Below are positions 1-64,000 of a DNA stretch of 64,000 bases, piece by piece. Both the position numbers and the translations under genes were made by a program. Numbering within the stretch: position 1 is the stretch's first letter; the number at the start of each line of letters is the position of its first letter. Under the pieces are notes generated by a model that was not told the DNA's origin, made no database searches, and saw nothing but the letters and a program-made list of their open reading frames with translations. Origin of the DNA: Barnesiella sp. An55 (lineage in GTDB: Bacteria; Bacteroidota; Bacteroidia; Bacteroidales; Barnesiellaceae); NCBI RefSeq assembly GCF_002161555.1, contig NZ_NFHZ01000002.1, positions 62,001-126,000 of the forward strand, given 5' to 3'.

Positions 1-1
1 G

Positions 2-532
2 CCGCAGCATGAGCTATCGTCCAAACGTTATGTCGAACAGGCAACCGCCCGGCTGCTGATTGACTCGATGGACGAGACACGTGGCCGTTCCCTGGCCCAT
101 ACCGCCGAAGGGCAACCCTATCTGCCGGGCTGTCCCGGGCACATCTCCATCTCACACACCCGACAATGGGTAGCCGTAGCCTGGCACCCCCACATGCCAA
201 CAGGTATCGACATCGAGCGTCGGGGCTCCCGGGTCGAACGTGTTGCCGCCCGCGTATTCACCGACAAGGAGTTGAACGCGCACACGACCTCCCTCCAGGC
301 ACATACCCTGTGGCTGCACCTGTGCTGGTCGGCCAAAGAGGCGCTCTTCAAGGCTATCCCCGAAGCCGCAATCGACTTTCGCGAACACCTGCACGTCGCC
401 CCGCCCGACCGTCTTGAGAAGGAGGGGATATTCACCGCGACCGAGAGCCGCACGCCGGCTCACCGCCGCTACACCCTATGGTATCGCACCCACGACGAGT
501 GGGTGATGGTATGCGCCACACCGTTACCGTAA
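2..532 (+). CDS. 4'-phosphopantetheinyl transferase superfamily protein (5' end outside window)
   Basis: This enzyme family moves the 4'-phosphopantetheine arm of coenzyme A onto a serine of acyl or peptidyl carrier proteins. The frame is open to the left edge of the window, so the gene is truncated here and the internal ATG at 68 is probably not the start. Two hallmark motifs are visible: GIDIE, carrying the Mg-binding acidic residues, and WSAKEALFK, carrying the catalytic Glu and Lys. The preceding HISISHT segment fits the CoA-binding part of Sfp-type enzymes. The stop lies 9 bases inside the convergent chaperone gene downstream. The carrier protein it serves cannot be deduced from the window. 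Confidence 0.85.
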   Translation, partial: PQHELSSKRYVEQATARLLIDSMDETRGRSLAHTAEGQPYLPGCPGHISISHTRQWVAVAWHPHMPTGIDIERRGSRVERVAARVFTDKELNAHTTSLQAHTLWLHLCWSAKEALFKAIPEAAIDFREHLHVAPPDRLEKEGIFTATESRTPAHRRYTLWYRTHDEWVMVCATPLP

Positions 533-724
533 CTCGGCTTTGAAGCCGGCGGCACGCACAGCCTCGACCACCCGCTCGGCCGGCACATCGACCTGTACCG
601 TCAGCAGTTTGTCGGGACTCGACAAGTCGAGGCTCCACTGTTCGGGCGTGAGAAACCGATTCAACTGTTCACCTATTTTAGCTACACAACCGGCACATTT
701 GGCCGAAGTCTTTACCTGTATCAT
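524..724 (-). CDS. Small heavy-metal-associated (HMA) domain protein, likely copper chaperone
   Basis: A 66-residue single-domain protein of the size of CopZ/Atx1-like metallochaperones, which carry Cu(I) to P-type ATPases. The metal site is KCAGC, with Cys10 and Cys13 in a CxxC arrangement, and the C-terminal part (RVVEAVRAAGFKAEL) fits the last helix and strand of the ferredoxin-like HMA fold. The usual Gly-Met before the first Cys is replaced by Ala-Lys. It lies 32 bases downstream of the CopA-type ATPase on the same strand and is probably cotranscribed with it. Its 3' end overlaps the convergent phosphopantetheinyl transferase gene by 9 bases. Metal specificity is inferred from the neighbour. 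Confidence 0.75.
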   Translation of the reverse strand: MIQVKTSAKCAGCVAKIGEQLNRFLTPEQWSLDLSSPDKLLTVQVDVPAERVVEAVRAAGFKAELR

Positions 725-756
725 CTCTATATGTTTTTTAGATTAAACTTCTATCT

Positions 757-2913
757 TTATCTCAAACGTAAACTGTTGAGTATCACCGATACCGAACTGA
801 AGGCCATGGCCGCACTCGCCCACATGGGGGTGAGCAACACACCTATGGGATAGAGCACACCGGCGGCCACCGGGATGCACACCACGTTGTAGCCAAAGGC
901 CCAAAACAGATTCTCGCGAATGATGCGCACCGTTTTGCGCGACAGTGTCACGGCCCGGGGCAACAACAGCAAGTCGGAATTCATCAAGGTGACCATGGCT
1001 ACATCCATAGCCTCATCGGTACCCCTACCCATGGCCACACTCACGTCGGCACGAGCCAGTGCCTGCGAGTCGTTGATACCGTCACCCACCATGGCCACAC
1101 ATTTGCCGGCCTGCTGCAACTCGGTCACAAAGCGCTCCTTGTCGTCGGGCAGCACGCCCCACCGATAGTGGTCGATACCGGCCTCCCGAGCCACCTCGGC
1201 GGCGGTCGATTCCTTATCGCCGGTGAGCATATAGACCTCGATGCCGCATTTTTTCAGCTGCTCCACGGCTTCGCGCGAGGTAGCCTTCAAGGCATCCTTC
1301 ACCTCGAAAGCGGCCAACAGCTCCCGATCGTTCCCGAAGTAAACGGTATAGCCCTCGGGGAGAGCCACACCCTTGAGGTGCTCTTCGGCCAACGCCCTGT
1401 TACCGGCCCAAAAGACAGTGTCTTCGCTGGTGCAGGTCACCCCTTTGCCGGTCACGCTCTCAAAGTCGGTCAAGTCGTCGGTCGGGCGATAGCCCCGCTG
1501 CCGCAGGGTCTCGGCCAGCGACAGAGCCAACGGGTGTTCCGACCGCGTTTCGGCAGCCAACAGTACCGGAGCATAACGCTCGAAATCGGGGCCCAAATGT
1601 TCATCGACCACCTGGGGATGCCCTTCGGTCAAAGTACCTGTCTTGTCGAGCACAACGGCATTCACCCGGCACATGTTTTCCAAAGCGAAAGCATCTTTAA
1701 TGAGGATATGTTGTTGTGCCGCCTTGCCAATACCCACCGTCAAGGCCGTGGGTGTGGCCAGTCCTAAAGCACAAGGGCAGGCGATAACCAGTACCGACAC
1801 GGCACTCAGCAACGCATAGGGGAACTTGCCCCAGCCGGCTACCCCTATCCAGATGATAAAGGTGAGTAGCGAAAGGGCAATGACCGTGGGTACAAAAACG
1901 GCAGCCACCTTATCGACAATACCCTGCACGGGGGCTTTACTGCCCTGGGCCTCACGCACCATGCGCACCATGCGCGAAAGCACCGTATCGGCACCCGAGG
2001 CCTCCACCTGCAAAAGGAACGATCCCCGCTGGTTGAGGGTTCCGGCCAACACCCGGTCGCCGGGCTGCTTGGCTACCGCCTCAGACTCGCCGCTAATCAT
2101 GCTCTCATCGACATACGACGACCCCTCGAGCAACACGCCATCGACCGGAATCTTCTCGCCGGGACGCACACTCACCCGATTGCCGGGGCGAAGCATGCCG
2201 ATGGGCACGTCGCACTCCTCGCCGTCGGGTTCAACCAGACGGGCCGTCTTGGGTTGCAACCCCATGAGCGACCGTATCGAAGCCGAGGTGCTCTGTTTGG
2301 CCCGTGCCTCGAGCAGTTTGCCCGTGAGCACAAAGGCGATAATCATCGCCACCGCTTCGTAATAGACGTGAGGCACCAGCCCCAACGATACCCAAAAGCG
2401 GGGATAAATCGTACTGAACAGGCTGAAGAGAAACGACACCGCGGTACTGAGCATGACCAGCGTATCCATGTTGGCACGTCCCTGCCGGGCTGCTTTCCAC
2501 CCCGACACATAAAACGAACGGCCCAGATAGAGGACCGGCAAAGTGAGTACCAACAGCACCCAGGTGAGTGCCGGCACGGGTTCGTGGAAACACATCGACA
2601 GCACCATGACCGGGATGCCGAAAATCCAGGCTCCCACCGTGCGGTGCTTCATGTCGGTATAGTGTTTGCTTTCGGCATCGGCAGCATCGGCCTCGGCATT
2701 TGCCGAGATGACCAAATCGTATCCAGCCGCCTGCACGGCCGCCTGCATCTCTTTCAACGAAATTTTCTTGGGATCATAAACTACCTGCAAGGTATTGGCC
2801 GCAAAGTTGACCGTAGCCTCGGCCACACCCGGCAATTCACTCACGGTCTTCTCGACCGTAGCCGCGCACACGGCGCAACTCATTTCCAACACGGGTATTA
2901 CTTGTTTCTCCAT
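757..2913 (-). CDS. copA: Copper-translocating P-type ATPase (CopA type)
   Basis: A 718-residue P1B-type ATPase that would export Cu(I) across the inner membrane. In order I see one N-terminal HMA domain with Cys13 and Cys16 (MSCAVC), membrane segments from about residue 92 to 200, the actuator motif SGES at 274-277, the intramembrane metal motif CPC at 379-381, the phosphorylation motif DKTGT with Asp423, the SEHP nucleotide-domain motif near 458-461, and GDGIND at 610-615. The C-terminal helix ([12 protein letters not shown]) is typical of Cu(I) rather than Zn/Cd pumps. Only one HMA domain is fused; the separate HMA gene just downstream may serve as its chaperone. Confidence 0.95.
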
Positions 2914-2989
2914 AGGTCTCCTTTCGATTATACGTTTAACACCCTGCGGCCGGTTTTGCTCAACGGCACTCGATTGTCACAACCGAGCC

Positions 2990-3355
2990 TCAAGCCTGAG
3001 CGTCCTCGTCGGACGAGCGTCGCATGGTGCACTTTCCATTCAACACGGCGCCCGGTTCTATAGCCAGCCGATGGGCCTCGACATCGCCCTCGAGCGACGA
3101 AGTCGCCTTCAAGACCAGCATCTCGGCTACCGTCACGTTGCCCTCTACCCGGCCCACGACCTCGGCATTCACAGCCACGATATCGCCAATTACCTGACCG
3201 GTCTCGCCAATCACGACTTTTCCCTGGCACTCCAGCTGCCCCTTGAGCGTACCGTCGATGCGAATATCTTTTTGCGAAACAATCTTGCCTACGATTGTCG
3301 TCTCTGCGGTGAGCGCATTATGCGCCATACCCGAAAAAGTATTATCCTTTGCCAT
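2990..3355 (-). CDS. Bactofilin (polymer-forming cytoskeletal protein)
   Basis: A 121-residue protein of the bactofilin family, which assembles into nucleotide-independent filaments through a right-handed beta-helix. The core from about residue 15 to 110 shows the expected short hydrophobic repeats with Gly turns (TTIVGKIVSQKDIRIDGTLKG, then QVIGDIVAVNAEVVGRVEGN). Short polar tails flank the core; the C-terminal tail ends SSDEDAQA. A candidate -7 box (TATTTTTG on this strand) lies at 3446-3453, about 90 bases upstream. It ends about 75 bases before copA and could be cotranscribed, but no functional link is evident. A role in cell shape or envelope organisation is inferred from the family. Confidence 0.85.
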   Translation of the reverse strand: MAKDNTFSGMAHNALTAETTIVGKIVSQKDIRIDGTLKGQLECQGKVVIGETGQVIGDIVAVNAEVVGRVEGNVTVAEMLVLKATSSLEGDVEAHRLAIEPGAVLNGKCTMRRSSDEDAQA

Positions 3356-3628
3356 ATCTGTATCTTATATTCTTGGTCTCACAAAGGCGATGCAAACCAT
3401 TCAAGTTGCGCCAGCCGAGGTCAGAGTCTATTTTTACAACTCTTGCAAAAATAGAAAGAATCTCCCGAAATATACATGCCGGGTCTGATAATCATTGCAA
3501 AAAGAGGTGATAATATTTTACGGGTCCGGCTCCCGGGAATGTAGATAAAAAGAAATTTTTGAATGGTTTCGGCCAGGCTACATCCTATTATTCTTTGTAC
3601 CTTTGCGCATCTTTAGCACCCAGAGCTT

Positions 3629-4999
3629 ATGTTGTCGCAGCACCTGAACCTGACCGAAGGAGGCATCACCGGGACCCTACTGAAATTTACCCTCCCCATG
3701 ATGGCCGGAGCCCTGTTGCAGCAGTGCTACAACATAGCCGATACCCTCATCGTAGGGCAGTTTGTCGGCCCCGAGGCACTGGCGGCCGTGGGATCGGCCT
3801 ACACACTCATGGTCTTTCTCTGCTCCATTCTGCTGGGCCTCTCGCTGGGTAGCAGCACCGTCTTTTCGCAACAATACGGGGCCGGCAACCTGGAGGCACT
3901 TCGTCACAGTTCGTATGTGTCGTTTACCCTGATTCTTTCCATCACGGTGCTACTCAACGTGGTTGCATTTCTTGCCCTCGACCCCATACTGCGATTTCTG
4001 CAAGTACCGTCCGAGGTCTATCCGCTCATGCACGACTATCTGTGGATTATCTTTTGGGGAATACTCTTTACCTTTATCTATAATTTCTATGCCGCTCTGC
4101 TGCGCGCCGTGGGCGACTCGGTCACTCCGCTGTGGTTTCTCTCGCTGTCGGTCGTACTCAATATTCTGCTCGACCTGCTCTTTATCCTGTCGCTCCACTG
4201 GGGCATACAGGGAGCCGCAGCGGCAACCGTCATAGCCCAGGGCTCGGCCGCCATAGGAATTGCCGTCTATACCTACCGCAAACGGCCCGAACTGCGGATA
4301 CACCGAAAAGATATTTACTTCGACCGCACTACGGTCAAGGAGATTACCGCCTTCTCGACACTCACCTGCGTGCAACAGTCGGTCATGAATCTGGGCATTC
4401 TGCTGGTACAGGGACTGGTCAACAGTTTCGGCACCGTGGTGATGGCCGCCTTTGCCGCCGCCGTCAAAATCGATGCCTTTGCCTATATGCCCGTGCAGGA
4501 GTTTGGCAATGCCTTCTCGACCTTTGTCGCCCAGAATTTCGGAGCCCACAAGCGACAGCGCATACGCCGGGGCATACGTCAAGCCTTGCTCATCAGCTGC
4601 CTCTTCTCTCTCACGGTGTCACTGCTGATATTCCTCTTTGCCGAGCCGCTCATGCTCATCTTTGTCAAGCCCTACGAAACGGAAATCCTGCGCATCGGGG
4701 CCCAATACCTGCGCATCGAAGGGGCGTTCTATGCCCTCATCGGCATCCTCTTCCTTCTCTACGGCTACTATCGGTCGGTGCGGATGCCGGGCATGTCGGT
4801 CATCCTCACCGTGCTTTCGCTGGGTACCCGTGTAGCCCTCTCCTACGCTTTGGCTACTCTGCCGGCCGTGGGGGTGACCGGCATCTGGTGGTCGATTCCC
4901 ATCGGGTGGTTCATTGCCGATCTCGTAGGCATCGTCTATTACAAGCTATCGGCGACTCGCGTAGGCCGACTTATGGCTCTAACGCACACACCGGTCTGA
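3629..4999 (+). CDS. MATE family efflux transporter
   Basis: A 456-residue integral membrane protein of the multidrug and toxic compound extrusion family, which exports cationic compounds in exchange for Na+ or H+. The N-terminal signature is clear: after GTLLKFTLPMMAGALLQQCY comes NIADTLIVGQFVG, followed by about twelve hydrophobic segments in two pseudo-repeated halves. The second half begins near residue 235 (KEITAFSTLTCVQQSVMN). A Bacteroidetes-type -7 box TACCTTTG at 3598-3605 places transcription just ahead of the ATG. It stands alone, divergent from the bactofilin gene. The substrate is unknown; DinF/NorM-like members are similar in length. Confidence 0.9.
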   Translation: MLSQHLNLTEGGITGTLLKFTLPMMAGALLQQCYNIADTLIVGQFVGPEALAAVGSAYTLMVFLCSILLGLSLGSSTVFSQQYGAGNLEALRHSSYVSFTLILSITVLLNVVAFLALDPILRFLQVPSEVYPLMHDYLWIIFWGILFTFIYNFYAALLRAVGDSVTPLWFLSLSVVLNILLDLLFILSLHWGIQGAAAATVIAQGSAAIGIAVYTYRKRPELRIHRKDIYFDRTTVKEITAFSTLTCVQQSVMNLGILLVQGLVNSFGTVVMAAFAAAVKIDAFAYMPVQEFGNAFSTFVAQNFGAHKRQRIRRGIRQALLISCLFSLTVSLLIFLFAEPLMLIFVKPYETEILRIGAQYLRIEGAFYALIGILFLLYGYYRSVRMPGMSVILTVLSLGTRVALSYALATLPAVGVTGIWWSIPIGWFIADLVGIVYYKLSATRVGRLMALTHTPV

Positions 5000-5025
5000 C
5001 CCCAAAACATGTGCGCATCGCGGCA

Positions 5026-5055
5026 TTGGCCTGTCGGCTCTTTTCATTACCTTTG
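5026..5055 (+). promoter_or_regulatory. Bacteroidetes-type promoter of folB
   Basis: TTG at 5026-5028 and TACCTTTG at 5048-5055 are separated by 19 bases, matching the -33/-7 architecture used by the Bacteroidetes primary sigma factor. The predicted start of transcription falls about 10-15 bases before the folB ATG at 5076. Confidence 0.65.
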
Positions 5056-5075
5056 TTCCCAGATAAATCTTTCAC

Positions 5076-5429
5076 ATGAAAACAGCGATACACATAGGCT
5101 CCATGCGCTTCTATGCATACCATGGTGTCTTGCCGCAAGAACAAAAGGCGGGCAACTACTTCAGAGTCGAGGCGACGCTCTATACCGACTTCACCCGGGC
5201 GCTGACCTCGGACGAACTGACCGACACGGTCAACTATGCCGACATCTGTCGCGTCATTGCCGACGAAATGGCTCGCCCCTCCCGTCTGCTCGAGCATGTA
5301 GCAGGCCGCATCATCGATGCCATCACACGACAATACCCCACGATTACGGGCGGCAAACTCGTCGTGACAAAAGAGAAACCTCCCATTCCCGGCGACATTC
5401 GCGACGTATCGGTCGTGGTGGAGTGGTAA
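5076..5429 (+). CDS. folB: Dihydroneopterin aldolase
   Basis: A 117-residue enzyme of folate synthesis that splits dihydroneopterin into 6-hydroxymethyl-dihydropterin and glycolaldehyde. Family motifs are present in order: FYAYHGVLPQEQ with the catalytic Glu near residue 22, TVNYADI, LLEHVAGRI with the pterin-binding Glu, and the C-terminal KEKPPIPG with the conserved Lys. Length equals the usual 115-125 residues. It has its own promoter and is convergent with rpiB, so it seems monocistronic; no other folate genes are nearby. Confidence 0.93.
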   Translation: MKTAIHIGSMRFYAYHGVLPQEQKAGNYFRVEATLYTDFTRALTSDELTDTVNYADICRVIADEMARPSRLLEHVAGRIIDAITRQYPTITGGKLVVTKEKPPIPGDIRDVSVVVEW

Positions 5430-5445
5430 CCGCAAAAAAACTTTC

Positions 5446-5901
5446 TTATTTTCCTACCGGAATCTTGTCGATGCGACGTTGGTGACGGCCACCTTCGAAA
5501 TCGGTATTCAAGAAGATATCGACCAGACGGCGGCACAAGTCGGCCGAGATGAAACGGCCCGGCATCACCAGCACGTTGGCATCGTTGTGCTGACGGGCCA
5601 ACGAAGCAATCTCCTCGGTCCAGCACAAAGCCGCACGAATACCCTGATGCTTGTTGAGCGTCATGTTTATGCCGTTGCCGCTGCCACAGATAGCAATACC
5701 CGGATAGCACTCGCCCTGCTCCACGGCCACAGCCAACGGATGAGCGAAATCGGGATAATCGCAACTTTCGGTCGAGTAGGTTCCAAAGTCCTTATAGGCA
5801 ATACCCCGAGCATCAAGCTCTTGCATCACAACTTGTTTCATCTCATACCCGGCGTGGTCGCAGGCCAATCCCACCGGCTTTCCCGATTTCAATATACTCA
5901 T
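5446..5901 (-). CDS. rpiB: Ribose-5-phosphate isomerase B
   Basis: A 151-residue LacAB/RpiB sugar isomerase that interconverts ribulose 5-phosphate and ribose 5-phosphate in the pentose phosphate pathway. The N-terminal ACDHAGYEMKQ motif and the ICGSGNGINMTLNK segment, carrying the conserved Cys of the active site, are diagnostic. The C-terminal DFEGGRHQRRIDKI is the usual phosphate-binding end. A promoter is visible on this strand: TTTG (5955-5958), 20 bases, TATTTTTG (5927-5934). It is convergent with folB, with only 16 bases between the stop codons. Confidence 0.94.
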   Translation of the reverse strand: MSILKSGKPVGLACDHAGYEMKQVVMQELDARGIAYKDFGTYSTESCDYPDFAHPLAVAVEQGECYPGIAICGSGNGINMTLNKHQGIRAALCWTEEIASLARQHNDANVLVMPGRFISADLCRRLVDIFLNTDFEGGRHQRRIDKIPVGK

Positions 5902-6282
5902 AAACTTTTGATATTTTTTTGTCCAACAAAAATAGCATATTTCAAGAGTTGTAACAAATAATTCATACTTCTGTTGAAACTTATTAATTCATTTCCTTTT
6001 GTCACAAAAATACCAAAAATATTTTCCCCTCCTCTCTATCGTCCTACACGATTCAAAAGACTTTTTATCTAAATTATGTCACGGCAGAACCTTCTGAGCC
6101 GTAATTTGTTATTATCTGAAAACCCGATTTGAACCGCCTCGAAGATGCGACTTTTCGACAGCTTCGTGAAAAGGGAATTTTATACAAAACTTAACAAGTT
6201 GAATAAAAAGCAATTAGGTGGTTATCACCAGAAAATATACATTTGCAGCCCAACTCGTGAGAGACCTAAACCAAAACTATAT
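5902..6282. other. Intergenic region between rpiB and the barrel protein gene
   Basis: A 381-base AT-rich stretch between divergent genes. It contains the rpiB promoter at its left and a -7 box TACATTTG at 6238-6245 for the rightward gene. The frame of the rightward gene extends upstream to 6145, but that part would precede the predicted transcription start and does not look coding. A short inverted repeat (CGAAG at 6139-6143 and CTTCG near 6162) is the only other structure I see. Confidence 0.5.
5927..5958 (-). promoter_or_regulatory. Promoter of rpiB
   Basis: On the minus strand TTTG (5958-5955) and TATTTTTG (5934-5927) are spaced by 20 bases, a good match to the Bacteroidetes -33/-7 consensus. 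Transcription would start about 20 bases before the rpiB ATG at 5901. Confidence 0.6.
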
Positions 6283-7485
6283 ATGAAACTATTCGCACGA
6301 TATTCGCTTCTCTGTCTCGGGTACCTCGCCGCAGGAGTATGCTCCACGAAGGCTCAGGTATTGACCGAAAACGACAGCACTGCCGTAATAGCTTCGACCG
6401 ACAGTTTTCCCACCCAGGAGGTGGCCCCCAAAAAACTGAACCTCGTACAGAAGGTCGTGAAATATTTCAACGACTCCAACGAGCCACACCCCGACAAAAA
6501 GTTCGATTTCGGTATCATCGGCGGTCCGCACTACTCATCGACCACCAAACTGGGGCTGGGCATCGTGGCCTCGGGCACCTACCGCATGCGTCGCGACTCG
6601 CTCACACAACTCTCCAACGTATCGATTTATGGCGATGCTACCACCACAGGGTTCCTGCTCATCGGGGTCAAGGGCAACAACATCTTTCCCGAAAACAAAT
6701 ACCGCATCGACTACGACTTCTACCTCTACACCTTCCCCAGCGATTTCTGGGGAATCGGTTACGACAACGGCAACAACAACGACAACAAGAGCAGCTACAA
6801 CCGGCTCGAGACCATCTTGCGCATCGACTGGATGGCCCGCCTTCACAAAGATCTCTATGGGGGTATCTCCACCGGTTTCAACTGGGTGAAAGGCTCCGAC
6901 TTTACCAAACCGGCCCTGCTCAACGGCGAACCTCACGAAGTCATCAGCACCAGTCTGGGACTCACCCTCACCTACGACAGCCGCGACTTCATCCCCAATG
7001 CTGCCCGAGGGGTCTATTTCAACGTGCGACAACGATTCTTTCCCCGAGTTCTCGGTAACAAACAGAGTTTTACCCGCACCGCCTTCATCTTCGACTTCTA
7101 CCAGCGGGCCTGGAAAGGGGCCATCCTCGCCTTCGACCTGCACGGCGAATTCAACTATGGCAACGTGCCCTGGAACATGCTTGCCTCACTGGGGGGCTCG
7201 ACCCGCATGCGGGGATACTACGAAGGGCGCTACCGCGACAAAAGCCTCATCGAGGCCCAGCTGGAACTGCGCCAGCACATCTGGCGGCGAAACGGTATTG
7301 CCATCTGGATAGGAGCCGGCAATGTGTTCCCCTCGTTCTCTCGTTTCGACTGGGGGCACACCCTGCCCAACTATGGCATAGGCTACCGCTGGGAATTTAA
7401 AAACCGGGTCAACCTGCGACTCGATTATGGATTTGGCAAGAAAGGACAATCGGGATTTTTATTCAACATCAATGAAGCATTTTAA
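6283..7485 (+). CDS. Outer-membrane beta-barrel protein (surface antigen / Omp85-like barrel)
   Basis: A 400-residue predicted outer-membrane protein. I chose the ATG at 6283 because it begins a signal peptide (MKLFARYSLLCLGYLAAG, cleavage after the STKA/Q region) and because a -7 box TACATTTG at 6238-6245 lies just upstream; the in-frame ATG at 6145 would be untranscribed. The body has alternating aromatic/polar strands, a Bac_surface_Ag-like middle (LGLTLTYDSRDFIPNAARG, typical of the BamA/TamA barrel) and a C-terminal strand ending in aromatic Phe. No POTRA repeats are present, so it is not BamA itself. It overlaps the start of the phosphoethanolamine transferase gene by 14 bases, implying translational coupling. 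Confidence 0.8.
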   Translation: MKLFARYSLLCLGYLAAGVCSTKAQVLTENDSTAVIASTDSFPTQEVAPKKLNLVQKVVKYFNDSNEPHPDKKFDFGIIGGPHYSSTTKLGLGIVASGTYRMRRDSLTQLSNVSIYGDATTTGFLLIGVKGNNIFPENKYRIDYDFYLYTFPSDFWGIGYDNGNNNDNKSSYNRLETILRIDWMARLHKDLYGGISTGFNWVKGSDFTKPALLNGEPHEVISTSLGLTLTYDSRDFIPNAARGVYFNVRQRFFPRVLGNKQSFTRTAFIFDFYQRAWKGAILAFDLHGEFNYGNVPWNMLASLGGSTRMRGYYEGRYRDKSLIEAQLELRQHIWRRNGIAIWIGAGNVFPSFSRFDWGHTLPNYGIGYRWEFKNRVNLRLDYGFGKKGQSGFLFNINEAF

Positions 7486-9157
7486 TCGACTATTCACGCA
7501 AAAACGCATCTTCGGGATTTTTCTGCTGGTGATGCTGGTGCCCAATATATTCCTCTGTTTCACCGAGCATCTGCCCTGGCTTTTCAAGATTGCGTATATC
7601 CTCATACCGGGTGCTCTCTACCTGCTGCTACTGAACCTCTCGCGCAAACCGGGCATCACGTTCTGGGCTCTCTTCCCGCTGCATTTCATCGGAGCCTTCC
7701 AGTTGGTGCTGCTCTACCTCTTTGGCAACTCCATCATCGCCTCCGACATGTTCCTCAACATGTTCACCACCAACAGCGGCGAGGCCATTGAACTGCTCGA
7801 TAAATTGGCTCCGGCCGTCGTGGGAGTTTTTCTGCTATATCTGCCGGCACTAGCTCTGGCCGTCTATTCCATACGCCGGCCCGACTCCCTCTCGCCGCTC
7901 TTCCAAAAGCGGGCCTTTATGATGGCCATGATTCTGCTCGGGAGCGGACTGCTTGTCTATACCCCGGCTCACCGCCAGGCTCCACACCGGGCCCGACTCG
8001 ACAACCTCTACCCCATCAACGTCTTCAACAACGCCCGGTTTGCCATAAGCAGCTGGAAGGCGGCCAAGAATTACACCCGCACCTCACGCGACTTTGACTA
8101 CCGCGCCACCTCGTCGCGCGACTCGAAAGAGCCCGAGGTCTATATCCTTGTCATCGGCGAAACAGCCCGCGCCGGGAACTGGGGCCTGTATGGTTATGAA
8201 CGCAACACCACTCCCCGGCTCAGTGCCCGCCCCGAGGTCATCCACTTCGACGACGTGCTCACTCAAATCAACGCTACCCACAAGAGCGTACCCCTGATGC
8301 TCTGCCCCGCCGACGCCCTCGACTTCAACCAAATCTACCAGCAAAAAAGCCTCATCACCGCCTTTAAACAGGCAGGATTTCGCACCGCATTCATATCCAA
8401 TCAGTTGCGCAATGGCTCGTTTACCGACTTCTTTGCCGACGAGGCCGACTGCACGCTCTACCTGATGGCCCCCAAAAACAAACCGCACCTGCACGACGAC
8501 GCCATGCTGCCGATAGTCGATTCGTTGCTCAACAAGGGGGCTACCAAACAACTCATCGTGCTGCACACCTACGGGTCGCACTTCAACTATTGCGAACGTT
8601 ACAGCGACAAATACCGAACATTTACCCCCGACCGCATCAGCGAAATCAAGCGCAAAGACCGGCAGGCCATGATCAACGCCTATGACAACTCGATTGTAGC
8701 TACCGACCGGTTGCTCGACCAAATAATCGACAGGCTGAGCCGCACCGGAAAAACAGCGGCCATGCTTTACCTATCGGACCACGGCGAAGATCTGCTCGAC
8801 GACGACCGAGACCGATTCCTCCACGCCTCACCTGTCCCCACTTATTACCAGTTGCACGTGCCGTTTATCCTGTGGTTCTCGCCCCAATACGAAAAACAGT
8901 TTCCTCTCGAGGTGCAACAAGCCCGGCAACAGCACACAACCCCCTTCGACTCGCGGGTTGTCTTTCACACGCTGCTGGCCATCGGCGGCATCGAAACCGA
9001 CTATCGCAACGACAGCCTCTCGCTCGTGAGCCCCTCGTTCCACCTGGAGAAACGATACTACCTGGGCGAACGCAATACCCCCATACCCGTACACTACATC
9101 CCGTTTGCCGACGAGGATCGACTTGCCTTCAAACGCCACGGCATCGAACCTAAATAA
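7472..9157 (+). CDS. Phosphoethanolamine transferase, sulfatase superfamily (EptA-like)
   Basis: A 561-residue inner-membrane enzyme with an alkaline-phosphatase-fold catalytic domain facing the periplasm, of the family that adds phosphoethanolamine to lipid A phosphate. About five membrane helices occupy residues 12-180. The catalytic domain opens with VIGETARAGNWGLYGYERN, the EptA/MCR-type metal and product site, continues with ATHKSVPLMLC, which should hold the Thr/Ser nucleophile, and has YLSDHGEDLLDD plus a late His (DRFLHAS). The ATG at 7472 was chosen because it begins a membrane-anchor sequence; an upstream in-frame ATG at 7427 lies deep in the barrel gene. Bacteroidales lipid A often carries 1-phosphoethanolamine, which fits this role, but substrate is inferred. 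Confidence 0.85.
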   Translation: MKHFNRLFTQKRIFGIFLLVMLVPNIFLCFTEHLPWLFKIAYILIPGALYLLLLNLSRKPGITFWALFPLHFIGAFQLVLLYLFGNSIIASDMFLNMFTTNSGEAIELLDKLAPAVVGVFLLYLPALALAVYSIRRPDSLSPLFQKRAFMMAMILLGSGLLVYTPAHRQAPHRARLDNLYPINVFNNARFAISSWKAAKNYTRTSRDFDYRATSSRDSKEPEVYILVIGETARAGNWGLYGYERNTTPRLSARPEVIHFDDVLTQINATHKSVPLMLCPADALDFNQIYQQKSLITAFKQAGFRTAFISNQLRNGSFTDFFADEADCTLYLMAPKNKPHLHDDAMLPIVDSLLNKGATKQLIVLHTYGSHFNYCERYSDKYRTFTPDRISEIKRKDRQAMINAYDNSIVATDRLLDQIIDRLSRTGKTAAMLYLSDHGEDLLDDDRDRFLHASPVPTYYQLHVPFILWFSPQYEKQFPLEVQQARQQHTTPFDSRVVFHTLLAIGGIETDYRNDSLSLVSPSFHLEKRYYLGERNTPIPVHYIPFADEDRLAFKRHGIEPK

Positions 9158-9302
9158 CAAGCGGAAACATTTTGCCCTACAACACAAGGGGGAATACAGA
9201 ATTGGCCCTGCAAATACGTGAGCAGTTCCCCGGCGCTCTATTTGTGACGATATGCCGGCATGGCCACTTGAATTGACATACCACAAAAAAACTTAATCGA
9301 GC

Positions 9303-9334
9303 TTGTTTTTTGCTCTTTACTTTCGCTATATTTG
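9303..9334 (+). promoter_or_regulatory. Promoter of the polyprenol-phosphate glycosyltransferase gene
   Basis: TTG at 9303-9305 and TATATTTG at 9327-9334 are separated by 21 bases, a Bacteroidetes-type promoter. Transcription would begin near 9341, which supports the start codon at 9403 over the in-frame ATG at 9310. Confidence 0.6.
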
Positions 9335-9402
9335 TAAGAATAAAAGCGACGAGTCTCGCGCTCGCCTGCACAATTGGCATCAGAACAAAACAAGATATCT
9401 AT

Positions 9403-10158
9403 ATGGACCCTACTGCCCCTTCGAGATCAGAGTGTATCGTTCTCATTCCCACCTATAACGAGAAGGAGAATATCGCTGCAATCATCCATGCCGTATTCGA
9501 GCTGCCCCGCCAGTTTCATATTCTCATCATCGACGACAGCTCACCCGACGGTACCGCCGACATTGTGCGCTCGCTGCAAAAACAATTTCCCGGAGCCCTC
9601 CATCTGCTCGAGAGAGCCGGGAAACAGGGATTGGGCACCGCCTATATCGCCGGGTTCAAATGGGCCATTGCTCGCCAATATGAATATATTTTCGAGATGG
9701 ATGCCGACTTCTCCCACAACCCGCAAGACCTGATGAAACTGCTGGCCGCCTGCAAAACCGGGGGTGCCGACATGTCCATAGGCTCGCGCTATGTAACCGG
9801 GGTCAATGTGGTAAACTGGCCCATGGGACGGGTGATGATGTCTTATTTCGCCTCGAAATATGTGCGGTTCATCACCGGTATGAAGATACACGACACGACT
9901 GCCGGATTTGTCTGCTACCGTCGCCGGGTACTCGAAACCATCGGTCTCGACTCGATTCGATTCAAGGGCTACGCCTTCCAAATCGAGATGAAATTTACCA
10001 CCTACAAATGCGGATTCACCATCAAAGAGGTGCCTATCATATTTATCAACCGCGTATTGGGCGAAAGCAAAATGAACAGCAGCATCTTTGGCGAAGCCGT
10101 ATTCGGAGTCATCAGACTGAAAATAGGCAGCTGGTTCCGCAAGTATCCCAAACGATAA
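9403..10158 (+). CDS. Polyprenol-phosphate mannosyl/glycosyltransferase (DPM1-like, GT2)
   Basis: A 251-residue GT2 enzyme similar to dolichyl-phosphate mannose synthase, which loads a sugar from a nucleotide donor onto a polyprenyl phosphate. Motifs are VLIPTYNEKENI at the N terminus, LIIDDSSPDGTAD, EMDADFSHNPQDL with the metal-binding DxD, and the later RRRVLE and KGYAFQIEMKF segments. There is no C-terminal membrane domain, as in bacterial and human DPM1-type synthases. The start at 9403 gives the normal family length and follows a promoter at 9303-9334. It is followed 39 bases later by dihydroorotase, an arrangement I associate with Bacteroidales genomes. Confidence 0.88.
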   Translation: MDPTAPSRSECIVLIPTYNEKENIAAIIHAVFELPRQFHILIIDDSSPDGTADIVRSLQKQFPGALHLLERAGKQGLGTAYIAGFKWAIARQYEYIFEMDADFSHNPQDLMKLLAACKTGGADMSIGSRYVTGVNVVNWPMGRVMMSYFASKYVRFITGMKIHDTTAGFVCYRRRVLETIGLDSIRFKGYAFQIEMKFTTYKCGFTIKEVPIIFINRVLGESKMNSSIFGEAVFGVIRLKIGSWFRKYPKR

Positions 10159-10197
10159 AGTCACCAACGGCACAACACCTCTAAAAACAGTATGGTC

Positions 10198-11571
10198 ATG
10201 GGCAAAACGATTATCAAAAACGGAACTATCATAAACGACGGCGAGCAATTCACAGGCTCGATTGTCATCGACGGCGAATTTATCGAAGTAGTCATTCGGG
10301 GCCCGTTGCCCGAACAGATAGAGGCCACCGCTTGCCGCATCATCGATGCTACGGGCAAATGGGTATTGCCTGGAGTCATCGACGACCAGGTACACTTCAG
10401 AGAACCGGGACTTACCCACAAGGCCGAGATAGCTACCGAATCGGTAGCTGCCGTTGCCGGGGGTGTCACCTCGTTCATGGATATGCCCAACACGATACCC
10501 CAAACCACCACGCTCGAAGCCCTCGACTGGAAATACGAGCGGGCCGCCCAAGTGTCGCCAGCCAACTATTCGTTCTATATCGGGGCTACCAACGACAACT
10601 TCGAGGTGCTCGAGCAAGTCGATTTCTCGCAAGTGTGCGGGGTGAAAATCTTCATGGGTTCATCGACCGGCAACATGCTCGTCGATAACGAGAGTGTCTT
10701 GCGCCGAATCTTTGCCGAGATACCCGCCCTCATTGCCGTCCACTGCGAAGAGGAGAGTATCATACAGGCCAACAAAAAATACTACACCCAACGCTTTGGC
10801 GAGAATCTGTCCATCTTCTTCCACCCCTTGATACGTAGTGCCGAGGCTTGTTATGCCTCCTCGTCGCGAGCTGCCGAACTGGCCTCGCAATATGGCACCC
10901 GACTGCACCTGCTGCACCTCTCGACCGCCCGCGAAATGTCACTGCTCGACTCGGCGCCCCTCTCCCAAAAACGCATTACCGGCGAGGTGTGTGTGCACCA
11001 CTTGTGGTTCGACGACAACGACTATGCCCAATATGGCAACCGCATCAAATGGAACCCTGCCGTCAAAACCTGTGGAGACCGCAAAGCTCTGCTCGAAGCC
11101 CTGCGCAACGGCCGGCTCGACGTGGTGGCTACCGACCATGCCCCGCACCTGTGGAGCGAGAAACAGGGCTCATGCCTCAAAGCCGCATCGGGGGGGCCCC
11201 TCGTGCAACACTCGCTGCAACTCATGCTCGAACTGGCACAACGGGACGAGTTCCCGCTCGAACTGGTAGTCACCAAGATGTGTCATGCTCCGGCCCAGCT
11301 CTACCACATAGACCGTCGGGGCTACCTGCGCCCCGGGTATTATGCCGACATTGTCGTGGTCAATCCGCACAAGCCCTACACGGTAACCCGGGAAAACATC
11401 TTGTCGAAATGTGGCTGGTCGCCTTTCGAGGGCCACACCTTCCCGGCCTCAATCGAGCGTACGTTTATCAACGGCTACGAAGCATTTGCCGAAGGGAGAG
11501 TAGATACGCTCGTCCCGGGCAAACGACTCGTCTTCCACCACAGGGCAACCGATTGTGGCGGAACCCGATAA
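10198..11571 (+). CDS. pyrC: Dihydroorotase
   Basis: A 457-residue cyclic amidohydrolase that closes carbamoyl-aspartate to dihydroorotate in pyrimidine synthesis. The metal/substrate segment reads VIDDQVHFREPGLTHK, so the first His of the usual DxHxH motif is replaced by Gln; the second His and the FREPG substrate loop are intact. Further ligands are seen in AVHCEEES, LHLLHLST and ATDHAPH, where the catalytic Asp lies. Length fits class I (about 430-460 residues). Start at 10198 (MGKTII) is preferred, with an alternative two codons earlier. It probably shares a transcript with the upstream glycosyltransferase. Confidence 0.9.
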   Translation: MGKTIIKNGTIINDGEQFTGSIVIDGEFIEVVIRGPLPEQIEATACRIIDATGKWVLPGVIDDQVHFREPGLTHKAEIATESVAAVAGGVTSFMDMPNTIPQTTTLEALDWKYERAAQVSPANYSFYIGATNDNFEVLEQVDFSQVCGVKIFMGSSTGNMLVDNESVLRRIFAEIPALIAVHCEEESIIQANKKYYTQRFGENLSIFFHPLIRSAEACYASSSRAAELASQYGTRLHLLHLSTAREMSLLDSAPLSQKRITGEVCVHHLWFDDNDYAQYGNRIKWNPAVKTCGDRKALLEALRNGRLDVVATDHAPHLWSEKQGSCLKAASGGPLVQHSLQLMLELAQRDEFPLELVVTKMCHAPAQLYHIDRRGYLRPGYYADIVVVNPHKPYTVTRENILSKCGWSPFEGHTFPASIERTFINGYEAFAEGRVDTLVPGKRLVFHHRATDCGGTR

Positions 11572-11664
11572 TCAAAAGACCTATTTCAAATTATACCTCA
11601 CAACCCGGTAGCTCGGTATTAAATAGCCGGGATTACTTGCGTATATCAAGTTCATGCTGCTTTC

Positions 11665-12810
11665 ATGAAAAAGATTGTCGTAGCACCCGATTCGTTCAAA
11701 GATTCCCTCTCGGCTTCTCAGGTGGCCGCGGCCATCGAGGCCGGCATACACACGGCCCTGCCCGATGCCAAAGTCGTGAAAGTGCCTGTGGCCGACGGTG
11801 GCGAAGGCACCATGGAGACTCTGGTCGAAGCCCTTGGCGGCAAATATGTGACCTGCCTGGTAAACGACCCGCTCATGCGACAGATATCGGCCTCATACGG
11901 ACTGGTCAACACGGCACAGGGCACTACGGCCATCATCGATATGGCCTCGGCCAGCGGACTCACCCTGCTATCGCAGCAAGAGCACAACCCGCTCGTGACC
12001 ACCAGTTATGGCACCGGCCAACTCATTGCCGACGCCTGCAACCGGGGATGCCGACAGGTGATACTGGGTATTGGAGGCAGTGCTACCAACGATGCCGGCA
12101 AGGGGATGCTCGAGGCACTGGGTTGCCGATTCCTCGACCGGGATGGGAACGAGTTGAAACCGGGTGGAGAATCGCTCAACGACCTCGACGCCATCGATAC
12201 CTCAGGCATGAATAGGCTATTGCAGGAATGCGACTTCACCATCATCTGCGATGTCGATAATCCACTCTTTGGCCCCACGGGAGCCGCCTTTGTATTCGCT
12301 CCACAAAAAGGGGCAACACCCCATGAAGTGGTCACGCTCGACAACGGGCTGAAACAATTTGCCTGCTGTGTAAAAAAGTTTATGGGAGAGGAGATTGCCG
12401 ATGTACCGGGAGCCGGAGCAGCCGGCGGACTGGGAGCTGCCTGCCTGGCTTTCTTGCACGCCACCCTCAAGCCGGGTATCGAAACCGTGCTGGAGATTCT
12501 GCAATTCGACCGGCTCATCAACGGGGCTGACCTCATCTTTACCGGCGAAGGGAAAATCGACCGACAGACACTTATGGGTAAAGCCCCCTTAGGAATATTG
12601 CGATTGGCTCGCGAAAAGAGAATACCAGTCATTGCCCTGGGTGGAGCAATAGAAGATCAAGACTTGCTCCTGGAGGCTGGATTCAGGGGTATATTTTGCA
12701 TACAATCGGCTGCCATGCCGCTCAAAAGAGCTCTTCAACCTCACATTGCGGCCGAGAACCTCAAGCAGGTAACCATCCAAATCATCAAGCTGCTCTTTCC
12801 TCAAGAGTAA
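11665..12810 (+). CDS. Glycerate kinase (GlxK/GarK type)
   Basis: A 381-residue kinase of the type 1 glycerate kinase family, producing 2-phosphoglycerate (or 3-phosphoglycerate in some members) from glycerate. The N terminus MKKIVVAPDSFKDSLSA, the VADGGEGTMETL motif and GIGGSATNDAGKGMLEALG are family signatures, and length is the usual 370-390. It follows dihydroorotase by 93 bases, a gap that holds a weak hairpin (CCCGG at 11610 region with CCGGG near 11630), so it may be transcribed separately. No glyoxylate genes are nearby to specify its pathway. Confidence 0.9.
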   Translation: MKKIVVAPDSFKDSLSASQVAAAIEAGIHTALPDAKVVKVPVADGGEGTMETLVEALGGKYVTCLVNDPLMRQISASYGLVNTAQGTTAIIDMASASGLTLLSQQEHNPLVTTSYGTGQLIADACNRGCRQVILGIGGSATNDAGKGMLEALGCRFLDRDGNELKPGGESLNDLDAIDTSGMNRLLQECDFTIICDVDNPLFGPTGAAFVFAPQKGATPHEVVTLDNGLKQFACCVKKFMGEEIADVPGAGAAGGLGAACLAFLHATLKPGIETVLEILQFDRLINGADLIFTGEGKIDRQTLMGKAPLGILRLAREKRIPVIALGGAIEDQDLLLEAGFRGIFCIQSAAMPLKRALQPHIAAENLKQVTIQIIKLLFPQE

Positions 12811-12845
12811 ATGTTAAACTTTGTTATTACCCTTGCCGTTCAAAC

Positions 12846-12881
12846 AAAAAAAAAGAGCTAACCCTCCTAGAGGGATAGCCC
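12846..12881 (-). terminator. Intrinsic terminator of the small lipoprotein gene
   Basis: Read on the minus strand, a hairpin with stem parts GGCTA/TAGCT and CCCTC/GAGGG around a short loop is followed by a run of at least eight T. It lies 25 bases after the lipoprotein stop codon and between convergent genes. Confidence 0.75.
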
Positions 12882-12905
12882 CAATTCTTTAATCTTTGCT
12901 GTAGA

Positions 12906-13124
12906 TTATTTTACTTCAGCGGCAGGAGCAGCTGCTTCAGCGTTAGCTGAATCTTTCTCCAGAGAATCAGGAGTAGCAGTCGTGATAGAATCCTCCTCAG
13001 CAGCAGGAGTTGTTACAACAGTAGTGCTATCATTAGCAGCATCGGTAGACTCAGCGGCTTTATTGCCACAAGAAGCGAAAGACATTGCAAATGCAACAGC
13101 GAAGAACAAAACTAACTTTTTCAT
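12906..13124 (-). CDS. Small Ala/Thr/Asp-rich lipoprotein, function unknown
   Basis: A 72-residue predicted lipoprotein. Starting at 13124 gives a lipoprotein signal peptide (MKKLVLFFAVAFAMSFASC) with the lipidated residue at Cys19; the open frame continues upstream to 13208, but a -7 box CAAAGGTA/TACCTTTG at 13174-13181 on this strand lies inside that extension. The mature part is low-complexity, rich in Ala, Thr, Asp and Glu (DAANDSTTVVTTPAAEEDS), with no recognisable domain. Small acidic Bacteroidales lipoproteins of this kind are common and uncharacterised. It has its own promoter and terminator, suggesting an abundant monocistronic transcript. Confidence 0.75.
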   Translation of the reverse strand: MKKLVLFFAVAFAMSFASCGNKAAESTDAANDSTTVVTTPAAEEDSITTATPDSLEKDSANAEAAAPAAEVK

Positions 13125-13267
13125 TTCCTTCAAATTAAAGATAAAACAATATTTTTTTGCTTCAAAAACGCTACAAAGGTATATATTCTTTTTATATGTT
13201 GTACTCATTATCTTATTTTTTTTTCAGAATATTTTGATTTTTCTGTCAAAAATCCCCCCAAAAAAGC

Positions 13268-14929
13268 TCAATGATCATATAAATACCGTTTTATGCTCCG
13301 TTTCGGAGTCTTCTCAAACTCGTTCGGATAGAGCTGAATACGGGTGATTTGTTCATACGGAGCCAACATTTTATTGAGATTTCCCCGAACCTCTTCCATA
13401 GCCATGGGCAAATCGTGGTTAGAGACCCCGTAGCTGTCCATCGCTTCATAGTCGGGGCAGACCAAAGCAATCAGCTTGCCGTCGCGCTCGACCACGAGGC
13501 TCTCCATGACAAAAGGCATATTGTTGAGCTTCGCCTCAATCTCCTCGGGATAGATATTCTGCCCGTTTGAGGTGAGAATCATCGTCTTGCTGCGTCCCTT
13601 GATATAGATGGTTCCGTCGGGGGTCATGGTACCCATGTCGCCCGTGTGCAGCCAACCGTCCTCGTCGAGCACGGCTTTGGTGGCCTCTTCGTTTTTATAG
13701 TAGCCCTTCATCACATGTTCACCCCGCACGCATATTTCGCCGGGAATATTTTCGGGATCGAGCGAATCGATCTTGGTCTCGACATAGCCAAACAGGGTGC
13801 GACCGGCCGAGCCGGGACGAAACTCGCGATGCGACGTGTAGCTCACCAGCGGTGCGCACTCGGTCATGCCATAGCCCACGGTAAAGGGGAACTTGATCTT
13901 GTGCAGGAAGGTCTCTACCTCGTGGTTGATAGGCGCCCCACCCACGATTACCTCTTCGAACCGACCGCCAAAGGCATCGATGAGTTTCTTACGCACCTGC
14001 CCGTAGATGCGGGTGTCGAGGATAGGTATATTCAAGGCCCAACGCATGGGAGTCTTGTTGAGCAGAGGTTGTATCTGTTTCTTGTAAATCTTCTCGAGAA
14101 TGAGCGGTACACATATAATCAGGTTGGGACGCACCTCCTCGAGAGCCTTCAGCAGAATCTTGGGCGAGGGTATCTTGCCCAACAGCGTGATGTGTGTGCC
14201 CACGGCCAAGGGTACCAACAAGTCAAAGGCACACCCGTAGGCATGAGCCAACGGCAGGAACGAGATACACTTGCTGCCCTTGTAGTGCAGATGCGAACGG
14301 ATACCGAACATCACATTCCCGGCCAGGTTGTTGCCCGTGAGCATCACCCCTTTGCTGAATCCCGTGGTTCCCGAGGTATAGTTGATAAGAATCACCTTGT
14401 CGTTGTCGAGATCGGCATACCGGATGTCGTCGCGGGAGAAGCCGTTGGGATAGGTATTCTTGAAGCGGCGCTTCATGTCGCGCAGGCACCGGGCTATCTC
14501 CTCGCCGTCGCGTTGCACGAGGCACGAGAAGTCTTGCAGCGAAATGGCGGCACGCACCTCGGGCAGTTTCTCCATCTCGATATTCTCCCAGATATTATCG
14601 CCCACGAAGAGCATCACCGAGTCGGAATGATTGATAATGTGGTGTATATCGTGTGGATTGAACTCCTGCAGGATGGGTACCAGAATAGCTCCATAGGTGA
14701 CTGTCGCCATGAAGGCAATGCACCAGTTAGGGGTATTCTTCCCCACAAGAGCGATTTTGTCGCCCCTTCTTATCTGGCAATGACGGAACAGGATGTGCAG
14801 TTTGGCAATTTCGCGCGCCACGTCCTGATAGGTATAGGTGTGTTGCTCGCTATAATCGGTCAAGGCCGGCAAGTCCCAGTTTTCACGAAAACTCGACTCA
14901 TAGATCTTGATGAAATTTTCAGAAATCAT
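13268..14929 (-). CDS. AMP-forming acyl-CoA ligase (long-chain fatty acid-CoA ligase)
   Basis: A 553-residue ANL-superfamily adenylating enzyme that activates a carboxylic acid through an acyl-adenylate to a CoA thioester. The P-loop-like motif INYTSGTTGFSKGVML, the GYGMTECAPLVSY motif and WLHTGDMGTM are in the expected order; the C-terminal swivel domain is present and ends SIKRYLYD. Length and motifs fit FadD-like enzymes. A -7 box TATATTTG on this strand (14955-14962) lies 26 bases upstream. It is divergent from mtaB. The true acyl substrate (fatty acid or other) cannot be read from sequence. Confidence 0.88.
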   Translation of the reverse strand: MISENFIKIYESSFRENWDLPALTDYSEQHTYTYQDVAREIAKLHILFRHCQIRRGDKIALVGKNTPNWCIAFMATVTYGAILVPILQEFNPHDIHHIINHSDSVMLFVGDNIWENIEMEKLPEVRAAISLQDFSCLVQRDGEEIARCLRDMKRRFKNTYPNGFSRDDIRYADLDNDKVILINYTSGTTGFSKGVMLTGNNLAGNVMFGIRSHLHYKGSKCISFLPLAHAYGCAFDLLVPLAVGTHITLLGKIPSPKILLKALEEVRPNLIICVPLILEKIYKKQIQPLLNKTPMRWALNIPILDTRIYGQVRKKLIDAFGGRFEEVIVGGAPINHEVETFLHKIKFPFTVGYGMTECAPLVSYTSHREFRPGSAGRTLFGYVETKIDSLDPENIPGEICVRGEHVMKGYYKNEEATKAVLDEDGWLHTGDMGTMTPDGTIYIKGRSKTMILTSNGQNIYPEEIEAKLNNMPFVMESLVVERDGKLIALVCPDYEAMDSYGVSNHDLPMAMEEVRGNLNKMLAPYEQITRIQLYPNEFEKTPKRSIKRYLYDH

Positions 14930-15038
14930 ATCCCTAATTTAAACAGATTGTTCGCAAATATACGACTTTGTTTGTAAAATCATTCATTCTTACACAACTA
15001 TTAGAATAGGAGGGTGAGACATTTTTAAACGAAATGCG

Positions 15039-15046
15039 TAACTTTG
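15039..15046 (+). promoter_or_regulatory. -7 box of mtaB
   Basis: TAACTTTG matches the -7 consensus. It lies downstream of the first in-frame ATG (15034) and therefore argues that translation begins at 15079. The -33 element is not clear. Confidence 0.5.
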
Positions 15047-15078
15047 TCGCCTATATTGGTTATTTCGACCCACCGATT

Positions 15079-16395
15079 ATGATAGACATCCATACTTTTC
15101 AAGATAAGACCGCAGCCTATTATACCCTGGGCTGCAAACTCAATTTTGCCGAGACCTCGACCATAGGGAAGACGCTTGCCGAGAATGGCATACGCAAGGT
15201 GCGCCCCGGCGAGAAAGCCGACATCTGCGTAATCAACACCTGCTCGGTTACCGAACTGGCCGACAAGAAATGCCGGCAAACCATCCGCAAGATTGCCAGG
15301 CAAAATCCGCAGGCCTTTATCGTGGTGACGGGCTGCTATGCCCAGCTCAAGCCCGAGGAGATTGCCCATATCCCCGACGTGGACCTGGTTCTGGGGGCCG
15401 AACAGAAGCTCGACATCCTGCAATACCTGGGCAACCTGCACAAGCAGGAGACGGGACACATCGTCACCACGCCTACGCGCGACATCCGCAAGTTCTCACC
15501 CTCGTGCTCGCGAGGAGACCGCACCCGCTACTTCCTCAAGGTACAGGATGGCTGCGACTACTTCTGCACCTACTGCACCATACCCTTTGCCCGGGGGCGC
15601 AGCCGAAGCGGCACCATCGAACAACTCACGGCTCAAGCCCGCGAAGTTGCGGCGGCCGGCGGCAAGGAGATTGTCATTACCGGAGTGAACATAGGCGATT
15701 TCGGCAAACAGACAGGCGAAACATTTCTCGACCTCATCCGCTCGCTCGACCAGGTCGAGGGTATTGCCCACTACCGCATCTCGTCGATCGAGCCCAATCT
15801 GCTCACCGATGAGATTATTGCCTTCGTGGCCGAGTCGAAACGGTTTGCTCCCCACTTCCACATCCCCCTGCAATCGGGCAGCGACACGGTGTTGAAACTG
15901 ATGCACCGCCACTACGACACGCAACTGTTTGCCCACAAGATCGACACCATACGACGGCTCATCCCCGACGCTTTCATCGGGGTCGATCTCATCACGGGCG
16001 TACGGGGCGAAACCGAAGAGTTGTTTGAAGAGAGCCGACGGTTTGTCGAGGGGCTCGACATCTCGCAACTGCACGTATTCACCTATTCCGAACGACCCGG
16101 TACCCAGGCCTTGAAGATAGAGCCGGTAGTCCCCATTCCCGAGCGGCACGAGCGTTGCCGGCGCATGCTCGAGATATCGGAACGCAAGGTGCACGACTTC
16201 TACACCCGGTTCCAGGGAACCACGCGGCCCGTGCTGTTTGAGCAACCGCGCAAGGGCGCTCCCATGCATGGCTTCACCGATAACTACATACGGGTAGAGA
16301 TGCCCTATCGCAAAGAGTGGGTCAACACCTGCCGTCCCGTAAAACTGGGCGACTTCAACGAGGCGGGCGACGCACTTATCGCCACCGAAATATAA
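15079..16395 (+). CDS. mtaB: tRNA t6A37 methylthiotransferase MtaB
   Basis: A 438-residue radical-SAM methylthiotransferase that converts t6A to ms2t6A at position 37 of tRNAs reading ANN codons. The N-terminal UPF0004 domain has YYTLGCKLNFAET, INTCSVTELADKKC and TGCYAQ, giving three Cys for one Fe-S cluster; the radical SAM motif is CDYFCTYCTIP; a TRAM-like C-terminal region follows. The CKLN and CSVT forms separate MtaB from MiaB and RimO. I start at 15079 because the promoter -7 box at 15039-15046 overlaps the upstream ATG at 15034. The acyltransferase gene follows within a few bases. Confidence 0.92.
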   Translation: MIDIHTFQDKTAAYYTLGCKLNFAETSTIGKTLAENGIRKVRPGEKADICVINTCSVTELADKKCRQTIRKIARQNPQAFIVVTGCYAQLKPEEIAHIPDVDLVLGAEQKLDILQYLGNLHKQETGHIVTTPTRDIRKFSPSCSRGDRTRYFLKVQDGCDYFCTYCTIPFARGRSRSGTIEQLTAQAREVAAAGGKEIVITGVNIGDFGKQTGETFLDLIRSLDQVEGIAHYRISSIEPNLLTDEIIAFVAESKRFAPHFHIPLQSGSDTVLKLMHRHYDTQLFAHKIDTIRRLIPDAFIGVDLITGVRGETEELFEESRRFVEGLDISQLHVFTYSERPGTQALKIEPVVPIPERHERCRRMLEISERKVHDFYTRFQGTTRPVLFEQPRKGAPMHGFTDNYIRVEMPYRKEWVNTCRPVKLGDFNEAGDALIATEI

Positions 16396-16397
16396 TT

Positions 16398-17321
16398 ATG
16401 TGTGCAATTATGAAAAAAGAGACGCTGCAAAATATCATCTATTCGCCGCTCTACCTGTGGTTCAAGTTGCACGCCCTGCTGCCGCTACCGCTGCTCTATG
16501 TGCTGGCCGATATCCTGTACTACCCGCTCTACTATGTGGTGCACTACCGCCGCAAGCTGGTACTGGAGAATATGCGCAACTCCTTCCCCGACAAGAGCGA
16601 AAAGGAGCTGAAACAACTCGAAAAGAAATTCTACCGCCACTTCTGCGACTACATCGTAGAGACGATAAAACTCCTGCACATCTCCGACGGAGAGATGCGC
16701 AGGCGCATGGTATTCGAGCAGACCGACATCATCGACCGTCTCTTCGATCAGAAGCGCTCTATCATCATCCTGCTGGGGCACTTCGGCAACTGGGAGTGGG
16801 TGCCCTCCATCACCCTGTGGATGAAACACCCCGAGGCTATCTTTGGTCAGATATACCGCCCGCTCAACAACGAGTGGTTCGACCGCTTCTTCCTGAAACT
16901 GCGCTCCCGCTTCGGATCCATCTGCATAGCCAAGAAAGATACCTTGCGAGCCATCCTGCGCTTGAAGAACTCGGGGCGGCCCTCGATCACGGGGTTCATG
17001 TCGGACCAGACTCCCTCGCCGACCAATATCCACCACTGGGCCCGATTCCTCTCGCAAGACTCGCCCGTGCTCACCGGCTACGAAAAGATTGCCCGCAAAA
17101 CCGACTTTGCCGTGCTCTATTTCGATGTCGAAGTGGTGAAACGCGGGTACTACAAAGCGACCATCCGCGAGGTGGCGCTGCATCCCAACGAGCTGCCCGA
17201 GTTCGAGATTACCGACCGCTATACGGCCCTCATGGAAAAGACTATCCTGCGCACCCCCTGGGCCTGGCTATGGACCCACAAGCGCTGGAAATACAAACAC
17301 GAAAATTTCCCCAATACCTGA
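16398..17321 (+). CDS. Lipid A biosynthesis lauroyl/myristoyl-type acyltransferase (LpxL/HtrB family)
   Basis: A 303-307 residue lysophospholipid acyltransferase-family enzyme that adds a secondary acyl chain to lipid A at the inner membrane. An N-terminal hydrophobic anchor spans about residues 10-50, and the HxxxxE catalytic motif is LLGHFGNWEW, followed by IFGQIYRPLNN and GFMSDQTPSP, all typical of LpxL/LpxM. Two starts are possible, 16398 and 16410; the second is equally plausible. It begins 2 bases after mtaB and ends 1 base before the next glycosyltransferase, so the three genes form an operon. Confidence 0.85.
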   Translation: MCAIMKKETLQNIIYSPLYLWFKLHALLPLPLLYVLADILYYPLYYVVHYRRKLVLENMRNSFPDKSEKELKQLEKKFYRHFCDYIVETIKLLHISDGEMRRRMVFEQTDIIDRLFDQKRSIIILLGHFGNWEWVPSITLWMKHPEAIFGQIYRPLNNEWFDRFFLKLRSRFGSICIAKKDTLRAILRLKNSGRPSITGFMSDQTPSPTNIHHWARFLSQDSPVLTGYEKIARKTDFAVLYFDVEVVKRGYYKATIREVALHPNELPEFEITDRYTALMEKTILRTPWAWLWTHKRWKYKHENFPNT

Positions 17322-17322
17322 T

Positions 17323-18318
17323 ATGGAAAAGAAAGTCGCCGTCGTCATACTCAACTGGAACGGAGCCGCATTGCTGCGCCGTTTCCTCCCCTCGGTCTGT
17401 GCCCACACCCCGGCCCATCTGGCCGATGTCGTCGTGGTCGATAACGGGTCGGACGACAACTCGGTCGAGGTTCTCGCCCAGGAGTTTCCCCAGGTGCGCA
17501 CCCTGCTCTTCCCCCGTAACTACGGTTTTGCCGAGGGATACAACCGGGCTCTCGACACACTGGATTATGAATATGCCGTGTTGCTTAACTCGGATGTCGA
17601 GGTAACACCTCACTGGCTCGAACCGTTGCTTGAATATGCCGAGAGTCACCCCGACGTGGCAGCTTGCCAGCCCAAAATACGGGCCTTGCAGGAGCCCGAG
17701 AAGTTTGAATATGCCGGAGCCGCCGGCGGCTTTATCGACCGCTACGGGTATCCCTTCTGTCGGGGACGTCTGTTCGGCACGGTCGAAATCGACAACGGGC
17801 AGTATGACGACACACTCGATATCTTCTGGGCCAGCGGTGCCGCCCTCTTTGTGCGCACGGCCGTTTACCGCGAGGTGGGCGGACTCGACCCGAGCTTCTT
17901 CGCCCACATGGAAGAGATTGACCTTTGCTGGCGCATCCATCTGGCCGGATACCGCATTGCCGTGATACCGCAAAGCCGGGTACATCACCAGGGCGGAGCT
18001 TCGCTCGATGCAGCCAATCCCAAGAAGACCTACCTCAACTTCCGCAACAATCTGCTCATGCTCCATAAAAACCTGCCCAAGCAGGAGGGGAAAAAGATTC
18101 TGTTCATCCGCCGGCTCTACGACACACTGGCCTTTGTGCGGTTCGTCGCCCTGGGGCAGATACCTCACGCCCGTGCCATTCTGCGAGCACACAACGACTT
18201 CCGCAAAATGCGCCGGAAATATACCCGCTATCCCAAGGAGAACCTGCTGGGGCGGTTCCCCGAGACGCAGCGAAACATCACGATAGACTATTTCCTCAAG
18301 GGTAAAAAACGATTCTGA
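17323..18318 (+). CDS. Glycosyltransferase family 2
   Basis: A 331-residue GT-A-fold glycosyltransferase. The start VAVVILNWNGAALLRRFL, the VVDNGSDDNSVE donor-binding strand, the LLNSDVEVTPHW metal motif and WRIHLAGYRIAVIPQS are typical of rhamnosyl-type GT2 enzymes that build cell-surface polysaccharides. It directly follows the lipid A acyltransferase, which suggests a role in lipopolysaccharide or another surface glycan, but donor and acceptor are not known. The stop codon lies inside a hairpin (18311-18343) that may end the operon. Confidence 0.85.
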   Translation: MEKKVAVVILNWNGAALLRRFLPSVCAHTPAHLADVVVVDNGSDDNSVEVLAQEFPQVRTLLFPRNYGFAEGYNRALDTLDYEYAVLLNSDVEVTPHWLEPLLEYAESHPDVAACQPKIRALQEPEKFEYAGAAGGFIDRYGYPFCRGRLFGTVEIDNGQYDDTLDIFWASGAALFVRTAVYREVGGLDPSFFAHMEEIDLCWRIHLAGYRIAVIPQSRVHHQGGASLDAANPKKTYLNFRNNLLMLHKNLPKQEGKKILFIRRLYDTLAFVRFVALGQIPHARAILRAHNDFRKMRRKYTRYPKENLLGRFPETQRNITIDYFLKGKKRF

Positions 18319-18343
18319 GGCAACCTGCGGCCGCCTCAGAATC
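18311..18343. terminator. Hairpin between the mtaB operon and sufS
   Basis: An 11-base perfect inverted repeat, GATTCTGAGGC (18311-18321) and GCCTCAGAATC (18333-18343), with an 11-base loop sits between convergent transcription units. There is no clear T-run on either side, so termination efficiency is uncertain. Confidence 0.5.
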
Positions 18344-18377
18344 CCGGTGATTATCCTGTGTATTCTAAATAAAACTC

Positions 18378-19595
18378 TTATCGAAACATTTTCACAACCC
18401 GTTGCAAGGCTGCGATAAAGGCGTCGGCCTCGGCCCGGGTATTATAGACGGCAAAAGACACCCGCACCGTGCCCTCGATACCGAGCGAGGCCATGAGCGG
18501 TTGAGCGCAATGGTGCCCCGTGCGCACGGCTACGCCAAGCTTGTCGAGCAACATGCCCATGTCGTAGTGGTGGATTCCATCGACCAGAAACGAGATGACC
18601 GAACTCTTGTGCGGCGAAGTGCCGAAGATGCGCATCCCCTCGATCTGCTCCATTTGAGCCGTGGTATATCGCAACAGTTCATTCTCGTGAGCGGCAATAA
18701 CCTCCAGCCCTATGCCATCGACATAGTCGAGTGCCGAGGCAAATGCGGCCGTTCCCACATAGTCGGGAGTACCGGCCTCGAACTTGAAGGGCAACTCACC
18801 AAAGGTAGTACCCGAGAAATCGACATGAGCAATCATCTCGCCGCCACCCTGGTAAGGCGGTATGGCATCGAGCCACTTCTCCTTGCCATAGAGTATGCCA
18901 ACTCCCGTGGGGCCATATACCTTGTGGGGCGAGAAGGCGTAAAAATCGGCATCGAGATCCTGCACATTCACCCGCAGGTGAGGTATCGCCTGGGCTCCAT
19001 CGACCAGCACCGGCACCCCTTGGGCATGGGCATAGGCAATCATCTCGCGCACCGGGTTGATGGTGCCCAGCACGTTGGATACATGAGCCACACACACCAG
19101 ACGGGTGTGCTCGTTGAAGAGTTGCTTATAGACATCGAGTTTGAGTTCGCCCCGCTCGTCGATGGGTACGACCCGCAACACGATTTTGCGTCGGCGTTGC
19201 AAAAGCTGCCACGGCACGATGTTGGCGTGGTGTTCCATCACGGTGAGTATTACCTCGTCGCCGTCGTGCAGAAACTCGTCACCAAACGACGAGGCCACCA
19301 GATTGATGGCTTCGGTCGTCCCCCGCGTAAAGACAATCTCGGCAGGCGAAGCGGCCCCGATAAACTGCTGCACCCGACGACGGGCCGCCTCATGAGCATC
19401 GGTAGCCTCCTGGCTGAGGGTATGTACCCCGCGATGCACGTTGGCATTGACCCGATAATAGGTATCGGCAATGTGATCGACCACGCAACGGGGAGTCTGC
19501 GAGGTAGCGGCGTTGTCCAGATAGACCAGCGGGCGCCCCGATACCTCCCGTTTCAATATAGGGAAATCTTCTCTTATCTTCTCGATATCCAACAT
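18378..19595 (-). CDS. sufS: Cysteine desulfurase SufS
   Basis: A 405-residue PLP-dependent enzyme that takes sulfur from cysteine for Fe-S cluster assembly. It belongs to the group II (SufS/CsdA) desulfurases: DNAATSQTP near the start, FTRGTTEAINLVA, the PLP-lysine segment AFSPHKVYGPTGVG, and the short active-site loop RTGHHCAQPLM holding the persulfide Cys. It is the last gene of cvpA-sufBCDS and begins 30 bases after sufD. A sulfur-accepting SufE or SufU is not in the window, so the partner must lie elsewhere. Confidence 0.95.
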   Translation of the reverse strand: MLDIEKIREDFPILKREVSGRPLVYLDNAATSQTPRCVVDHIADTYYRVNANVHRGVHTLSQEATDAHEAARRRVQQFIGAASPAEIVFTRGTTEAINLVASSFGDEFLHDGDEVILTVMEHHANIVPWQLLQRRRKIVLRVVPIDERGELKLDVYKQLFNEHTRLVCVAHVSNVLGTINPVREMIAYAHAQGVPVLVDGAQAIPHLRVNVQDLDADFYAFSPHKVYGPTGVGILYGKEKWLDAIPPYQGGGEMIAHVDFSGTTFGELPFKFEAGTPDYVGTAAFASALDYVDGIGLEVIAAHENELLRYTTAQMEQIEGMRIFGTSPHKSSVISFLVDGIHHYDMGMLLDKLGVAVRTGHHCAQPLMASLGIEGTVRVSFAVYNTRAEADAFIAALQRVVKMFR

Positions 19596-19625
19596 AGTGG
19601 CACTCCTTTCTCTTTTTTCGTTTTC

Positions 19626-20975
19626 TTATCGGCACGCCTGGCAACCCGAGCACTTGGCCAGCTCGCCACGGAACCGTTTCTCGACCAACTGACGCAACCG
19701 GTCTTTGAGGGCGTCGAGACGCACCTGCTCAATCACATCGTTGGTAAAGGCAAACATCAACAACATGCGGGCCTCGGCCTCGGGGATACCGCGCGAGCGC
19801 ATATAGAACAGAGCATTCTGGTCGAGCTGTCCTACGGTGGCACCGTGGCTGCACTTCACGTCGTCGGCATAAATCTCGAGCTGAGGTTTGGTGTACATCT
19901 TGGCCTGAGGCGAAGCACACAGGTTCTTGTTGCCCTGGTAGGCCTCGGTCTTCTGCGCCCCGTGCCGCACCAGTATCCGTCCGCAGAACGAGCCGCGGGC
20001 CGAATCGTTGAGTACATACTTGAACAGCTCGTTGCTGTGGCAGTGCGAAACGGCATGGTCGATAAACGTATAGGTATCAACCGACTGCTCCTTATCGACA
20101 ATGCCCATGCCGCAGAGCGACAGTTCGGCGTGCTCGCCGTCGAAGGTCGAGTAGTAGTTGCTGCGGGTCACCCCGTTGTGCAACACAATACCGTTGACCA
20201 ACACATTCGACCGGGCCCCCTGGCGCACAAACACCGAGGCAACCTTTGCCGTGTTCTCCGACGACTCTTCCATGTCGTAGTAGTCGAACACGGCATCGTC
20301 GTCAACAAAAATCTCGCACACCTGCGAGGCGAGGAACCGCACCGACGACTCGTCAGAGTGGTCGCACACCAGCAGTTTGGCCTGTGCCCCCTTGCCCACT
20401 ACGATGAGCAACCGGCGGTTGACCATGAAATCGACATTACCCCGCAGGATATTCACCAGCTGGATGGGCTTCTCGACCACCACCCCGTCGGGGATATAGA
20501 GGAAGAACCCGTCCTGGGCAAAGGCGGTGTTGAGCGCCACCGTGCCGTCGCGTTTCATATCGGCGGCCCGGCCATAGTAGCGGGCCACCAGTTGGGGATA
20601 TTGTTTCGCCATCTCGCAAAGGCTGCCGGCAAGAACCCCCTCGGGCAGCTTGCCTGCGGCCGGCTGAGCCTGGGCATAGAAGGTATCGTTTACCACAAAA
20701 TAGAGCAACGTGCTCAAGTTGGGCACATCGCAACGAAACACTTCATAGGGATTGATTTCGATATTGACCCGCCCCAGATTCAAACCATAGTCGGGGGCAT
20801 AGAGGGATTCGATATCGGTGCGGCGGAACTCCTCGTCCTTGAGCGTGGGCAGGCCCCGGCTCTCGAGCAGCGCTACCGCCTCGTCGCGCAGGGCGTTCAT
20901 CACCGGCGACGAATGGTCCGCAATCAAATTCTGCTGCGAATGATATAAATCTATATATTGCTGTACTGCACTCAT
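19626..20975 (-). CDS. sufD: Fe-S cluster assembly protein SufD
   Basis: A 449-residue scaffold subunit that pairs with SufB and SufC in Fe-S cluster assembly. It has the SufBD beta-helix core with ADDVKCSHGATVGQLD and the C-terminal helical segment RSRGIPEAEARMLLMFAF; the FIDH and CSHG His residues lie where the SufD cluster-assembly residues are expected. It lies between sufC (9 bases upstream) and sufS on one transcript. It ends in two Cys pairs, CSGCQAC, an unusual tail that could bind metal but is not part of the known SufD core. Confidence 0.93.
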   Translation of the reverse strand: MSAVQQYIDLYHSQQNLIADHSSPVMNALRDEAVALLESRGLPTLKDEEFRRTDIESLYAPDYGLNLGRVNIEINPYEVFRCDVPNLSTLLYFVVNDTFYAQAQPAAGKLPEGVLAGSLCEMAKQYPQLVARYYGRAADMKRDGTVALNTAFAQDGFFLYIPDGVVVEKPIQLVNILRGNVDFMVNRRLLIVVGKGAQAKLLVCDHSDESSVRFLASQVCEIFVDDDAVFDYYDMEESSENTAKVASVFVRQGARSNVLVNGIVLHNGVTRSNYYSTFDGEHAELSLCGMGIVDKEQSVDTYTFIDHAVSHCHSNELFKYVLNDSARGSFCGRILVRHGAQKTEAYQGNKNLCASPQAKMYTKPQLEIYADDVKCSHGATVGQLDQNALFYMRSRGIPEAEARMLLMFAFTNDVIEQVRLDALKDRLRQLVEKRFRGELAKCSGCQACR

Positions 20976-20984
20976 AACGCTCTC

Positions 20985-21740
20985 TTAAATTTCGCCCAAC
21001 TCTTTTTTAATCCAGTCATAGCCACGCTCCTCGAGCTCCAGCGCCAGTTCGGGTCCACCCGATTTCACGATGCGGCCCTTGTAGAGCACGTGTACGAAAT
21101 CGGGGGCGATGTAGTCGAGCAACCGCTGGTAGTGAGTGATGACGATTGTCGCGTTCTTCTCGCTCTTCAGTTTGTTCACACCCCCGGCCACGATGCGCAG
21201 GGCGTCGATGTCGAGACCACTGTCGGTCTCGTCGAGAATCGAGAGGCGGGGCTCCAGCATGGCCATCTGGAAAATCTCGTTGCGTTTTTTCTCACCACCC
21301 GAGAATCCTTCGTTGACCGAGCGGCTGGCCAGTTTGTTGTCGAGCTCGACAATCGCGCGCTTCTCGCGCATGAGCTTCAGGAAGTCGGTAGCCGAGAGGG
21401 GCTCGAGACCGCGGTACTTGCGCTGTTCGTTCACCGCCGTGCGCATGAAATTGACCATACTCACGCCCGGGATTTCGACCGGGTACTGAAAGCTCAGGAA
21501 GAGACCTTCGTGCGAACGGTCTTCGGGCGAGAGGGCCAACAGGTCTTTGCCATAAAACTCGACCGAACCGCGAGTAACCTCATAAGCGGGGTGACCGGTA
21601 AGTACGGCCGACAGGGTACTCTTGCCCGAGCCGTTGGGCCCCATGATGGCATGAACCTCACCCGGTTTTACCACGAGGTTGATTCCTTTCAATATCTCTT
21701 TGCCATTGATACTGGCATGTAAGTCTGTAATCTTCAACAT
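20985..21740 (-). CDS. sufC: Fe-S cluster assembly ATPase SufC
   Basis: A 251-residue ABC-type ATPase that drives conformational change of the SufB-SufD scaffold. Walker A is [11 protein letters not shown], the ABC signature is SGGEKKRNE, and Walker B is [16 protein letters not shown], which is the SufC-specific form with a Thr-Asp-Ser after the catalytic Glu. The length matches the family. It is the second suf gene, about 70 bases after sufB. Confidence 0.96.
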
Positions 21741-21811
21741 AGATATCTGATTTTATTTTTTTCTTTTTCAATATACTGTCCTCACCCCTCGGATGAGTTG
21801 GCGCAGGACTA

Positions 21812-23269
21812 TTATCCCACCGACCCCTCGAGCGATATCTGCAACAGTTTCTGAGCCTCTACGGCAAACTCCATGGGCAACTTGTTCATCACCTCCTTGG
21901 CATAGCCGTTGACGATAAGGCCCACGGCGTCTTCGGTGGGGATGCCCCGCTGGTTGCAGTAGAAGATTTGGTCTTCGTTGATCTTCGAAGTGGTAGCCTC
22001 GTGCTCTACGATGGCCGTGTCGTTCTGGATATCCATATAGGGGAAGGTGTGCGCACCGCAGTCGGAGCTGAGCAACAGGCTGTCGCACTGGGTAAAGTTG
22101 CGGGCATTCTCGGCACCGGGCAAAACCTTGACGAGGCCCCGGTAGCTGTTTTGGCTGCGGCCGGCCGAGATACCCTTCGACACGATGGTACTGCGCGTAT
22201 TCTTGCCGATGTGTATCATCTTGGTTCCCGTGTCGGCCTGTTGGTAGTTGTTGGTCACGGCCACCGAGTAGAATTCGCCCACCGAATGGTCTCCGGCCAG
22301 TACGCAACTGGGGTATTTCCAGGTGATGGCCGAACCGGTCTCGACCTGAGTCCACGACAGCTTCGAGTGGTCGCCCTTGCACATGCCTCGCTTGGTAACA
22401 AAGTTGTAGATACCGCCTTTCCCCTCCTTGTCGCCGGGATACCAGTTCTGCACGGTCGAGTATTTCACCTCGGCACGGTCGTGCACCACAATCTCGACGA
22501 TGGCGGCGTGCAGTTGGTTCTCGTCGCGCATGGGAGCCGTACACCCCTCGAGGTAGCTCACGTAGCTGTCGTCGTCGGCCACGATGAGTGTGCGTTCAAA
22601 CTGGCCGGTATTGGCGGCATTGATGCGGAAGTAGGTCGAGAGCTCCATGGGGCAACGTACCCCCTTGGGTATATAGACAAACGACCCGTCGCTGAAGACG
22701 GCCGAATTGAGCGCGGCAAAGAAGTTGTCGCGATACGACACAACCGAACCCAGGTAGCGTTTCACCAAATCGGGGTAGTCTTTCACCGCTTCGCTGAAGG
22801 AGCAAAAGATGACACCCAGCTCGGCCAACTTCTCCTTGAAGGTGGTGCGCACCGACACACTGTCCATCACGGCATCGACCGCTATCCCCGAGAGCTTCAT
22901 CTGCTCCTCGAGCGAGATGCCCAGCTTGTCGAAGGTCTTGCGCAGCTCGGGATCTACCTCCTCGAGGCTCTTGGGAGCCTGCTTGGTCTTGGGAGCGGCA
23001 TAGTAGCTGATGGCCTGGTAGTCGATCTCGGGGATAGTCAAGTGTGCCCAGTGAGGCATCTCGAGGGTTTTCCAGTAGGCATAGGCCTTGAGCCGGAACT
23101 CGAGCAGCCACTCGGGCTCGCCCTTCTTCTGCGAGATATGCCGGATGATATCCTCGCTCAGTCCTTTGGGAATAATATCGGTCTCGATATCGGTTACGAA
23201 ACCGTATTTATACTCGTTAGCGGTAACGTCGTTTAATATTTCATTTGGATTATCCTGTTTCATTTTCAA
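21812..23269 (-). CDS. sufB: Fe-S cluster assembly protein SufB
   Basis: A 485-residue scaffold protein, the core of the SufBCD complex. Visible signatures include [27 protein letters not shown], and [14 protein letters not shown], whose Cys corresponds to the E. coli SufB Cys that receives sulfur. The start codon overlaps the stop of the preceding cvpA-like gene in an ATGA arrangement, so the two are translationally coupled. It leads the suf genes. Confidence 0.96.
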
Positions 23270-23838
23270 TCGGCTTTACAATTTTCACAACAGAGATAGG
23301 GGTCGCCATACACCAAAGGGATAAACAACCGAGAGTCGGGTTTGTTCCCGGCAGCCAACTGCTCCTGGGCAATTGCAAAAAGTGCCGGTGCCACACGCAA
23401 CGTGTATTGATAACAATGCGACGCCATCGCGTCGTGCGTCGGGAGCAGATGAATCTTGCTATTGATGATATGGACAATATTTAATACTATACTCAAAATA
23501 ACCAGGTATTTGAAGGCCCCGAACAGAGCTCCGCCCAAACGGTCGAGCCACCCCAGTGCCACCTGATGGGAGATGTGGTGTACCAGCTTCATCAACTGCA
23601 AACATACCAGATAGACCACCAGGAAGAGCAACGAATAGGCAACGATGCGACTTACCCCTGTGGGCATGTCGAACATCTGCTGCAACAACGAGCCGAACGG
23701 ACGTCCAAACAGCCGTGCCACCAGTATGCCCATGACCAAACCGCCCAACGAACCCAACTGGCGGAATATCCCCCTGATGAGTCCATACAAGGCGCCCACG
23801 AGCACAATCAGCACTATGATAAAATCGATATAGTTCAT
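23266..23838 (-). CDS. CvpA family membrane protein
   Basis: A 190-residue protein with four predicted membrane helices ([20 protein letters not shown], then segments near 30-50, 65-85 and 105-125) matching the colicin V production (CvpA) family. Family members are linked to envelope integrity and bile resistance in other bacteria, but the molecular activity is unknown. The C-terminal region after residue 130 is soluble and contains two Cys near the end (CCENC). Its stop overlaps the sufB start by 4 bases, and a -7 box (TAATTTTG on this strand, 23870-23877) upstream likely drives the whole cvpA-suf operon. Confidence 0.8.
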
Positions 23839-23936
23839 CGTCGTTTCGACACGGGTTTATTTAGTGGTGCAAAATTACTTCTTTTATTTTGAATAGCCGT
23901 GTTTTGGGTCTTATTATCCGTTAAATACGATAAACA

Positions 23937-23965
23937 AAGGCCACCCCGCAACACGGGGCAGCCTT
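23937..23965 (-). terminator. Terminator of the rimP-nusA-infB operon
   Basis: A hairpin with AAGGC/GCCTT and CCCCG/CGGGG paired segments lies 27 bases after the infB stop. On the minus strand it is followed by TTTGTTTAT, a modest T-rich tail. Confidence 0.7.
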
Positions 23966-23991
23966 GCTATGATATTCAAAGCCCTCGGGGC

Positions 23992-26904
23992 TTACAGGGT
24001 TTTCTTTACTTCCACCTCTTCGTAGGCTTCCACCAGGTCGCCCACTTTCACATCGTTGTAGTTGGCTATGTTCAAACCACACTCGAAACCGGTGGTCACC
24101 TCTTTGACATCGTCTTTGAAACGCTTCAACGAACCCAAATCGCCGCTGAAGATAACGATACCGTCGCGGATAAGACGAACCTTGCTCGAACGTTTGATCT
24201 TGCCCTCTTTCACGATACAGCCGGCAACCGTGCCCACCTTGGTAATGTGGTAGGTCTCCAGAACCTCGGCCGTACCTTGAATCTCTTCCTTGATTTCGGG
24301 CGACAACATACCCTCCATGGCCGACTTCACCTCTTCGATGGCATCGTAGATAATCGAGTAGAGACGAATGTCCACACCCTCTTTCTCGGCCAACCGACGG
24401 GCGGCTACCGAAGGACGCACCTGGAAGCCGATGATGACGGCGTTGGAGGCGGCAGCCAGCGTAACATCCGACTCGGATATCTGACCCACGGCCTTGTGCA
24501 GCACGTTGATTTGAATCTCGGGAGTGGAGAGTTTGATGAGCGAGTCACTCAAAGCCTCGACCGAACCATCCACATCGCCCTTGACTACCAGGTTCAACTC
24601 CTGGAAGTTGCCCACGGCGATACGACGGCCTATGTCGTCGAGAGTGAGCAGCTTGTGGGTGCGCAAGCCCAACTCACGCTGCAGCTGCTCGCGCTTGTTG
24701 GCAATCTCGCGGGCCTCTTGCTCGGTGTCCATCACATGGAAGGTATCACCGGCCTGGGGAGCACCGTTCAAACCGAGTATCTGCACCGGAGCCGACGGGC
24801 CGGCCGAATCGATGCGCACGTTACGCTCGTTGAACATGGCCTTTACCTTGCCGTGGTTGGTACCGGCCAGCACCACATCGCCCTTGTGCAGGGTTCCGTT
24901 CTGTACCAGTACGGTGGCCACATAACCGCGACCTTTGTCGAGGGTCGATTCGATAATCGAACCTACGGCCTTGCGGTTGGGGTTGGCCTTCAGGTCGAGC
25001 AACTCGGCCTCAAGCAGCACCTTCTCCATGAGTTCATGTACACCGGTACCCTTCTTGGCCGAGATCTCTTGCGACTGATACTTGCCGCCCCAGTCCTCGA
25101 CCAGGTAGTTCATGTTGGCCAACTCTTCCTTAATCTTGTCGGGGTTGGCATTGGGTTTATCGATTTTGTTGATGGCAAAGACGATGGGCACACCCGCTGC
25201 CGAAGCATGGTTGATAGCCTCGACCGTCTGGGGCATCACGTTGTCGTCGGCGGCCACGATGATGATGGCGATATCGGTCATCTGGGCACCACGGGCACGC
25301 ATGGCGGTAAAGGCCTCGTGACCCGGCGTATCGAGGAAGGTGATACGACGGCCGTCGTCGAGCTTCACGTTGTAGGCACCGATGTGCTGGGTGATACCAC
25401 CGGCCTCACCGGCAATCACGTTGGAGTTGCGAATGTAGTCGAGCAACGAAGTTTTACCGTGGTCCACGTGACCCATCACGGTGACTACCGGCGGACGCGA
25501 CTGCAAGTCTTCCTCCTTGTCTTCCTCCTCGTGAATGGCCTCGACAACCTCGGCACTTACATACTCGGTCTTGAAGCCGAACTCTTCGGCCACAATATTG
25601 ATGGTCTCGGCATCGAGCCGCTGGTTGATCGACACCATGATGCCGATGCTCATGCAGGTAGCGATTACCTCGTTTACGGGGACATTCATCATCGAAGCCA
25701 GGTCGTTGGCCGTTACAAACTCGGTCAATTTCAACACCTTGCTCTCGGCCTCTTCCATCTCGGCGAGTTCGCGCTCGCGGTTGGTATAGGCTTCCCGTTT
25801 CTCTTTACGCCACTTGGCCGATTTCTTCTGACCCTTGGTAGTGAGGCGAGCCAGAGTCTCCTTGATCTGTTTCTGTACGTCCTCTTCGCTTACCTCGGCC
25901 TTGATGGGACGTTGTTTCTGCTTGTTGGGCTTATTATTGTTACCTCCGTTGTTCTTGCCGTTTCCGCCACGAGCCGGCTGATTGCCGCCCATCGACGAAA
26001 TGCTCTTGGAGATATCGACTTTCTCTTTGTTGATGCGCTGGCGTTTACGACGCTCACCGCCCTGAGTATTGGCATCTTCGCCATTGCCCGTGGTTGACTT
26101 GTGAGCCTCCTGGCGCTGTTTCTCCTTGTTCTCACGCTCCTTGCGCTTCTCCTCCTTGCTCTTTTTCTTGGGGCGAGTCTGCTGATTGAGTGCGTCGAGG
26201 TCGATACGGCCCACCACATTGATATTCGAGGTGAAGGAGGGACGACCCAGAGTAAACACTTCGTCGTCGTGCTTTTCGTCACCATGCGATTCTTGGGCGG
26301 GAGCAGCGGGAGATTCCTGCTTTTTCGCAGGCTCGGCAGGAGCCTGAGCTTCGGCAGCCGGAGCAGGAGCCGGTTTCTGCGGCTCGGCAGGAGCAGCTGG
26401 CCGGACAGGTTGAGCGGGAGCCTCGGCCTGGGGTTTTACCTCCACAGGCTTGGGAGCAACCTCTTTCTTCTCCTCGACCGGTTTCTCCACGGGTTTGGGC
26501 TCCTCTTTTTTCTCGACGGGAGTTTCCTGATGCTTGCCGTGGTCGGCCGATTTGGGCCGATTAAGGGCGTCGAGGTCGAGATGTCCTACCACTTTGGGAC
26601 GCTGAGGCTCGGGTATAATCGTTTTCAACTCTTTCGATTCTTCCTTGGCGGCAGCCTCTTTCTTCTCCTCGGCCTCGGCAGCAGCCTTGATCTTCTCTTT
26701 ATGCCGCTCAAGGCTGATACTTTCCGACTCGAGTTTCAGATTCTTATCCTTACTGAACTCCTTCACGAGCAGCGCATACTGTTCGTCGGTTATCTTGGCA
26801 TTGGGGTTAGCCTCTACCGTGAAACCTTTCTTTTGCAGGAACTCGACAGCCGTCTGGATTCCCACATTCAAATCTCTTGCTACTTTATTTAACCTTATCG
26901 ACAT
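23992..26904 (-). CDS. infB: Translation initiation factor IF-2
   Basis: A 970-residue GTPase that brings initiator tRNA to the ribosome. The start at 26904 ([20 protein letters not shown]) is the canonical IF2 N-domain start; the open frame runs 28 codons further upstream without meaning. Residues about 85-400 are a long charged linker rich in Lys, Glu, Pro and Ala. The GTPase domain opens with [12 protein letters not shown] near residue 472, followed by DTPGHEAF and NKIDKP. The C-terminal part binds fMet-tRNA. Third gene of rimP-nusA-infB, 90 bases after nusA. Confidence 0.97.
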
Positions 26905-26993
26905 ACTCAGTTTTAGTTTATATATAATGGAAGAATGAAAAGGTGCCTTTCCCGAAGGCACAAGGGCTCGCGCCAGGCAGCCCTCCAAGCGGA

Positions 26994-28247
26994 TTATTCT
27001 TCAAACTCCGCTTTGAGAATAGAGAGGACCTCGTCAACGGTGCTCTCTTCGAGATCGGCTTTCTCGATCAAGGTCTCGCGCGGCAAAGCCAGCACGCTCT
27101 TGGCCGTAGCGCAACCGATACCCTTCAAGGCCTCGATAACCCAGTCGTCGATTTCGTCTCTGAACTCGTCGAGATAGATATCCTCCTCTTCTTCCTCGTC
27201 GATGTCGCGATATACATCGATGTTATAGCCGGTGAGCATACAGGCCAGCTTGATATTCAAACCACCCTTACCGATTGCCAGTGAAACCTCTTCGGGTTTG
27301 AGGAATACCTCGGCCTTCTTCTCCTCCTCGTTCAAACGGATGGACGAGATTTTGGCGGGGCTCAAGGCACGCTGTATGAACAGCGAGGGGTTGGAGGTGT
27401 AGTTGATCACGTCGATATTCTCGTTGCGCAACTCGCGCACGATGCCATGGATGCGCGAACCCTTCACACCCACGCAGGCTCCTACGGGGTCGATGCGGTC
27501 GTCATACGACTCGACGGCGATTTTGGCGCGTTCGCCGGGGATACGGGCAATGGCCCGGATGAGGATGAGCCCGTCGTGAATCTCGGGCACCTCGAGTTCG
27601 AAGAGGCGACGCAGGAAATCGTTCGACGTGCGCGACACGATAATCTTGGGGTTGTTGTTCTTGTTATCGACATCGAGCACCACAGCCCGCACGGTCTCGC
27701 CCTTGCGGTAGAAGTCCGACGGAATCTGCTCGGTCTTGGGCAACAGCAACTCGTTGTTGTCGTCGTCGATGAGCAACATCTCCTTTTTCCAAATCTGATA
27801 AACCTCGGCGCTTACCAGTTCGCCTATTTTATCTTTGTACTTATTGTAAATGGCATCTTTCTGCAAATCGAGAATCTTCGAAGCCAGCGTCTGGCGCAGG
27901 TTCAAAATGGCACGACGGCCGAACTTCTCGAAGTGAACCTCGTCGGTCATCTCCTCGCCTACCTCAAAGTCGGGGTCGGTCTTGCGGGCCTCCGAGAGCG
28001 ATACTTGCAGGTTGCTGTCGGTCACGGCACCATCCTCTACAATCTCGCGGTTACGCCATATTTCAAAATCGCCCTTGGTAGGGTTCACGATTATATCGAA
28101 ATTTTCATCGGTCCCGAACATCTTTGCCAACACATTCCGGAAAGATTCTTCCAGCACACTGATCATCGTGGTTATCTCGATGTTCTTCAACTCTTTGAAC
28201 TCAGCAAAGGTATCGACCATGCTTACGGGTTCCTCTTTTTTTGCCAT
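26994..28247 (-). CDS. nusA: Transcription termination/antitermination factor NusA
   Basis: A 417-residue RNA polymerase-binding factor. It has the N-terminal NusA domain (to about residue 130), an S1 domain ([20 protein letters not shown]), and two KH domains with the signature [18 protein letters not shown] and [13 protein letters not shown]. The C terminus is short, with an acidic [13 protein letters not shown] stretch and one helix-hairpin region, rather than the two acidic repeats of E. coli NusA. It starts 1 base after rimP on the same transcript. An attenuator-like hairpin in the operon leader may allow NusA feedback. Confidence 0.96.
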
Positions 28248-28248
28248 A

Positions 28249-28716
28249 TTATTTAAATCTGATTAGATATTTTGTATATTTTATTTCATCGTATCCCAAG
28301 GTACAGTCCTCTTCCACCTCCACTTTGCGTTTGCTGGTTTCGCTCTTCACCTTCTTGGTCACCGTCACGACAAACCGGTCGGGGTCGGCACTCTTCAGCA
28401 CGCCCGACAACTTGCGACCGTCTTTGGTCAACACTTCGACCTCGTTGCCGATATTTTTCTTGTACTGTGCCAACACTTTGAAGGGCGAGGTAATTCCGGC
28501 CGAACCGACCTCGAGTTCATAATCCTCGACGTCACGGTCGAGTTTCGACTCCAGAAAACGGTGCAGAGCCACACAGCGATCTATGTCCACCCCCTCTTCA
28601 TTGTCGATTTCTACTACCAGTACATTATCGGGCTTTACCTCTACATCGACCAAGAAACAGTCGGTTCCTGCCAACCCCTCTTCGACCAATGCTTCTAACT
28701 CTTTTTTGTCTATCAT
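28249..28716 (-). CDS. rimP: Ribosome maturation factor RimP
   Basis: A 155-residue protein required for maturation of the 30S subunit. It has the N-terminal domain with FLVDVEVKPDNVLVVEIDNE and VDIDRCVALHRFLESKLD, then VEDYELEVGSAGITSPFK, which is the diagnostic RimP segment (E-V-S-SPG in E. coli, here EVGSAGI), and a C-terminal SH3-like barrel. First gene of rimP-nusA-infB. A promoter and a hairpin followed by seven T lie in the 60-base leader. Confidence 0.94.
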   Translation of the reverse strand: MIDKKELEALVEEGLAGTDCFLVDVEVKPDNVLVVEIDNEEGVDIDRCVALHRFLESKLDRDVEDYELEVGSAGITSPFKVLAQYKKNIGNEVEVLTKDGRKLSGVLKSADPDRFVVTVTKKVKSETSKRKVEVEEDCTLGYDEIKYTKYLIRFK

Positions 28717-28732
28717 AACGGTTGTTGTAGTG

Positions 28733-28762
28733 AAAAAAACGAGGGGACATCATTGCCCCCTC
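28733..28762 (-). promoter_or_regulatory. Attenuator-like hairpin in the rimP-nusA-infB leader
   Basis: On the minus strand GAGGGG (28762-28757) and CCCCTC (28746-28741) pair around a 10-base loop and are followed by G and seven T (28739-28733). This intrinsic-terminator shape lies downstream of the operon promoter and 16 bases before the rimP start, so it must be read through for the operon to be expressed. Confidence 0.6.
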
Positions 28763-28779
28763 TTCCATTCCTATCGCCG

Positions 28780-28810
28780 CAAAGATAGTACAATATTATA
28801 TAATACACAA
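28780..28810 (-). promoter_or_regulatory. Promoter of rimP-nusA-infB
   Basis: On the minus strand TTG (28810-28808) and TATCTTTG (28787-28780) are spaced by 20 bases, a strong Bacteroidetes-type promoter. Transcription would start near 28773. Confidence 0.7.
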
Positions 28811-28891
28811 CTCTACCGGCCCAAGCGGGCTCGAAATAGAATATTTCGCACCTATAATTTAAATATTTTTTGCATTATACAGCTTTATTTA

Positions 28892-29608
28892 TCAAAACAA
28901 AAAGGGGAACGCCCGCAGCTGTTTACGCAACGAAAGCTCCTCTCCACCGCAATATCGGTTGCACAACTCGTGGAACTGCGGGCCATGATTCATTTGCTGC
29001 AAATGGGCCAGTTCGTGACAAATCACATAGTCGATGAGCTTCTCGGGCAAGAACATCAGATGAAACGACAACTGTATCGCCCGGCTGCGGGTGCAGTGTC
29101 CCAGCTTGCGACGCCCGCGCCCCACGGTCACCTCGCGCGGCGATGCCCCCACCATGCGGGCCACCTCGGCTACCCGGCGCGGCAACAGCTCCTGAGCCCG
29201 ACGATAAACCAGGCGACACACACCCTGCGAGAGTGACCGACACACCCGAGACTCATTCAAATCGGCTCCAGGCGGACAGAACACCTGCAAGGTATTGCCC
29301 TCATAACGAAACAGAAACCGCCCTGGCACCATCCCGGGGAGCAGCACAATATCGCCGCCATAGCAGGCTATATGGTCACCCACCGACAACTGCCGGGTCT
29401 GCCGCATGGCTTCACTCCGAGCCATCAGACGCCGCAACCGCTCCCGGTTCTCGTCCACGACCGCCTGCACCCGACCGAGTGTATATTCCTCGGGACAGGT
29501 GATGTGCATCATCCCCTCCTTCACCCGGAATATCAGCCGGCGAGCTCGACTGTCGGGACGCACCTGCACGATACCGAACTCTTTGTCGTCATACTCATAC
29601 CTGGCCAT
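28892..29608 (-). CDS. YgjP-like zinc metallopeptidase domain protein (M48 DUF45)
   Basis: A 238-residue cytoplasmic protein of the YgjP/DUF45 metallopeptidase family. The zinc motif is HELAHLQQMNHGPQFHELC, with HExxH plus the downstream HGPxFH segment that supplies a third ligand. The N-terminal half has the RARRLIFRVKEG strand typical of the family (SRRAKRIxLRV in others). I start at 29608 (MARYEYDDKEF) because a -7-like box TATCTTCG on this strand lies at 29633-29640, inside the longer frame that runs to 29662. Substrates of the family are unknown. It is upstream of rimP but separated by that operon's own promoter. Confidence 0.8.
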   Translation of the reverse strand: MARYEYDDKEFGIVQVRPDSRARRLIFRVKEGMMHITCPEEYTLGRVQAVVDENRERLRRLMARSEAMRQTRQLSVGDHIACYGGDIVLLPGMVPGRFLFRYEGNTLQVFCPPGADLNESRVCRSLSQGVCRLVYRRAQELLPRRVAEVARMVGASPREVTVGRGRRKLGHCTRSRAIQLSFHLMFLPEKLIDYVICHELAHLQQMNHGPQFHELCNRYCGGEELSLRKQLRAFPFLF

Positions 29609-29760
29609 AAGTCTGCTCTTCTTTTCCGTCTGCGAAGATAGTGTAATTCGGGGTGGAATCAAACCGTTTCATCCTCCTCTTCATGGGAAACATCCCTCCT
29701 TTCATATCTTAAAATTTGTTATTTATAAGTACTATGTAATACAAGTTACCATATAATACC

Positions 29761-29768
29761 TATATTTG
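29761..29768 (+). promoter_or_regulatory. -7 box of the PadR-PspC operon
   Basis: TATATTTG matches the -7 consensus and lies 21 bases before the PadR-family ATG. No convincing -33 box is visible, which would be consistent with regulated expression. Confidence 0.5.
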
Positions 29769-29788
29769 TGTCGTAAAAGGTACTGAAC

Positions 29789-30115
29789 ATGAACACCGAC
29801 AATGTAAAATCGCAAATGCGAAAAGGGATTTTGGAGTACTGCACGCTGCTCATCCTGAAGAAGCAGAGGGCCTATGTACCCGATATCATCCAATCGCTCA
29901 AAGCCTCGAAACTCATCGTGGTAGAAGGCACCCTCTACCCGCTGCTTACCCGGCTCAAGAACTCGGGGCTGCTCACCTATGTATGGGAAGAATCGACCCA
30001 GGGGCCTCCCCGCAAATACTACGAGCTCACGGCCGAGGGCGAACTCTTCCTCAACGAACTCGATACCGCTTGGGACGAACTGAACCAGGTAATCGCACAC
30101 ATCAAAGAACAATAA
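29789..30115 (+). CDS. PadR family transcriptional regulator
   Basis: A 108-residue winged-helix DNA-binding protein of the short PadR (PF03551) type. Typical features are MRKGILEYCTLLILKKQRAYV, DIIQSLKASKLIVVEGTLYPLLTRLKNSGLLTYVW and PRKYYELTAEG, the recognition helix and wing. It lacks the long C-terminal dimerisation domain of PadR proper. It is followed 21 bases later by a PspC-domain membrane protein; such pairs usually show autoregulation, with the regulator released under envelope stress, but the signal here is unknown. Confidence 0.9.
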   Translation: MNTDNVKSQMRKGILEYCTLLILKKQRAYVPDIIQSLKASKLIVVEGTLYPLLTRLKNSGLLTYVWEESTQGPPRKYYELTAEGELFLNELDTAWDELNQVIAHIKEQ

Positions 30116-30136
30116 AAAAATCAATACACACGACCT

Positions 30137-31237
30137 ATGAAAAAAACTGTCACCGTCAACCTCGACAAAAACATATTCAACATCGACGACGACGCCTACG
30201 ATCTGCTCGCAGCTTATTTGCAATCGCTCAACGACCATTTTGCTCACGAAGAGGGCGGACAAGAGATCTTGAACGATATCGAGAGCCGCATTGCCGAACT
30301 GTTCAAAGAGCGGCTGGGCTATGGCATGCAGGTAATCACCCGGCAAGAGGTAACCGAGGTTATCTCTATCATGGGGCGCCCCGATGAAATCGAAAATCCG
30401 CTCGAAGGCGAGACTATCGACGAGACTCCGCACGAAGCGGACCACGAGACCACAGACTCTGCCGAGACTCAAGCCGAAGCTCCCCGCAACGAAAGCGCCG
30501 CCAACGAGACAACCACTACCACCCCACGACGCCGTCGCCTCTACCGCGACCCCGACAATCGCATACTGGGTGGTGTAGCCTCGGGCATAGGCTACTATTT
30601 GGGTATCGATGTAGTCTTCATCCGCGTCTTCCTCGTCTTGCTGCTGCCCCTGTGGGCCTCATCGATATGGATTTACCTGCTGCTGTGGATATGTATCCCC
30701 GAGGCCCGCACCACGGCCCAGAAAATCGAGATGCGGGGCGAGACGCCCACCATCGACAACATACGCCGAGCTGTCGAAGAAGAGCACGACAACAACCGCA
30801 CCAACAGCTCCATGAACTCATTTGGGCACACCCTGGGCGAGATATTCCGCGGGGTATTCAAGTTCTTCTTCATTTGCATAGGAGCCCTCATCGCCATCTC
30901 GATTATCGGGGCACTGGTCACCTGCATCATCAGCCTGCTGGCCTTCATCTTCCTGGGCACAACAGTCATCACCACACCATTCATCTCGATTTTCCCCGGG
31001 AACATCGAGGTACTCAACGGCAACTGGGAGCTGGTATTGTTCACCGTCTCACTGCTGCTCACCTTCGGTATTCCTCTCTACGTCATTCTGCGAGCCGTAC
31101 TGGGATCGATCTTTCACTGGAAAGCGCAGCCGTTGGCCCTCAACATCACTCTGCTGGTATTGTGGCTGCTCTCGCTGGTTGCCCTTTTCTTCGCTACCTT
31201 CATAGCCCTGCCCACCCAATCTCTGCTTGTGATATAA
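30137..31237 (+). CDS. PspC domain-containing membrane protein
   Basis: A 366-residue membrane protein. Residues 1-95 form a soluble N-terminal region found in Bacteroidales PspC proteins (KKTVTVNLDKNIFNIDDDAY), followed by an acidic Thr/Glu/Ala linker to about 130. The PspC domain follows (RLYRDPDNRILGGVASGIGYYLGID) with a membrane helix, and a C-terminal half with two or three further helices (SIIGALVTCIISLLAFIFLG and two helices near the end). PspC domains sense or relay envelope stress. It is coupled with the PadR regulator and followed by a strong terminator. Confidence 0.85.
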   Translation: MKKTVTVNLDKNIFNIDDDAYDLLAAYLQSLNDHFAHEEGGQEILNDIESRIAELFKERLGYGMQVITRQEVTEVISIMGRPDEIENPLEGETIDETPHEADHETTDSAETQAEAPRNESAANETTTTTPRRRRLYRDPDNRILGGVASGIGYYLGIDVVFIRVFLVLLLPLWASSIWIYLLLWICIPEARTTAQKIEMRGETPTIDNIRRAVEEEHDNNRTNSSMNSFGHTLGEIFRGVFKFFFICIGALIAISIIGALVTCIISLLAFIFLGTTVITTPFISIFPGNIEVLNGNWELVLFTVSLLLTFGIPLYVILRAVLGSIFHWKAQPLALNITLLVLWLLSLVALFFATFIALPTQSLLVI

Positions 31238-31254
31238 TAGCTTCCTAAATACCC

Positions 31255-31300
31255 GAACTCCCCGAGCTGCCGGACATATAGCCGGCAGCTCGGGGAGTTC
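31255..31300 (+). terminator. Terminator of the PadR-PspC operon
   Basis: A perfect 19-base inverted repeat (31255-31273 and 31282-31300) with an 8-base loop is followed by GCTTTTTCTC. It is one of the strongest hairpins in the window and stands between convergent genes. Confidence 0.85.
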
Positions 31301-31334
31301 GCTTTTTCTCTTCATTCAACACATGCGGGAGACA

Positions 31335-32210
31335 TCACTCGCGCTTATCCATCCCCCACATCAGTTTGGCCCGCAGCGTCTCTGCAAAACTGTGGCCCAA
31401 CCGTTTCACTACCCGGATGGAGAAAGGAGCCTTGCGCAAAACCACCCGTTCGTCGGTATCGAGCATAATCGAGCGGCCGTCGAGACTCAACAGATAACTG
31501 TGGTTGCGGCTATCCACCCGCAGGGTAATATCGGTATTGTCGTTCACCACCAGCGGGCGTACCGTGAGGCTGTGAGGGGCTACCGGCGAGATGACCCAGT
31601 TGGCCGCCTGCGGCATGAGAATGGGGCCTCCCACACTCATCGAGTAGGCCGTCGAACCGGTAGGGGTTGCCACAATAAGGCCATCGGCCTGGTAGGTATT
31701 GAGGTAACTCTCGCCCACCGTGGTGTGAATCGAAATCATCGACGAGGTATCTTGCTTGAGCACCGCCACCTCGTTGAGAGCATAGGGCCAGAAGTCCCGA
31801 GGCAGATTATCGAGTTCGACCTGCAACAGCGAGCGCTCCTCGAGTTTGTAGCGGCCGGCAAGAATCTCGGTCATGACCGACTCGGTCTCCTCGGCCGGGA
31901 CATCGGCCAGGAATCCCAACCGCCCGATATTCACACCCAGCACCGGGATGCCCCGGTCGCCTATCATCTCGGCCGCACGCAAAAAGGTGCCGTCGCCACC
32001 AATACTCAATGCCATATCGGCCTGGTAATTGCGACAGCAATCGATAGGCTCGATATCCCGGCACACATCGGGGAGCTCCCGGGCAAGGAGTTCATAAAAC
32101 TGGCGGTGTGCAGCCAGCGACGCCTTCATGCGCGACAAGACCTGCAACACCTGGTGCACTTGCGCCAACCGGGCCCCCTGGTAATTATGTCCGAACAACA
32201 AGATTTTCAT
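31335..32210 (-). CDS. nadK: NAD kinase
   Basis: A 291-residue enzyme that phosphorylates NAD to NADP. The signature SIGGDGTFLRAA and the downstream NIGRLGFLAD and PTGSTAYSMSVGGPI segments, which bind ATP and NAD, are all present; length is typical. It begins 14 bases after the CBS-domain gene on the same strand, so both are likely cotranscribed from the divergent promoter region at 32932-32939. Confidence 0.95.
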   Translation of the reverse strand: MKILLFGHNYQGARLAQVHQVLQVLSRMKASLAAHRQFYELLARELPDVCRDIEPIDCCRNYQADMALSIGGDGTFLRAAEMIGDRGIPVLGVNIGRLGFLADVPAEETESVMTEILAGRYKLEERSLLQVELDNLPRDFWPYALNEVAVLKQDTSSMISIHTTVGESYLNTYQADGLIVATPTGSTAYSMSVGGPILMPQAANWVISPVAPHSLTVRPLVVNDNTDITLRVDSRNHSYLLSLDGRSIMLDTDERVVLRKAPFSIRVVKRLGHSFAETLRAKLMWGMDKRE

Positions 32211-32224
32211 AACACGTTCCCCCC

Positions 32225-32881
32225 TTACATTTCCAAATAATACATCAACTCCTTGATACGCTGTTCGATACGGTCGTCCATCACACCGTGCAACTGGTAG
32301 CAGCTGAGCACCCGATAGTCAAACCGCTCGAGCGAGCGGAGCACCGGTGTGGCATCCTCGCGATCGATGCGCAGACAGGCGCGCCACATGCCCGACTCCT
32401 CGTCGGGGCGTATCATCAGATTCATCACCCGGCAATCGTTATCCTCTACCAGGCGGGTAAGTTCGGTTGCCGAGTAGTCGGCCCGGGGAATCTCCAACTC
32501 GATAATGGCCCCCGACGACGAGGTCTGGCACAACCGGGCCACAGCCACCATCACCGCATGAATGGGAATAGCCCCCATGTAGTGGCGACGGCTATCGACC
32601 ACGGGGAGCACATCGTCGGTATATTGGGCAAACTGGTTCACCACGTCGAGCAGATGCGTCTCCTCGCGCACGGCCGGGTGACGCAGGTTGTCACGAGCCA
32701 CACACTCCTCGCCGCTCTCGTCGGCCAGCTCTTTTTTATGAAGAATCCCCACATACTCACCCGCATCGACCACCGGCAGGCTCGACCACCCCGAGCGCTC
32801 TATCGTCGCACGGGCCCGGTCCACCGGTATTCCGGCCGTCAGGACAGGTATTTCGGGCAATATCATATCTTTTGCTTTCAT
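32225..32881 (-). CDS. CBS domain protein
   Basis: A 218-residue cytoplasmic protein with two CBS motifs: residues 1-60 (PVDRARATIERSGWSSLPVVDAGEYVGILHKKEL) and about 70-120 (TDDVLPVVDSRRHYMGAIPIHAVMV). CBS pairs bind adenosyl nucleotides and act as energy or redox sensors. The C-terminal 90 residues (SSSGAIIELEIPRADYSATEL) resemble an ACT-like regulatory fold. It is directly upstream of nadK, an association that suggests a nucleotide-linked role; this is inferred from position only. Confidence 0.8.
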   Translation of the reverse strand: MKAKDMILPEIPVLTAGIPVDRARATIERSGWSSLPVVDAGEYVGILHKKELADESGEECVARDNLRHPAVREETHLLDVVNQFAQYTDDVLPVVDSRRHYMGAIPIHAVMVAVARLCQTSSSGAIIELEIPRADYSATELTRLVEDNDCRVMNLMIRPDEESGMWRACLRIDREDATPVLRSLERFDYRVLSCYQLHGVMDDRIEQRIKELMYYLEM

Positions 32882-32884
32882 TTA

Positions 32885-32939
32885 TTGCGCATATTTCTAT
32901 AATTCGTATTATTTTTGCACGAAAGAATAGACAAAGATA
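32885..32939. promoter_or_regulatory. Divergent promoters for pdxJ (+) and the CBS-nadK operon (-)
   Basis: On the plus strand TTG (32885-32887) and TATTTTTG (32910-32917) are 22 bases apart and face pdxJ. On the minus strand TATCTTTG (32939-32932) faces the CBS-nadK genes. The two -7 boxes are 14 bases apart, so the promoters overlap and may compete. Confidence 0.5.
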
Positions 32940-33045
32940 GCTATTTTTTTCGGATGATACCGCTGCCCGTTTCTTTTCGTCGAAGAGAATGAACAACGCC
33001 GGCAGCAAGTCAACCCGAAAAAACGATTTAGGGTAAAAAAAGGAA

Positions 33046-33759
33046 ATGACCAAGTTAAGTGTTAATGTCAACAAGATAGCCACCCTGCGCAATGCCCGGG
33101 GAGGAAATGTCCCGAATGTATTGAAAGTCACGCTCGACTGCGAAGCCTTTGGTGCCGAAGGCATCACCGTGCACCCGCGTCCCGACGAGCGGCACATCCG
33201 TTATGCCGATGTCTATGAATTGAGACCGGCCGTAAGCACCGAGTTCAACATCGAGGGATACCCCTCGGAGAAGTTTCTCGACATGGTGCTCAAGGTGAAG
33301 CCCACCCAGGTGACCCTGGTGCCCGACGCCCACGACGTAATCACCTCGAATGCCGGCTGGGATACCAAGACCAACTTCGACTTCCTCTCCAAAATCATCG
33401 ACCGATGCAAGGCGGCCAACATACGCACCTCGATCTTTGTCGAGACCGATCTCGAGATGATCGAATATGCCGCCAAGACCGGCACCGACCGCATCGAGCT
33501 CTACACCGAGCCCTATGCCGTAGGCTATGCACAAGACCGCGAAGCTGCCGTCGCTCCTTTTGTCAAAGCGGCCGAGCATGCCCGCAGCCTGGGCCTGGGT
33601 GTAAACGCCGGCCACGACCTCAACCTCGAGAATCTGCGGTTCCTCCACGAAAGCATCCCCTTCCTGAGCGAGGTATCCATAGGACACAGCCTCATCTGCG
33701 ATGCCCTCTACCTGGGACTGAGAGAGACCATCAGACAATACAAAGAGTGCCTTAAATAA
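33046..33759 (+). CDS. pdxJ: Pyridoxine 5'-phosphate synthase
   Basis: A 237-residue TIM-barrel enzyme that joins 1-deoxyxylulose 5-phosphate and 3-amino-2-oxopropyl phosphate in the deoxyxylulose route to vitamin B6. Diagnostic segments are [36 protein letters not shown], and [11 protein letters not shown]. It is first in a group with the ExbB, ExbD and TonB-like genes, 23 bases upstream of the first, an arrangement seen across Bacteroidales. Metabolic linkage to the TonB module is not obvious. Confidence 0.96.
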
Positions 33760-33782
33760 AAAAAACTATTAAACTCTATATC

Positions 33783-34484
33783 ATGAACCTGCTTACGTTG
33801 CTCCTGCAAACTACCGACACGGTCGCCGCACCACCCGTGCTCACCCCGGTCGAGACCGCCAACGATCTGAATCTTTGGGACCTTGCCTGCAAGGGAGGAA
33901 TCATCATGATACCCCTGCTGCTCCTCTCCTTGCTCTCTATCTATATCTTTGTTGAGCGGCTGCAAGTCATCCGACGTGCCGCCCGCGAGGACAACACCTT
34001 CATGGAACGCATCAAAGACTACATACACGAGGGTAACATCGACAGCGCCCTGAAGCTCTGCAAAAAAACCAATACCCCCTACTCGCGGCTCATCGCTAAG
34101 GGTATTTCGCGATTGGGTCGCCCCATGAACGACGTGCTGGTAGCCATCGAAAACGTGGGCAACATCGAGATTGCCAAACTCGAAAAGGGATTCCCCTGGC
34201 TCGCCACTACCGCCGCCGGAGCCCCCATGATCGGGTTTCTCGGCACCGTAACCGGTATGGTGAGAGCCTTCTACAACATGGCTTCGGCCGGCAACAATGC
34301 CGACATCTCTACCCTCTCGGGCGGTATCTACGAAGCCCTGGTCACGACCGTAGCCGGTCTCATCGTGGGTATCATCGCCCTCTTTGCCTACAACTACCTC
34401 GTGTCGCGCGTCGATGGCGTGATGAACCAACTCGAGTCTAAGACGATGGAATTTATGGACTTGCTCAACGAGCCGGCCGAATAA
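33783..34484 (+). CDS. MotA/TolQ/ExbB proton channel protein
   Basis: A 233-residue inner-membrane protein that with ExbD converts proton motive force into motion for TonB-dependent transport. It has a short N-terminal periplasmic segment, one helix near residue 35-58 (GGIIMIPLLLLSLLSIYIFV), a cytoplasmic region, and two helices with the conserved channel motif GAPMIGFLGTVTGMVRAFY and TTVAGLIVGIIALFAYNYL. It is followed 19 bases later by an ExbD gene. The target could be a TonB-dependent receptor or Tol-type partner, but the downstream TonB-like gene favours ExbB. Confidence 0.9.
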   Translation: MNLLTLLLQTTDTVAAPPVLTPVETANDLNLWDLACKGGIIMIPLLLLSLLSIYIFVERLQVIRRAAREDNTFMERIKDYIHEGNIDSALKLCKKTNTPYSRLIAKGISRLGRPMNDVLVAIENVGNIEIAKLEKGFPWLATTAAGAPMIGFLGTVTGMVRAFYNMASAGNNADISTLSGGIYEALVTTVAGLIVGIIALFAYNYLVSRVDGVMNQLESKTMEFMDLLNEPAE

Positions 34485-34503
34485 CCATAGGGAGAGTGAA
34501 ACT

Positions 34504-34920
34504 ATGGCACTGAAACGGAGACATAAAATAGAGGCCACATTCAGCATGGCATCGATGACCGATGTCATCTTTCTGTTGCTCATCTTCTTCATGATCACCT
34601 CGACGATTGTCTTTCCCAACTCCATCAAGGTAAACCTGCCCCAAAGCAACCAACAGGCGGCAGCCAAGCCCCTCACCCGGGTGACCATCGACGAGAACAT
34701 GAACTACTACATCGCCTTTGGCAACGAGGCTCCCCAACTCGTCACCTACGACGAGCTCGTACAACGCCTTGCCGAAACGCCCCAGCTCGACGAAGAACGT
34801 TTCGTCGCTCTCTATGCCGACGAAACGGTACCCTACCGCGAGATTGTCAAGGTGCTCAACATCGCCAACGACAACCACCTGAAGATGGTATTGGCCACCA
34901 AACCGGTGCGCAATCCATAA
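34504..34920 (+). CDS. ExbD/TolR biopolymer transport protein
   Basis: A 138-residue single-pass inner-membrane protein. The membrane segment SMTDVIFLLLIFFMITSTIV contains the conserved Asp (near residue 20) that takes part in proton transfer. The C-terminal periplasmic domain shows VTIDENMNYYIAFGNE and VALYADETVPYREIVKVLN, as in ExbD/TolR. It partners with the ExbB-like protein encoded directly upstream. Confidence 0.92.
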   Translation: MALKRRHKIEATFSMASMTDVIFLLLIFFMITSTIVFPNSIKVNLPQSNQQAAAKPLTRVTIDENMNYYIAFGNEAPQLVTYDELVQRLAETPQLDEERFVALYADETVPYREIVKVLNIANDNHLKMVLATKPVRNP

Positions 34921-34960
34921 CCAATATTCTCGAAAGGAAGAAACAAACGACCTCCTCACC

Positions 34961-35710
34961 ATGGAACCGCAAAAAAGAGACAAGATACAAGCTATAGCCG
35001 CTACCGTAGCCGTGCACCTCGTTGTACTGCTCGTGTTGTGGTTTACCATCCTGGGCAACGAGCCTGTGGGTGGAGGCAGCGGTGTACTGGTGCAAGTAGG
35101 ACTGGTCGATGAGGCCTCGGGCATGTTCGAGTCGAACAATACACAACCCGAGCAGGCGCAAACCGAACCGATGCGCGAGAACGACGACGAACTCATTACC
35201 CAGAACGACGAAGAGAGCGTCCAAATCGAGAAGAAAGAAAAAGAGAACAAAGAGAAAGCCGCCCAAGAAAACAAGAAAGACAACCGCATAGACAACCTGG
35301 TAAAGGGTGCATTCGGCAAAGGAGTATCGAACGACGGCAGCCGTGGCAACAGCGACAAAGGAAGCGGCACACAGGGCAACCCCTTTGGCAACTCATCGAC
35401 CGGCGAACTCATCGGTGTGGGAGGCTATGGCGGCTACAACCTGGGCGGCCGCGGGCTGGTTGGCTCGCTGCCCCAACCTCAATACGACAACAGCAACGAT
35501 GCCGGCACCATAGCCATCTCGATTACCGTCAATCCTCAGGGACAGGTCATCAACGCCATTGCCACGGTCAAAGGCAGTGAAGGCACCGCCTTCTCCAATC
35601 CCAAGCTGCGGGCCTCGGCCGAAGCTGCCGCCCGTCGCTCGCGATTCGAGCGCAGCAACCGCTCGTCAAACCAGACGGGGGTTATCGTCTATATCTTCAA
35701 ACAGAACTAA
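34961..35710 (+). CDS. TonB-like energy transducer
   Basis: A 249-residue protein with an N-terminal membrane anchor (IAATVAVHLVVLLVLWFTIL), a periplasmic linker rich in Glu, Lys, Asn and Gln from about residue 50 to 110, a Gly/Ser-rich stretch (residues 115-165), and a C-terminal region (IAISITVNPQGQVINAIATV, then RRSRFERSNRSSNQTGVIVY) that fits a TonB C-terminal fold. It would span the periplasm and energise an outer-membrane receptor. Linker composition differs from the Pro-rich linker of E. coli TonB. It ends the pdxJ-exbB-exbD cluster. Confidence 0.8.
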   Translation: MEPQKRDKIQAIAATVAVHLVVLLVLWFTILGNEPVGGGSGVLVQVGLVDEASGMFESNNTQPEQAQTEPMRENDDELITQNDEESVQIEKKEKENKEKAAQENKKDNRIDNLVKGAFGKGVSNDGSRGNSDKGSGTQGNPFGNSSTGELIGVGGYGGYNLGGRGLVGSLPQPQYDNSNDAGTIAISITVNPQGQVINAIATVKGSEGTAFSNPKLRASAEAAARRSRFERSNRSSNQTGVIVYIFKQN

Positions 35711-35779
35711 TCGGCTCCATACAGAAAGGACCCGAATCGTCGATCCAGGCCCCGATATCTCATTTGTCCTAAACGCTCA

Positions 35780-36763
35780 CTAATACCCCAGAGCGATATT
35801 GTCGATCCACAGGGTGCTGCCCAAGCCACCTACATAGGCAGTGCCACAAGTGGCCGAAGCCATCACGAGCATATGAGTCACCGGCTCGTCGGGCTTGCCC
35901 CAGCCCACCTCGATCACGGGAACCATCTTGCCCTTGCTGTTGCGGCAGTAGTAGGAACTCTCCTTGGGAATGAGCCCCATATACGATTTATAGAACGGCT
36001 TGTCGGTTATGTCGCCATAATGAATGGGTATGCTGTGGCCGTTCACCCAGCCCGAAGTACTCTTGCCGTAACGCTCCCGACCGGTACCTACGCGGTGGGC
36101 ATACACATTGCCGTCGGCATCTTCCCAACGGTGCTGCAACAGGATATAAACCTCGCCGTTGTCGCGCCCGGGCAATTGCTTGCGGGAGCTGAAGCCGGTC
36201 GATTGAGTGCGGAAGTTATCGGGCGATGCCTTGTATTTATAGTCGAAAATCAACCGGGTGGGACGCTTGGTAAAGGGGACACCCATCTCCATTTTGCTAT
36301 AAGGATTTTTGGTCGATCGAATAGGTTCGTTGACCTTGCCCAGAAAGATACTGCCGCTCACCAACACATGCATGTTCATCATGCCCAGCACACAGCAATC
36401 CTCGATTACGGTCTCCATGCAGGCACAGGTTCCACCCCCTTCGCGTTTTTCGGGGCGCACCGTATTGCTGGCCTTGACCACCCCCATCACATTGGCCATC
36501 ACATTCGACGAAGCCCAGGGCGAACCGCCCATATTCTTGTAGGCCTTGTTTCCCTTGATGTGCTGGGTAGGGGCAATGGCATAGACCGTCTTGGTCTTTC
36601 CTCCCAACAGGGACGACTCCTTGATTTCACGAGTCACCCAGTGTTCAAAATCGGCAAAGGCGAGCGACTCTACCCGCTGGGCATAGGTACTTCCTACGGT
36701 AAAAAGGCCACACACGGCCATCCAAAATGTTATTTTTCGCATCTTTTTCATATCCATTTTCAC
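35780..36763 (-). CDS. Secreted PCMD-like domain protein
   Basis: A 327-residue secreted or periplasmic protein. It has a signal peptide (KITFWMAVCGLFTVGSTYAQ) and a body resembling the PCMD (putative carbohydrate metabolism domain) family of Bacteroidetes: FADFEHW at the start, an ending of LWIDNIALGY, and an interior with many Tyr, Trp and Gly. A cluster of four Cys near residues 112-125 is unusual. Starts at 36763, 36751 or 36742 are possible; the promoter at 36778-36806 on this strand puts transcription close to the first, which leaves almost no leader, so the later ones are plausible. Family function is not known. Confidence 0.65.
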   Translation of the reverse strand: MKMDMKKMRKITFWMAVCGLFTVGSTYAQRVESLAFADFEHWVTREIKESSLLGGKTKTVYAIAPTQHIKGNKAYKNMGGSPWASSNVMANVMGVVKASNTVRPEKREGGGTCACMETVIEDCCVLGMMNMHVLVSGSIFLGKVNEPIRSTKNPYSKMEMGVPFTKRPTRLIFDYKYKASPDNFRTQSTGFSSRKQLPGRDNGEVYILLQHRWEDADGNVYAHRVGTGRERYGKSTSGWVNGHSIPIHYGDITDKPFYKSYMGLIPKESSYYCRNSKGKMVPVIEVGWGKPDEPVTHMLVMASATCGTAYVGGLGSTLWIDNIALGY

Positions 36764-36777
36764 AAATTCAGCCGGTG

Positions 36778-36806
36778 CAAAATTAAACGCTCTGCCGATT
36801 TTTCAA
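36778..36806 (-). promoter_or_regulatory. Promoter of the PCMD-like gene
   Basis: On the minus strand TTG (36806-36804) and TAATTTTG (36785-36778) are spaced by 18 bases, near the Bacteroidetes optimum. Confidence 0.55.
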
Positions 36807-36961
36807 GGACAATTATCTATTTTTAAATATTTTGCATTGCCTTTTTCGATAAAAAATCAATTCATCCGGCTTATCATCATCTGTCGAAATGTTTCTTTAT
36901 GTAAAAATACAGATCCTTTAAGAAAAGTATTTAAATAAGAACCTATCTCCCCGATTTTCCT

Positions 36962-36969
36962 TATTTTTG
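36962..36969 (+). promoter_or_regulatory. -7 box of the steroid-reductase operon
   Basis: TATTTTTG matches the Bacteroidetes -7 consensus and lies 43 bases before the first gene of the four-gene operon. No good -33 box is present at the expected distance, hinting that an activator may be required. Confidence 0.5.
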
Positions 36970-37011
36970 CGTATGGATAACTATTATATTCACCTTATTG
37001 TTCAATAGTCC

Positions 37012-37785
37012 ATGGAAACCGCCACATTCAATATTTTTTTGATTGTCATGGCCGTCACGGCTCTCATCGTATTCATAGCCCTGCATTTTGTGAGTGCGGG
37101 CTACGGTATGCTCTTCGACCGCAAATGGGGAGTCTCTCTCTCCAACCGCATCGGGTGGGTGGTGATGGAGGCCCCCGTATTCATCGCCATGCTCGTGTTG
37201 TGGGGTCTGGCTCCCGACGAATATCGCTACGACCCGGTACGCATCGCCTTTCTGGTACTGTTTCAGCTGCACTATTTCCAGCGCTCGTTCATCTTCCCCT
37301 TCCTCATCAAGGGGAACAGTCGCATGCCCCTCAGTATCGTGAGCATGGGCATCGTCTTTAACCTGCTCAACGCCTTCATGCAGGGCGGTTGGATTTTCTA
37401 CATTTCACCGCTCGACTACTATACCCCTCACTGGTTCGTCTCGCCGCAATTCATCATCGGCGTCATTGCCTTTGCAGCCGGGATGTTCATCAATATCCAG
37501 TCCGACTCCATCATACGCCACCTGCGCAAGCCTGGCGACCGTCGCCACTACATACCCCGTGGCGGCATGTTCCGCTGGGTATCGTCGGCCAACTACTTCG
37601 GCGAGTTTCTCGAGTGGGTGGGATTTGCCATCCTCACCTGGTCGTGGGCCGGAGCCGTCTTTGCCTGGTGGACGTTTGCCAACCTGGCTCCTCGCTCGGC
37701 CTCACTCTACAAGCGATACACCCAGGAGTTCGGCGAAGAATTTACCCGAGAAAAACGTAAAAAAATAATTCCTTTCATCTATTGA
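37012..37785 (+). CDS. Steroid 5-alpha-reductase family protein (3-oxo-5-alpha-steroid 4-dehydrogenase)
   Basis: A 257-residue integral membrane enzyme, almost the same length as human SRD5A2 (254). By comparison with what is known of that protein, the catalytic pair is conserved at nearly the same positions: Glu53 in MEAPVF (human Glu57) and Tyr88 in HYFQRSF (human Tyr91). The C-terminal half repeats the family pattern: YIPRGGMFRWVSSANYFGE, FLEWVGFAILTWSW, then a Tyr-rich segment and a final PFIY. Six to seven hydrophobic helices are visible. Such enzymes reduce the C4=C5 bond of 3-oxo-delta4 steroids with NADPH to the 5-alpha configuration. First gene of a four-gene operon with a flavin reductase and two SDRs. 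Substrate (bile acid, hormone, other) is inferred. Confidence 0.9.
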   Translation: METATFNIFLIVMAVTALIVFIALHFVSAGYGMLFDRKWGVSLSNRIGWVVMEAPVFIAMLVLWGLAPDEYRYDPVRIAFLVLFQLHYFQRSFIFPFLIKGNSRMPLSIVSMGIVFNLLNAFMQGGWIFYISPLDYYTPHWFVSPQFIIGVIAFAAGMFINIQSDSIIRHLRKPGDRRHYIPRGGMFRWVSSANYFGEFLEWVGFAILTWSWAGAVFAWWTFANLAPRSASLYKRYTQEFGEEFTREKRKKIIPFIY

Positions 37786-37789
37786 AATC

Positions 37790-39040
37790 ATGAACAACGA
37801 CCCGTCCTCCAAGCAGTCCATACTCTTTACACCGGCCTCGATAGGCCCTGTCACCCTGCGCAACCGCACCATCAGGTCGGCTGCCTTCGAGGGTATGTGC
37901 GACCACAACGCCCCCACTCAAAAGCTCTATGACTACCACCGCAGCGTAGCCACCGGCGGGATAGGCATGACCACGCTCGCCTATGCCTCGGTTACCCGCA
38001 ACGGACTCTCGTTCAAGCACCAGCTGTGGATGCGTCCCGAGATTGTGAAACCCCTGCGCCGCATCACCGACGCCATCCACGCCGAGGGGGCCAAAGCCTC
38101 CATTCAGCTGGGCCACTGTGGCAACATGTCGCACCGCAGCACGGCCGGTCAAATACCCATATCGGCCTCGACGGGCTTCAACCTCTACTCGCCCACCCTC
38201 GTGCGGGGCATGCACAAAGACGAAATCGAAGCCATGGCCCGAGCCTTTGGCGAAGCGGTCAACAACGCTCGCGACGCCGGTTTCGATGCCGTGGAGATTC
38301 ATGCCGGGCACGGCTACCTCATCAGCCAGTTCCTATCGCCCTATACCAACCACCGCCGCGACGAATACGGCGGCTCGCTCGACAACCGCATGCGCTTCAT
38401 GCGCATGTGCATGGAGCAGGTGATGAAAGCGGCCGGCAACGACATGGCCGTTATCGTCAAGACCAACATGCGCGACGGGTTCAAAGGTGGCATAGAGATT
38501 GACGAAGGCATACTCATTGCCCGCGAACTCGAACAGTTGGGCGCCCATGCCCTTGTGCTGAGCGGCGGTTTTGTGAGCAAGGCCCCCATGTATGTCATGC
38601 GCGGACAGATGCCCATCACCTCGCTCACCTACTACATGAAAACCTGGTGGCTCAAGTATGGCGTGAAACTGGCCGGACGTTTCATGATTCCCACCGTTCC
38701 GTTCCGCGAAGCCTACTTCCTCGACGACGCACTCAAGTTCCGCGAAGCACTCAAGCTGCCCCTCATCTATGTGGGTGGCCTGGTATCAAGACCTACCATC
38801 GACAAGGTACTCAACCACGGATTCGAGTTCGTGCAGATGGGACGAGCCCTCATCAACGAGCCCGACTTCGTCAACCGCATGAAAAACGAGGGTGAAGCTC
38901 GCTGCGGCTGCGACCACACCAACTATTGCATAGCCCGCATGTACTCCATCGAGATGGCCTGCCACAAACACCTCGAGGGACAACTGCCGCCCTGTATCGT
39001 CAAGGAGATAGAAAAGATACACCGCAATGACCCGAAATAA
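37790..39040 (+). CDS. Old Yellow Enzyme-type NADH:flavin oxidoreductase (candidate steroid 5-beta/ene-reductase)
   Basis: A 416-residue FMN-dependent TIM-barrel enzyme of the OYE superfamily. Motifs include IQLGHCGNMSH, IHAGHGYLISQFLSPYTN with the substrate-binding His pair, RRDEYGGSLDNRMRF, and LIYVGGLVSR for FMN phosphate. Unlike BaiCD or 2,4-dienoyl-CoA reductase (about 650 residues) it ends after the barrel plus a Cys-rich tail and has no FAD/NAD(P) domain. The tail has Cys372, 374, 380 and 391, an altered spacing of the usual CxxCxxxC(x11-12)C cluster motif. It starts 4 bases after the 5-alpha-reductase gene. In gut bacteria such enzymes reduce the delta4 bond of 3-oxo bile acids to 5-beta; that role here is inferred from context. 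Confidence 0.82.
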   Translation: MNNDPSSKQSILFTPASIGPVTLRNRTIRSAAFEGMCDHNAPTQKLYDYHRSVATGGIGMTTLAYASVTRNGLSFKHQLWMRPEIVKPLRRITDAIHAEGAKASIQLGHCGNMSHRSTAGQIPISASTGFNLYSPTLVRGMHKDEIEAMARAFGEAVNNARDAGFDAVEIHAGHGYLISQFLSPYTNHRRDEYGGSLDNRMRFMRMCMEQVMKAAGNDMAVIVKTNMRDGFKGGIEIDEGILIARELEQLGAHALVLSGGFVSKAPMYVMRGQMPITSLTYYMKTWWLKYGVKLAGRFMIPTVPFREAYFLDDALKFREALKLPLIYVGGLVSRPTIDKVLNHGFEFVQMGRALINEPDFVNRMKNEGEARCGCDHTNYCIARMYSIEMACHKHLEGQLPPCIVKEIEKIHRNDPK

Positions 39041-39827
39041 AAAGAACATAACCTCGTCCACGGCCCTCGTCACGGGAGCCAGCTCGGGTATCGGGCTCGA
39101 GTTTTCCCGGCAACTGGCAGCACGGGGAGCGTCACTTGTGATGGTGAGCATCGACCGCGACGACCTCGACCGCGAGGCGGCCCGCATTGTCGAGAGCTAC
39201 GGGGTACGGGTAGATACGCTGTGCATGGATCTGGCCCGCCCCGAAGCAGCCGACGAACTCTATCGATACTGTCGGGAAAAGGGGTTGACCATCGATATCG
39301 TCATCAACAATGCCGGCATCTTCTCCTTCCGCGAAGTGGTGCGGACCAACCCAGCCAAGATAGACACCATGCTCGAGCTGCACATAGGCACCGTGACCCG
39401 CCTGTCGCGCCTTTTTGCCAGCGATATGTGCGAGCGGCACCATGGCTATCTGCTCAACATGTCGTCGCTCTCGTGCTGGACTCCCTATCCCGGCATCGCC
39501 CTCTACACGGCCACCAAGGCCTACATCAGGGTATTCACACGGGCTCTGGCCTACGAACTGCGCGACTACGGCGTGCATGCCACTGTCGTGTGTCCCGGCG
39601 GTGTAGCCACCGGGCTGTATGGCCTGCCCCCTCATCTGCTGAAACTGGGTGTTCGCCTGGGTATTCTCATGACCCCCGAACGCCTTGTACACAAAGCTCT
39701 AAATGCCCTCTTCCGAGGGAAGAAACAACTCATCCCGGGAGTGTTCAACCGCCTGCTCATTCCGCTGGCCTCAATCATGCCCACCCGGATTCGTCTCATA
39801 GTCAAACACCGCATGCTCGATGAATAA
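39027..39827 (+). CDS. Short-chain dehydrogenase/reductase 1 of the steroid-reductase operon
   Basis: A 266-residue classical SDR. The Rossmann motif is VTGASSGIGLE near residues 14-24, the NNAG motif is INNAGIFSF, the catalytic Ser lies in MSSLSCW and the catalytic pair is YTATK. A C-terminal hydrophobic stretch (PHLLKLGVRLGILMTP) followed by basic residues resembles membrane-associated 17-beta-HSD12-like and DltE-like SDRs. The start overlaps the OYE gene by 14 bases, a sign of coupled translation. In this context a hydroxysteroid dehydrogenase activity (for example at C3) is a reasonable hypothesis; sequence alone does not fix position or stereochemistry. Confidence 0.85.
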   Translation: MTRNKKNITSSTALVTGASSGIGLEFSRQLAARGASLVMVSIDRDDLDREAARIVESYGVRVDTLCMDLARPEAADELYRYCREKGLTIDIVINNAGIFSFREVVRTNPAKIDTMLELHIGTVTRLSRLFASDMCERHHGYLLNMSSLSCWTPYPGIALYTATKAYIRVFTRALAYELRDYGVHATVVCPGGVATGLYGLPPHLLKLGVRLGILMTPERLVHKALNALFRGKKQLIPGVFNRLLIPLASIMPTRIRLIVKHRMLDE

Positions 39828-40689
39828 AGAATACTACATCATTACCGGAGCCAATGGCAGTATAGGCCAAGCCATTACCGAAGCTATAGCCGCTCAAGGG
39901 CAACCCGTCATCATGGCCTGCCGCAACCTGGTCAAATCGCAACCCGTGCAACAGCAACTGATCGAGAAGACCGGCAATACAGACATTACCCTGTTGCCCC
40001 TCGACCTGGCCTCGTTTGCCTCGATTATCCATTTTGCCGAACGGCTCTCGCAAGACTCGGTCGTCATACAAACCCTCGTCAACAATGCCGGTGTGATGAA
40101 TCAGTATTATAGCCAAACGACCGACGGATTCGAATCGACCATCGGAGTCAACTACATAGGCACCGTGCTGCTCACCCGCATGCTACTGCCTCTCATGCAT
40201 CCCGGCAGCCGCATCGTCACCACCACCTCGCTCACCCGGTACATCGGTAAAATCGACGAGACGTTTTTTGCCGGCTCACCACATCACTACAAACGGTTCG
40301 AGGCATACAGCAAGTCGAAACTTGCCCTCACCCTCTACACGGCCCGGCTGGCTCAGGAATTGCTCCCCCGAGGTATCTGGGTCAATGCCGCCGACCCCGG
40401 TGTAGTCGATACCGACATGATCACCATGCACTCGTGGGTCGATCCGCTGGCCAACCGTTTCTTCCGGCCCTTCATCAGCACCCCGCAGGAAGGCGCCGTC
40501 GGAGCCGTCTTTGCCGCCACTTCGCCCGAGGCCTACGGCGTCACCGGCGAGATATTCAAGAAACACAAGCACACGCCCATTCCTACCCGACTCATCCACT
40601 CACCAAGGGCCTTCTGGCTCTACGAAGAGACCGGGAAAAAGATTACCGAGGTGCTTGCCAAGCTGCCTGTAGCCAGCCCCAAAATATAA
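39820..40689 (+). CDS. Short-chain dehydrogenase/reductase 2 of the steroid-reductase operon
   Basis: A 289-residue SDR with the cofactor motif ITGANGSIGQA, the NNAGV motif, and the catalytic YSKSK. TTTSLTRY supplies the Ser position. The long loop after the catalytic helix and the late segment FFRPFISTPQEGAVGAVFAA resemble retinol dehydrogenase/protochlorophyllide-reductase-like SDRs, which act on bulky hydrophobic alcohols or ketones. It overlaps SDR1 by 8 bases and ends the operon. Only modest similarity to SDR1 is visible, so the two probably differ in substrate position rather than being a recent duplication. Confidence 0.85.
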   Translation: MNKEYYIITGANGSIGQAITEAIAAQGQPVIMACRNLVKSQPVQQQLIEKTGNTDITLLPLDLASFASIIHFAERLSQDSVVIQTLVNNAGVMNQYYSQTTDGFESTIGVNYIGTVLLTRMLLPLMHPGSRIVTTTSLTRYIGKIDETFFAGSPHHYKRFEAYSKSKLALTLYTARLAQELLPRGIWVNAADPGVVDTDMITMHSWVDPLANRFFRPFISTPQEGAVGAVFAATSPEAYGVTGEIFKKHKHTPIPTRLIHSPRAFWLYEETGKKITEVLAKLPVASPKI

Positions 40690-40882
40690 AATAACACAAC
40701 ACTTGTATTTGCTTGTTAACGACCCAAACAAGGCCATTCTACACATGACCATAGCCTCGCCCAAGCGATAAGAGAATGACAATTATCGAGATAGATGCAA
40801 GGCAAATCGGCCCGTTTTGTACTCAATATGGCCGAAACATACGATAAAAAGGGCTTTTTCACGTACAGAATCCGAAATATAA

Positions 40883-40914
40883 TTTTGTTTTGTCATTTGG
40901 AAATACTACCTTTG
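40883..40914 (+). promoter_or_regulatory. Promoter of an intergenic transcript
   Basis: TTTTG (40883-40887) and TACCTTTG (40907-40914) are spaced by 19 bases, close to the ideal Bacteroidetes promoter. No gene starts within 300 bases, so it appears to drive a non-coding RNA. Confidence 0.6.
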
Positions 40915-40920
40915 TCGCAG

Positions 40921-41087
40921 ATTCAAAATCTCGACATCCCCTTTCACCACAGGGGAAAGAGCTTTAGAGAAAAATTTTTACTGAATATCTACACAGTTCT
41001 GCCGGAAAAAAACAACGATGTGAATCGTTATACTATCAGTCCCCTTTTTTTATGATATCGAGATTCCGGCAGAACTTTCTTTTTTAA
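40921..41087 (+). ncRNA. Candidate structured small RNA or leader with alternative folds
   Basis: Downstream of the promoter lie: hairpin CCCCT/AGGGG (40938-40942, 40951-40955); a 12-base perfect inverted repeat (40995-41006 and 41065-41076) followed by TTCTTTTTT, giving an intrinsic terminator with a 58-base loop; a hairpin AACGAT-GTGA-ATCGTT inside that loop; and AATCTCGA (40927-40934) complementary to TCGAGATT (41058-41065), which shares its last base with the terminator's right arm. The last pairing crosses the terminator stem, so the RNA could form a pseudoknot or switch between two folds. I do not recognise a known family. Confidence 0.5.
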
Positions 41088-41188
41088 ATCCACAAAAACT
41101 TTAACCCTGCTTATCCATCCAGTATTTTTTCCATTCTCATCGAATGAGATAAATCAAAATCTTATTCCCTAAAAAACAATTATATAAA

Positions 41189-41221
41189 TTTGGCTTTTCG
41201 AGCTTCTTATTGTTACCTTTA
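41189..41221 (+). promoter_or_regulatory. Promoter of the AraC-family gene
   Basis: TTTG (41189-41192) and TACCTTTA (41214-41221) are 21 bases apart. Transcription would start near 41228, just ahead of the ATG at 41238. Confidence 0.45.
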
Positions 41222-41237
41222 TGAAAATTTTGGGACC

Positions 41238-42089
41238 ATGGAGAGTATCGACAGTTTGCAAATAGGACACTCTTGTGAAAAAGGAGACGAGTTCAAGATT
41301 CAATGCCACACGACCGACCATTCAAACATAGAAGTGCCCTTCTCTCATAAACATGCCTTCTATGCGATTTACTGGATTCACCAAGGTTCAGGGACACATG
41401 TCATCGATTTTGAAAACTACTCCATAATTCCCAATCGACTGTTTTTTATCAAACCCGAACAGATTCATTTTCTACACAGTACAAAATCGGTAGAATATTC
41501 GGCCATACAGTTTACCCAGAATTTTATCCTACCTATCCTCAATACCATGCAAAGACTCTCATTTCAAAGGCCACTTGCTACATATAGCGATTTGAATGAA
41601 CAGGAACAGAAACGACTTTCCACGCTGTTCGAGCAAATTGCAATCGAGTCGAGGAGCAGTCTTCCCAACTCTACCCTTCTTATCCAGTCCGAGCTAAACA
41701 CACTGCTTTTGGAATGGGCACGACTTTCACTACCCCATGCAAAACCCGATGCCTTTCCCCTTCTGTTGCTCAAATATAAAGACCTTATCGAGCAACGATT
41801 TTCTGTGCAGCGACAAGTACGGTACTATGCCGCTCAACTGGGTGTAACCCCCAACTACCTCAACATACTCACACAAAAGCACTGCAACAAATCGGCATTG
41901 GCTCTAATTAACGATCGGGTAATACTTGAAGCCAAGCGACTTTTGGTGCGTTCCGACAAAGATATAACCGAAATTGCCTACCTGCTGGGATTCAACGAAT
42001 TGTCCTATTTTTCCAAATTCTTTAGACAACACACAGATTCAACCCCTATCCAATTTCGCAACAAAATGAATAAAATGTACCAAGACTGA
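41238..42089 (+). CDS. AraC family transcriptional regulator
   Basis: A 283-residue regulator with an N-terminal cupin-like sensor domain (residues about 20-150; IYWIHQGSGTHVIDFENYSI) and a C-terminal double helix-turn-helix domain (RQVRYYAAQLGVTPNYLNIL, then DITEIAYLLGFNELSYFSKFFRQH). The frame extends upstream to 41190, but the promoter boxes fall in that part, so 41238 is the start. It follows the steroid-reductase operon on the same strand, separated by a 548-base regulatory region, and precedes a CDF metal exporter. It could control either neighbour; AraC proteins typically sense small organic molecules, which favours the former. Confidence 0.88.
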   Translation: MESIDSLQIGHSCEKGDEFKIQCHTTDHSNIEVPFSHKHAFYAIYWIHQGSGTHVIDFENYSIIPNRLFFIKPEQIHFLHSTKSVEYSAIQFTQNFILPILNTMQRLSFQRPLATYSDLNEQEQKRLSTLFEQIAIESRSSLPNSTLLIQSELNTLLLEWARLSLPHAKPDAFPLLLLKYKDLIEQRFSVQRQVRYYAAQLGVTPNYLNILTQKHCNKSALALINDRVILEAKRLLVRSDKDITEIAYLLGFNELSYFSKFFRQHTDSTPIQFRNKMNKMYQD

Positions 42090-42125
42090 AATAATTTGTA
42101 TAACCTCCCAACCTCTCCAGAGTCA

Positions 42126-42133
42126 TAACTTTG
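42126..42133 (+). promoter_or_regulatory. -7 box of the CDF exporter gene
   Basis: TAACTTTG lies 19 bases before the ATG at 42153, so the exporter can be transcribed independently of the AraC gene. The -33 element is not obvious. Confidence 0.45.
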
Positions 42134-42152
42134 CTCCCAAAATCTCAATGTT

Positions 42153-42803
42153 ATGACACAAGGAAACAGCATTACTCAAGAACAACGAAACAAGGGAGAA
42201 AGAAGAACCGCATTTGTCGTACTCTTCTCAGCCGCGACCATGATTCTGGAAATTATTTTCGGACTGCTATCCAAATCGATGGCACTCCTGGCCGATGGCA
42301 TACACATGGGTTCACACGTCTTAGCTATCGGGCTAAGTTGGGGGGCCTACATTCTGGTACGACACCTTGAAAAAAAACCAGCTCGCAATATTGACAGTGA
42401 GAAAGTTCTCGCCTTGTCGGCTTACACAAGCGGTATATTACTACTCGTCTTTGCTCTTTTTATCATCATCGAGGCCTTCAAGCGATTTTTCTCACCACAG
42501 ATAGAGATACACTATGTCGAAGCGATGATTGTAGCAGTCATAGGCATGCTGGTGAATCTCATCTGTGCCTTTATTCTTCACGACAGAAACAGCGGGCACA
42601 TCGATTACAACCGACACTCGGCCTACCTGCACATCCTGGCCGATGCCCTCACAAGCATTGGGGCCATATTCGGCTTAATATGCGCCATGATTTGGCATAT
42701 CATCTGGATCGACACCCTCGTTGCCTTGGTATGCTCGCTCGTGATTATTCGCTGGGCCTATAGACTACTTATCGATACCGGGCGTAAATTAACCCTCAAC
42801 TGA
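42153..42803 (+). CDS. Cation diffusion facilitator (CDF) family metal exporter
   Basis: A 216-residue membrane protein with six predicted helices and the two CDF metal sites: SMALLADGIHMGSHV in helix 2 (D and H ligands; most CDFs have HxxxD) and YLHILADALTSIGAI in helix 5. Between helices 4 and 5 is a short RHSAYLH segment. It lacks the C-terminal cytoplasmic domain present in most CDFs (usual length about 300), as in the short DmeF-like or CzcD-like forms. The metal could be Zn, Co or Cd. It ends before a bidirectional terminator. Confidence 0.85.
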   Translation: MTQGNSITQEQRNKGERRTAFVVLFSAATMILEIIFGLLSKSMALLADGIHMGSHVLAIGLSWGAYILVRHLEKKPARNIDSEKVLALSAYTSGILLLVFALFIIIEAFKRFFSPQIEIHYVEAMIVAVIGMLVNLICAFILHDRNSGHIDYNRHSAYLHILADALTSIGAIFGLICAMIWHIIWIDTLVALVCSLVIIRWAYRLLIDTGRKLTLN

Positions 42804-42832
42804 TTATTAATTGCCCTACTGCAAAAAAAAGA

Positions 42833-42865
42833 GGCCGCCGATTTCCGTGAAGGAAATCGGCGGCC
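42833..42865. terminator. Bidirectional terminator between the CDF gene and fba
   Basis: A perfect 14-base inverted repeat (42833-42846 and 42852-42865) with a 5-base loop is preceded by a run of eight A and followed by TTTAT, so it can end both convergent units. Confidence 0.8.
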
Positions 42866-42889
42866 TTTATGTAGCTGTTGAGCTATCGA

Positions 42890-43888
42890 TTAGAGTTTGC
42901 CGGCGCTACCCAATACGTTCTCGATTTTGTGAACGTAGAGTTTCTCCATGTTGTCACGAGCCGGACCCAGGTATTTACGAGGATCGAACTCGGCAGGATT
43001 CGTAGCAAATACTTTGCGGATAGCAGCAGTCATAGCCAGACGGCTGTCGGAGTCGATGTTGATTTTGCAAACGGCCGATTTGGCAGCTTTACGCAACTCC
43101 TCTTCGGGGATACCGATAGCAGCCTCGAGTTTGCCACCGTATTTGTTGATCGTATCGACCTCTTCTTGGGGAACCGAAGAAGAACCGTGCAGTACGATGG
43201 GGAAGCCCGGGAGTTTCTCCATAACAGCATCCAATACGTCGAATGCCAAGGGAGGAGGAACCAGACGACCCGTAGCGGGATCTACGTGGCATTGCTCGGG
43301 TTTGAACTTGTAGGCACCGTGCGAAGTACCAATCGAGATAGCCAGCGAGTCGCAACCGGTGCGGTGTGCGAAGTCGATAACCTCTTCGGGGTTGGTATAG
43401 GTGTGGTGTTCGGCCGAAACCTCATCCTCAACACCGGCGAGAACGCCCAGCTCACCTTCAACGGTTACATCGAATTGATGAGCATAGTCAACTACTTTTT
43501 TCGTGAGGGCTACGTTCTCTTCATAAGGCAGGTGAGAACCGTCGATCATCACCGAAGAGAAACCCGTGTCGATACACGATTTGCACAATTCGAACGAATC
43601 GCCGTGGTCGAGGTGCAACACGATTTGAGGATGTTCGCAACCCAACTCTTTGGCGTATTCTACTGCGCCTTGTGCCATATAACGAAGTAACGTTTGGTTG
43701 GCATAATTACGAGCACCTTTCGATACTTGCAGAATCACAGGCGATTTCGTTTCTACGGCTGCTTTGATAATTGCTTGCAACTGTTCCATGTTGTTGAAGT
43801 TGAAAGCAGGGATAGCATATCCGCCTTTGATAGCCTTGGCAAACATCTCTCTGGTGTTTACCAATCCTAATTCTTTGTAGCTTACCAT
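42890..43888 (-). CDS. fba: Class II fructose-bisphosphate aldolase
   Basis: A 332-residue zinc-dependent aldolase of glycolysis. Metal and substrate motifs are AIPAFNFNNMEQL, VLHLDHGDSFELCKSCIDTG with catalytic Asp and zinc His, MIDGSHLPYEENV, and LHGSSSVPQEEV with the later zinc His. The sequence is of the type with YVHKIENVLGSAGKL at the C terminus found in many Bacteroidetes. A -7 box TATCTTTG on this strand (43923-43930) sits 35 bases upstream. It is monocistronic. Confidence 0.95.
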   Translation of the reverse strand: MVSYKELGLVNTREMFAKAIKGGYAIPAFNFNNMEQLQAIIKAAVETKSPVILQVSKGARNYANQTLLRYMAQGAVEYAKELGCEHPQIVLHLDHGDSFELCKSCIDTGFSSVMIDGSHLPYEENVALTKKVVDYAHQFDVTVEGELGVLAGVEDEVSAEHHTYTNPEEVIDFAHRTGCDSLAISIGTSHGAYKFKPEQCHVDPATGRLVPPPLAFDVLDAVMEKLPGFPIVLHGSSSVPQEEVDTINKYGGKLEAAIGIPEEELRKAAKSAVCKINIDSDSRLAMTAAIRKVFATNPAEFDPRKYLGPARDNMEKLYVHKIENVLGSAGKL

Positions 43889-44203
43889 CTTATTATAAAT
43901 TATAGGTTAGTAAATTCTACCGCAAAGATAAGCATTTTTACCGATTAGCTCTATCTGCAAACTTAAAAAACATGCCCCTGCCTCTACTTTTTTACTAATT
44001 TTACATAAACAGGAACCCGGGGTCACCCCTTCCGACGGTTTGCATATTTTTTCAGAATAGACAATGATATGCAATCAAAGAGACTTCGGGCCGACGAGTT
44101 CTGCATTTTACGCCCCTTTCTGTTTTCTCTATTCAATTATTATCTGTACTTTTGCTCACTGTATATTTTTTATAATACCCATCATTCAATCTGTTTATAA
44201 AAA
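43889..44203. other. Divergent promoter region between fba and speA
   Basis: A 315-base AT-rich region. It contains TATCTTTG facing fba (43923-43930, minus strand) and TACTTTTG facing speA (44147-44154, plus strand). I see no gene, repeat or structured RNA in the remainder. Confidence 0.5.
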
Positions 44204-46102
44204 ATGAGAAAATGGCGCATCGAAGACTCCGCCGAATTGTATAACATCAACGGTTGGGGCCTGAAATATTTTTCAATCAACGAAAAGGGTCACGTGGCAG
44301 TAACTCCTCGCGAGGGGAGCGCATCGGTCGATCTCAAGGAGTTGATGGACGAGCTGCAAGTGCGCGACGTATCCTCGCCGGTCTTGCTGCGTTTCCCCGA
44401 TATTCTCGACAACCGCATCGAGAAGATTTCAAAATGTTTCCAACAGGCAGCCGACGAATATGGCTACACGGCCAAGAACTTTATCATCTACCCCATCAAG
44501 GTAAACCAGATGCGACCGGTGGTCGAGGAGATCGTGAGCCACGGCAAGAAATTCAACATCGGCCTCGAGGCCGGGTCGAAACCCGAGCTGCACGCCGTGC
44601 TGGCTATCAATACCGACGAGAACTCGCTCATTATCTGTAACGGATATAAGGACGAGAATTATATCGAGCTGGCTCTTTTGGCCCAGAAGATGGGTCGCCG
44701 CATCTTCCTCGTAGTCGAGAAGATGAACGAGCTGAAACTCATTGCCGACATTTCGAAACGACTGAAGATTCGCCCCAACATCGGCATCCGCATCAAGCTG
44801 GCCAGCTCGGGTAGCGGCAAGTGGGAAGAGAGCGGTGGCGACGGCAGCAAGTTCGGTCTCAACTCCAGCGAGCTGCTCGACGCACTCGATTTCCTGGAGA
44901 GAACCAAGATGTCCGACTGTCTCAAGCTCATTCACTTCCACATTGGCAGCCAGATTACCAAAATACGTCGCATCAAGAATGCACTGAAAGAAGCTTCGCA
45001 ATTCTATGTTCAACTCCAGAACATGGGATTCAACGTCGAGTTTGTCGATATAGGCGGCGGCCTGGGTGTCGATTACGACGGCACCCGCTCCTCGTCGAGC
45101 GAGAGCAGCATGAACTACTCGATACAGGAGTATGTAAACGACTCGGTATCGGCACTGGTCGATGCCTGTGTAAAGAACGATCTGCCTCAACCCAACATCA
45201 TCACCGAGTCGGGCCGCTCGCTCACCGCACACCACTCGGTACTGGTATTCGAGGTGCTCGAAACCACCTCGCTCCCCATCTGGGACGAGAAGGAGGAGTT
45301 GGGCGAAAACCCGCACGAACTGGTCGATGAACTCTACAAAATATGGGACAACATGAACCAGCCCCGCCTGCTCGAGTCGTGGCACGACGCCCTGCAGATT
45401 CGCGAGGAGGCTCTCGACCTCTTCGGGTTGGGACTGCTCGACCTGCGCACCCGGGCACAAATCGAACAACTGTTCTGGTCGGTAGCTCGCGAAGTAAACG
45501 AAATCGCATCGGACATGAAGCACGCCCCCGAAGAGTTGCGCAAGATTTCGAAGCTCTTGCCCGACAAATACTTCTGCAACTTCTCGCTCTTCCAATCGCT
45601 GCCCGACTCGTGGTCGATCGACCAGCTGTTCCCCATCATGCCCATCAGCCGGCTCGACGAACGGCCCGACCGCACCGCCACCATACAGGATATCACCTGC
45701 GACTCCGACGGCAAGATAAGCAACTTCATCTCGCCCCACGGCTCCAACTCACACCTGGCCGTACACGCCCTCAACAACAAGGAACCCTACTACATCGGTG
45801 TATTCCTGGTAGGTGCCTACCAGGAGATTCTGGGCGACATGCACAACCTCTTCGGCGATACCAACGCCGTGCATGTGAGCGTATATAAGGATCGCTACGA
45901 AATAGACCAGGTAATCGACGGCGAGACCGTGGCCGAGGTACTCGACTACGTGCAGTTCTCGCCCAAGAAACTGGTGCGCAGCGTAGAGACGTGGGTTACT
46001 TCGTCGATGAAAGCCGGAGTCATCACCCCCGAGGAGGGACGGGAATTCCTCTCGAACTACCGTTCGGGCCTCTACGGATATACTTATCTCGAAAACGATT
46101 AA
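44204..46102 (+). CDS. speA: Biosynthetic arginine decarboxylase
   Basis: A 632-residue PLP-dependent enzyme of fold III (alanine racemase-like) that converts arginine to agmatine, the first step of spermidine synthesis by the carboxyspermidine or agmatine routes. The start MRKWRIEDSAELYNINGWG is the family N terminus. The PLP lysine is in YPIKVNQMR, the substrate-binding region in GLEAGSKPEL, the PLP phosphate region in DIGGGLGVDYDG, and the helical insertion and C-terminal beta domain are present. It has a -7 box at 44147-44154. No other polyamine gene is in the window. Confidence 0.96.
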   Translation: MRKWRIEDSAELYNINGWGLKYFSINEKGHVAVTPREGSASVDLKELMDELQVRDVSSPVLLRFPDILDNRIEKISKCFQQAADEYGYTAKNFIIYPIKVNQMRPVVEEIVSHGKKFNIGLEAGSKPELHAVLAINTDENSLIICNGYKDENYIELALLAQKMGRRIFLVVEKMNELKLIADISKRLKIRPNIGIRIKLASSGSGKWEESGGDGSKFGLNSSELLDALDFLERTKMSDCLKLIHFHIGSQITKIRRIKNALKEASQFYVQLQNMGFNVEFVDIGGGLGVDYDGTRSSSSESSMNYSIQEYVNDSVSALVDACVKNDLPQPNIITESGRSLTAHHSVLVFEVLETTSLPIWDEKEELGENPHELVDELYKIWDNMNQPRLLESWHDALQIREEALDLFGLGLLDLRTRAQIEQLFWSVAREVNEIASDMKHAPEELRKISKLLPDKYFCNFSLFQSLPDSWSIDQLFPIMPISRLDERPDRTATIQDITCDSDGKISNFISPHGSNSHLAVHALNNKEPYYIGVFLVGAYQEILGDMHNLFGDTNAVHVSVYKDRYEIDQVIDGETVAEVLDYVQFSPKKLVRSVETWVTSSMKAGVITPEEGREFLSNYRSGLYGYTYLEND

Positions 46103-46111
46103 ACTCAACCC

Positions 46112-46197
46112 GATGGATTATCGGCCAGGAAGGAGCAACAGGAGAAGGGGAAATGCCCTTCGCGCCGCCACCCTCGATACCCGGCCGATAATCCATC
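46112..46197 (+). terminator. Terminator-like 15-base inverted repeat between speA and truA
   Basis: GATGGATTATCGGCC (46112-46126) and its perfect complement (46183-46197) enclose 56 bases, which themselves contain a GAAGGG/CCCTTC hairpin. The right arm is followed by TCTATTTTTAA. It could terminate speA or form the 3' end of a small RNA. Confidence 0.5.
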
Positions 46198-46215
46198 TCT
46201 ATTTTTAAACCCGCT

Positions 46216-46971
46216 ATGCCACGCTATTTCATCTACCTCTCGTTCAACGGAGCCCGCTACCACGGTTGGCAAATTCAGCCCAACGGCATCACCGTACAGG
46301 CCGAACTCGAAAAGGCGTTGGCAACCCTGCTGCGACACGAGACGCCGGTCACCGGAGCCGGCCGCACCGATGCCGGAGTCAATGCCCGGCTCATGGTGGC
46401 CCACTTCGACACCCCGGCTCCGCTCGACAATCCTGCCGAGACGGCCGACCGACTCAACCGCATACTCCCCCCCGACATTGCCGTGTACGACATACGGTCC
46501 GTTACCGCCGAGGCTCACAGCCGGTTCGATGCCCTCAGCCGCACCTACAAATACTACCTCATCGACCACAAGTCGCCCTTCCTCGAAACCTTCGCCTGCC
46601 GCTACCGCGGCACGCTCGATTTCGACCGGATGAACGAGGCGGCCGAGCAACTGTACCGATACACCGATTTCACCAGCTTCAGCAAGCTGCATACCGACGT
46701 GAAGACCAACAACTGCCGGGTGACCTTCGCCCGCTGGGAACGCGAGGGTGAGCAACAGGTATTCACCATCACGGCCGACCGTTTCCTGCGCAACATGGTG
46801 CGCGCCATCGTGGGCACCCTGCTCGACGTGGGGCGCGGCAAACTCTCGGTCGAGGGTTTCTGCCGCATCATCGAACAGAAAGACCGTTGCGCCGCCGGCA
46901 CCTCGGTACCCGGCAAGGCGCTGTTCCTGCACGACATCACCTACCCCGACGACCTGTTCCTGCCCCGGTAA
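46216..46971 (+). CDS. truA: tRNA pseudouridine(38-40) synthase TruA
   Basis: A 251-residue enzyme that converts uridines 38-40 of tRNA anticodon arms to pseudouridine. The N terminus [20 protein letters not shown] and the catalytic motif [10 protein letters not shown] (Asp nucleophile near residue 54) identify it. The residue after DAGV is Asn where E. coli TruA has His. Downstream [12 protein letters not shown] supplies the conserved Tyr and Arg. It begins 19 bases after the inverted repeat and is on the speA strand. Confidence 0.94.
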
Positions 46972-47082
46972 ACCTTTTGGCAATGTACGACACGTCACTC
47001 TTACCGGCCATCGGCGCAGAGAGCAACACCTGTATATTTATATATGTAATACGACAAAAGAGGAAGTTCCCCGTTACTCGAT

Positions 47083-47925
47083 TCAGCGGCGAGAGGGAGA
47101 GTTCTCACCCTTGCGATTCCACCTCGTAATCACGAAGTAGAGTCCCAGCACCACAAACGGGATGCTCAACACCTGCCCCATGTCGATAGGCATGGCGTTC
47201 TCGAAATCGACCTGGCGCTCCTTGAGGAACTCGATGAAGAAGCGGAAGAGGAAGATGAGCGTGATACAGAGCCCGAAGTAGAAGCCCCGGCCGCAACGGT
47301 CGCGACGAAGCCACACAACCCACACCATCACCCCAAAGAAGAGGAAGTAGGCCAACGCCTCATAGAGCTGTGCCGGGTGACGCGGCATCATATCCACCCG
47401 CTCGAAAACAAAAGCCCAGGGCACATCGGTGGGCATACCTATGATTTCGGAGTTCATCAGGTTGGCCAACCGGATAAAGCCTGCAGCCACCGGCGCAGCC
47501 ACACCCATCATATCGAGAATGTCGAGATAATGTATCTTGGTCTTGCGACAGAAGAGGGCCAGGGCAATAATCAGTCCCAACGTGCCCCCGTGGCTCGCCA
47601 GTCCCGCATAGCCGGTGAAGCGCCAGCCCCCGCCGGGCAAAGAGTGAATAGGCAAGATTATTTCGAGCGGATGGCTCAGGTAATACTCCGGCTCGTAAAA
47701 GAGGCAATGCCCCAACCTCGCCCCGATGAAAATACCCAGGAAACTATATATGAACAGGGTCTGGAACGTATCCAACGGAAGTCCCTTCAACTTATACAAC
47801 TTATAAACCACCTGGCAACCCACCCAAATGGCAATAAGCCAGAAAATACTGTACCAGCGTATAGCGATACCCGCTACCGAAAAGAGCACCGGGTCGGGAT
47901 TCCAATGAATGTAAAGCAACTCCAT
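47083..47925 (-). CDS. lgt: Prolipoprotein diacylglyceryl transferase
   Basis: A 280-residue inner-membrane enzyme that adds diacylglycerol to the lipobox Cys of prolipoproteins. The start at 47925 (MELLYIHWNPDPVLFS) matches the family; the longer frame beginning with a TTG at 48003 has no support. Seven hydrophobic segments are seen. Conserved features are GYAGLASHGGTLGLI (catalytic His), FIRLANLMNSEIIG (the Asn-Glu signature region) and HPAQLYEA. The several lipoproteins between 50 and 58 kb would be its substrates. Confidence 0.93.
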   Translation of the reverse strand: MELLYIHWNPDPVLFSVAGIAIRWYSIFWLIAIWVGCQVVYKLYKLKGLPLDTFQTLFIYSFLGIFIGARLGHCLFYEPEYYLSHPLEIILPIHSLPGGGWRFTGYAGLASHGGTLGLIIALALFCRKTKIHYLDILDMMGVAAPVAAGFIRLANLMNSEIIGMPTDVPWAFVFERVDMMPRHPAQLYEALAYFLFFGVMVWVVWLRRDRCGRGFYFGLCITLIFLFRFFIEFLKERQVDFENAMPIDMGQVLSIPFVVLGLYFVITRWNRKGENSPSRR

Positions 47926-48049
47926 AATTCTATTCTCTATCGTGGCGCCATTGCCACAAACGGTACAAAGATAACACAATCTACATTTACACAGATGATA
48001 CAAACAGAGAAAAGAATCGCTACCTTTGCACTCAAATAGGTAAAAAAAG

Positions 48050-48952
48050 ATGTGGTTATCGCTTGCTTTTCTCTCGGCCTTCCTGTTAGGCTGCTACGAG
48101 GTATGTAAAAAAACGTCGCTCAACGGCAACGCCGTCATCCCCGTGTTGTTTCTCAACACCCTTTTCTGCAGTCTGCTGTTCTTGCCCTGCATCATACTCT
48201 CCTACGGGTTTCCCGATCTGATGCGCGACTCGATGTTCTACGTGCCCCCTTCGACCCTGCGCGAGCACCTCTACATCATCGGCAAGGCAGCGCTGGTGCT
48301 CACCTCGTGGACCTGCGCCTACTTTGCCACCAAGCACCTGCCCATCACCATAGCCGGCCCCATCAAGGCATCACAGCCGATACTCACCCTCATCGGGGCA
48401 TTGCTCATCTTCGGCGAACGGCTCAACCTCTACCAGTGGGTGGGCGTGCTGCTGGCTATTGTCTCGTTCATCATGCTCTCCTTCTCGGGGCGGAAAGAGG
48501 GAATCAACTTTCGCCACAACCTGTGGATACTCTTCATCGTGCTGGCCACCATCACGGGAGCCGCCAGCGGGCTGTACGACAAATACCTCATGTCGCACGG
48601 CTTCGACCGCATGACCGTGCAGGTGTGGTACTCCTACTACCAGATGGCCATGATGGCCGTCGTACTGCTGCTTCTGTGGTATCCGCAGCGCAAACACACC
48701 ACCCCGTTTGTGTGGAGACCCTCGATATTCTTCATCTCGCTCTTTCTTGTCTGTGCCGACTTTGTTTATTTCTACGCCCTCAGCTACCCCGACTCCATGA
48801 TATCGATCGTCTCGATGGTGCGACGCAGCAGCGTAGTGGTAAGTTTCATCGCCGGAGCGCTCCTCTTCAAGGAGAAAAACATACGCAGCAAATCGTTCGA
48901 CCTGGTGCTCGTGTTGTTGGGAATGTTCTTCCTTTACCTGGGCACGAAATAG
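48050..48952 (+). CDS. EamA family (drug/metabolite) transporter
   Basis: A 300-residue membrane protein with ten predicted helices in two homologous halves, as in EamA/RhaT-like transporters. The first half includes ITIAGPIKASQPILTLIGAL and GERLNLYQWVGVLLAIVSF, the typical end of an EamA repeat; the second half ends SFDLVLVLLGMFFLYLG. A -7 box TACCTTTG lies at 48021-48028. Substrates of the family are varied (amino acids, nucleosides, lipids), and none can be assigned here. Confidence 0.82.
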   Translation: MWLSLAFLSAFLLGCYEVCKKTSLNGNAVIPVLFLNTLFCSLLFLPCIILSYGFPDLMRDSMFYVPPSTLREHLYIIGKAALVLTSWTCAYFATKHLPITIAGPIKASQPILTLIGALLIFGERLNLYQWVGVLLAIVSFIMLSFSGRKEGINFRHNLWILFIVLATITGAASGLYDKYLMSHGFDRMTVQVWYSYYQMAMMAVVLLLLWYPQRKHTTPFVWRPSIFFISLFLVCADFVYFYALSYPDSMISIVSMVRRSSVVVSFIAGALLFKEKNIRSKSFDLVLVLLGMFFLYLGTK

Positions 48953-48964
48953 CGGCGATGTTTC

Positions 48965-48995
48965 TTGCACCTGAAAAAGCTATTTACTATTTTTG
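48965..48995 (+). promoter_or_regulatory. Promoter of the DUF3256 gene
   Basis: TTG (48965-48967) and TATTTTTG (48988-48995) are separated by 20 bases. Transcription from here supports translation start at 49010 rather than 48965. Confidence 0.6.
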
Positions 48996-49009
48996 TCCAA
49001 ACGTTTGAC

Positions 49010-49645
49010 ATGAAACCAAGAAGAGTATTGTTCATAAGCGCCATCGTCACCGCCGGTGTGTTGCAGGCCATCGAGCCGGCAGCCCAATGGTTTGCCGCCA
49101 TGCCCGACTCACTCGTGCCTACCATCGAGGTGAACCGGCGCAAAGACCTCATCGATCTCTTCCATGCCGGACAGAAGGCCCAGGTAGCCACACAGCTGGG
49201 GGGGCTGGCTCAAATGACACAGTTACAGGAAAACAGCCTGACCGTAGCCCTCTCGGAACAAAGCCAAATGGCCATGCACCTCTACACGACCCACAGCAAC
49301 GACACTCTCGTTGTACTGGTCAACACGGTCTATGCCCCGGCCGGCGACAGCCGCATCCGTTTTTTCAACAGCCAGTGGCAGGAGTTGCCCGCATCGAAAT
49401 ACATCAGGCCATTGACCAAAGAGGCATTTTTCCTCTTTCCCGACAGCCTCACCAAAGCCCAGCGCGAAGAGATTATGCGCCCGGTTGACATCGAACTCGT
49501 CGAATACACCTTCGACACCGATGGTTCGATATGCGCCCGCCAGTCGTGGAAAGAGTATCTCGACAGCCAAGACTACAATCGGCTCAAGCCTTACCTGCGC
49601 GAGTCGATTACCCTTCGCTGGAACGGGAAAAACTTCAAAGACTAA
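49010..49645 (+). CDS. DUF3256 family protein, probably periplasmic
   Basis: A 211-residue protein. The start at 49010 gives a signal-peptide-like N terminus (MKPRRVLFISAIVTAGVLQA); the longer frame from 48965 overlaps the promoter. The pattern FAAMPDSLVPTIEVNRRKDLIDL, then LSEQSQMAMHLYTT and VVLVNTVYAPAGDSRI matches DUF3256, a small family found mainly in Bacteroidales with no assigned function. The C terminus ends in ITLRWNGKNFKD. It stands alone with its own promoter. Confidence 0.75.
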   Translation: MKPRRVLFISAIVTAGVLQAIEPAAQWFAAMPDSLVPTIEVNRRKDLIDLFHAGQKAQVATQLGGLAQMTQLQENSLTVALSEQSQMAMHLYTTHSNDTLVVLVNTVYAPAGDSRIRFFNSQWQELPASKYIRPLTKEAFFLFPDSLTKAQREEIMRPVDIELVEYTFDTDGSICARQSWKEYLDSQDYNRLKPYLRESITLRWNGKNFKD

Positions 49646-49708
49646 ACGACAAACCGTATATATCATAAAAAATTAAAAACAAGCAAAGGGGACAAGAAAA
49701 GTAAAAAC

Positions 49709-49739
49709 TTGACATAAAAGAAAATAAGCGTTAGCTTCG
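49709..49739 (+). promoter_or_regulatory. Promoter of the rod-like ncRNA
   Basis: TTG (49709-49711, within TTGACA) and TAGCTTCG (49732-49739, one mismatch from TAnnTTTG) are 20 bases apart. The expected start near 49746 coincides with the 5' end of the outer RNA stem. Confidence 0.5.
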
Positions 49740-49745
49740 TTCTCC

Positions 49746-49897
49746 GCCAATAGAAACTTCGCAACTTTCATACAAGCATAGAGAACCCAGTGACGAGTTG
49801 CCATGTAGATACATCTACGTGGGCTTGTTCTTGTTTGTATGCTTAGGCAATGCGAAGGCCTCTATTGGACAAACATTAGGCAAGACCACGTTTTTTT
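49746..49897 (+). ncRNA. Candidate rod-like structured ncRNA
   Basis: Five nested helices form one long arm: CCAATAGA/TCTATTGG (49747-49754, 49861-49868), CTTCGCA/TGCGAAG (49757-49763, 49851-49857), CATACAA/TTGTATG (49769-49775, 49835-49841), AGAAC/GTTCT (49782-49786, 49827-49831) and an apical hairpin of about nine pairs (49801-49822, loop UACA). Internal loops separate them. A run of seven T follows at about 49891-49897. The shape, own promoter and length near 150 bases recall 6S-type RNAs, but I cannot assign a family. The frame that crosses it (from 49798) is not protein-like in this part. It lies directly upstream of the HTH gene. Confidence 0.6.
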
Positions 49898-49962
49898 ATT
49901 TCCCTCCCGGTGCCCAACCTCCCCGCAAAGAACAAAAGCCTGCGCTTGCAACTCAATGGATC

Positions 49963-50274
49963 ATGAGGAACATACACATCGGACAAATCATTCACAAAAA
50001 ATTCAAAGAGAGCGGACTTTCGGTCGCCGAGTTTGCCTCACGAATCAACCGCACGCGAGGTACCATCTATGACATCTTTTCCCGGAAGAGTATCGATACC
50101 GACCTGCTCATCATCATCTCAGATGTACTGCAATACGACTTCTTCCAGGAATACTATCAGCAAAAGGACCATCCCCAATCTCCCACCCAAATCTGCCACA
50201 TCCATTTCAACGTCGAAGGCATCACCGACGCCAAGCTCCTGTGCCAATACCTGGCACCCTGCAAGAAAAAATAG
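49963..50274 (+). CDS. Small helix-turn-helix (XRE-like) regulator, copy A
   Basis: A 103-residue protein whose residues 15-60 form an XRE-like helix-turn-helix (LSVAEFASRINRTRGTIYDI with the recognition helix, then a Ser-Ile-Asp-Thr-Asp segment). The C-terminal 40 residues (QICHIHFNVEGITDAKLLCQ) may be a dimerisation or ligand domain. The start at 49963 aligns exactly with copy B (50611), with which it shares about 88% identity by my alignment (12 differences in 103). The longer frame from 49798 crosses the ncRNA and is rejected. It is the first element of a tandem duplication of period 648 bases. Confidence 0.8.
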   Translation: MRNIHIGQIIHKKFKESGLSVAEFASRINRTRGTIYDIFSRKSIDTDLLIIISDVLQYDFFQEYYQQKDHPQSPTQICHIHFNVEGITDAKLLCQYLAPCKKK

Positions 50275-50391
50275 AGCCGTATTTGTACAATAAATCCGGC
50301 AGTACTGTACAGTTATTCCTACACGCCTCACCCCCTTTGTTTTATTATTTTATATTTTATTTGTATAAAATACACTTAAACAAGACGTATA

Positions 50392-50586
50392 ATGAACAAA
50401 AGATTTATTCTTGCAGGAGGAGGGGCCCTGTTCATATTTCTTTTTTCGCAATGTGTCACCATAGGTTCCTCCTTGCAGCCGATAACCTCTTCGCCTCAGG
50501 AATACGGGGCACCTTCTGAGGTCCTCGACAGCAACAATCAACAAACTATCGACAACACAGACATACTCAACAATCCCGGTTTATAG
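50392..50586 (+). CDS. Short lipoprotein, probable relic of a duplicated beta-propeller lipoprotein
   Basis: A 64-residue predicted lipoprotein. The signal peptide MNKRFILAGGGALFIFLFSQC has its lipidated residue at Cys21, the same length and pattern as MNKKITLAGMGLLLIWLLSQC of the 333-residue propeller lipoprotein exactly 648 bases downstream. The mature part is only 43 residues, with a weakly matching P-x-E-x-G segment. The best explanation is that the 648-base duplication copied only the first part of the gene and the copy then diverged. It may still be expressed as a small lipoprotein. Confidence 0.6.
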   Translation: MNKRFILAGGGALFIFLFSQCVTIGSSLQPITSSPQEYGAPSEVLDSNNQQTIDNTDILNNPGL

Positions 50587-50610
50587 AGGCCGGTAATCTC
50601 CCCGAACGAG

Positions 50611-50925
50611 ATGAGGAATATACACATCGGAAACATCATTCACGAAAGATTTAAAGAAAGCGGGCTATCGGTCACCGAGTTTGCTACACGAATCAACCGC
50701 ACGCGAGGTACCGTCTATGACATCTTTTCCCGAAAGAGTATCGATACCGACCTGCTCATTACCATCTCGGACGTATTGCAGTATGACTTTTTCCAGGAAT
50801 ACTACCAGCAAGGGAGCCACCCCCAATCGCCTGCCCAAATCTGCCATATCCATCTCAACGTCGAAGGCATCACCGACGCCAAGCTTCTGTGTCAATACCT
50901 GGCGCTTTGCAAGAAGAAAAAATAG
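50611..50925 (+). CDS. Small helix-turn-helix (XRE-like) regulator, copy B
   Basis: A 104-residue paralogue of the copy A regulator, with one extra Lys at the C terminus. The recognition-helix region (TEFATRINRTRGTVYDIF) is nearly identical, so both copies should recognise similar DNA. Substitutions are mostly conservative except K68G/D69S. It is followed after 114 bases by the propeller lipoprotein, as copy A is followed after 117 bases by its relic. Joint regulation of the downstream envelope genes is inferred from position. Confidence 0.8.
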   Translation: MRNIHIGNIIHERFKESGLSVTEFATRINRTRGTVYDIFSRKSIDTDLLITISDVLQYDFFQEYYQQGSHPQSPAQICHIHLNVEGITDAKLLCQYLALCKKKK

Positions 50926-51039
50926 GCATATAGTACAATAATTCCGGCAGGTGTGTTCAGTTATTCCTGCACACCCCAACCTGCTTTATTTGCTCTTTTT
51001 ATATTTCTTTGTGTAAAATACACTTAAAACAAGATGATA

Positions 51040-52041
51040 ATGAATAAAAAGATTACCCTTGCCGGCATGGGTCTCCTACTCATCTGGCTCCTCTCGCAGT
51101 GTACAACCTCTCAAATAGTCTATTCAAACGTATCGGTTCCCGAAGAGGGCGGTATTCGCTTTGAGAAACTTACCGACGAGACTCGCGATAACGTCAGCGG
51201 TATATCTACCCGTAACGAATATGGCAAATTCGAATGGTGGGTCAACCCCAGCATTGCAGTTTCGCCCGACGGCCGCCGGTTTGCCTACCTCTCCTACAAA
51301 AACAAGCAAACCAATATCATGGTAGCCAGTGCCGAACGTGGCGGTAGCGGTGCCACCCAACGCACCTTCCGCAACTGGGTAACCGACCTCTCGTGGTCGC
51401 CCGACGGTTCGCAACTCTACTTCTCGGAACAGCGCAACAATACCAGCTCCATATACTGCATCAACGCCGATGCCGGAAGCGTGCTCAACCAGCTCACCTT
51501 CGGCAGCACCTACGATGCAGCGCCTTCGGCATCGCCCTATGACCCCGACCTCGTGTTCTTCTCGCGTAGAGACTACGGCTCATACAGCATCTGGAGCTAC
51601 AACCGCAAGAACAATCTCTTTACCAACTACTCCACGGGCTGTACTCCCGAACCCTTAAAAGACGAGCCCAACACCTTCCTCTGCACCCGGTTCAACGACA
51701 AGGGCATCGGCGAAATCTGGAAAGTGAACTATCAAACCGGTATCGAGACCCTTATCCTCTCGCGTCAGGAACAGAGCTTCACCACACCGCGCATCTCGCC
51801 CGACGGCAAATGGATCGTGTGCATGGGCAACAGCTTCGACCCCAAGAACAAACGTGTCCAAAACCTCGACATCTTTGTAGTCCGCACCGACGGTACTCAG
51901 TTTACCCAACTCACCTTCCACCCGGGTAACGACGGTTGTCCCGTGTGGTCGCCCGACGGTCGCAGCATCTATTTCCTCTCCCAACGCGGCACGGCCAAAG
52001 GTCTGTTCAACGTATGGCGCATGAATTTCAACCTCCAATAA
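51040..52041 (+). CDS. TolB-like beta-propeller (PD40/WD40-like) lipoprotein
   Basis: A 333-residue lipoprotein with lipidated Cys21 (LLSQC). The body contains PD40 repeats: SPDGRRFAYLSYKN, WSPDGSQLYFSEQRN, ASPYDPDLVFFSRRD, ISPDGKWIVCMGNSF and WSPDGRSIYFLSQRG, typical of the TolB and dipeptidyl-peptidase IV N-terminal propellers; no peptidase domain follows. Such modules bind peptides or proteins at the membrane surface. Start at 51040 aligns with the relic gene; an alternative two codons earlier exists. It is followed 15 bases later by a barrel protein gene and leads an envelope gene set. Confidence 0.82.
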   Translation: MNKKITLAGMGLLLIWLLSQCTTSQIVYSNVSVPEEGGIRFEKLTDETRDNVSGISTRNEYGKFEWWVNPSIAVSPDGRRFAYLSYKNKQTNIMVASAERGGSGATQRTFRNWVTDLSWSPDGSQLYFSEQRNNTSSIYCINADAGSVLNQLTFGSTYDAAPSASPYDPDLVFFSRRDYGSYSIWSYNRKNNLFTNYSTGCTPEPLKDEPNTFLCTRFNDKGIGEIWKVNYQTGIETLILSRQEQSFTTPRISPDGKWIVCMGNSFDPKNKRVQNLDIFVVRTDGTQFTQLTFHPGNDGCPVWSPDGRSIYFLSQRGTAKGLFNVWRMNFNLQ

Positions 52042-52056
52042 AACGAGACTACCAAC

Positions 52057-52776
52057 ATGAGAAAATCGATTCTTACCCTTGTGGTGTTCCTCATCGGCAC
52101 CTTGGCGGCATCGGCTCAATGGAGTAGCGCCGGAGACGGAACAGGATACAACAACACCTCTGCAAACACGTCTAAACGAGTAATCGGGTTTTACCGGGTA
52201 GGAGGCTCGCTGTCGTTCAATACGCTCAGTGGTAATTACTTCGACAAGAACGCATCAGGAAAAGTCACGGGAGCTATCAACCTGGCCCGACTTGGATTTT
52301 TCCTCGGCAAGAATAGCCCCATCTACTTGGGCTTCGGTTGGGATCTTCCCTTCAAAGGATGGAAGGAAGAGGTGGAGATAAACGGCCGTACTTTCACGAC
52401 CAACTACAACGGCGTAGGCTATCGCTTCCCGATCTTCGTTGGGTACCAATATCCCATTACCCAGGATTTCAAAGTATATGGGCATACCGGCCCCAGCTTC
52501 GATGTCGATTTTGGCTATTGGGGCAGCGTAGAATATGACGGAGAGAAAGAGGATATTTCCAGCGAGGATCTGGTTGACACTTTCAGGGTACTCAATGGCT
52601 CGTGGATGTTCAGCGCCGGCATTACCTATAAGAAACTCTATGTGGGTCTCGAATATGCCCTTCCCTTTAAAGATATATTTGACTACGAATATGTTGATGA
52701 AAGCATAAAAGGGAAAATAGGCACATTCAATATCTGCTTAGGGCTGAACTTCGATATCAAGGTCAAGAGAAAATAA
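52057..52776 (+). CDS. Outer-membrane beta-barrel-like protein, paralogue 1
   Basis: A 239-residue exported protein with signal peptide MRKSILTLVVFLIGTLAASA and cleavage before QWSSAG. The body has Gly-rich, aromatic-alternating strands (FYRVGGSLSFNTLSGNY, IYLGFGWDLPFKGWKEEVEI) and ends in a strand (FNICLGLNFDIKVKRK), as in small Bacteroidetes outer-membrane barrels (porin-like, about eight strands). It shares the length and the PFKGWKEEVEINGR stretch with the next gene. It is adjacent to the propeller lipoprotein and probably in the same operon. Function unknown. Confidence 0.7.
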   Translation: MRKSILTLVVFLIGTLAASAQWSSAGDGTGYNNTSANTSKRVIGFYRVGGSLSFNTLSGNYFDKNASGKVTGAINLARLGFFLGKNSPIYLGFGWDLPFKGWKEEVEINGRTFTTNYNGVGYRFPIFVGYQYPITQDFKVYGHTGPSFDVDFGYWGSVEYDGEKEDISSEDLVDTFRVLNGSWMFSAGITYKKLYVGLEYALPFKDIFDYEYVDESIKGKIGTFNICLGLNFDIKVKRK

Positions 52777-52798
52777 AAGACTTCATACACTTTGTTTC

Positions 52799-52865
52799 GG
52801 GGGAAGGTTGACTCCACGCCACCAACGATTCTTTCCAGAGTTTATCTTCCCCCAAAACTTTTTTT
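52799..52865 (+). terminator. Long-loop terminator between the two barrel paralogues
   Basis: GGGGGAAG (52799-52806) and CTTCCCCC (52846-52853) pair around 39 bases; AAAACTTTTTTT follows. It could end the propeller-barrel 1 transcript. Confidence 0.5.
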
Positions 52866-52933
52866 ACTTACAATCCCGGTAGAAGCAGAACATAAACCCG
52901 AATATATACACCACCACTAAAACACGTTCATCC

Positions 52934-53653
52934 ATGAAAAAATCGATCCTTACCCTCATCATACTCTTCATCGGCTCGCTGTCGGCATCGGCCCAATGGA
53001 GTAGCGCAGGAAACGATACAGGGAATAGCACTACTTCCTACGGCAACAATAATAAACCCGCAGGGGGATTCATACGAGTAGGAGGAGCCGTCTCGTTCAA
53101 TACCCTTGGCGGTTCATACTTCGAAGACCAAACCAACGTCTCGGGAAAAACAACCGGTATCATTTCGCTCTGTCAAGTAGGAGGCTATTTCGGGAAAAAC
53201 AAGAACTTCTACGCAGGGTTAGGCGTGGAACTCCCCTTCAAAGGATGGAAAGAAGAGGTGGAGATAAACGGGAGAACAATGACAACCACTTATAATACCA
53301 TGGGGTATCGTATCCCGATTTTTATCGGATACAACTATCGGTTCACCCCAAAGGTGAGTCTGTATGTGCAAACCGGAATCAACTTTGATTTTGATTTTGC
53401 CGGGTATTGGGGAACCATCGAATATAATGGAGAGAAACAAGATTTGAAAGACACTCTGCCCGACGAGTACTTCAATATCTTCAACAGCTCCTGGGCCGTA
53501 CAAGCCGGTGTCGTACTCCACAAAATCCATTTGGGATTGAACTACTCATTGCCCTATACCGACATATTCAATCACAAACATGTAGCCGATGACATAAACG
53601 GCCGGTTAGGAGCCGTCAATCTTTACATAGGGCTGGCATTTGACCTCAAATAG
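52934..53653 (+). CDS. Outer-membrane beta-barrel-like protein, paralogue 2
   Basis: A 239-residue paralogue of the preceding barrel, with signal peptide MKKSILTLIILFIGSLSASA and the same QWSSAG mature start. PFKGWKEEVEINGRTMTTTY repeats the signature of paralogue 1. The rest has diverged clearly, so the duplication is older than that of the HTH genes. A terminator-like repeat separates the two, suggesting separate transcription. Confidence 0.7.
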   Translation: MKKSILTLIILFIGSLSASAQWSSAGNDTGNSTTSYGNNNKPAGGFIRVGGAVSFNTLGGSYFEDQTNVSGKTTGIISLCQVGGYFGKNKNFYAGLGVELPFKGWKEEVEINGRTMTTTYNTMGYRIPIFIGYNYRFTPKVSLYVQTGINFDFDFAGYWGTIEYNGEKQDLKDTLPDEYFNIFNSSWAVQAGVVLHKIHLGLNYSLPYTDIFNHKHVADDINGRLGAVNLYIGLAFDLK

Positions 53654-53836
53654 GTCACACACGGAAGGAGGAAGTCGAATACCCGCACCACACAGGCTCG
53701 CGTATTCGAGCCCTCATATTCTATCGAGTAATCTGGAAACCAATCATATAGAGAAAGTTATTATCAACAAGAGGGGACTTCATAAAAAAGGGGGACTTTT
53801 TTGACGAAAACAAACCTTTAATATATATCTATTATC

Positions 53837-54868
53837 ATGAAACACTTACGTATTACATCGTGGGCTGCCGGCTTGTTGGCCGTAGCCCTGTTGAGCGGAT
53901 GTTCAAAAGAGCAGTCCGAAGTCACAATCGACGACATTCAAGGGAGAGCCACCATTGTAGGCAGCCTCTGCTACAGCCAAGGTCAAGACTTCAAGAACGG
54001 TCAGTTCCAGGAATTGCTGCAACCGGCTGCCGGAGTCAAAGTTGTTATCCAGGTGAGCAACGCTTCGCTCGACCCCAACGGTACGGCCAAGGGCTATACC
54101 CTCTATGAAGCAACAACCAACAACGAGGGTAAATACGGTATTGAAATACCGGTCGTAGAAGATACCCGCATCACCGTCAAACCGGCATCGTTCATGGGGA
54201 CACGCACCCTCGTGAGCGGCTGGGAAAACAACGCCCCCGTAATGGAGACCGAGGAGGTTGTCTTCAGCATTGGCAATATAGCCTCTCAAACGGTTTCGCC
54301 CGGCGACATCGTTGTGAAAGACGACATGTACAGCTACACCCCGCGCACCTTTGCCGAGACCTTCAACGAGACCGAAGAGATTAAAGGCAAGATTGGTATT
54401 GGCAAACTGTATCGCCAGAACGACCAACGCTACTGGGATGTAAAATCAGGTATCAACGTAATCTTTACCGTGACCTACAATTACCAGGAGACGACGACCG
54501 GTGGACAATCGGCAAACATCGTTCGCAAGTTTGGTGCCACCACCGACAACAAAGGTGAGTTCTCGGTCTTCATCCCGGTAAGAGCCAAAGGCGAAACCCT
54601 GCAACGACTCACCGTCGAGCCGGTAAGCTTCTATGAAAGCGAGTTCAAGCACTTCGACAATGCCGGCGATACCGAATATCTCGCAGGCGTTTATGCTCCC
54701 GGTGGTGCCTACTCTGGAGTTTACTCCAACTATACATTCCCCATAATCGAGAATATCGAAAACCCCGTGTGCGCCACCATGATCTTTACCGAAGACAAAG
54801 AGGGCGGATATGACGACAGCTTCTCCTGGTCTTACGTATCGGAATGGGGAACCAAATCTTTTGAATAA
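53837..54868 (+). CDS. Lipoprotein with two carboxypeptidase-regulatory-like repeats
   Basis: A 343-residue lipoprotein, lipidated at Cys22 (LLSGC). Two beta-sandwich repeats of about 130 residues are visible: residues 35-150 (IQGRATIVGSLCYSQGQDFK, then NNEGKYGIEIPVVEDTRITV) and 180-300 (IKGKIGIGKLYRQNDQRYWD, then DNKGEFSVFIPVRAKGETLQ). The pattern of a G-x-(Y/F) after an N-x-G/K-x-G turn resembles CarboxypepD_reg or CNA_B-like Ig folds used in surface adhesion or assembly. It is followed 16 bases later by a barrel gene, a pairing that suggests a surface complex. Function is inferred. Confidence 0.65.
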   Translation: MKHLRITSWAAGLLAVALLSGCSKEQSEVTIDDIQGRATIVGSLCYSQGQDFKNGQFQELLQPAAGVKVVIQVSNASLDPNGTAKGYTLYEATTNNEGKYGIEIPVVEDTRITVKPASFMGTRTLVSGWENNAPVMETEEVVFSIGNIASQTVSPGDIVVKDDMYSYTPRTFAETFNETEEIKGKIGIGKLYRQNDQRYWDVKSGINVIFTVTYNYQETTTGGQSANIVRKFGATTDNKGEFSVFIPVRAKGETLQRLTVEPVSFYESEFKHFDNAGDTEYLAGVYAPGGAYSGVYSNYTFPIIENIENPVCATMIFTEDKEGGYDDSFSWSYVSEWGTKSFE

Positions 54869-54883
54869 TAAAACCTCGCCCTT

Positions 54884-55780
54884 ATGAAAAAACTGATAGC
54901 CATCATACTCTCGGTCTGCCTGTTCCCAGCCATGCTTGGGGCCGAAGAGAAAGAAAAGAAACAATATCTGCCCGAGGAAGGTGACTGGGCCTTGGGTATC
55001 GACGTCGTACCCGTTTTGAGATACATAGGCAATGCCTTTAACGGCACCAACGGGACCAACGAAATAACCCACGTGGGGGGCACCCCGTTTACCAGCGGGA
55101 ACGCCCACTTCAGAGACCGGGGCCTCATGCCCGACGTGTCGATTATGGGTAAATACATGCTCACCGACGAGTGGGCCTTGCGGGCCAATATCGGTCTGAT
55201 GATTTCGGCCGAAAACGAAAAAGCCTACTCGATCGACGACCAGGCCCTGCTCGCCAATCCGTTGAGCGAGGCCAAAGTCACCGACGGTGTCCGCCACGAA
55301 CGCAACGGCGTGAGCATGATGCTGGGCGCCGAATACCGAAAAGGTTCCCGCCGCGTGCAAGGAGTATTTGGCGGTGGACTCCTCTTTGCGTTCCAAAACA
55401 ACAAAGACACCTACTCGTGGGGCAATGCCTTTACCGAGATTAACCAGTCGCCCTCGTCCTACACCTTTGCCGGTATGCCCAACGTACCTGCCGGCTATCG
55501 TGTCTTGAAGCAAAACGGAACCGGCAGCGACGTCTATCTGGGTCTGACCGGTAGCGCCGGTATCGAGTGGTTCGTTGCACCCAAGATCGCTTTGGGCGCC
55601 GAGGTCAACCTGAGCCTCTACTACATCTTTGGCTCACAAACCTACGTCGAAAGCGAAGGCTACAACACCACCAGCGGAAAGATAGATACTCGCACCGATC
55701 TGCTCTCACCGGGCGACAACGGCATCTACTTCGGCACCGAAAGCCTGGGAGGCTCCCTGTACATGACGTTCTATTTCTAA
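54884..55780 (+). CDS. Outer-membrane beta-barrel-like protein (298 residues)
   Basis: A 298-residue exported protein with signal peptide MKKLIAIILSVCLFPAMLGA. Mature residues are rich in Gly and aromatic positions, with strand-like segments (WALGIDVVPVLRYIGNAF, IALGAEVNLSLYYIFGSQ) and a C-terminal strand ending MTFYF, the terminal Phe expected of outer-membrane barrels recognised by Bam. It follows the two-repeat lipoprotein directly. It is not visibly related to the 239-residue barrels. A strong terminator follows. Confidence 0.68.
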   Translation: MKKLIAIILSVCLFPAMLGAEEKEKKQYLPEEGDWALGIDVVPVLRYIGNAFNGTNGTNEITHVGGTPFTSGNAHFRDRGLMPDVSIMGKYMLTDEWALRANIGLMISAENEKAYSIDDQALLANPLSEAKVTDGVRHERNGVSMMLGAEYRKGSRRVQGVFGGGLLFAFQNNKDTYSWGNAFTEINQSPSSYTFAGMPNVPAGYRVLKQNGTGSDVYLGLTGSAGIEWFVAPKIALGAEVNLSLYYIFGSQTYVESEGYNTTSGKIDTRTDLLSPGDNGIYFGTESLGGSLYMTFYF

Positions 55781-55792
55781 TATTTTCATTTC

Positions 55793-55831
55793 GTATCTGT
55801 CGAGGAGGGGGATTCCCTCCTCGACAGATAC
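55793..55831 (+). terminator. Terminator after the 298-residue barrel gene
   Basis: A perfect 17-base inverted repeat (55793-55809 and 55815-55831) with a 5-base loop is followed by CTGTTTTACG, a moderate T-rich tail. Confidence 0.75.
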
Positions 55832-55870
55832 CTGTTTTACGGTTCTCTGAACCGCCGCCACACGCTATCC

Positions 55871-57784
55871 ATGAAAACACTGTCACGACTTATTCTACTG
55901 ACCCTCCTGACGCTGGCCTTTACAGGATGCGAAATCGAGGGAAACTTCTCACCGACTCTCAACTCGGCTCAAGATGGTAGCGAAACGCTCGAGGTGACTA
56001 TCTATGGTGTAAAATCCGAGGAGCTCACATCGACCAGTCCCAGCTCCATACTCTATGTCAAGGATTACACCCTGGTAGGATTCTACTCTCCCGACCACCC
56101 CGAGCTGGAGACCATCGTCCTGTTTCACGAAGGCTCAAGCTCCTGCATGCTGCTCTCCATTACCAAAGACTCCTTTATCTGGTACGAGATGGATCCGGTC
56201 ACCGGGACTCCCTCGAATCAAGTGATGGTGGCCACTCCCCAAACTCTGATGGTGGGTACTATGGACTGGACCACAGGGCAAATGCAGTCCGATGCCCAAA
56301 TCGTGAGTCTGTCGTCCCTGCGACAGGCCATACAGCCACGAGACCGACAGGACCAGGAAGACGAGAAGATGTTCAAGGAGCTGATAATCAAAGACATTAT
56401 AGATCCTCTCATTCAATATGCCAATAAAACCTCAAATATACTGAGCTTGTCATTTTTCCTTCCCGAAGGGTTTGATCTACCCGGGTTCGACTTCATTCCT
56501 CAAATACTGGAAGTAACCAAGATGAGAATCGAAGAGTCCATGGTTTTCGATGAGATGGAATTGAACGAAGTGCGAGAACAGCACAGAAGAGAGTTTAACG
56601 TCAATATGATATTCCGCACCATGACGGTGCCTCTATCGACTGCCGTATCGGCATTTCAACTGGGCTATGAGCATGCAACCGGGAAGGAACTGGAAACCGA
56701 CGAGGAGATCGCCTATTGCTCCGATATGTTCTCAAGAGGCTCATTCAACAGCCAGAGTGCAATCGTGTGGGAGGAGCTACCCCAAAGCCAAGACTTCGAA
56801 TTGAGCATTTCGGAGGCCTATGACATCGAGAGAACCAGTGCAAAGATAAACGGTTCGTACCGATATACAGGCTATGGCGGTGCCAACATCGTGCAGAAAG
56901 GTGTTATTCTAACCCGCCCCGGAAGCAACGACCGAAAAGTATTCACGGCATCGACCGAAGGCGACAACTGGTCACTCACCCTCTCCGATCTGGAAGAGGC
57001 CACCACCTACCATGCCCAGTCGTTCCTCACTTCGACTCGCGGCACCTATTACAGTGGTCGCACGGTATCCTTCACAACCAAGGGGCTGAAGCTGTCGCTA
57101 TCGCCCTCGAGCGTTGAGTTCCCGGTCAAAGGAGGCTCCCGCGGAATCTATGTCGAGACTACCGAAAACGCCCAGTGGGAGGTAACGTCAAAGCCCTCGT
57201 GGTGTTCCATTCAACGAGACAATGCCCAATACAGTTTCTTCATCGACGCCAAGAAGAGTTCGCTGCAAGAGCCTCGCCACGGCACTGTCACGGTGCGCGC
57301 CACGATTACCTACCCCGACGGCACTCAAGAGAGTCTGGAACAGTCGGTAGCGGTATCTCAAGAGGGGAATAATGAGGTGATACCGAACTCGTCATTCTCC
57401 AACACCCAATGGAGTATCACGGGGACCATGACGACAACGATGTATGACAGCGATGCTGGCACGCATATCCAAACTGCAAACATCAACGACGTCTTTACAT
57501 TTGGCGAAGTGACGCAAGAGAGTTTCTCTTTCCAGGAAGGCTTCTGGGATACCTTCTTCCAAGAAAACGGCAATTTTGCCCTGAAATCGAACACCGGCAC
57601 CGAGCTATCGCTCATCTATACCAACAACGTTGCTGGAATACCCATGCAAGGTGAACTGACTTTCACCCGGGTGAGCGCCACCTCGATGAAGGGACATATG
57701 GATGTCTCGTGGTACCTCAACGGAAATGGATTCACCACATCCTGCTCGATGAACTTCGACTTCACCGGCATCTTGATCAGGTAG
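55871..57784 (+). CDS. Surface lipoprotein with fibronectin III-like and BACON domains
   Basis: A 637-residue lipoprotein, lipidated at Cys20 (AFTGC). The N-terminal 300 residues have no recognised domain (a helical part near 150-280 with REQHRREFNVNMIFR). Residues about 315-405 resemble a fibronectin III or Ig-like domain (NWSLTLSDLEEATTYHAQSF). Residues about 405-498 form a BACON domain (LSLSPSSVEFPVKGGSRGIY, then WEVTSKPSWCSIQ), an all-beta module common in Bacteroidetes surface proteins and linked to carbohydrate or mucin binding. The C-terminal 130 residues are strand-rich and unassigned. It closes the envelope gene set. Confidence 0.75.
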   Translation: MKTLSRLILLTLLTLAFTGCEIEGNFSPTLNSAQDGSETLEVTIYGVKSEELTSTSPSSILYVKDYTLVGFYSPDHPELETIVLFHEGSSSCMLLSITKDSFIWYEMDPVTGTPSNQVMVATPQTLMVGTMDWTTGQMQSDAQIVSLSSLRQAIQPRDRQDQEDEKMFKELIIKDIIDPLIQYANKTSNILSLSFFLPEGFDLPGFDFIPQILEVTKMRIEESMVFDEMELNEVREQHRREFNVNMIFRTMTVPLSTAVSAFQLGYEHATGKELETDEEIAYCSDMFSRGSFNSQSAIVWEELPQSQDFELSISEAYDIERTSAKINGSYRYTGYGGANIVQKGVILTRPGSNDRKVFTASTEGDNWSLTLSDLEEATTYHAQSFLTSTRGTYYSGRTVSFTTKGLKLSLSPSSVEFPVKGGSRGIYVETTENAQWEVTSKPSWCSIQRDNAQYSFFIDAKKSSLQEPRHGTVTVRATITYPDGTQESLEQSVAVSQEGNNEVIPNSSFSNTQWSITGTMTTTMYDSDAGTHIQTANINDVFTFGEVTQESFSFQEGFWDTFFQENGNFALKSNTGTELSLIYTNNVAGIPMQGELTFTRVSATSMKGHMDVSWYLNGNGFTTSCSMNFDFTGILIR

Positions 57785-57812
57785 CGCAGTTGTTGCACAC
57801 CCGATAAAGCGA

Positions 57813-57852
57813 CAGAGCCGCCCCGGGGACAATCGGTCCCGAGGCGGCTCTG
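57813..57852. terminator. Strong bidirectional terminator between the BACON gene and asnS
   Basis: A near-perfect 18-base inverted repeat (57813-57830, 57835-57852), 4-base loop, lies between convergent genes. Confidence 0.75.
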
Positions 57853-57883
57853 CTCTGTATAAGTCTTACCGTATGTCCTTGAA

Positions 57884-59281
57884 TTAGAACTCGGCGTTCT
57901 TGGGCGTACGGGGGAAAGGTATCACATCGCGAATGTTGGTCATGCCGGTAACGAACAGCACCAGGCGCTCGAAACCGAGACCGAAACCCGAGTGAGGTGC
58001 GGTACCGAAACGACGGGTATCGAGATACCACCACATATCTTTCATGGGGATATGCAGCTCCTCGATGCGCGAGAGCAGCTTTTCGTAGCTCTCCTCACGC
58101 TGCGAACCACCGATGATTTCGCCGATACGGGGGAAGAGCACATCCATGGCACGCACGGTCTTGCCGTCGTCGTTGAGTTTCATATAGAAGGCCTTGATCT
58201 CCTTGGGATAGTCGGTGAGGATAACCGGTTTCTTGAAGTGCTCCTCAACCAGGAAACGCTCATGCTCGCTTTGGAGGTCGGCGCCCCAGTAAACGGGATA
58301 TTCAAATTTGTGGCCCGACTCCTCGAGAATCTTCACACCCTCGGTATAGGGCAGACGCACGAAATCGTTCTCAACGACAAACTTCAAGCGCTCGATCAAC
58401 TCATTGTCATACATCTGGCAGAGGAATTCGAGATCGTCCTGACAATTGTCGAGGGCATAGCGAATGAGGTATTTGAGGAAGTCCTCGGCCAAGTCCATAT
58501 TCTCTTCGATTTCGTTGAAGGCAACCTCGGGCTCTACCATCCAGAACTCGGCCAGGTGACGGGGCGTATTGGAGTTCTCGGCACGGAACGTGGGGCCAAA
58601 GGTATAGATGGCACCCAGCGACATGGCTCCGAGCTCGCCCTCGAGCTGACCCGACACGGTGAGGCTGGTGGGCTTGCCAAAGAAGTCGGCGCTGTAATCG
58701 ACAGCCCCATCGTCGGTGCGGGGCACGTTGTTAAGGTCGAGTGTCGTTACCTGGAACATGGCACCAGCACCTTCGCAGTCGCTGGCCGTGATGAGCGGCG
58801 TGTTCAGATAGAAGAAGCCGCGGTCGTTGAAGTATTTGTGAATGGCATAGGCCAAGTGGTGACGGATGCGGAACACGGCACCAAAGGTATTGGTGCGGGG
58901 ACGCAAATGGGCAATCTCGCGCAGGAACTCGAGCGTGTGTCCCTTCTTCTGCAAAGGATACGAATCGGGATCGGCACTGCCATAGAGCTCGATGCTCTCG
59001 GCCTGAATCTCGGCCTGCTGTCCTTTACCCTGCGACTCGACCAGCGTGCCAATGACACTGATGCAGGCACCGGTCGTGATAGGTTTCATCTCGGCCTCGG
59101 TAAACTTCGAGAGATCGACTACTATCTGTATATTTTTAATCGTAGAACCATCGTTCAAGGCAATGAAGTTTACATGCTTATTACCCCGGCGCGTACGCAC
59201 CCAGCCTTTTACATTTATCCTTGTTCCGTAAAGAGATGCATCAAAGGCATCGACAACTTTGGTCCTTTTCATTGTTTCCAT
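57884..59281 (-). CDS. asnS: Asparaginyl-tRNA synthetase
   Basis: A 465-residue class IIb aminoacyl-tRNA synthetase. The N-terminal anticodon-binding OB fold ([20 protein letters not shown]) is followed by the catalytic core with motif 2 [20 protein letters not shown] and motif 3 [15 protein letters not shown]. The core ends [17 protein letters not shown], as in bacterial AsnRS rather than AspRS. Start at 59281. It is downstream of the RluB-type gene, with a hairpin in between. Confidence 0.95.
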
Positions 59282-59312
59282 ACTCTTTCAATCTATTGGT
59301 TTTAAGCACCGC

Positions 59313-59341
59313 CGCCCCGAACGGGTTTCCCGAGCGGGGCG
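59313..59341 (-). terminator. Hairpin between the RluB-type gene and asnS
   Basis: CGCCCCG (59313-59319) pairs with CGGGGCG (59335-59341), with an inner CGGG/CCCG pair. On the minus strand it follows the RluB-type stop and precedes asnS by 32 bases, without a long T-run. It may be an attenuating leader of asnS. Confidence 0.45.
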
Positions 59342-59363
59342 TGTGGCTATTTGACTATTTTAC

Positions 59364-60623
59364 TTATTCAAACGAACCCATCTGCAACATGTTCACCTCT
59401 TGTTGCGTGAGGTAACGCCAGCGGCCGCGTTGCAGGTTTTTCTTGGTGAGACCGGCAAAATAGACGCGGTCGAGTTTGACTACCCGGTAACCCAGAGCCT
59501 CGAAAATACGGCGCACGATACGGTTGCGGCCCGAGTGGATTTCGATTCCCACCTGGTTCTTGTCGGTATCGTTGGCATAGCTCACGGCATCGGGTTGTAT
59601 GGGACCATCTTCCAGCTCTACCCCATCGGCAATGCGCTGCATATCCTCTTCGTTCACGTCGCGATCGAGCCAAACGTGATAGATTTTCTTCTTGATGAAC
59701 TTGGGGTGCGTGAGCTTCGAGGCAAGGTCGCCGTCGTTGGTGAGCAGCAGCACACCCGTGGTGTTACGGTCGAGACGACCTACGGGGTAGATGCGCTCGG
59801 TGCAGGCGTTGCGCACGATGTCCATCACGGTGAGGCGGTCCTGCGGGTCGTCCGAGGTGGTCACGCAATCTTTTGGTTTGTTCAGCAGCACATAGATCTT
59901 GCGCTCGAGGGTAACGACTTTGCCACGGAAGGTTACCGTATCGTTGCGGGTAATCTTCGTACCCAGCTCGGTTACCTGCACGCCGTTTACCATCACTTCG
60001 CCGGCCTGGATATACTCGTCGGCCTCACGACGCGAGCAGATGCCCGCATTGGCCATGAACTTGTTGAGACGAATCGGTTCGTTGGGATCTACCTCGGGCA
60101 GTTCATACTCGATGCGTTGCGGACGGCTGTTGAAATTCTTGTTGTTGCGACGTTGTTGTGGCCGGTTCTGGTTATACCGGTTGTTGCCATATCCGCCCTG
60201 GCGGTTCTGGTTGTAGCCACCCTGGCGATTCTGTTTGGGGTAGTAGGGGCGCTCGTTCTCGCCGTAAGGACGTTGTTGATAGCCCTCACCCCCTTCGTTG
60301 TTGCGATTGTAGTCCTGATTGTACCGCGGAGCGTTGTTGTAGTTGTTGTTCCGACGGTTGTTACCATATCCGCCCTGACGGTTCTGATGATATCCGCCCT
60401 GGCGATTCCCATAGTTATTGGGGCGTTCATTGGCATAGGAGCGATTCCCTCCCTCACCATAATTACTGTTGCGGGAGTAGTGTGGACGCTCGGTATTTAC
60501 GCCATACGATGCATGTCCCTCTTCTCCACCTCTTTTGTACTCTACTTTCTCATATCGTTCGGTCATGCCTTCACGGTTCGATACCCCGATACGAGGGCGC
60601 TTAGCTCTTTTTTCGCTTTCCAT
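59364..60623 (-). CDS. RluB/RsuA-type pseudouridine synthase with a disordered Asn/Arg/Gly-rich N-terminal domain
   Basis: A 419-residue protein. Residues 1-180 are low complexity with four near-repeats of NRQGGY(G/H/N) and NNRNNNY-like runs. An S4 RNA-binding domain starts near 183 (IRLNKFMANAGICSRREADEYI), followed by the synthase core with catalytic GRLDRNTTGVLLLTNDG (Asp near residue 291) and a C-terminal KVYHVWLDRDVNEE-like region. RluB and RsuA modify 23S or 16S rRNA; which one cannot be decided. The low-complexity arm is characteristic of Bacteroidetes homologues and may bind RNA. It has a -7 box TATCTTTG at 60714-60721 on this strand. Confidence 0.9.
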   Translation of the reverse strand: MESEKRAKRPRIGVSNREGMTERYEKVEYKRGGEEGHASYGVNTERPHYSRNSNYGEGGNRSYANERPNNYGNRQGGYHQNRQGGYGNNRRNNNYNNAPRYNQDYNRNNEGGEGYQQRPYGENERPYYPKQNRQGGYNQNRQGGYGNNRYNQNRPQQRRNNKNFNSRPQRIEYELPEVDPNEPIRLNKFMANAGICSRREADEYIQAGEVMVNGVQVTELGTKITRNDTVTFRGKVVTLERKIYVLLNKPKDCVTTSDDPQDRLTVMDIVRNACTERIYPVGRLDRNTTGVLLLTNDGDLASKLTHPKFIKKKIYHVWLDRDVNEEDMQRIADGVELEDGPIQPDAVSYANDTDKNQVGIEIHSGRNRIVRRIFEALGYRVVKLDRVYFAGLTKKNLQRGRWRYLTQQEVNMLQMGSFE

Positions 60624-60946
60624 AGGAATTAATTGTAATTAAAAAACACAAGCCTCTCGGCCTAACTAAAATTATCTATTGTTCTATCGATTATTTTTTT
60701 ACCTTTTTCGCGGCAAAGATACAAAGGATTTTCCATTTCATCTCTTTCACAATCAAATAAGTTATCATTTTCTTCTTAAAAAAACAAAAGGCAATTCTCT
60801 TTGTTCGCTCGGGATGAAAACGGGTATAAAAAGCACCGATTCTTCGGCGCCCTGCCTTCATCGAGAATAACAGGTGCAACCCAAGAATCGGCTTATACAG
60901 TAGAGGGCTCGCCTTTCAACAAGGCAGGCCGTGAATTACTTGACGC
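60624..60946. other. Intergenic region between the RluB-type gene and purB
   Basis: 323 bases. It holds TATCTTTG (60714-60721, minus) for the RluB-type gene and, further right, a purB terminator candidate: CCGATTCTT (60836-60844) and AAGAATCGG (60883-60891) with a 38-base loop and a T-run on the minus strand (GCTTTTTATA). No gene is visible. Confidence 0.5.
60831..60894 (-). terminator. Long-loop terminator of purB
   Basis: On the minus strand AAGCCGATTCTT pairs with AAGAATCGGTGCTT, allowing a two-base bulge, around 38 bases, and TTTTTATA follows directly. It lies 53 bases after the purB stop. Confidence 0.55.
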
Positions 60947-62290
60947 TTAGAACCCGGTGTAGGTGTGCGGCGTGATGCGGCGCAGCTCTTCCTTAACCGA
61001 CTCCGACACGTTGAGGGTGTCGATAAACTCGCGTATCGACTCGGCATTGACTACCGAGTTGGTGCGGGTGAGGGCCTTCAAGGTCTCGTAGGGGTGCGGA
61101 TAACCTTCGCGACGCAGAATCGTCTGGATACCCTCGGCTACCACATTCCACATCTGATCGAGATCGTGATAGATAGCCTTCTCGTTGAGCAGCAGCTTGT
61201 TCAGCCCCTTGATGGTGCTGTGGAAGGCGATGAGCGTATGAGCCAAAGGCACGCCTACGTTGCGCAGCACGGTCGAGTCGGTGAGGTCGCGTTGCAAACG
61301 CGAGATGGGCAACTTCTTGGCCAGGTGCTCAAAGATGGCATTGGCCAGACCCAGGTTACCCTCGGAGTTCTCGTAGTCGATGGGGTTTACCTTGTGAGGC
61401 ATGGCCGATGAACCTACCTCGCCCTCTTTGATTTTCTGCTTGAAATACTCCATCGAGATGTATTGCCAGAAGTCGCGGTCGAGGTCGATGACTATCGTGT
61501 TGATACGGCGCAGGGCGTCGAACAGGGCAGCCAGGTTGTCGTAGTTCGAAATCTGGGTCGTCCAGGCTTCACGCTCAATGCCGAGACGCTCTTTGAGGAA
61601 ACGGTTCCCGAAGGCAGGCCAATCGATATCGGGATAGGCAAAGTGGTGGGCGTTGAAGTTACCCGTGGCGCCACCGAATTTCCCGCTCATGGGCACAGCC
61701 TTGAGCAGCTCGATCTGTTTCTCGAGACGGTATCCGAATACCCGTATCTCTTTGCCCAAGCGGGTGGGCGATGCCGGCTGACCATGCGTCTTGGCCAGCA
61801 TGGGTATATCTTTCCACTCCTCGGCATAATGGTTGATCAGGCCCAACATCTCGTCGAGCACCGGCATATAGCAGTCGTGCAGTGCCTCTTTTATCAACAG
61901 GGGTACCGACGTGTTGTTGATATCCTGCGAGGTGAGACCAAAGTGGATAAACTCCTTATAGGCCTCGAGGTGCAACTCGTCGAATTTCTCCTTGAGGAAA
62001 TATTCGACCGCCTTTACATCGTGGTTGGTGACCGACTCAATCGACTTTACCCGGGCGGCATCGTCCTCGGTAAAGTTTTGATAGATTGCCCGCAAGGCCG
62101 GGAAGAGGTCGTGACTCACCCCCGAGAGTTGGGGCAAGGGCAACTCGCACAAAGCGATAAAGTACTCAATCTCGACCCGTACCCGGTACCGGATAAGAGC
62201 CCACTCCGAAAAATAGAGCGCCAAATTTTCCACCTTGTTGCGGTAGCGGCCATCGATAGGCGATATAGCCGTGAGTGATGATAATTCCAT
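60947..62290 (-). CDS. purB: Adenylosuccinate lyase
   Basis: A 447-residue enzyme of the fumarase/aspartase superfamily that acts twice in purine synthesis, releasing fumarate from SAICAR and from adenylosuccinate. The start MELSSLTAISPIDGRYRNKV is canonical; the frame extends upstream to 62416 but that region holds the promoter. Signatures are HDVKAVEYFLKEK, TSQDINNTSVPLL (catalytic), THGQPASPTRLGKE and GSSAMPHKVNPIDYENSEGN, the flexible catalytic loop with the Ser base. Length of 447-460 is of the longer E. coli-like type. -7 box TATTTTTG on this strand at 62318-62325. Confidence 0.96.
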   Translation of the reverse strand: MELSSLTAISPIDGRYRNKVENLALYFSEWALIRYRVRVEIEYFIALCELPLPQLSGVSHDLFPALRAIYQNFTEDDAARVKSIESVTNHDVKAVEYFLKEKFDELHLEAYKEFIHFGLTSQDINNTSVPLLIKEALHDCYMPVLDEMLGLINHYAEEWKDIPMLAKTHGQPASPTRLGKEIRVFGYRLEKQIELLKAVPMSGKFGGATGNFNAHHFAYPDIDWPAFGNRFLKERLGIEREAWTTQISNYDNLAALFDALRRINTIVIDLDRDFWQYISMEYFKQKIKEGEVGSSAMPHKVNPIDYENSEGNLGLANAIFEHLAKKLPISRLQRDLTDSTVLRNVGVPLAHTLIAFHSTIKGLNKLLLNEKAIYHDLDQMWNVVAEGIQTILRREGYPHPYETLKALTRTNSVVNAESIREFIDTLNVSESVKEELRRITPHTYTGF

Positions 62291-62317
62291 AATCTGTGTT
62301 TTGAGTGAAACGGAGCA

Positions 62318-62325
62318 CAAAAATA
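62318..62325 (-). promoter_or_regulatory. -7 box of purB
   Basis: On the minus strand TATTTTTG lies 28 bases before the purB start and divergent from the tRNA promoter. No purine operator is recognisable. Confidence 0.5.
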
Positions 62326-62366
62326 CGATTTCCTGCGTAATTTTATCGAATAATTTTCTTTTTTGT

Positions 62367-62396
62367 TTTGGAAATAAAAAAATTGTGTTACCTTTG
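62367..62396 (+). promoter_or_regulatory. Promoter of the tRNA-Val cluster
   Basis: TTTG (62367-62370) and TACCTTTG (62389-62396) are 18 bases apart. Transcription would start near 62403, about 17 bases before the first tRNA. Confidence 0.65.
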
Positions 62397-62419
62397 CATC
62401 GCTTTTCCGGAAGCAATCC

Positions 62420-62497
62420 GGGCGTTTAGCTCAGCTGGTTTAGAGCATCTGCCTTACAAGCAGAGGGTCGGCGGTTCGAATCCGTCAACGCCCACCA
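62420..62497 (+). tRNA. tRNA-Val (anticodon TAC), copy 1
   Basis: 75 bases plus encoded CCA (62495-62497). Acceptor stem GGGCGTT/AACGCCC, anticodon loop CTTACAA with TAC, which reads GTA and related valine codons, and T arm GGCGG-TTCGAAT-CCGTC. The three copies are identical in sequence. Confidence 0.97.
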
Positions 62498-62578
62498 CCA
62501 AGGCCGGTATAACCGGTGCACATGGAGAGGGAGAAGAGAAAACCCTGGAGTGGTGGCAAAGCCGCTACAAAAAAACAG

Positions 62579-62656
62579 GGGCGTTTAGCTCAGCTGGTTT
62601 AGAGCATCTGCCTTACAAGCAGAGGGTCGGCGGTTCGAATCCGTCAACGCCCACCA
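62579..62656 (+). tRNA. tRNA-Val (anticodon TAC), copy 2
   Basis: Identical to copy 1, with CCA at 62654-62656. Confidence 0.97.
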
Positions 62657-62736
62657 AGACCGAAGGAAAGGCAATCAAACACCGATTGACGGTCGAATAA
62701 AACCCTGGAGCGGCGACAAAGCTGCCACAAAAACAG

Positions 62737-62814
62737 GGGCGTTTAGCTCAGCTGGTTTAGAGCATCTGCCTTACAAGCAGAGGGTCGGCGGTTCGAATCC
62801 GTCAACGCCCACCA
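62737..62814 (+). tRNA. tRNA-Val (anticodon TAC), copy 3
   Basis: Identical to copies 1 and 2, with CCA at 62812-62814. Confidence 0.97.
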
Positions 62815-62881
62815 CTCACCAAAAACAACATATATGTCCGCACTTGTAAGCAATCGCTTGCAGGTGTTTTTTATTTTCACC

Positions 62882-64000
62882 CTATTTATCCCGATACTCC
62901 ACACTCGACCCGATGCGCCGCCGACCCTTGTGACGTATCGCACTGCCACAGCAGGTGCAACGATAGTAGAGATAGAAGTGCTCGGTAGCGGTCGTCTCCC
63001 GCTCGACATACTCGTCCACCGTATCGGTTACCACCAGGGTGTTGCTTTGCCGCTCGACCTTGCGCGAGAGCAACCGGTTCGCGTCGTGCTCATCGACCGT
63101 GACTACCACGTGCGAATCGCCCCGCCCCAGAAACTCGAGCGAGTTGACCCGGTGACAATGCGGACAGCGCAAATCGACATTCACCCCCACCAGCATCCAC
63201 GCAATGGCAATGCCTACATAGACAAAGAATATATTGACCGAGGGGGTCGATAGATAGAACAGATACAGATGGAAGACGATGAGCACAAACAGCACCGACA
63301 GAAACTTGACCATCCCGTTGGAGAGTGGCCGTATATAGAACAACGTGCGACGCAACAGCCACGGCAACAGGAAGGCCAGGAAGAGCAACAGCAGCGTATC
63401 GACTACCCCGGCCACTCCACGGGCCATCCAGCGGGGCATAGTGCGGCTACCCAAATTTCCGTAGGGATAGGCCTCGTAATAACCGGCCTGTACATAGTTG
63501 GGGTTGACACGAATAATCGAGTTAACAAGATGCGAGAAGAACGGCAGCGAACGGGTAGGCTCTCCCGACAGGCTATAGCCGGCCAGGGTATCGTTTTCGA
63601 ACGTCAGCATCACGGTCTTGTACAACGCCGAGTCGTTTTGCAGCACATCGATACTGGGGAGATAGGCATACTTGCGCTTCCCCTCGACCACCACGCTCTG
63701 CGCCGGTTCATACCGGGCCTCGACAGCAGCCAGGCTGTCGCCCTTGAACTGTTCCAGCTCCCGATCAAAGGCTACCAACCGATCGGTAATGAGCTGTTTC
63801 TCATCGGCACTGCGGCGGGTATAAACAAACTCCTGCCCGCGAATAGGCCAATAAATGGGCTCGAAAGCCAGCTCCTCGCCATTGTCGAGTATGTAGAGAT
63901 AGGGATAGGCGCTCTGTTTCGTCTCAGACTTCATGGGATTCTCGGCCAGCCGCTCCACCCGCTCGACCTTGAAAGGTTTCAACTCGCCATCGACCTTGAG
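62882..64000 (-). CDS. Membrane protein with C-terminal Cys-rich (zinc-ribbon-like) domain, cut by right edge
   Basis: The frame is open to the right edge, so the N terminus is missing; a TTG at 63982 is not a likely start. About 370 residues are visible. A soluble N-terminal part has Tyr- and Glu-rich strands and three predicted helices follow (GVVDTLLLLFLAFLLPWLL, MVKFLSVLFVLIVFHLYLFY, IFFVYVGIAIAWMLVGVNV). The C-terminal 110 residues carry two Cys pairs, CPHC and CTCC, separated by about 65 residues, consistent with one bipartite zinc ribbon. I do not recognise the family. Confidence 0.6.
   Translation of the reverse strand, partial: LKVDGELKPFKVERVERLAENPMKSETKQSAYPYLYILDNGEELAFEPIYWPIRGQEFVYTRRSADEKQLITDRLVAFDRELEQFKGDSLAAVEARYEPAQSVVVEGKRKYAYLPSIDVLQNDSALYKTVMLTFENDTLAGYSLSGEPTRSLPFFSHLVNSIIRVNPNYVQAGYYEAYPYGNLGSRTMPRWMARGVAGVVDTLLLLFLAFLLPWLLRRTLFYIRPLSNGMVKFLSVLFVLIVFHLYLFYLSTPSVNIFFVYVGIAIAWMLVGVNVDLRCPHCHRVNSLEFLGRGDSHVVVTVDEHDANRLLSRKVERQSNTLVVTDTVDEYVERETTATEHFYLYYRCTCCGSAIRHKGRRRIGSSVEYRDK

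Follow-up and report, generated by a model that had tools for sequence, protein, structure and literature searches.

Four plus-strand open reading frames in the window (the whole 64-kb stretch of DNA that was analysed) form an operon in which successive genes are spaced by +4, -14 and -8 nucleotides (Table 1), and the ORF coordinates thus agree with the single-strand, overlapping layout that the original prediction had described. Its assignment of the products to the SRD5A family, the OYE family and, for the last two, the SDR family is likewise borne out by Pfam domain matches. The single -7 box claimed ahead of the operon was also matched, as one of Bacteroides type, and the intergenic region that holds it contains a second, -7-like box for a divergently transcribed gene coding for a PCMD-domain protein. 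Because the pattern TAnnTTTG occurs 52 times in the window when both strands are counted, a -7 box alone is weak evidence.

Table 1. Genes and promoter-like elements of the 5AR operon and its divergent neighbour.
Feature	Coordinates	Strand	Evidence
PCMD-domain protein, divergent from operon, probably exported	35780..36763	-	PF13201 1.1e-27
-7-like box TAATTTTG for PCMD gene	36778..36785	-	pattern match; same intergenic region as operon box
Bacteroides-type -7 box TATTTTTG of operon	36962..36969	+	pattern match
5AR, SRD5A-type 5-alpha-reductase, 257 aa	37012..37785	+	PF02544 Steroid_dh 1.2e-42; 7c83 5.2e-51
5BR, short OYE-type flavoenzyme, 416 aa, probable 3-oxo-delta4 5-beta-reductase	37790..39040	+	PF00724 Oxidored_FMN 2.6e-56
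SDR1, classical short-chain dehydrogenase, 266 aa	39027..39827	+	PF00106 adh_short 3.6e-40; TGASSGIG, NNAG, YTATK motifs
SDR2, candidate 3-beta-HSDH, 289 aa	39820..40689	+	PF00106 adh_short 7e-30; NNAG, YSKSK

The same four genes, alike in order and close spacing, are present in 8/8 other genomes of the genus, which argues that the arrangement is not due to chance. Two genes further downstream, coding for an AraC regulator (41190-42089) and a CDF transporter (42153-42803), were rejected as parts of the operon because neither has a match in the eight same-genus loci, one of which (L034) reaches only ~2 kb downstream. In two Parabacteroides-genus loci (L196 and L199), the region upstream of 5AR does contain AraC-type regulators, at 36-37% local identity.

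The operon is widespread in Bacteroidales, and the genus anchored on Parabacteroides massiliensis carries it. Among the 107 loci whose downstream sequence reaches 3 kb or more (11 of 118 were skipped, and two genomes are doubled, L036 being the same as L053 and L041 the same as L081), an OYE gene lies beside 5AR in 97, comprising 9/9 in the genus, 15/16 in Parabacteroides and 73/82 elsewhere; the other 10 gave no such match. When a sample of 295 genomes was surveyed, 5AR and OYE were no more than 3 kb apart in 30 of 35, and 5AR (at 1e-40) is present in 44 of the 46 genomes carrying an OYE at E<=1e-90. SDR1 and SDR2 vary independently across loci.

The first enzyme closely resembles the SRD5A family in its domain and its size (about 255 aa in that family). 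Its nearest solved structures are a bacterial SRD5A (PbSRD5A, 7c83) and human SRD5A2 (7bw1, 2e-37), and residues were mapped by reading the structure-sequence alignment. Glu53 and Tyr88, which had been named as equivalents of the catalytic pair Glu57 and Tyr91 of the human enzyme, are present and are invariant in 16/16 sequences, and seven of the eight NADPH-contact residues (N160, D164, R171, N193, E197, R227, H231 and Y235) are kept. Unlike these relatives, however, the protein has Leu232 at the His231 position, where 100 homologues carry Leu or Ile in 95 cases, Thr in three and His in two. It also departs from the published Q-E-Y motif at the Gln, which the original prediction did not mention: Met52 stands where the human enzyme has Gln56, whose substitution by Ala or Leu is reported to inactivate SRD5A2 (PMC7815742), and Met occupies this position in 100/100 homologues. 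Work on SRD5A connects both of the differing residues with function. Bacteroidales 5-alpha-reductases may use a Met-Glu-Tyr active site in place of Gln-Glu-Tyr.

These two departures also bear on whether the operon acts on steroids at all. OYEs and SDRs are broad families, and 5AR additionally gives a weak Pfam match to DUF1295 (1.6e-4) and, as its third PDB match, a probable very-long-chain enoyl-CoA reductase (1e-11), all of which could be accommodated by an operon for lipid or enone housekeeping or detoxification (e.g. reduction of enoyls or enones) that has nothing to do with steroids. We regard this explanation as highly improbable, given that the similarity to SRD5A is far stronger (5e-51), and that alloLCA derivatives genetically need a Bacteroidota 5AR, since they are described as no longer formed when the 5AR of Parabacteroides merdae is disrupted (PMC10382948). 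Moreover, 5AR or a steroid-sulfation-type sulfotransferase (SULT) is commoner in genomes with a bile-salt-hydrolase-type gene than in the others (32/48 vs 16/247, these co-occurrence tables taking genomes as counted, with relatedness uncorrected).

The OYE-type enzyme is conserved at its catalytic region, with H171, H174 and Y176 present in 104/104 aligned rows. C374, C380 and C391 are found in 102 of these rows, the remaining two being gapped there, and we take these three C-terminal cysteines to be reminiscent of an Fe-S motif. A single-sequence structure model in which clustering of C110, C374, C380 and C391 was sought had a mean pLDDT of 38 and was unusable. Orthology to BaiCD was rejected for this 416-aa protein, which scores 189.2 bits against an NCBIfam cut-off of 825, and whose best stretch of match is confined to the N-terminal region of the 642-position model of that full-length (~640 aa) Fe-S flavoenzyme. 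What the protein has in common with BaiCD/FadH-type OYEs and the gut steroid 5-beta-reductase (Arp et al., 2025, PMC12238238) is the OYE barrel domain and the HGY catalytic region; it differs in being without the C-terminal half and in its C-x5-C-x10-C cysteine spacing. A motif alignment places G175 and Q180 at the pocket positions described as N166/S171 in the hormone clade and as Tyr or Ser/Glu in BaiCD (PMC12238238). As a result of this mismatch with both, the pocket decides nothing about the substrate.

The original prediction regarded two reductase types within one unit as under-described, and this part of it fails, because the combination is published. According to a review (PMC10382948), Sato et al. 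(2021) found that the Bacteroidota 5AR gene has as cluster neighbours a gene for a predicted 3-beta-HSDH and one for a BaiCD/BaiH-like NADH:flavin oxidoreductase, the latter put forward as a possible 5-beta-reductase, and a Bacteroidetes isoalloLCA cluster is also cited in PMC12697870. The operon examined here resembles that gut Bacteroidales cluster (PMC10382948, PMC12692668) in that a 5AR, a flavin oxidoreductase and an SDR-type HSDH are adjacent on one strand; as judged from the descriptions given in reviews, it may differ in that its overlapping genes include two for SDRs and that a divergent PCMD gene accompanies it. We therefore consider it quite probable that the operon is a member of the Bacteroidota 5AR/5BR/3-beta-HSDH bile-acid isomerisation clusters. 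In keeping with this, the window genome has a gene of the CBAH (bile salt hydrolase) family (2.1e-66). The predicted action of 5-alpha- and 5-beta-reductases together with HSDHs on 3-oxo-delta4 substrates fits the protein families, and the most likely role, as far as gene content and motifs can indicate, is to convert the 5-beta into the 5-alpha form of bile acids (or other 3-oxo-delta4 steroids) and to set the C3 hydroxyl.

From gene content, order, conservation and motifs, we infer the following substrates and direction. The short OYE would equilibrate C3-oxidised 5-beta bile acids of the LCA/DCA type with the 3-oxo-delta4 form, and the membrane SRD5A-type enzyme, with NADPH, would then reduce the delta4 bond from the alpha face, so that a 3-ketone in the flat 5-alpha (allo) form results. 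The 3-beta-hydroxy (isoallo) product would arise from this ketone through one of the SDRs, most likely SDR2, and SDR1 would probably work elsewhere on the molecule or on the C3 epimer of opposite configuration. Outside the cytoplasm, the pathway may be aided by the PCMD protein, which is divergently encoded and probably exported.

The same chemistry could instead be directed at steroid hormones or at dietary or host sterols (progesterone, cholestenone, phytosterol ketones) as the natural substrates. PbSRD5A, the closest solved bacterial relative, is reported to prefer progesterone (PMC7815742), and a separate clade of gut 5-beta-reductases works on hormones (PMC12238238). Furthermore, of the 61 genomes in which 5AR is found at 1e-40, 26 have nothing closer than a distant type (36-45% identity), and the 45 genomes with PCMD include none of them, which suggests a family that extends beyond a single bile-acid niche. 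This alternative is nevertheless unlikely, because 3-oxo-delta4-LCA is given as the substrate of Bacteroidota 5AR in the review of Sato et al. (PMC10382948).

Within a bile-acid pathway of this kind, the distribution of the two SDR genes offers an indirect indication of which is the 3-beta-HSDH. SDR2 carries NNAG and the YxxxK motif (YSKSK), its TGANGSIG misses the strict TGxxxGxG glycine pattern, and its best NCBIfam model, PRK06197, gives 147 bits, under the cut-off of 268. Parabacteroides-genus operons have the order 5AR-OYE-SDR2 in 15/16 cases, with SDR2 the sole SDR, whereas, of the 31 loci with enough sequence whose titles name Alistipes or Rikenellaceae (four of 35 having been skipped), 28 are 5AR-OYE-SDR1 without SDR2. 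Table 1 of PMC12692668 lists P. merdae under 3-beta-HSDH, but A. onderdonkii under 5-alpha-reductase only. The same table places B. thetaiotaomicron under 5-alpha-reductase only and P. distasonis under 3-beta-HSDH; the latter is described as being without a 5AR gene (PMC6069880), suggesting that other 3-beta-HSDHs exist. Setting these species phenotypes against loci grouped by genus rather than against matched genomes, we find SDR2 most likely to be the better 3-beta-HSDH candidate of the two. To know the genus whose single operon would hold the complete route, and the SDR responsible for the 3-beta step, would make the gut role of this route directly testable. The expected product class is of interest since isoalloLCA reportedly inhibits Gram-positive pathogens, C. 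difficile among them, at 1-3 uM (PMC10382948), and reportedly also promotes regulatory T cells by way of foxp3 (PMC13008668).

The divergent gene has its own pattern of association. Its product matches PF13201 with 97.7 bits (gathering score 28) and has a signal-like N-terminus as judged by eye, and its real start is probably an internal ATG near 36751. The gene recurs beside 5AR operons and, in five other families, directly behind a steroid-sulfation-type sulfotransferase. In 10 of 11 loci, the gene of this PCMD subfamily immediately follows a CysC-CysD-CysN-sulfotransferase operon, and a sulfate-type transporter is present in 7/11. This layout in related genomes recalls the one described for BT_0412-BT_0416, the BtSULT cluster for steroid sulfation (Le et al., 2022, PMC9417993), in which BT_0416 would be the counterpart of PCMD as judged by layout. 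The window genome, by contrast, has no such sulfotransferase at E<=1e-60. No description of a link of PCMD to steroid operons came up among the titles listed by a loosely worded literature search, so that one may exist elsewhere, and these neighbourhoods suggest a new tie between a probably exported protein and both 5AR and steroid-sulfation-type operons.

Genome-wide co-occurrence points in the same direction. Among the 295 genomes, a 5AR or SULT system is present in 40 of the 45 with PCMD and in 8 of the 250 without it, using cut-offs (5AR 1e-80, SULT 1e-150, CBAH 1e-30) that were set after the lists had been inspected but that fall in wide gaps for 5AR (1.9e-83 to 1.1e-58) and SULT (7.9e-151 to 1.7e-89). 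When tallied over 120 families, 5AR or SULT occurs in 18/18 of those with PCMD and in three of those without it.

Some observations, however, are those expected if PCMD were a bystander, that is, a protein associated with polysaccharides that is widespread among gut Bacteroidales and lies near these operons by chance. Neither operon is seen in the flanking DNA (~5 kb a side, less at contig ends) of 29 of the 44 PCMD loci outside the genus. The PCMD family is named for carbohydrate metabolism, and a Foldseek search at E<=0.001 with a structure model built from 12 sequences (mean pLDDT 65) returned only PCMD-type 'putative glycoside hydrolases' (six chains of four proteins) and thus gave no indication of a steroid pocket. 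The bile salt hydrolase family, which marks the gut niche, likewise goes together with PCMD (32/45 genomes with PCMD vs 16/250 without). A bystander is thus a real possibility, if not quite a probable one. Yet PCMD adjoins two different steroid-type operons in several families, and its tie to 5AR or SULT persists within bile-salt-hydrolase-positive genomes (30/32 with PCMD vs 2/16 without).

We tentatively propose, at a little under even confidence, that PCMD is an unrecognised extracytoplasmic component of steroid or bile-acid metabolism common to the 5AR/5BR/HSDH (allo/isoallo-making) and SULT (sulfating) operons. It may be, for example, a periplasmic or surface carrier that binds sterols or bile acids, or an enzyme acting on conjugated steroids. 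If so, this PCMD subfamily would be wrongly labelled as 'carbohydrate', isoallo-bile-acid formation would be joined to steroid sulfation through a common part, and the protein would offer a handle on how poorly soluble steroids are bound or moved outside the cytoplasm.

Other recurrent neighbours of 5AR were set aside, each being present in at most 11 of 81 dereplicated loci and appearing by eye to be housekeeping genes (phosphofructokinase, PyrK/PyrD, YchF, MltG). Searches of viral contigs with OYE and of phages with 5AR gave no match. A plasmid search with 5AR returned two records, from Nocardia farcinica (33% identity) and Phocaeicola massiliensis, the second of which may be a piece of chromosome labelled as a plasmid.

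The original description of the four-gene arrangement is borne out by the ORF coordinates, which place an SRD5A-type 5-alpha-reductase (5AR), an OYE flavoenzyme and two SDR proteins (SDR1 and SDR2) head to tail with spacings of +4, -14 and -8 bases. The same gene order is unchanged in 8/8 further genomes of the genus, and the operon is well conserved and of an already reported kind. We therefore do not uphold the claim that the union of both A-ring reductase types in one unit is under-described, but the proposed steroid chemistry is plausible. The assembly containing the window is 3.03 Mb, and the window has a GC content of 53%.

Features of the operon, its surroundings and related loci (window positions unless a locus is named)
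Feature	Position	Strand	Remarks
ExbB/ExbD/TonB-like operon	33783-35710		upstream; judged by eye
PCMD, PF13201 'putative carbohydrate metabolism'	35780-36763	-	Pfam; 327 aa; upstream of and divergent from operon
Bacteroides-type -7 box	36962-36969	+	upstream of operon
5AR, Steroid_dh	37012-37785	+	ORF, Pfam family
OYE, Oxidored_FMN	37790-39040	+	ORF, Pfam family; 416 aa
SDR1, adh_short	39027-39827	+	ORF, Pfam family
SDR2, adh_short	39820-40689	+	ORF, Pfam family
AraC-type regulator and DmeF-like CDF transporter	41190-42803		between operon and fructose-bisphosphate-aldolase-like gene
SDR1 paralogue and PCMD pair, family f82	L205 2487-4279; L206 16581-18378; L214 292-2076		positions within loci

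The TonB- and ExbD-like genes both lie near the operon in 6/8 same-genus loci. The AraC-type regulator and CDF transporter are probably a strain-specific insertion, because neither matched in the 8 same-genus loci (one of which, L034, has only ~2 kb downstream).

To the genus loci we added 80 named loci (the best 80 of 587 confirmed stretches), 12 from other relatives, one from Phocaeicola massiliensis and 17 from Parabacteroides, a genus in which 5AR occurs in 20/38 sampled genomes and the loci of 17/20 were retrieved. This gave 118 loci, of which 11 were skipped for too little downstream sequence and two genomes are represented twice (L036=L053, L041=L081). OYE, SDR1 and SDR2 accompany 5AR in 9/9 genus loci. 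The 82 other loci, drawn in part from the best 80 of 587, comprise OYE+SDR1 (39), OYE+SDR1+SDR2 (19), OYE+SDR1+PCMD (6), OYE+SDR1+SDR2+PCMD (5), OYE+SDR2 (3), SDR2 only (2), OYE only (1) and none (7). Of 295 evenly sampled Bacteroidales genomes, 35 carry 5AR at E<=1e-80, with OYE within 3 kb in 30 (exceptions G009, G011, G127, G155 and G224); conversely, 44 of the 46 genomes having this OYE (1e-90) have 5AR (1e-40). Two records carry doubtful titles. L137 (OY726067.1), called a Phocaeicola massiliensis plasmid, bears a 5AR-OYE-SDR2 operon and is possibly a mislabelled piece of chromosome, and L094 (JAMPAQ010000001.1), a MAG titled Pseudoflavonifractor, has a full Bacteroidales-type operon (5AR identity 67%) and is probably mislabelled.

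The OYE was rejected as a BaiCD orthologue, being 416 aa, lacking the BaiCD C-terminal half and scoring far under the BaiCD model cut-off. Across 104 aligned rows (the window protein and 103 operon OYEs), H171, H174, Y176, Q180 and C110 are invariant, and 102 rows have C374, C380 and C391; the remaining two have gaps at these positions. This C-x5-C-x10-C pattern recalls the FadH/BaiCD Fe-S motif, although the spacing differs. The protein ends shortly past these cysteines, and an Fe-S cluster may have been retained after the BaiCD/FadH C-terminal half was lost.

The closest solved structures to 5AR are PbSRD5A (7c83, 5.2e-51) and human SRD5A2 (7bw1, 2e-37). Glu53 and Tyr88, the catalytic pair, show no variation across 16/16 aligned relatives. 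PMC7815742 names eight NADPH residues, and mapping from the alignment with solved structures shows that 7 of them are kept. Among 100 homologues (L033-L132, including the best 80 of 587 stretches and counting two genomes twice), all 100 have Met in place of the Gln of the Q-E-Y motif, and at the His231 position 95 have Leu/Ile, three have Thr and two have His. The human Q56A/L changes are reported to abolish activity (PMC7815742). Met-Glu-Tyr is nevertheless probably a working variant of the active site, because Parabacteroides merdae with a disrupted 5AR gene is reported to form no alloLCA derivatives (section 12 of the review PMC10382948) and Met occupies this position in 17/17 loci examined of the genus containing P. 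massiliensis. The Phocaeicola locus L137 also has Met.

In Table 1 of PMC12692668, which cites Sato 2021, 3-beta-HSDH is assigned to P. merdae, O. laneus, Odoribacteraceae and P. distasonis, and 5-alpha-reductase to P. goldsteinii, B. thetaiotaomicron and A. onderdonkii. Parabacteroides operons carry OYE and SDR2 without SDR1 in 15/16 counted loci, versus one (L190, genome G313, 6.8 Mb) with a solitary 5AR and no OYE or SDR neighbours. Alistipes or Rikenellaceae appears in the titles of 35 loci, drawn from a set that includes the best 80 of 587; 4 are too short, and 28/31 of the others have SDR1 without SDR2, the exceptions being L071 (both), L076 (SDR2) and L121 (none). Set against the species lists in that table, this distribution, with loci taken at genus or title level, points to SDR2 as the candidate 3-beta-HSDH and to something else for SDR1.

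Foremost among the useful additions made here, alongside the Met-Glu-Tyr active site and the SDR2 assignment, is the PCMD protein, a candidate component common to steroid isomerisation and steroid sulfation. Its N-terminus appears signal-like by eye, so the protein is probably exported. The 248 bases separating its gene from the operon hold one -7-like box per direction, and PF13201 is matched four times in the window genome, with the three remaining matches together on one contig (C47). PCMD lies near 5AR in 21/100 loci (14/81 dereplicated; set including the best 80 of 587), 9 from the window genus (one a duplicate) and 12 from others. Among these 12, PCMD is divergent in L071 and lies downstream of 5AR on the operon strand in L084, L086, L105, L111, L116, L118, L119 and L129; in L115, L122 and L130 it shares that strand but lies upstream.

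A search of the 295 genomes at E<=1e-15 located PCMD in 51 places in 45 genomes; 47 of these places lie outside the genus, and 44 of them were examined. In 11/44, a sulfotransferase (one verified as Sulfotransfer_3) is followed after 1-58 bases by PCMD; it is preceded by CysN, CysD and CysC in 10/11 and also by a sulfate-type symporter in 7/11, as in operons of the PAPS/sulfation type. G284 is a twelfth case deduced from coordinates, and the families concerned are f12, f61, f79, f89 and f106. This layout is that described for BT_0412-BT_0416, in which the sulfotransferase BT_0416 sulfates cholesterol (PMC9417993); for btSULT, isoalloLCA is listed as a substrate as well (PMC11271093).

PCMD is present in 23 of the 24 genomes with a strong sulfotransferase (SULT) match (E<=1e-150) and in 28/35 strong-5AR genomes, and 5AR or SULT occurs in 40/45 PCMD genomes versus 8/250 without PCMD, counts that ignore relatedness and use cut-offs chosen after viewing the data. 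Both properties of the counts weigh against a link between PCMD and steroids, as do the 29/44 loci with neither system (~5 kb of DNA per side, less at contig ends), one more locus (L227) whose sole sign of either is a weak SDR match at a distance of 1.6 kb, and the predicted PCMD structure (pLDDT 65), similar at E<=0.001 only to PCMD proteins labelled putative glycoside hydrolases. The link is also confounded by habitat, since the bile-salt-hydrolase family, a gut marker, tracks PCMD too (32/45 versus 16/250 genomes). The association of PCMD with 5AR or SULT nevertheless holds within both bile-salt-hydrolase-positive (30/32 with PCMD versus 2/16 without) and -negative genomes (10/13 versus 6/234). 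In family f82, PCMD is paired with a second SDR1 paralogue, 11-37 bases apart; in L205 and L206 a distance of ~10-12 kb separates the pair from 5AR, and in a third genome (L214) the pair is on a short contig.
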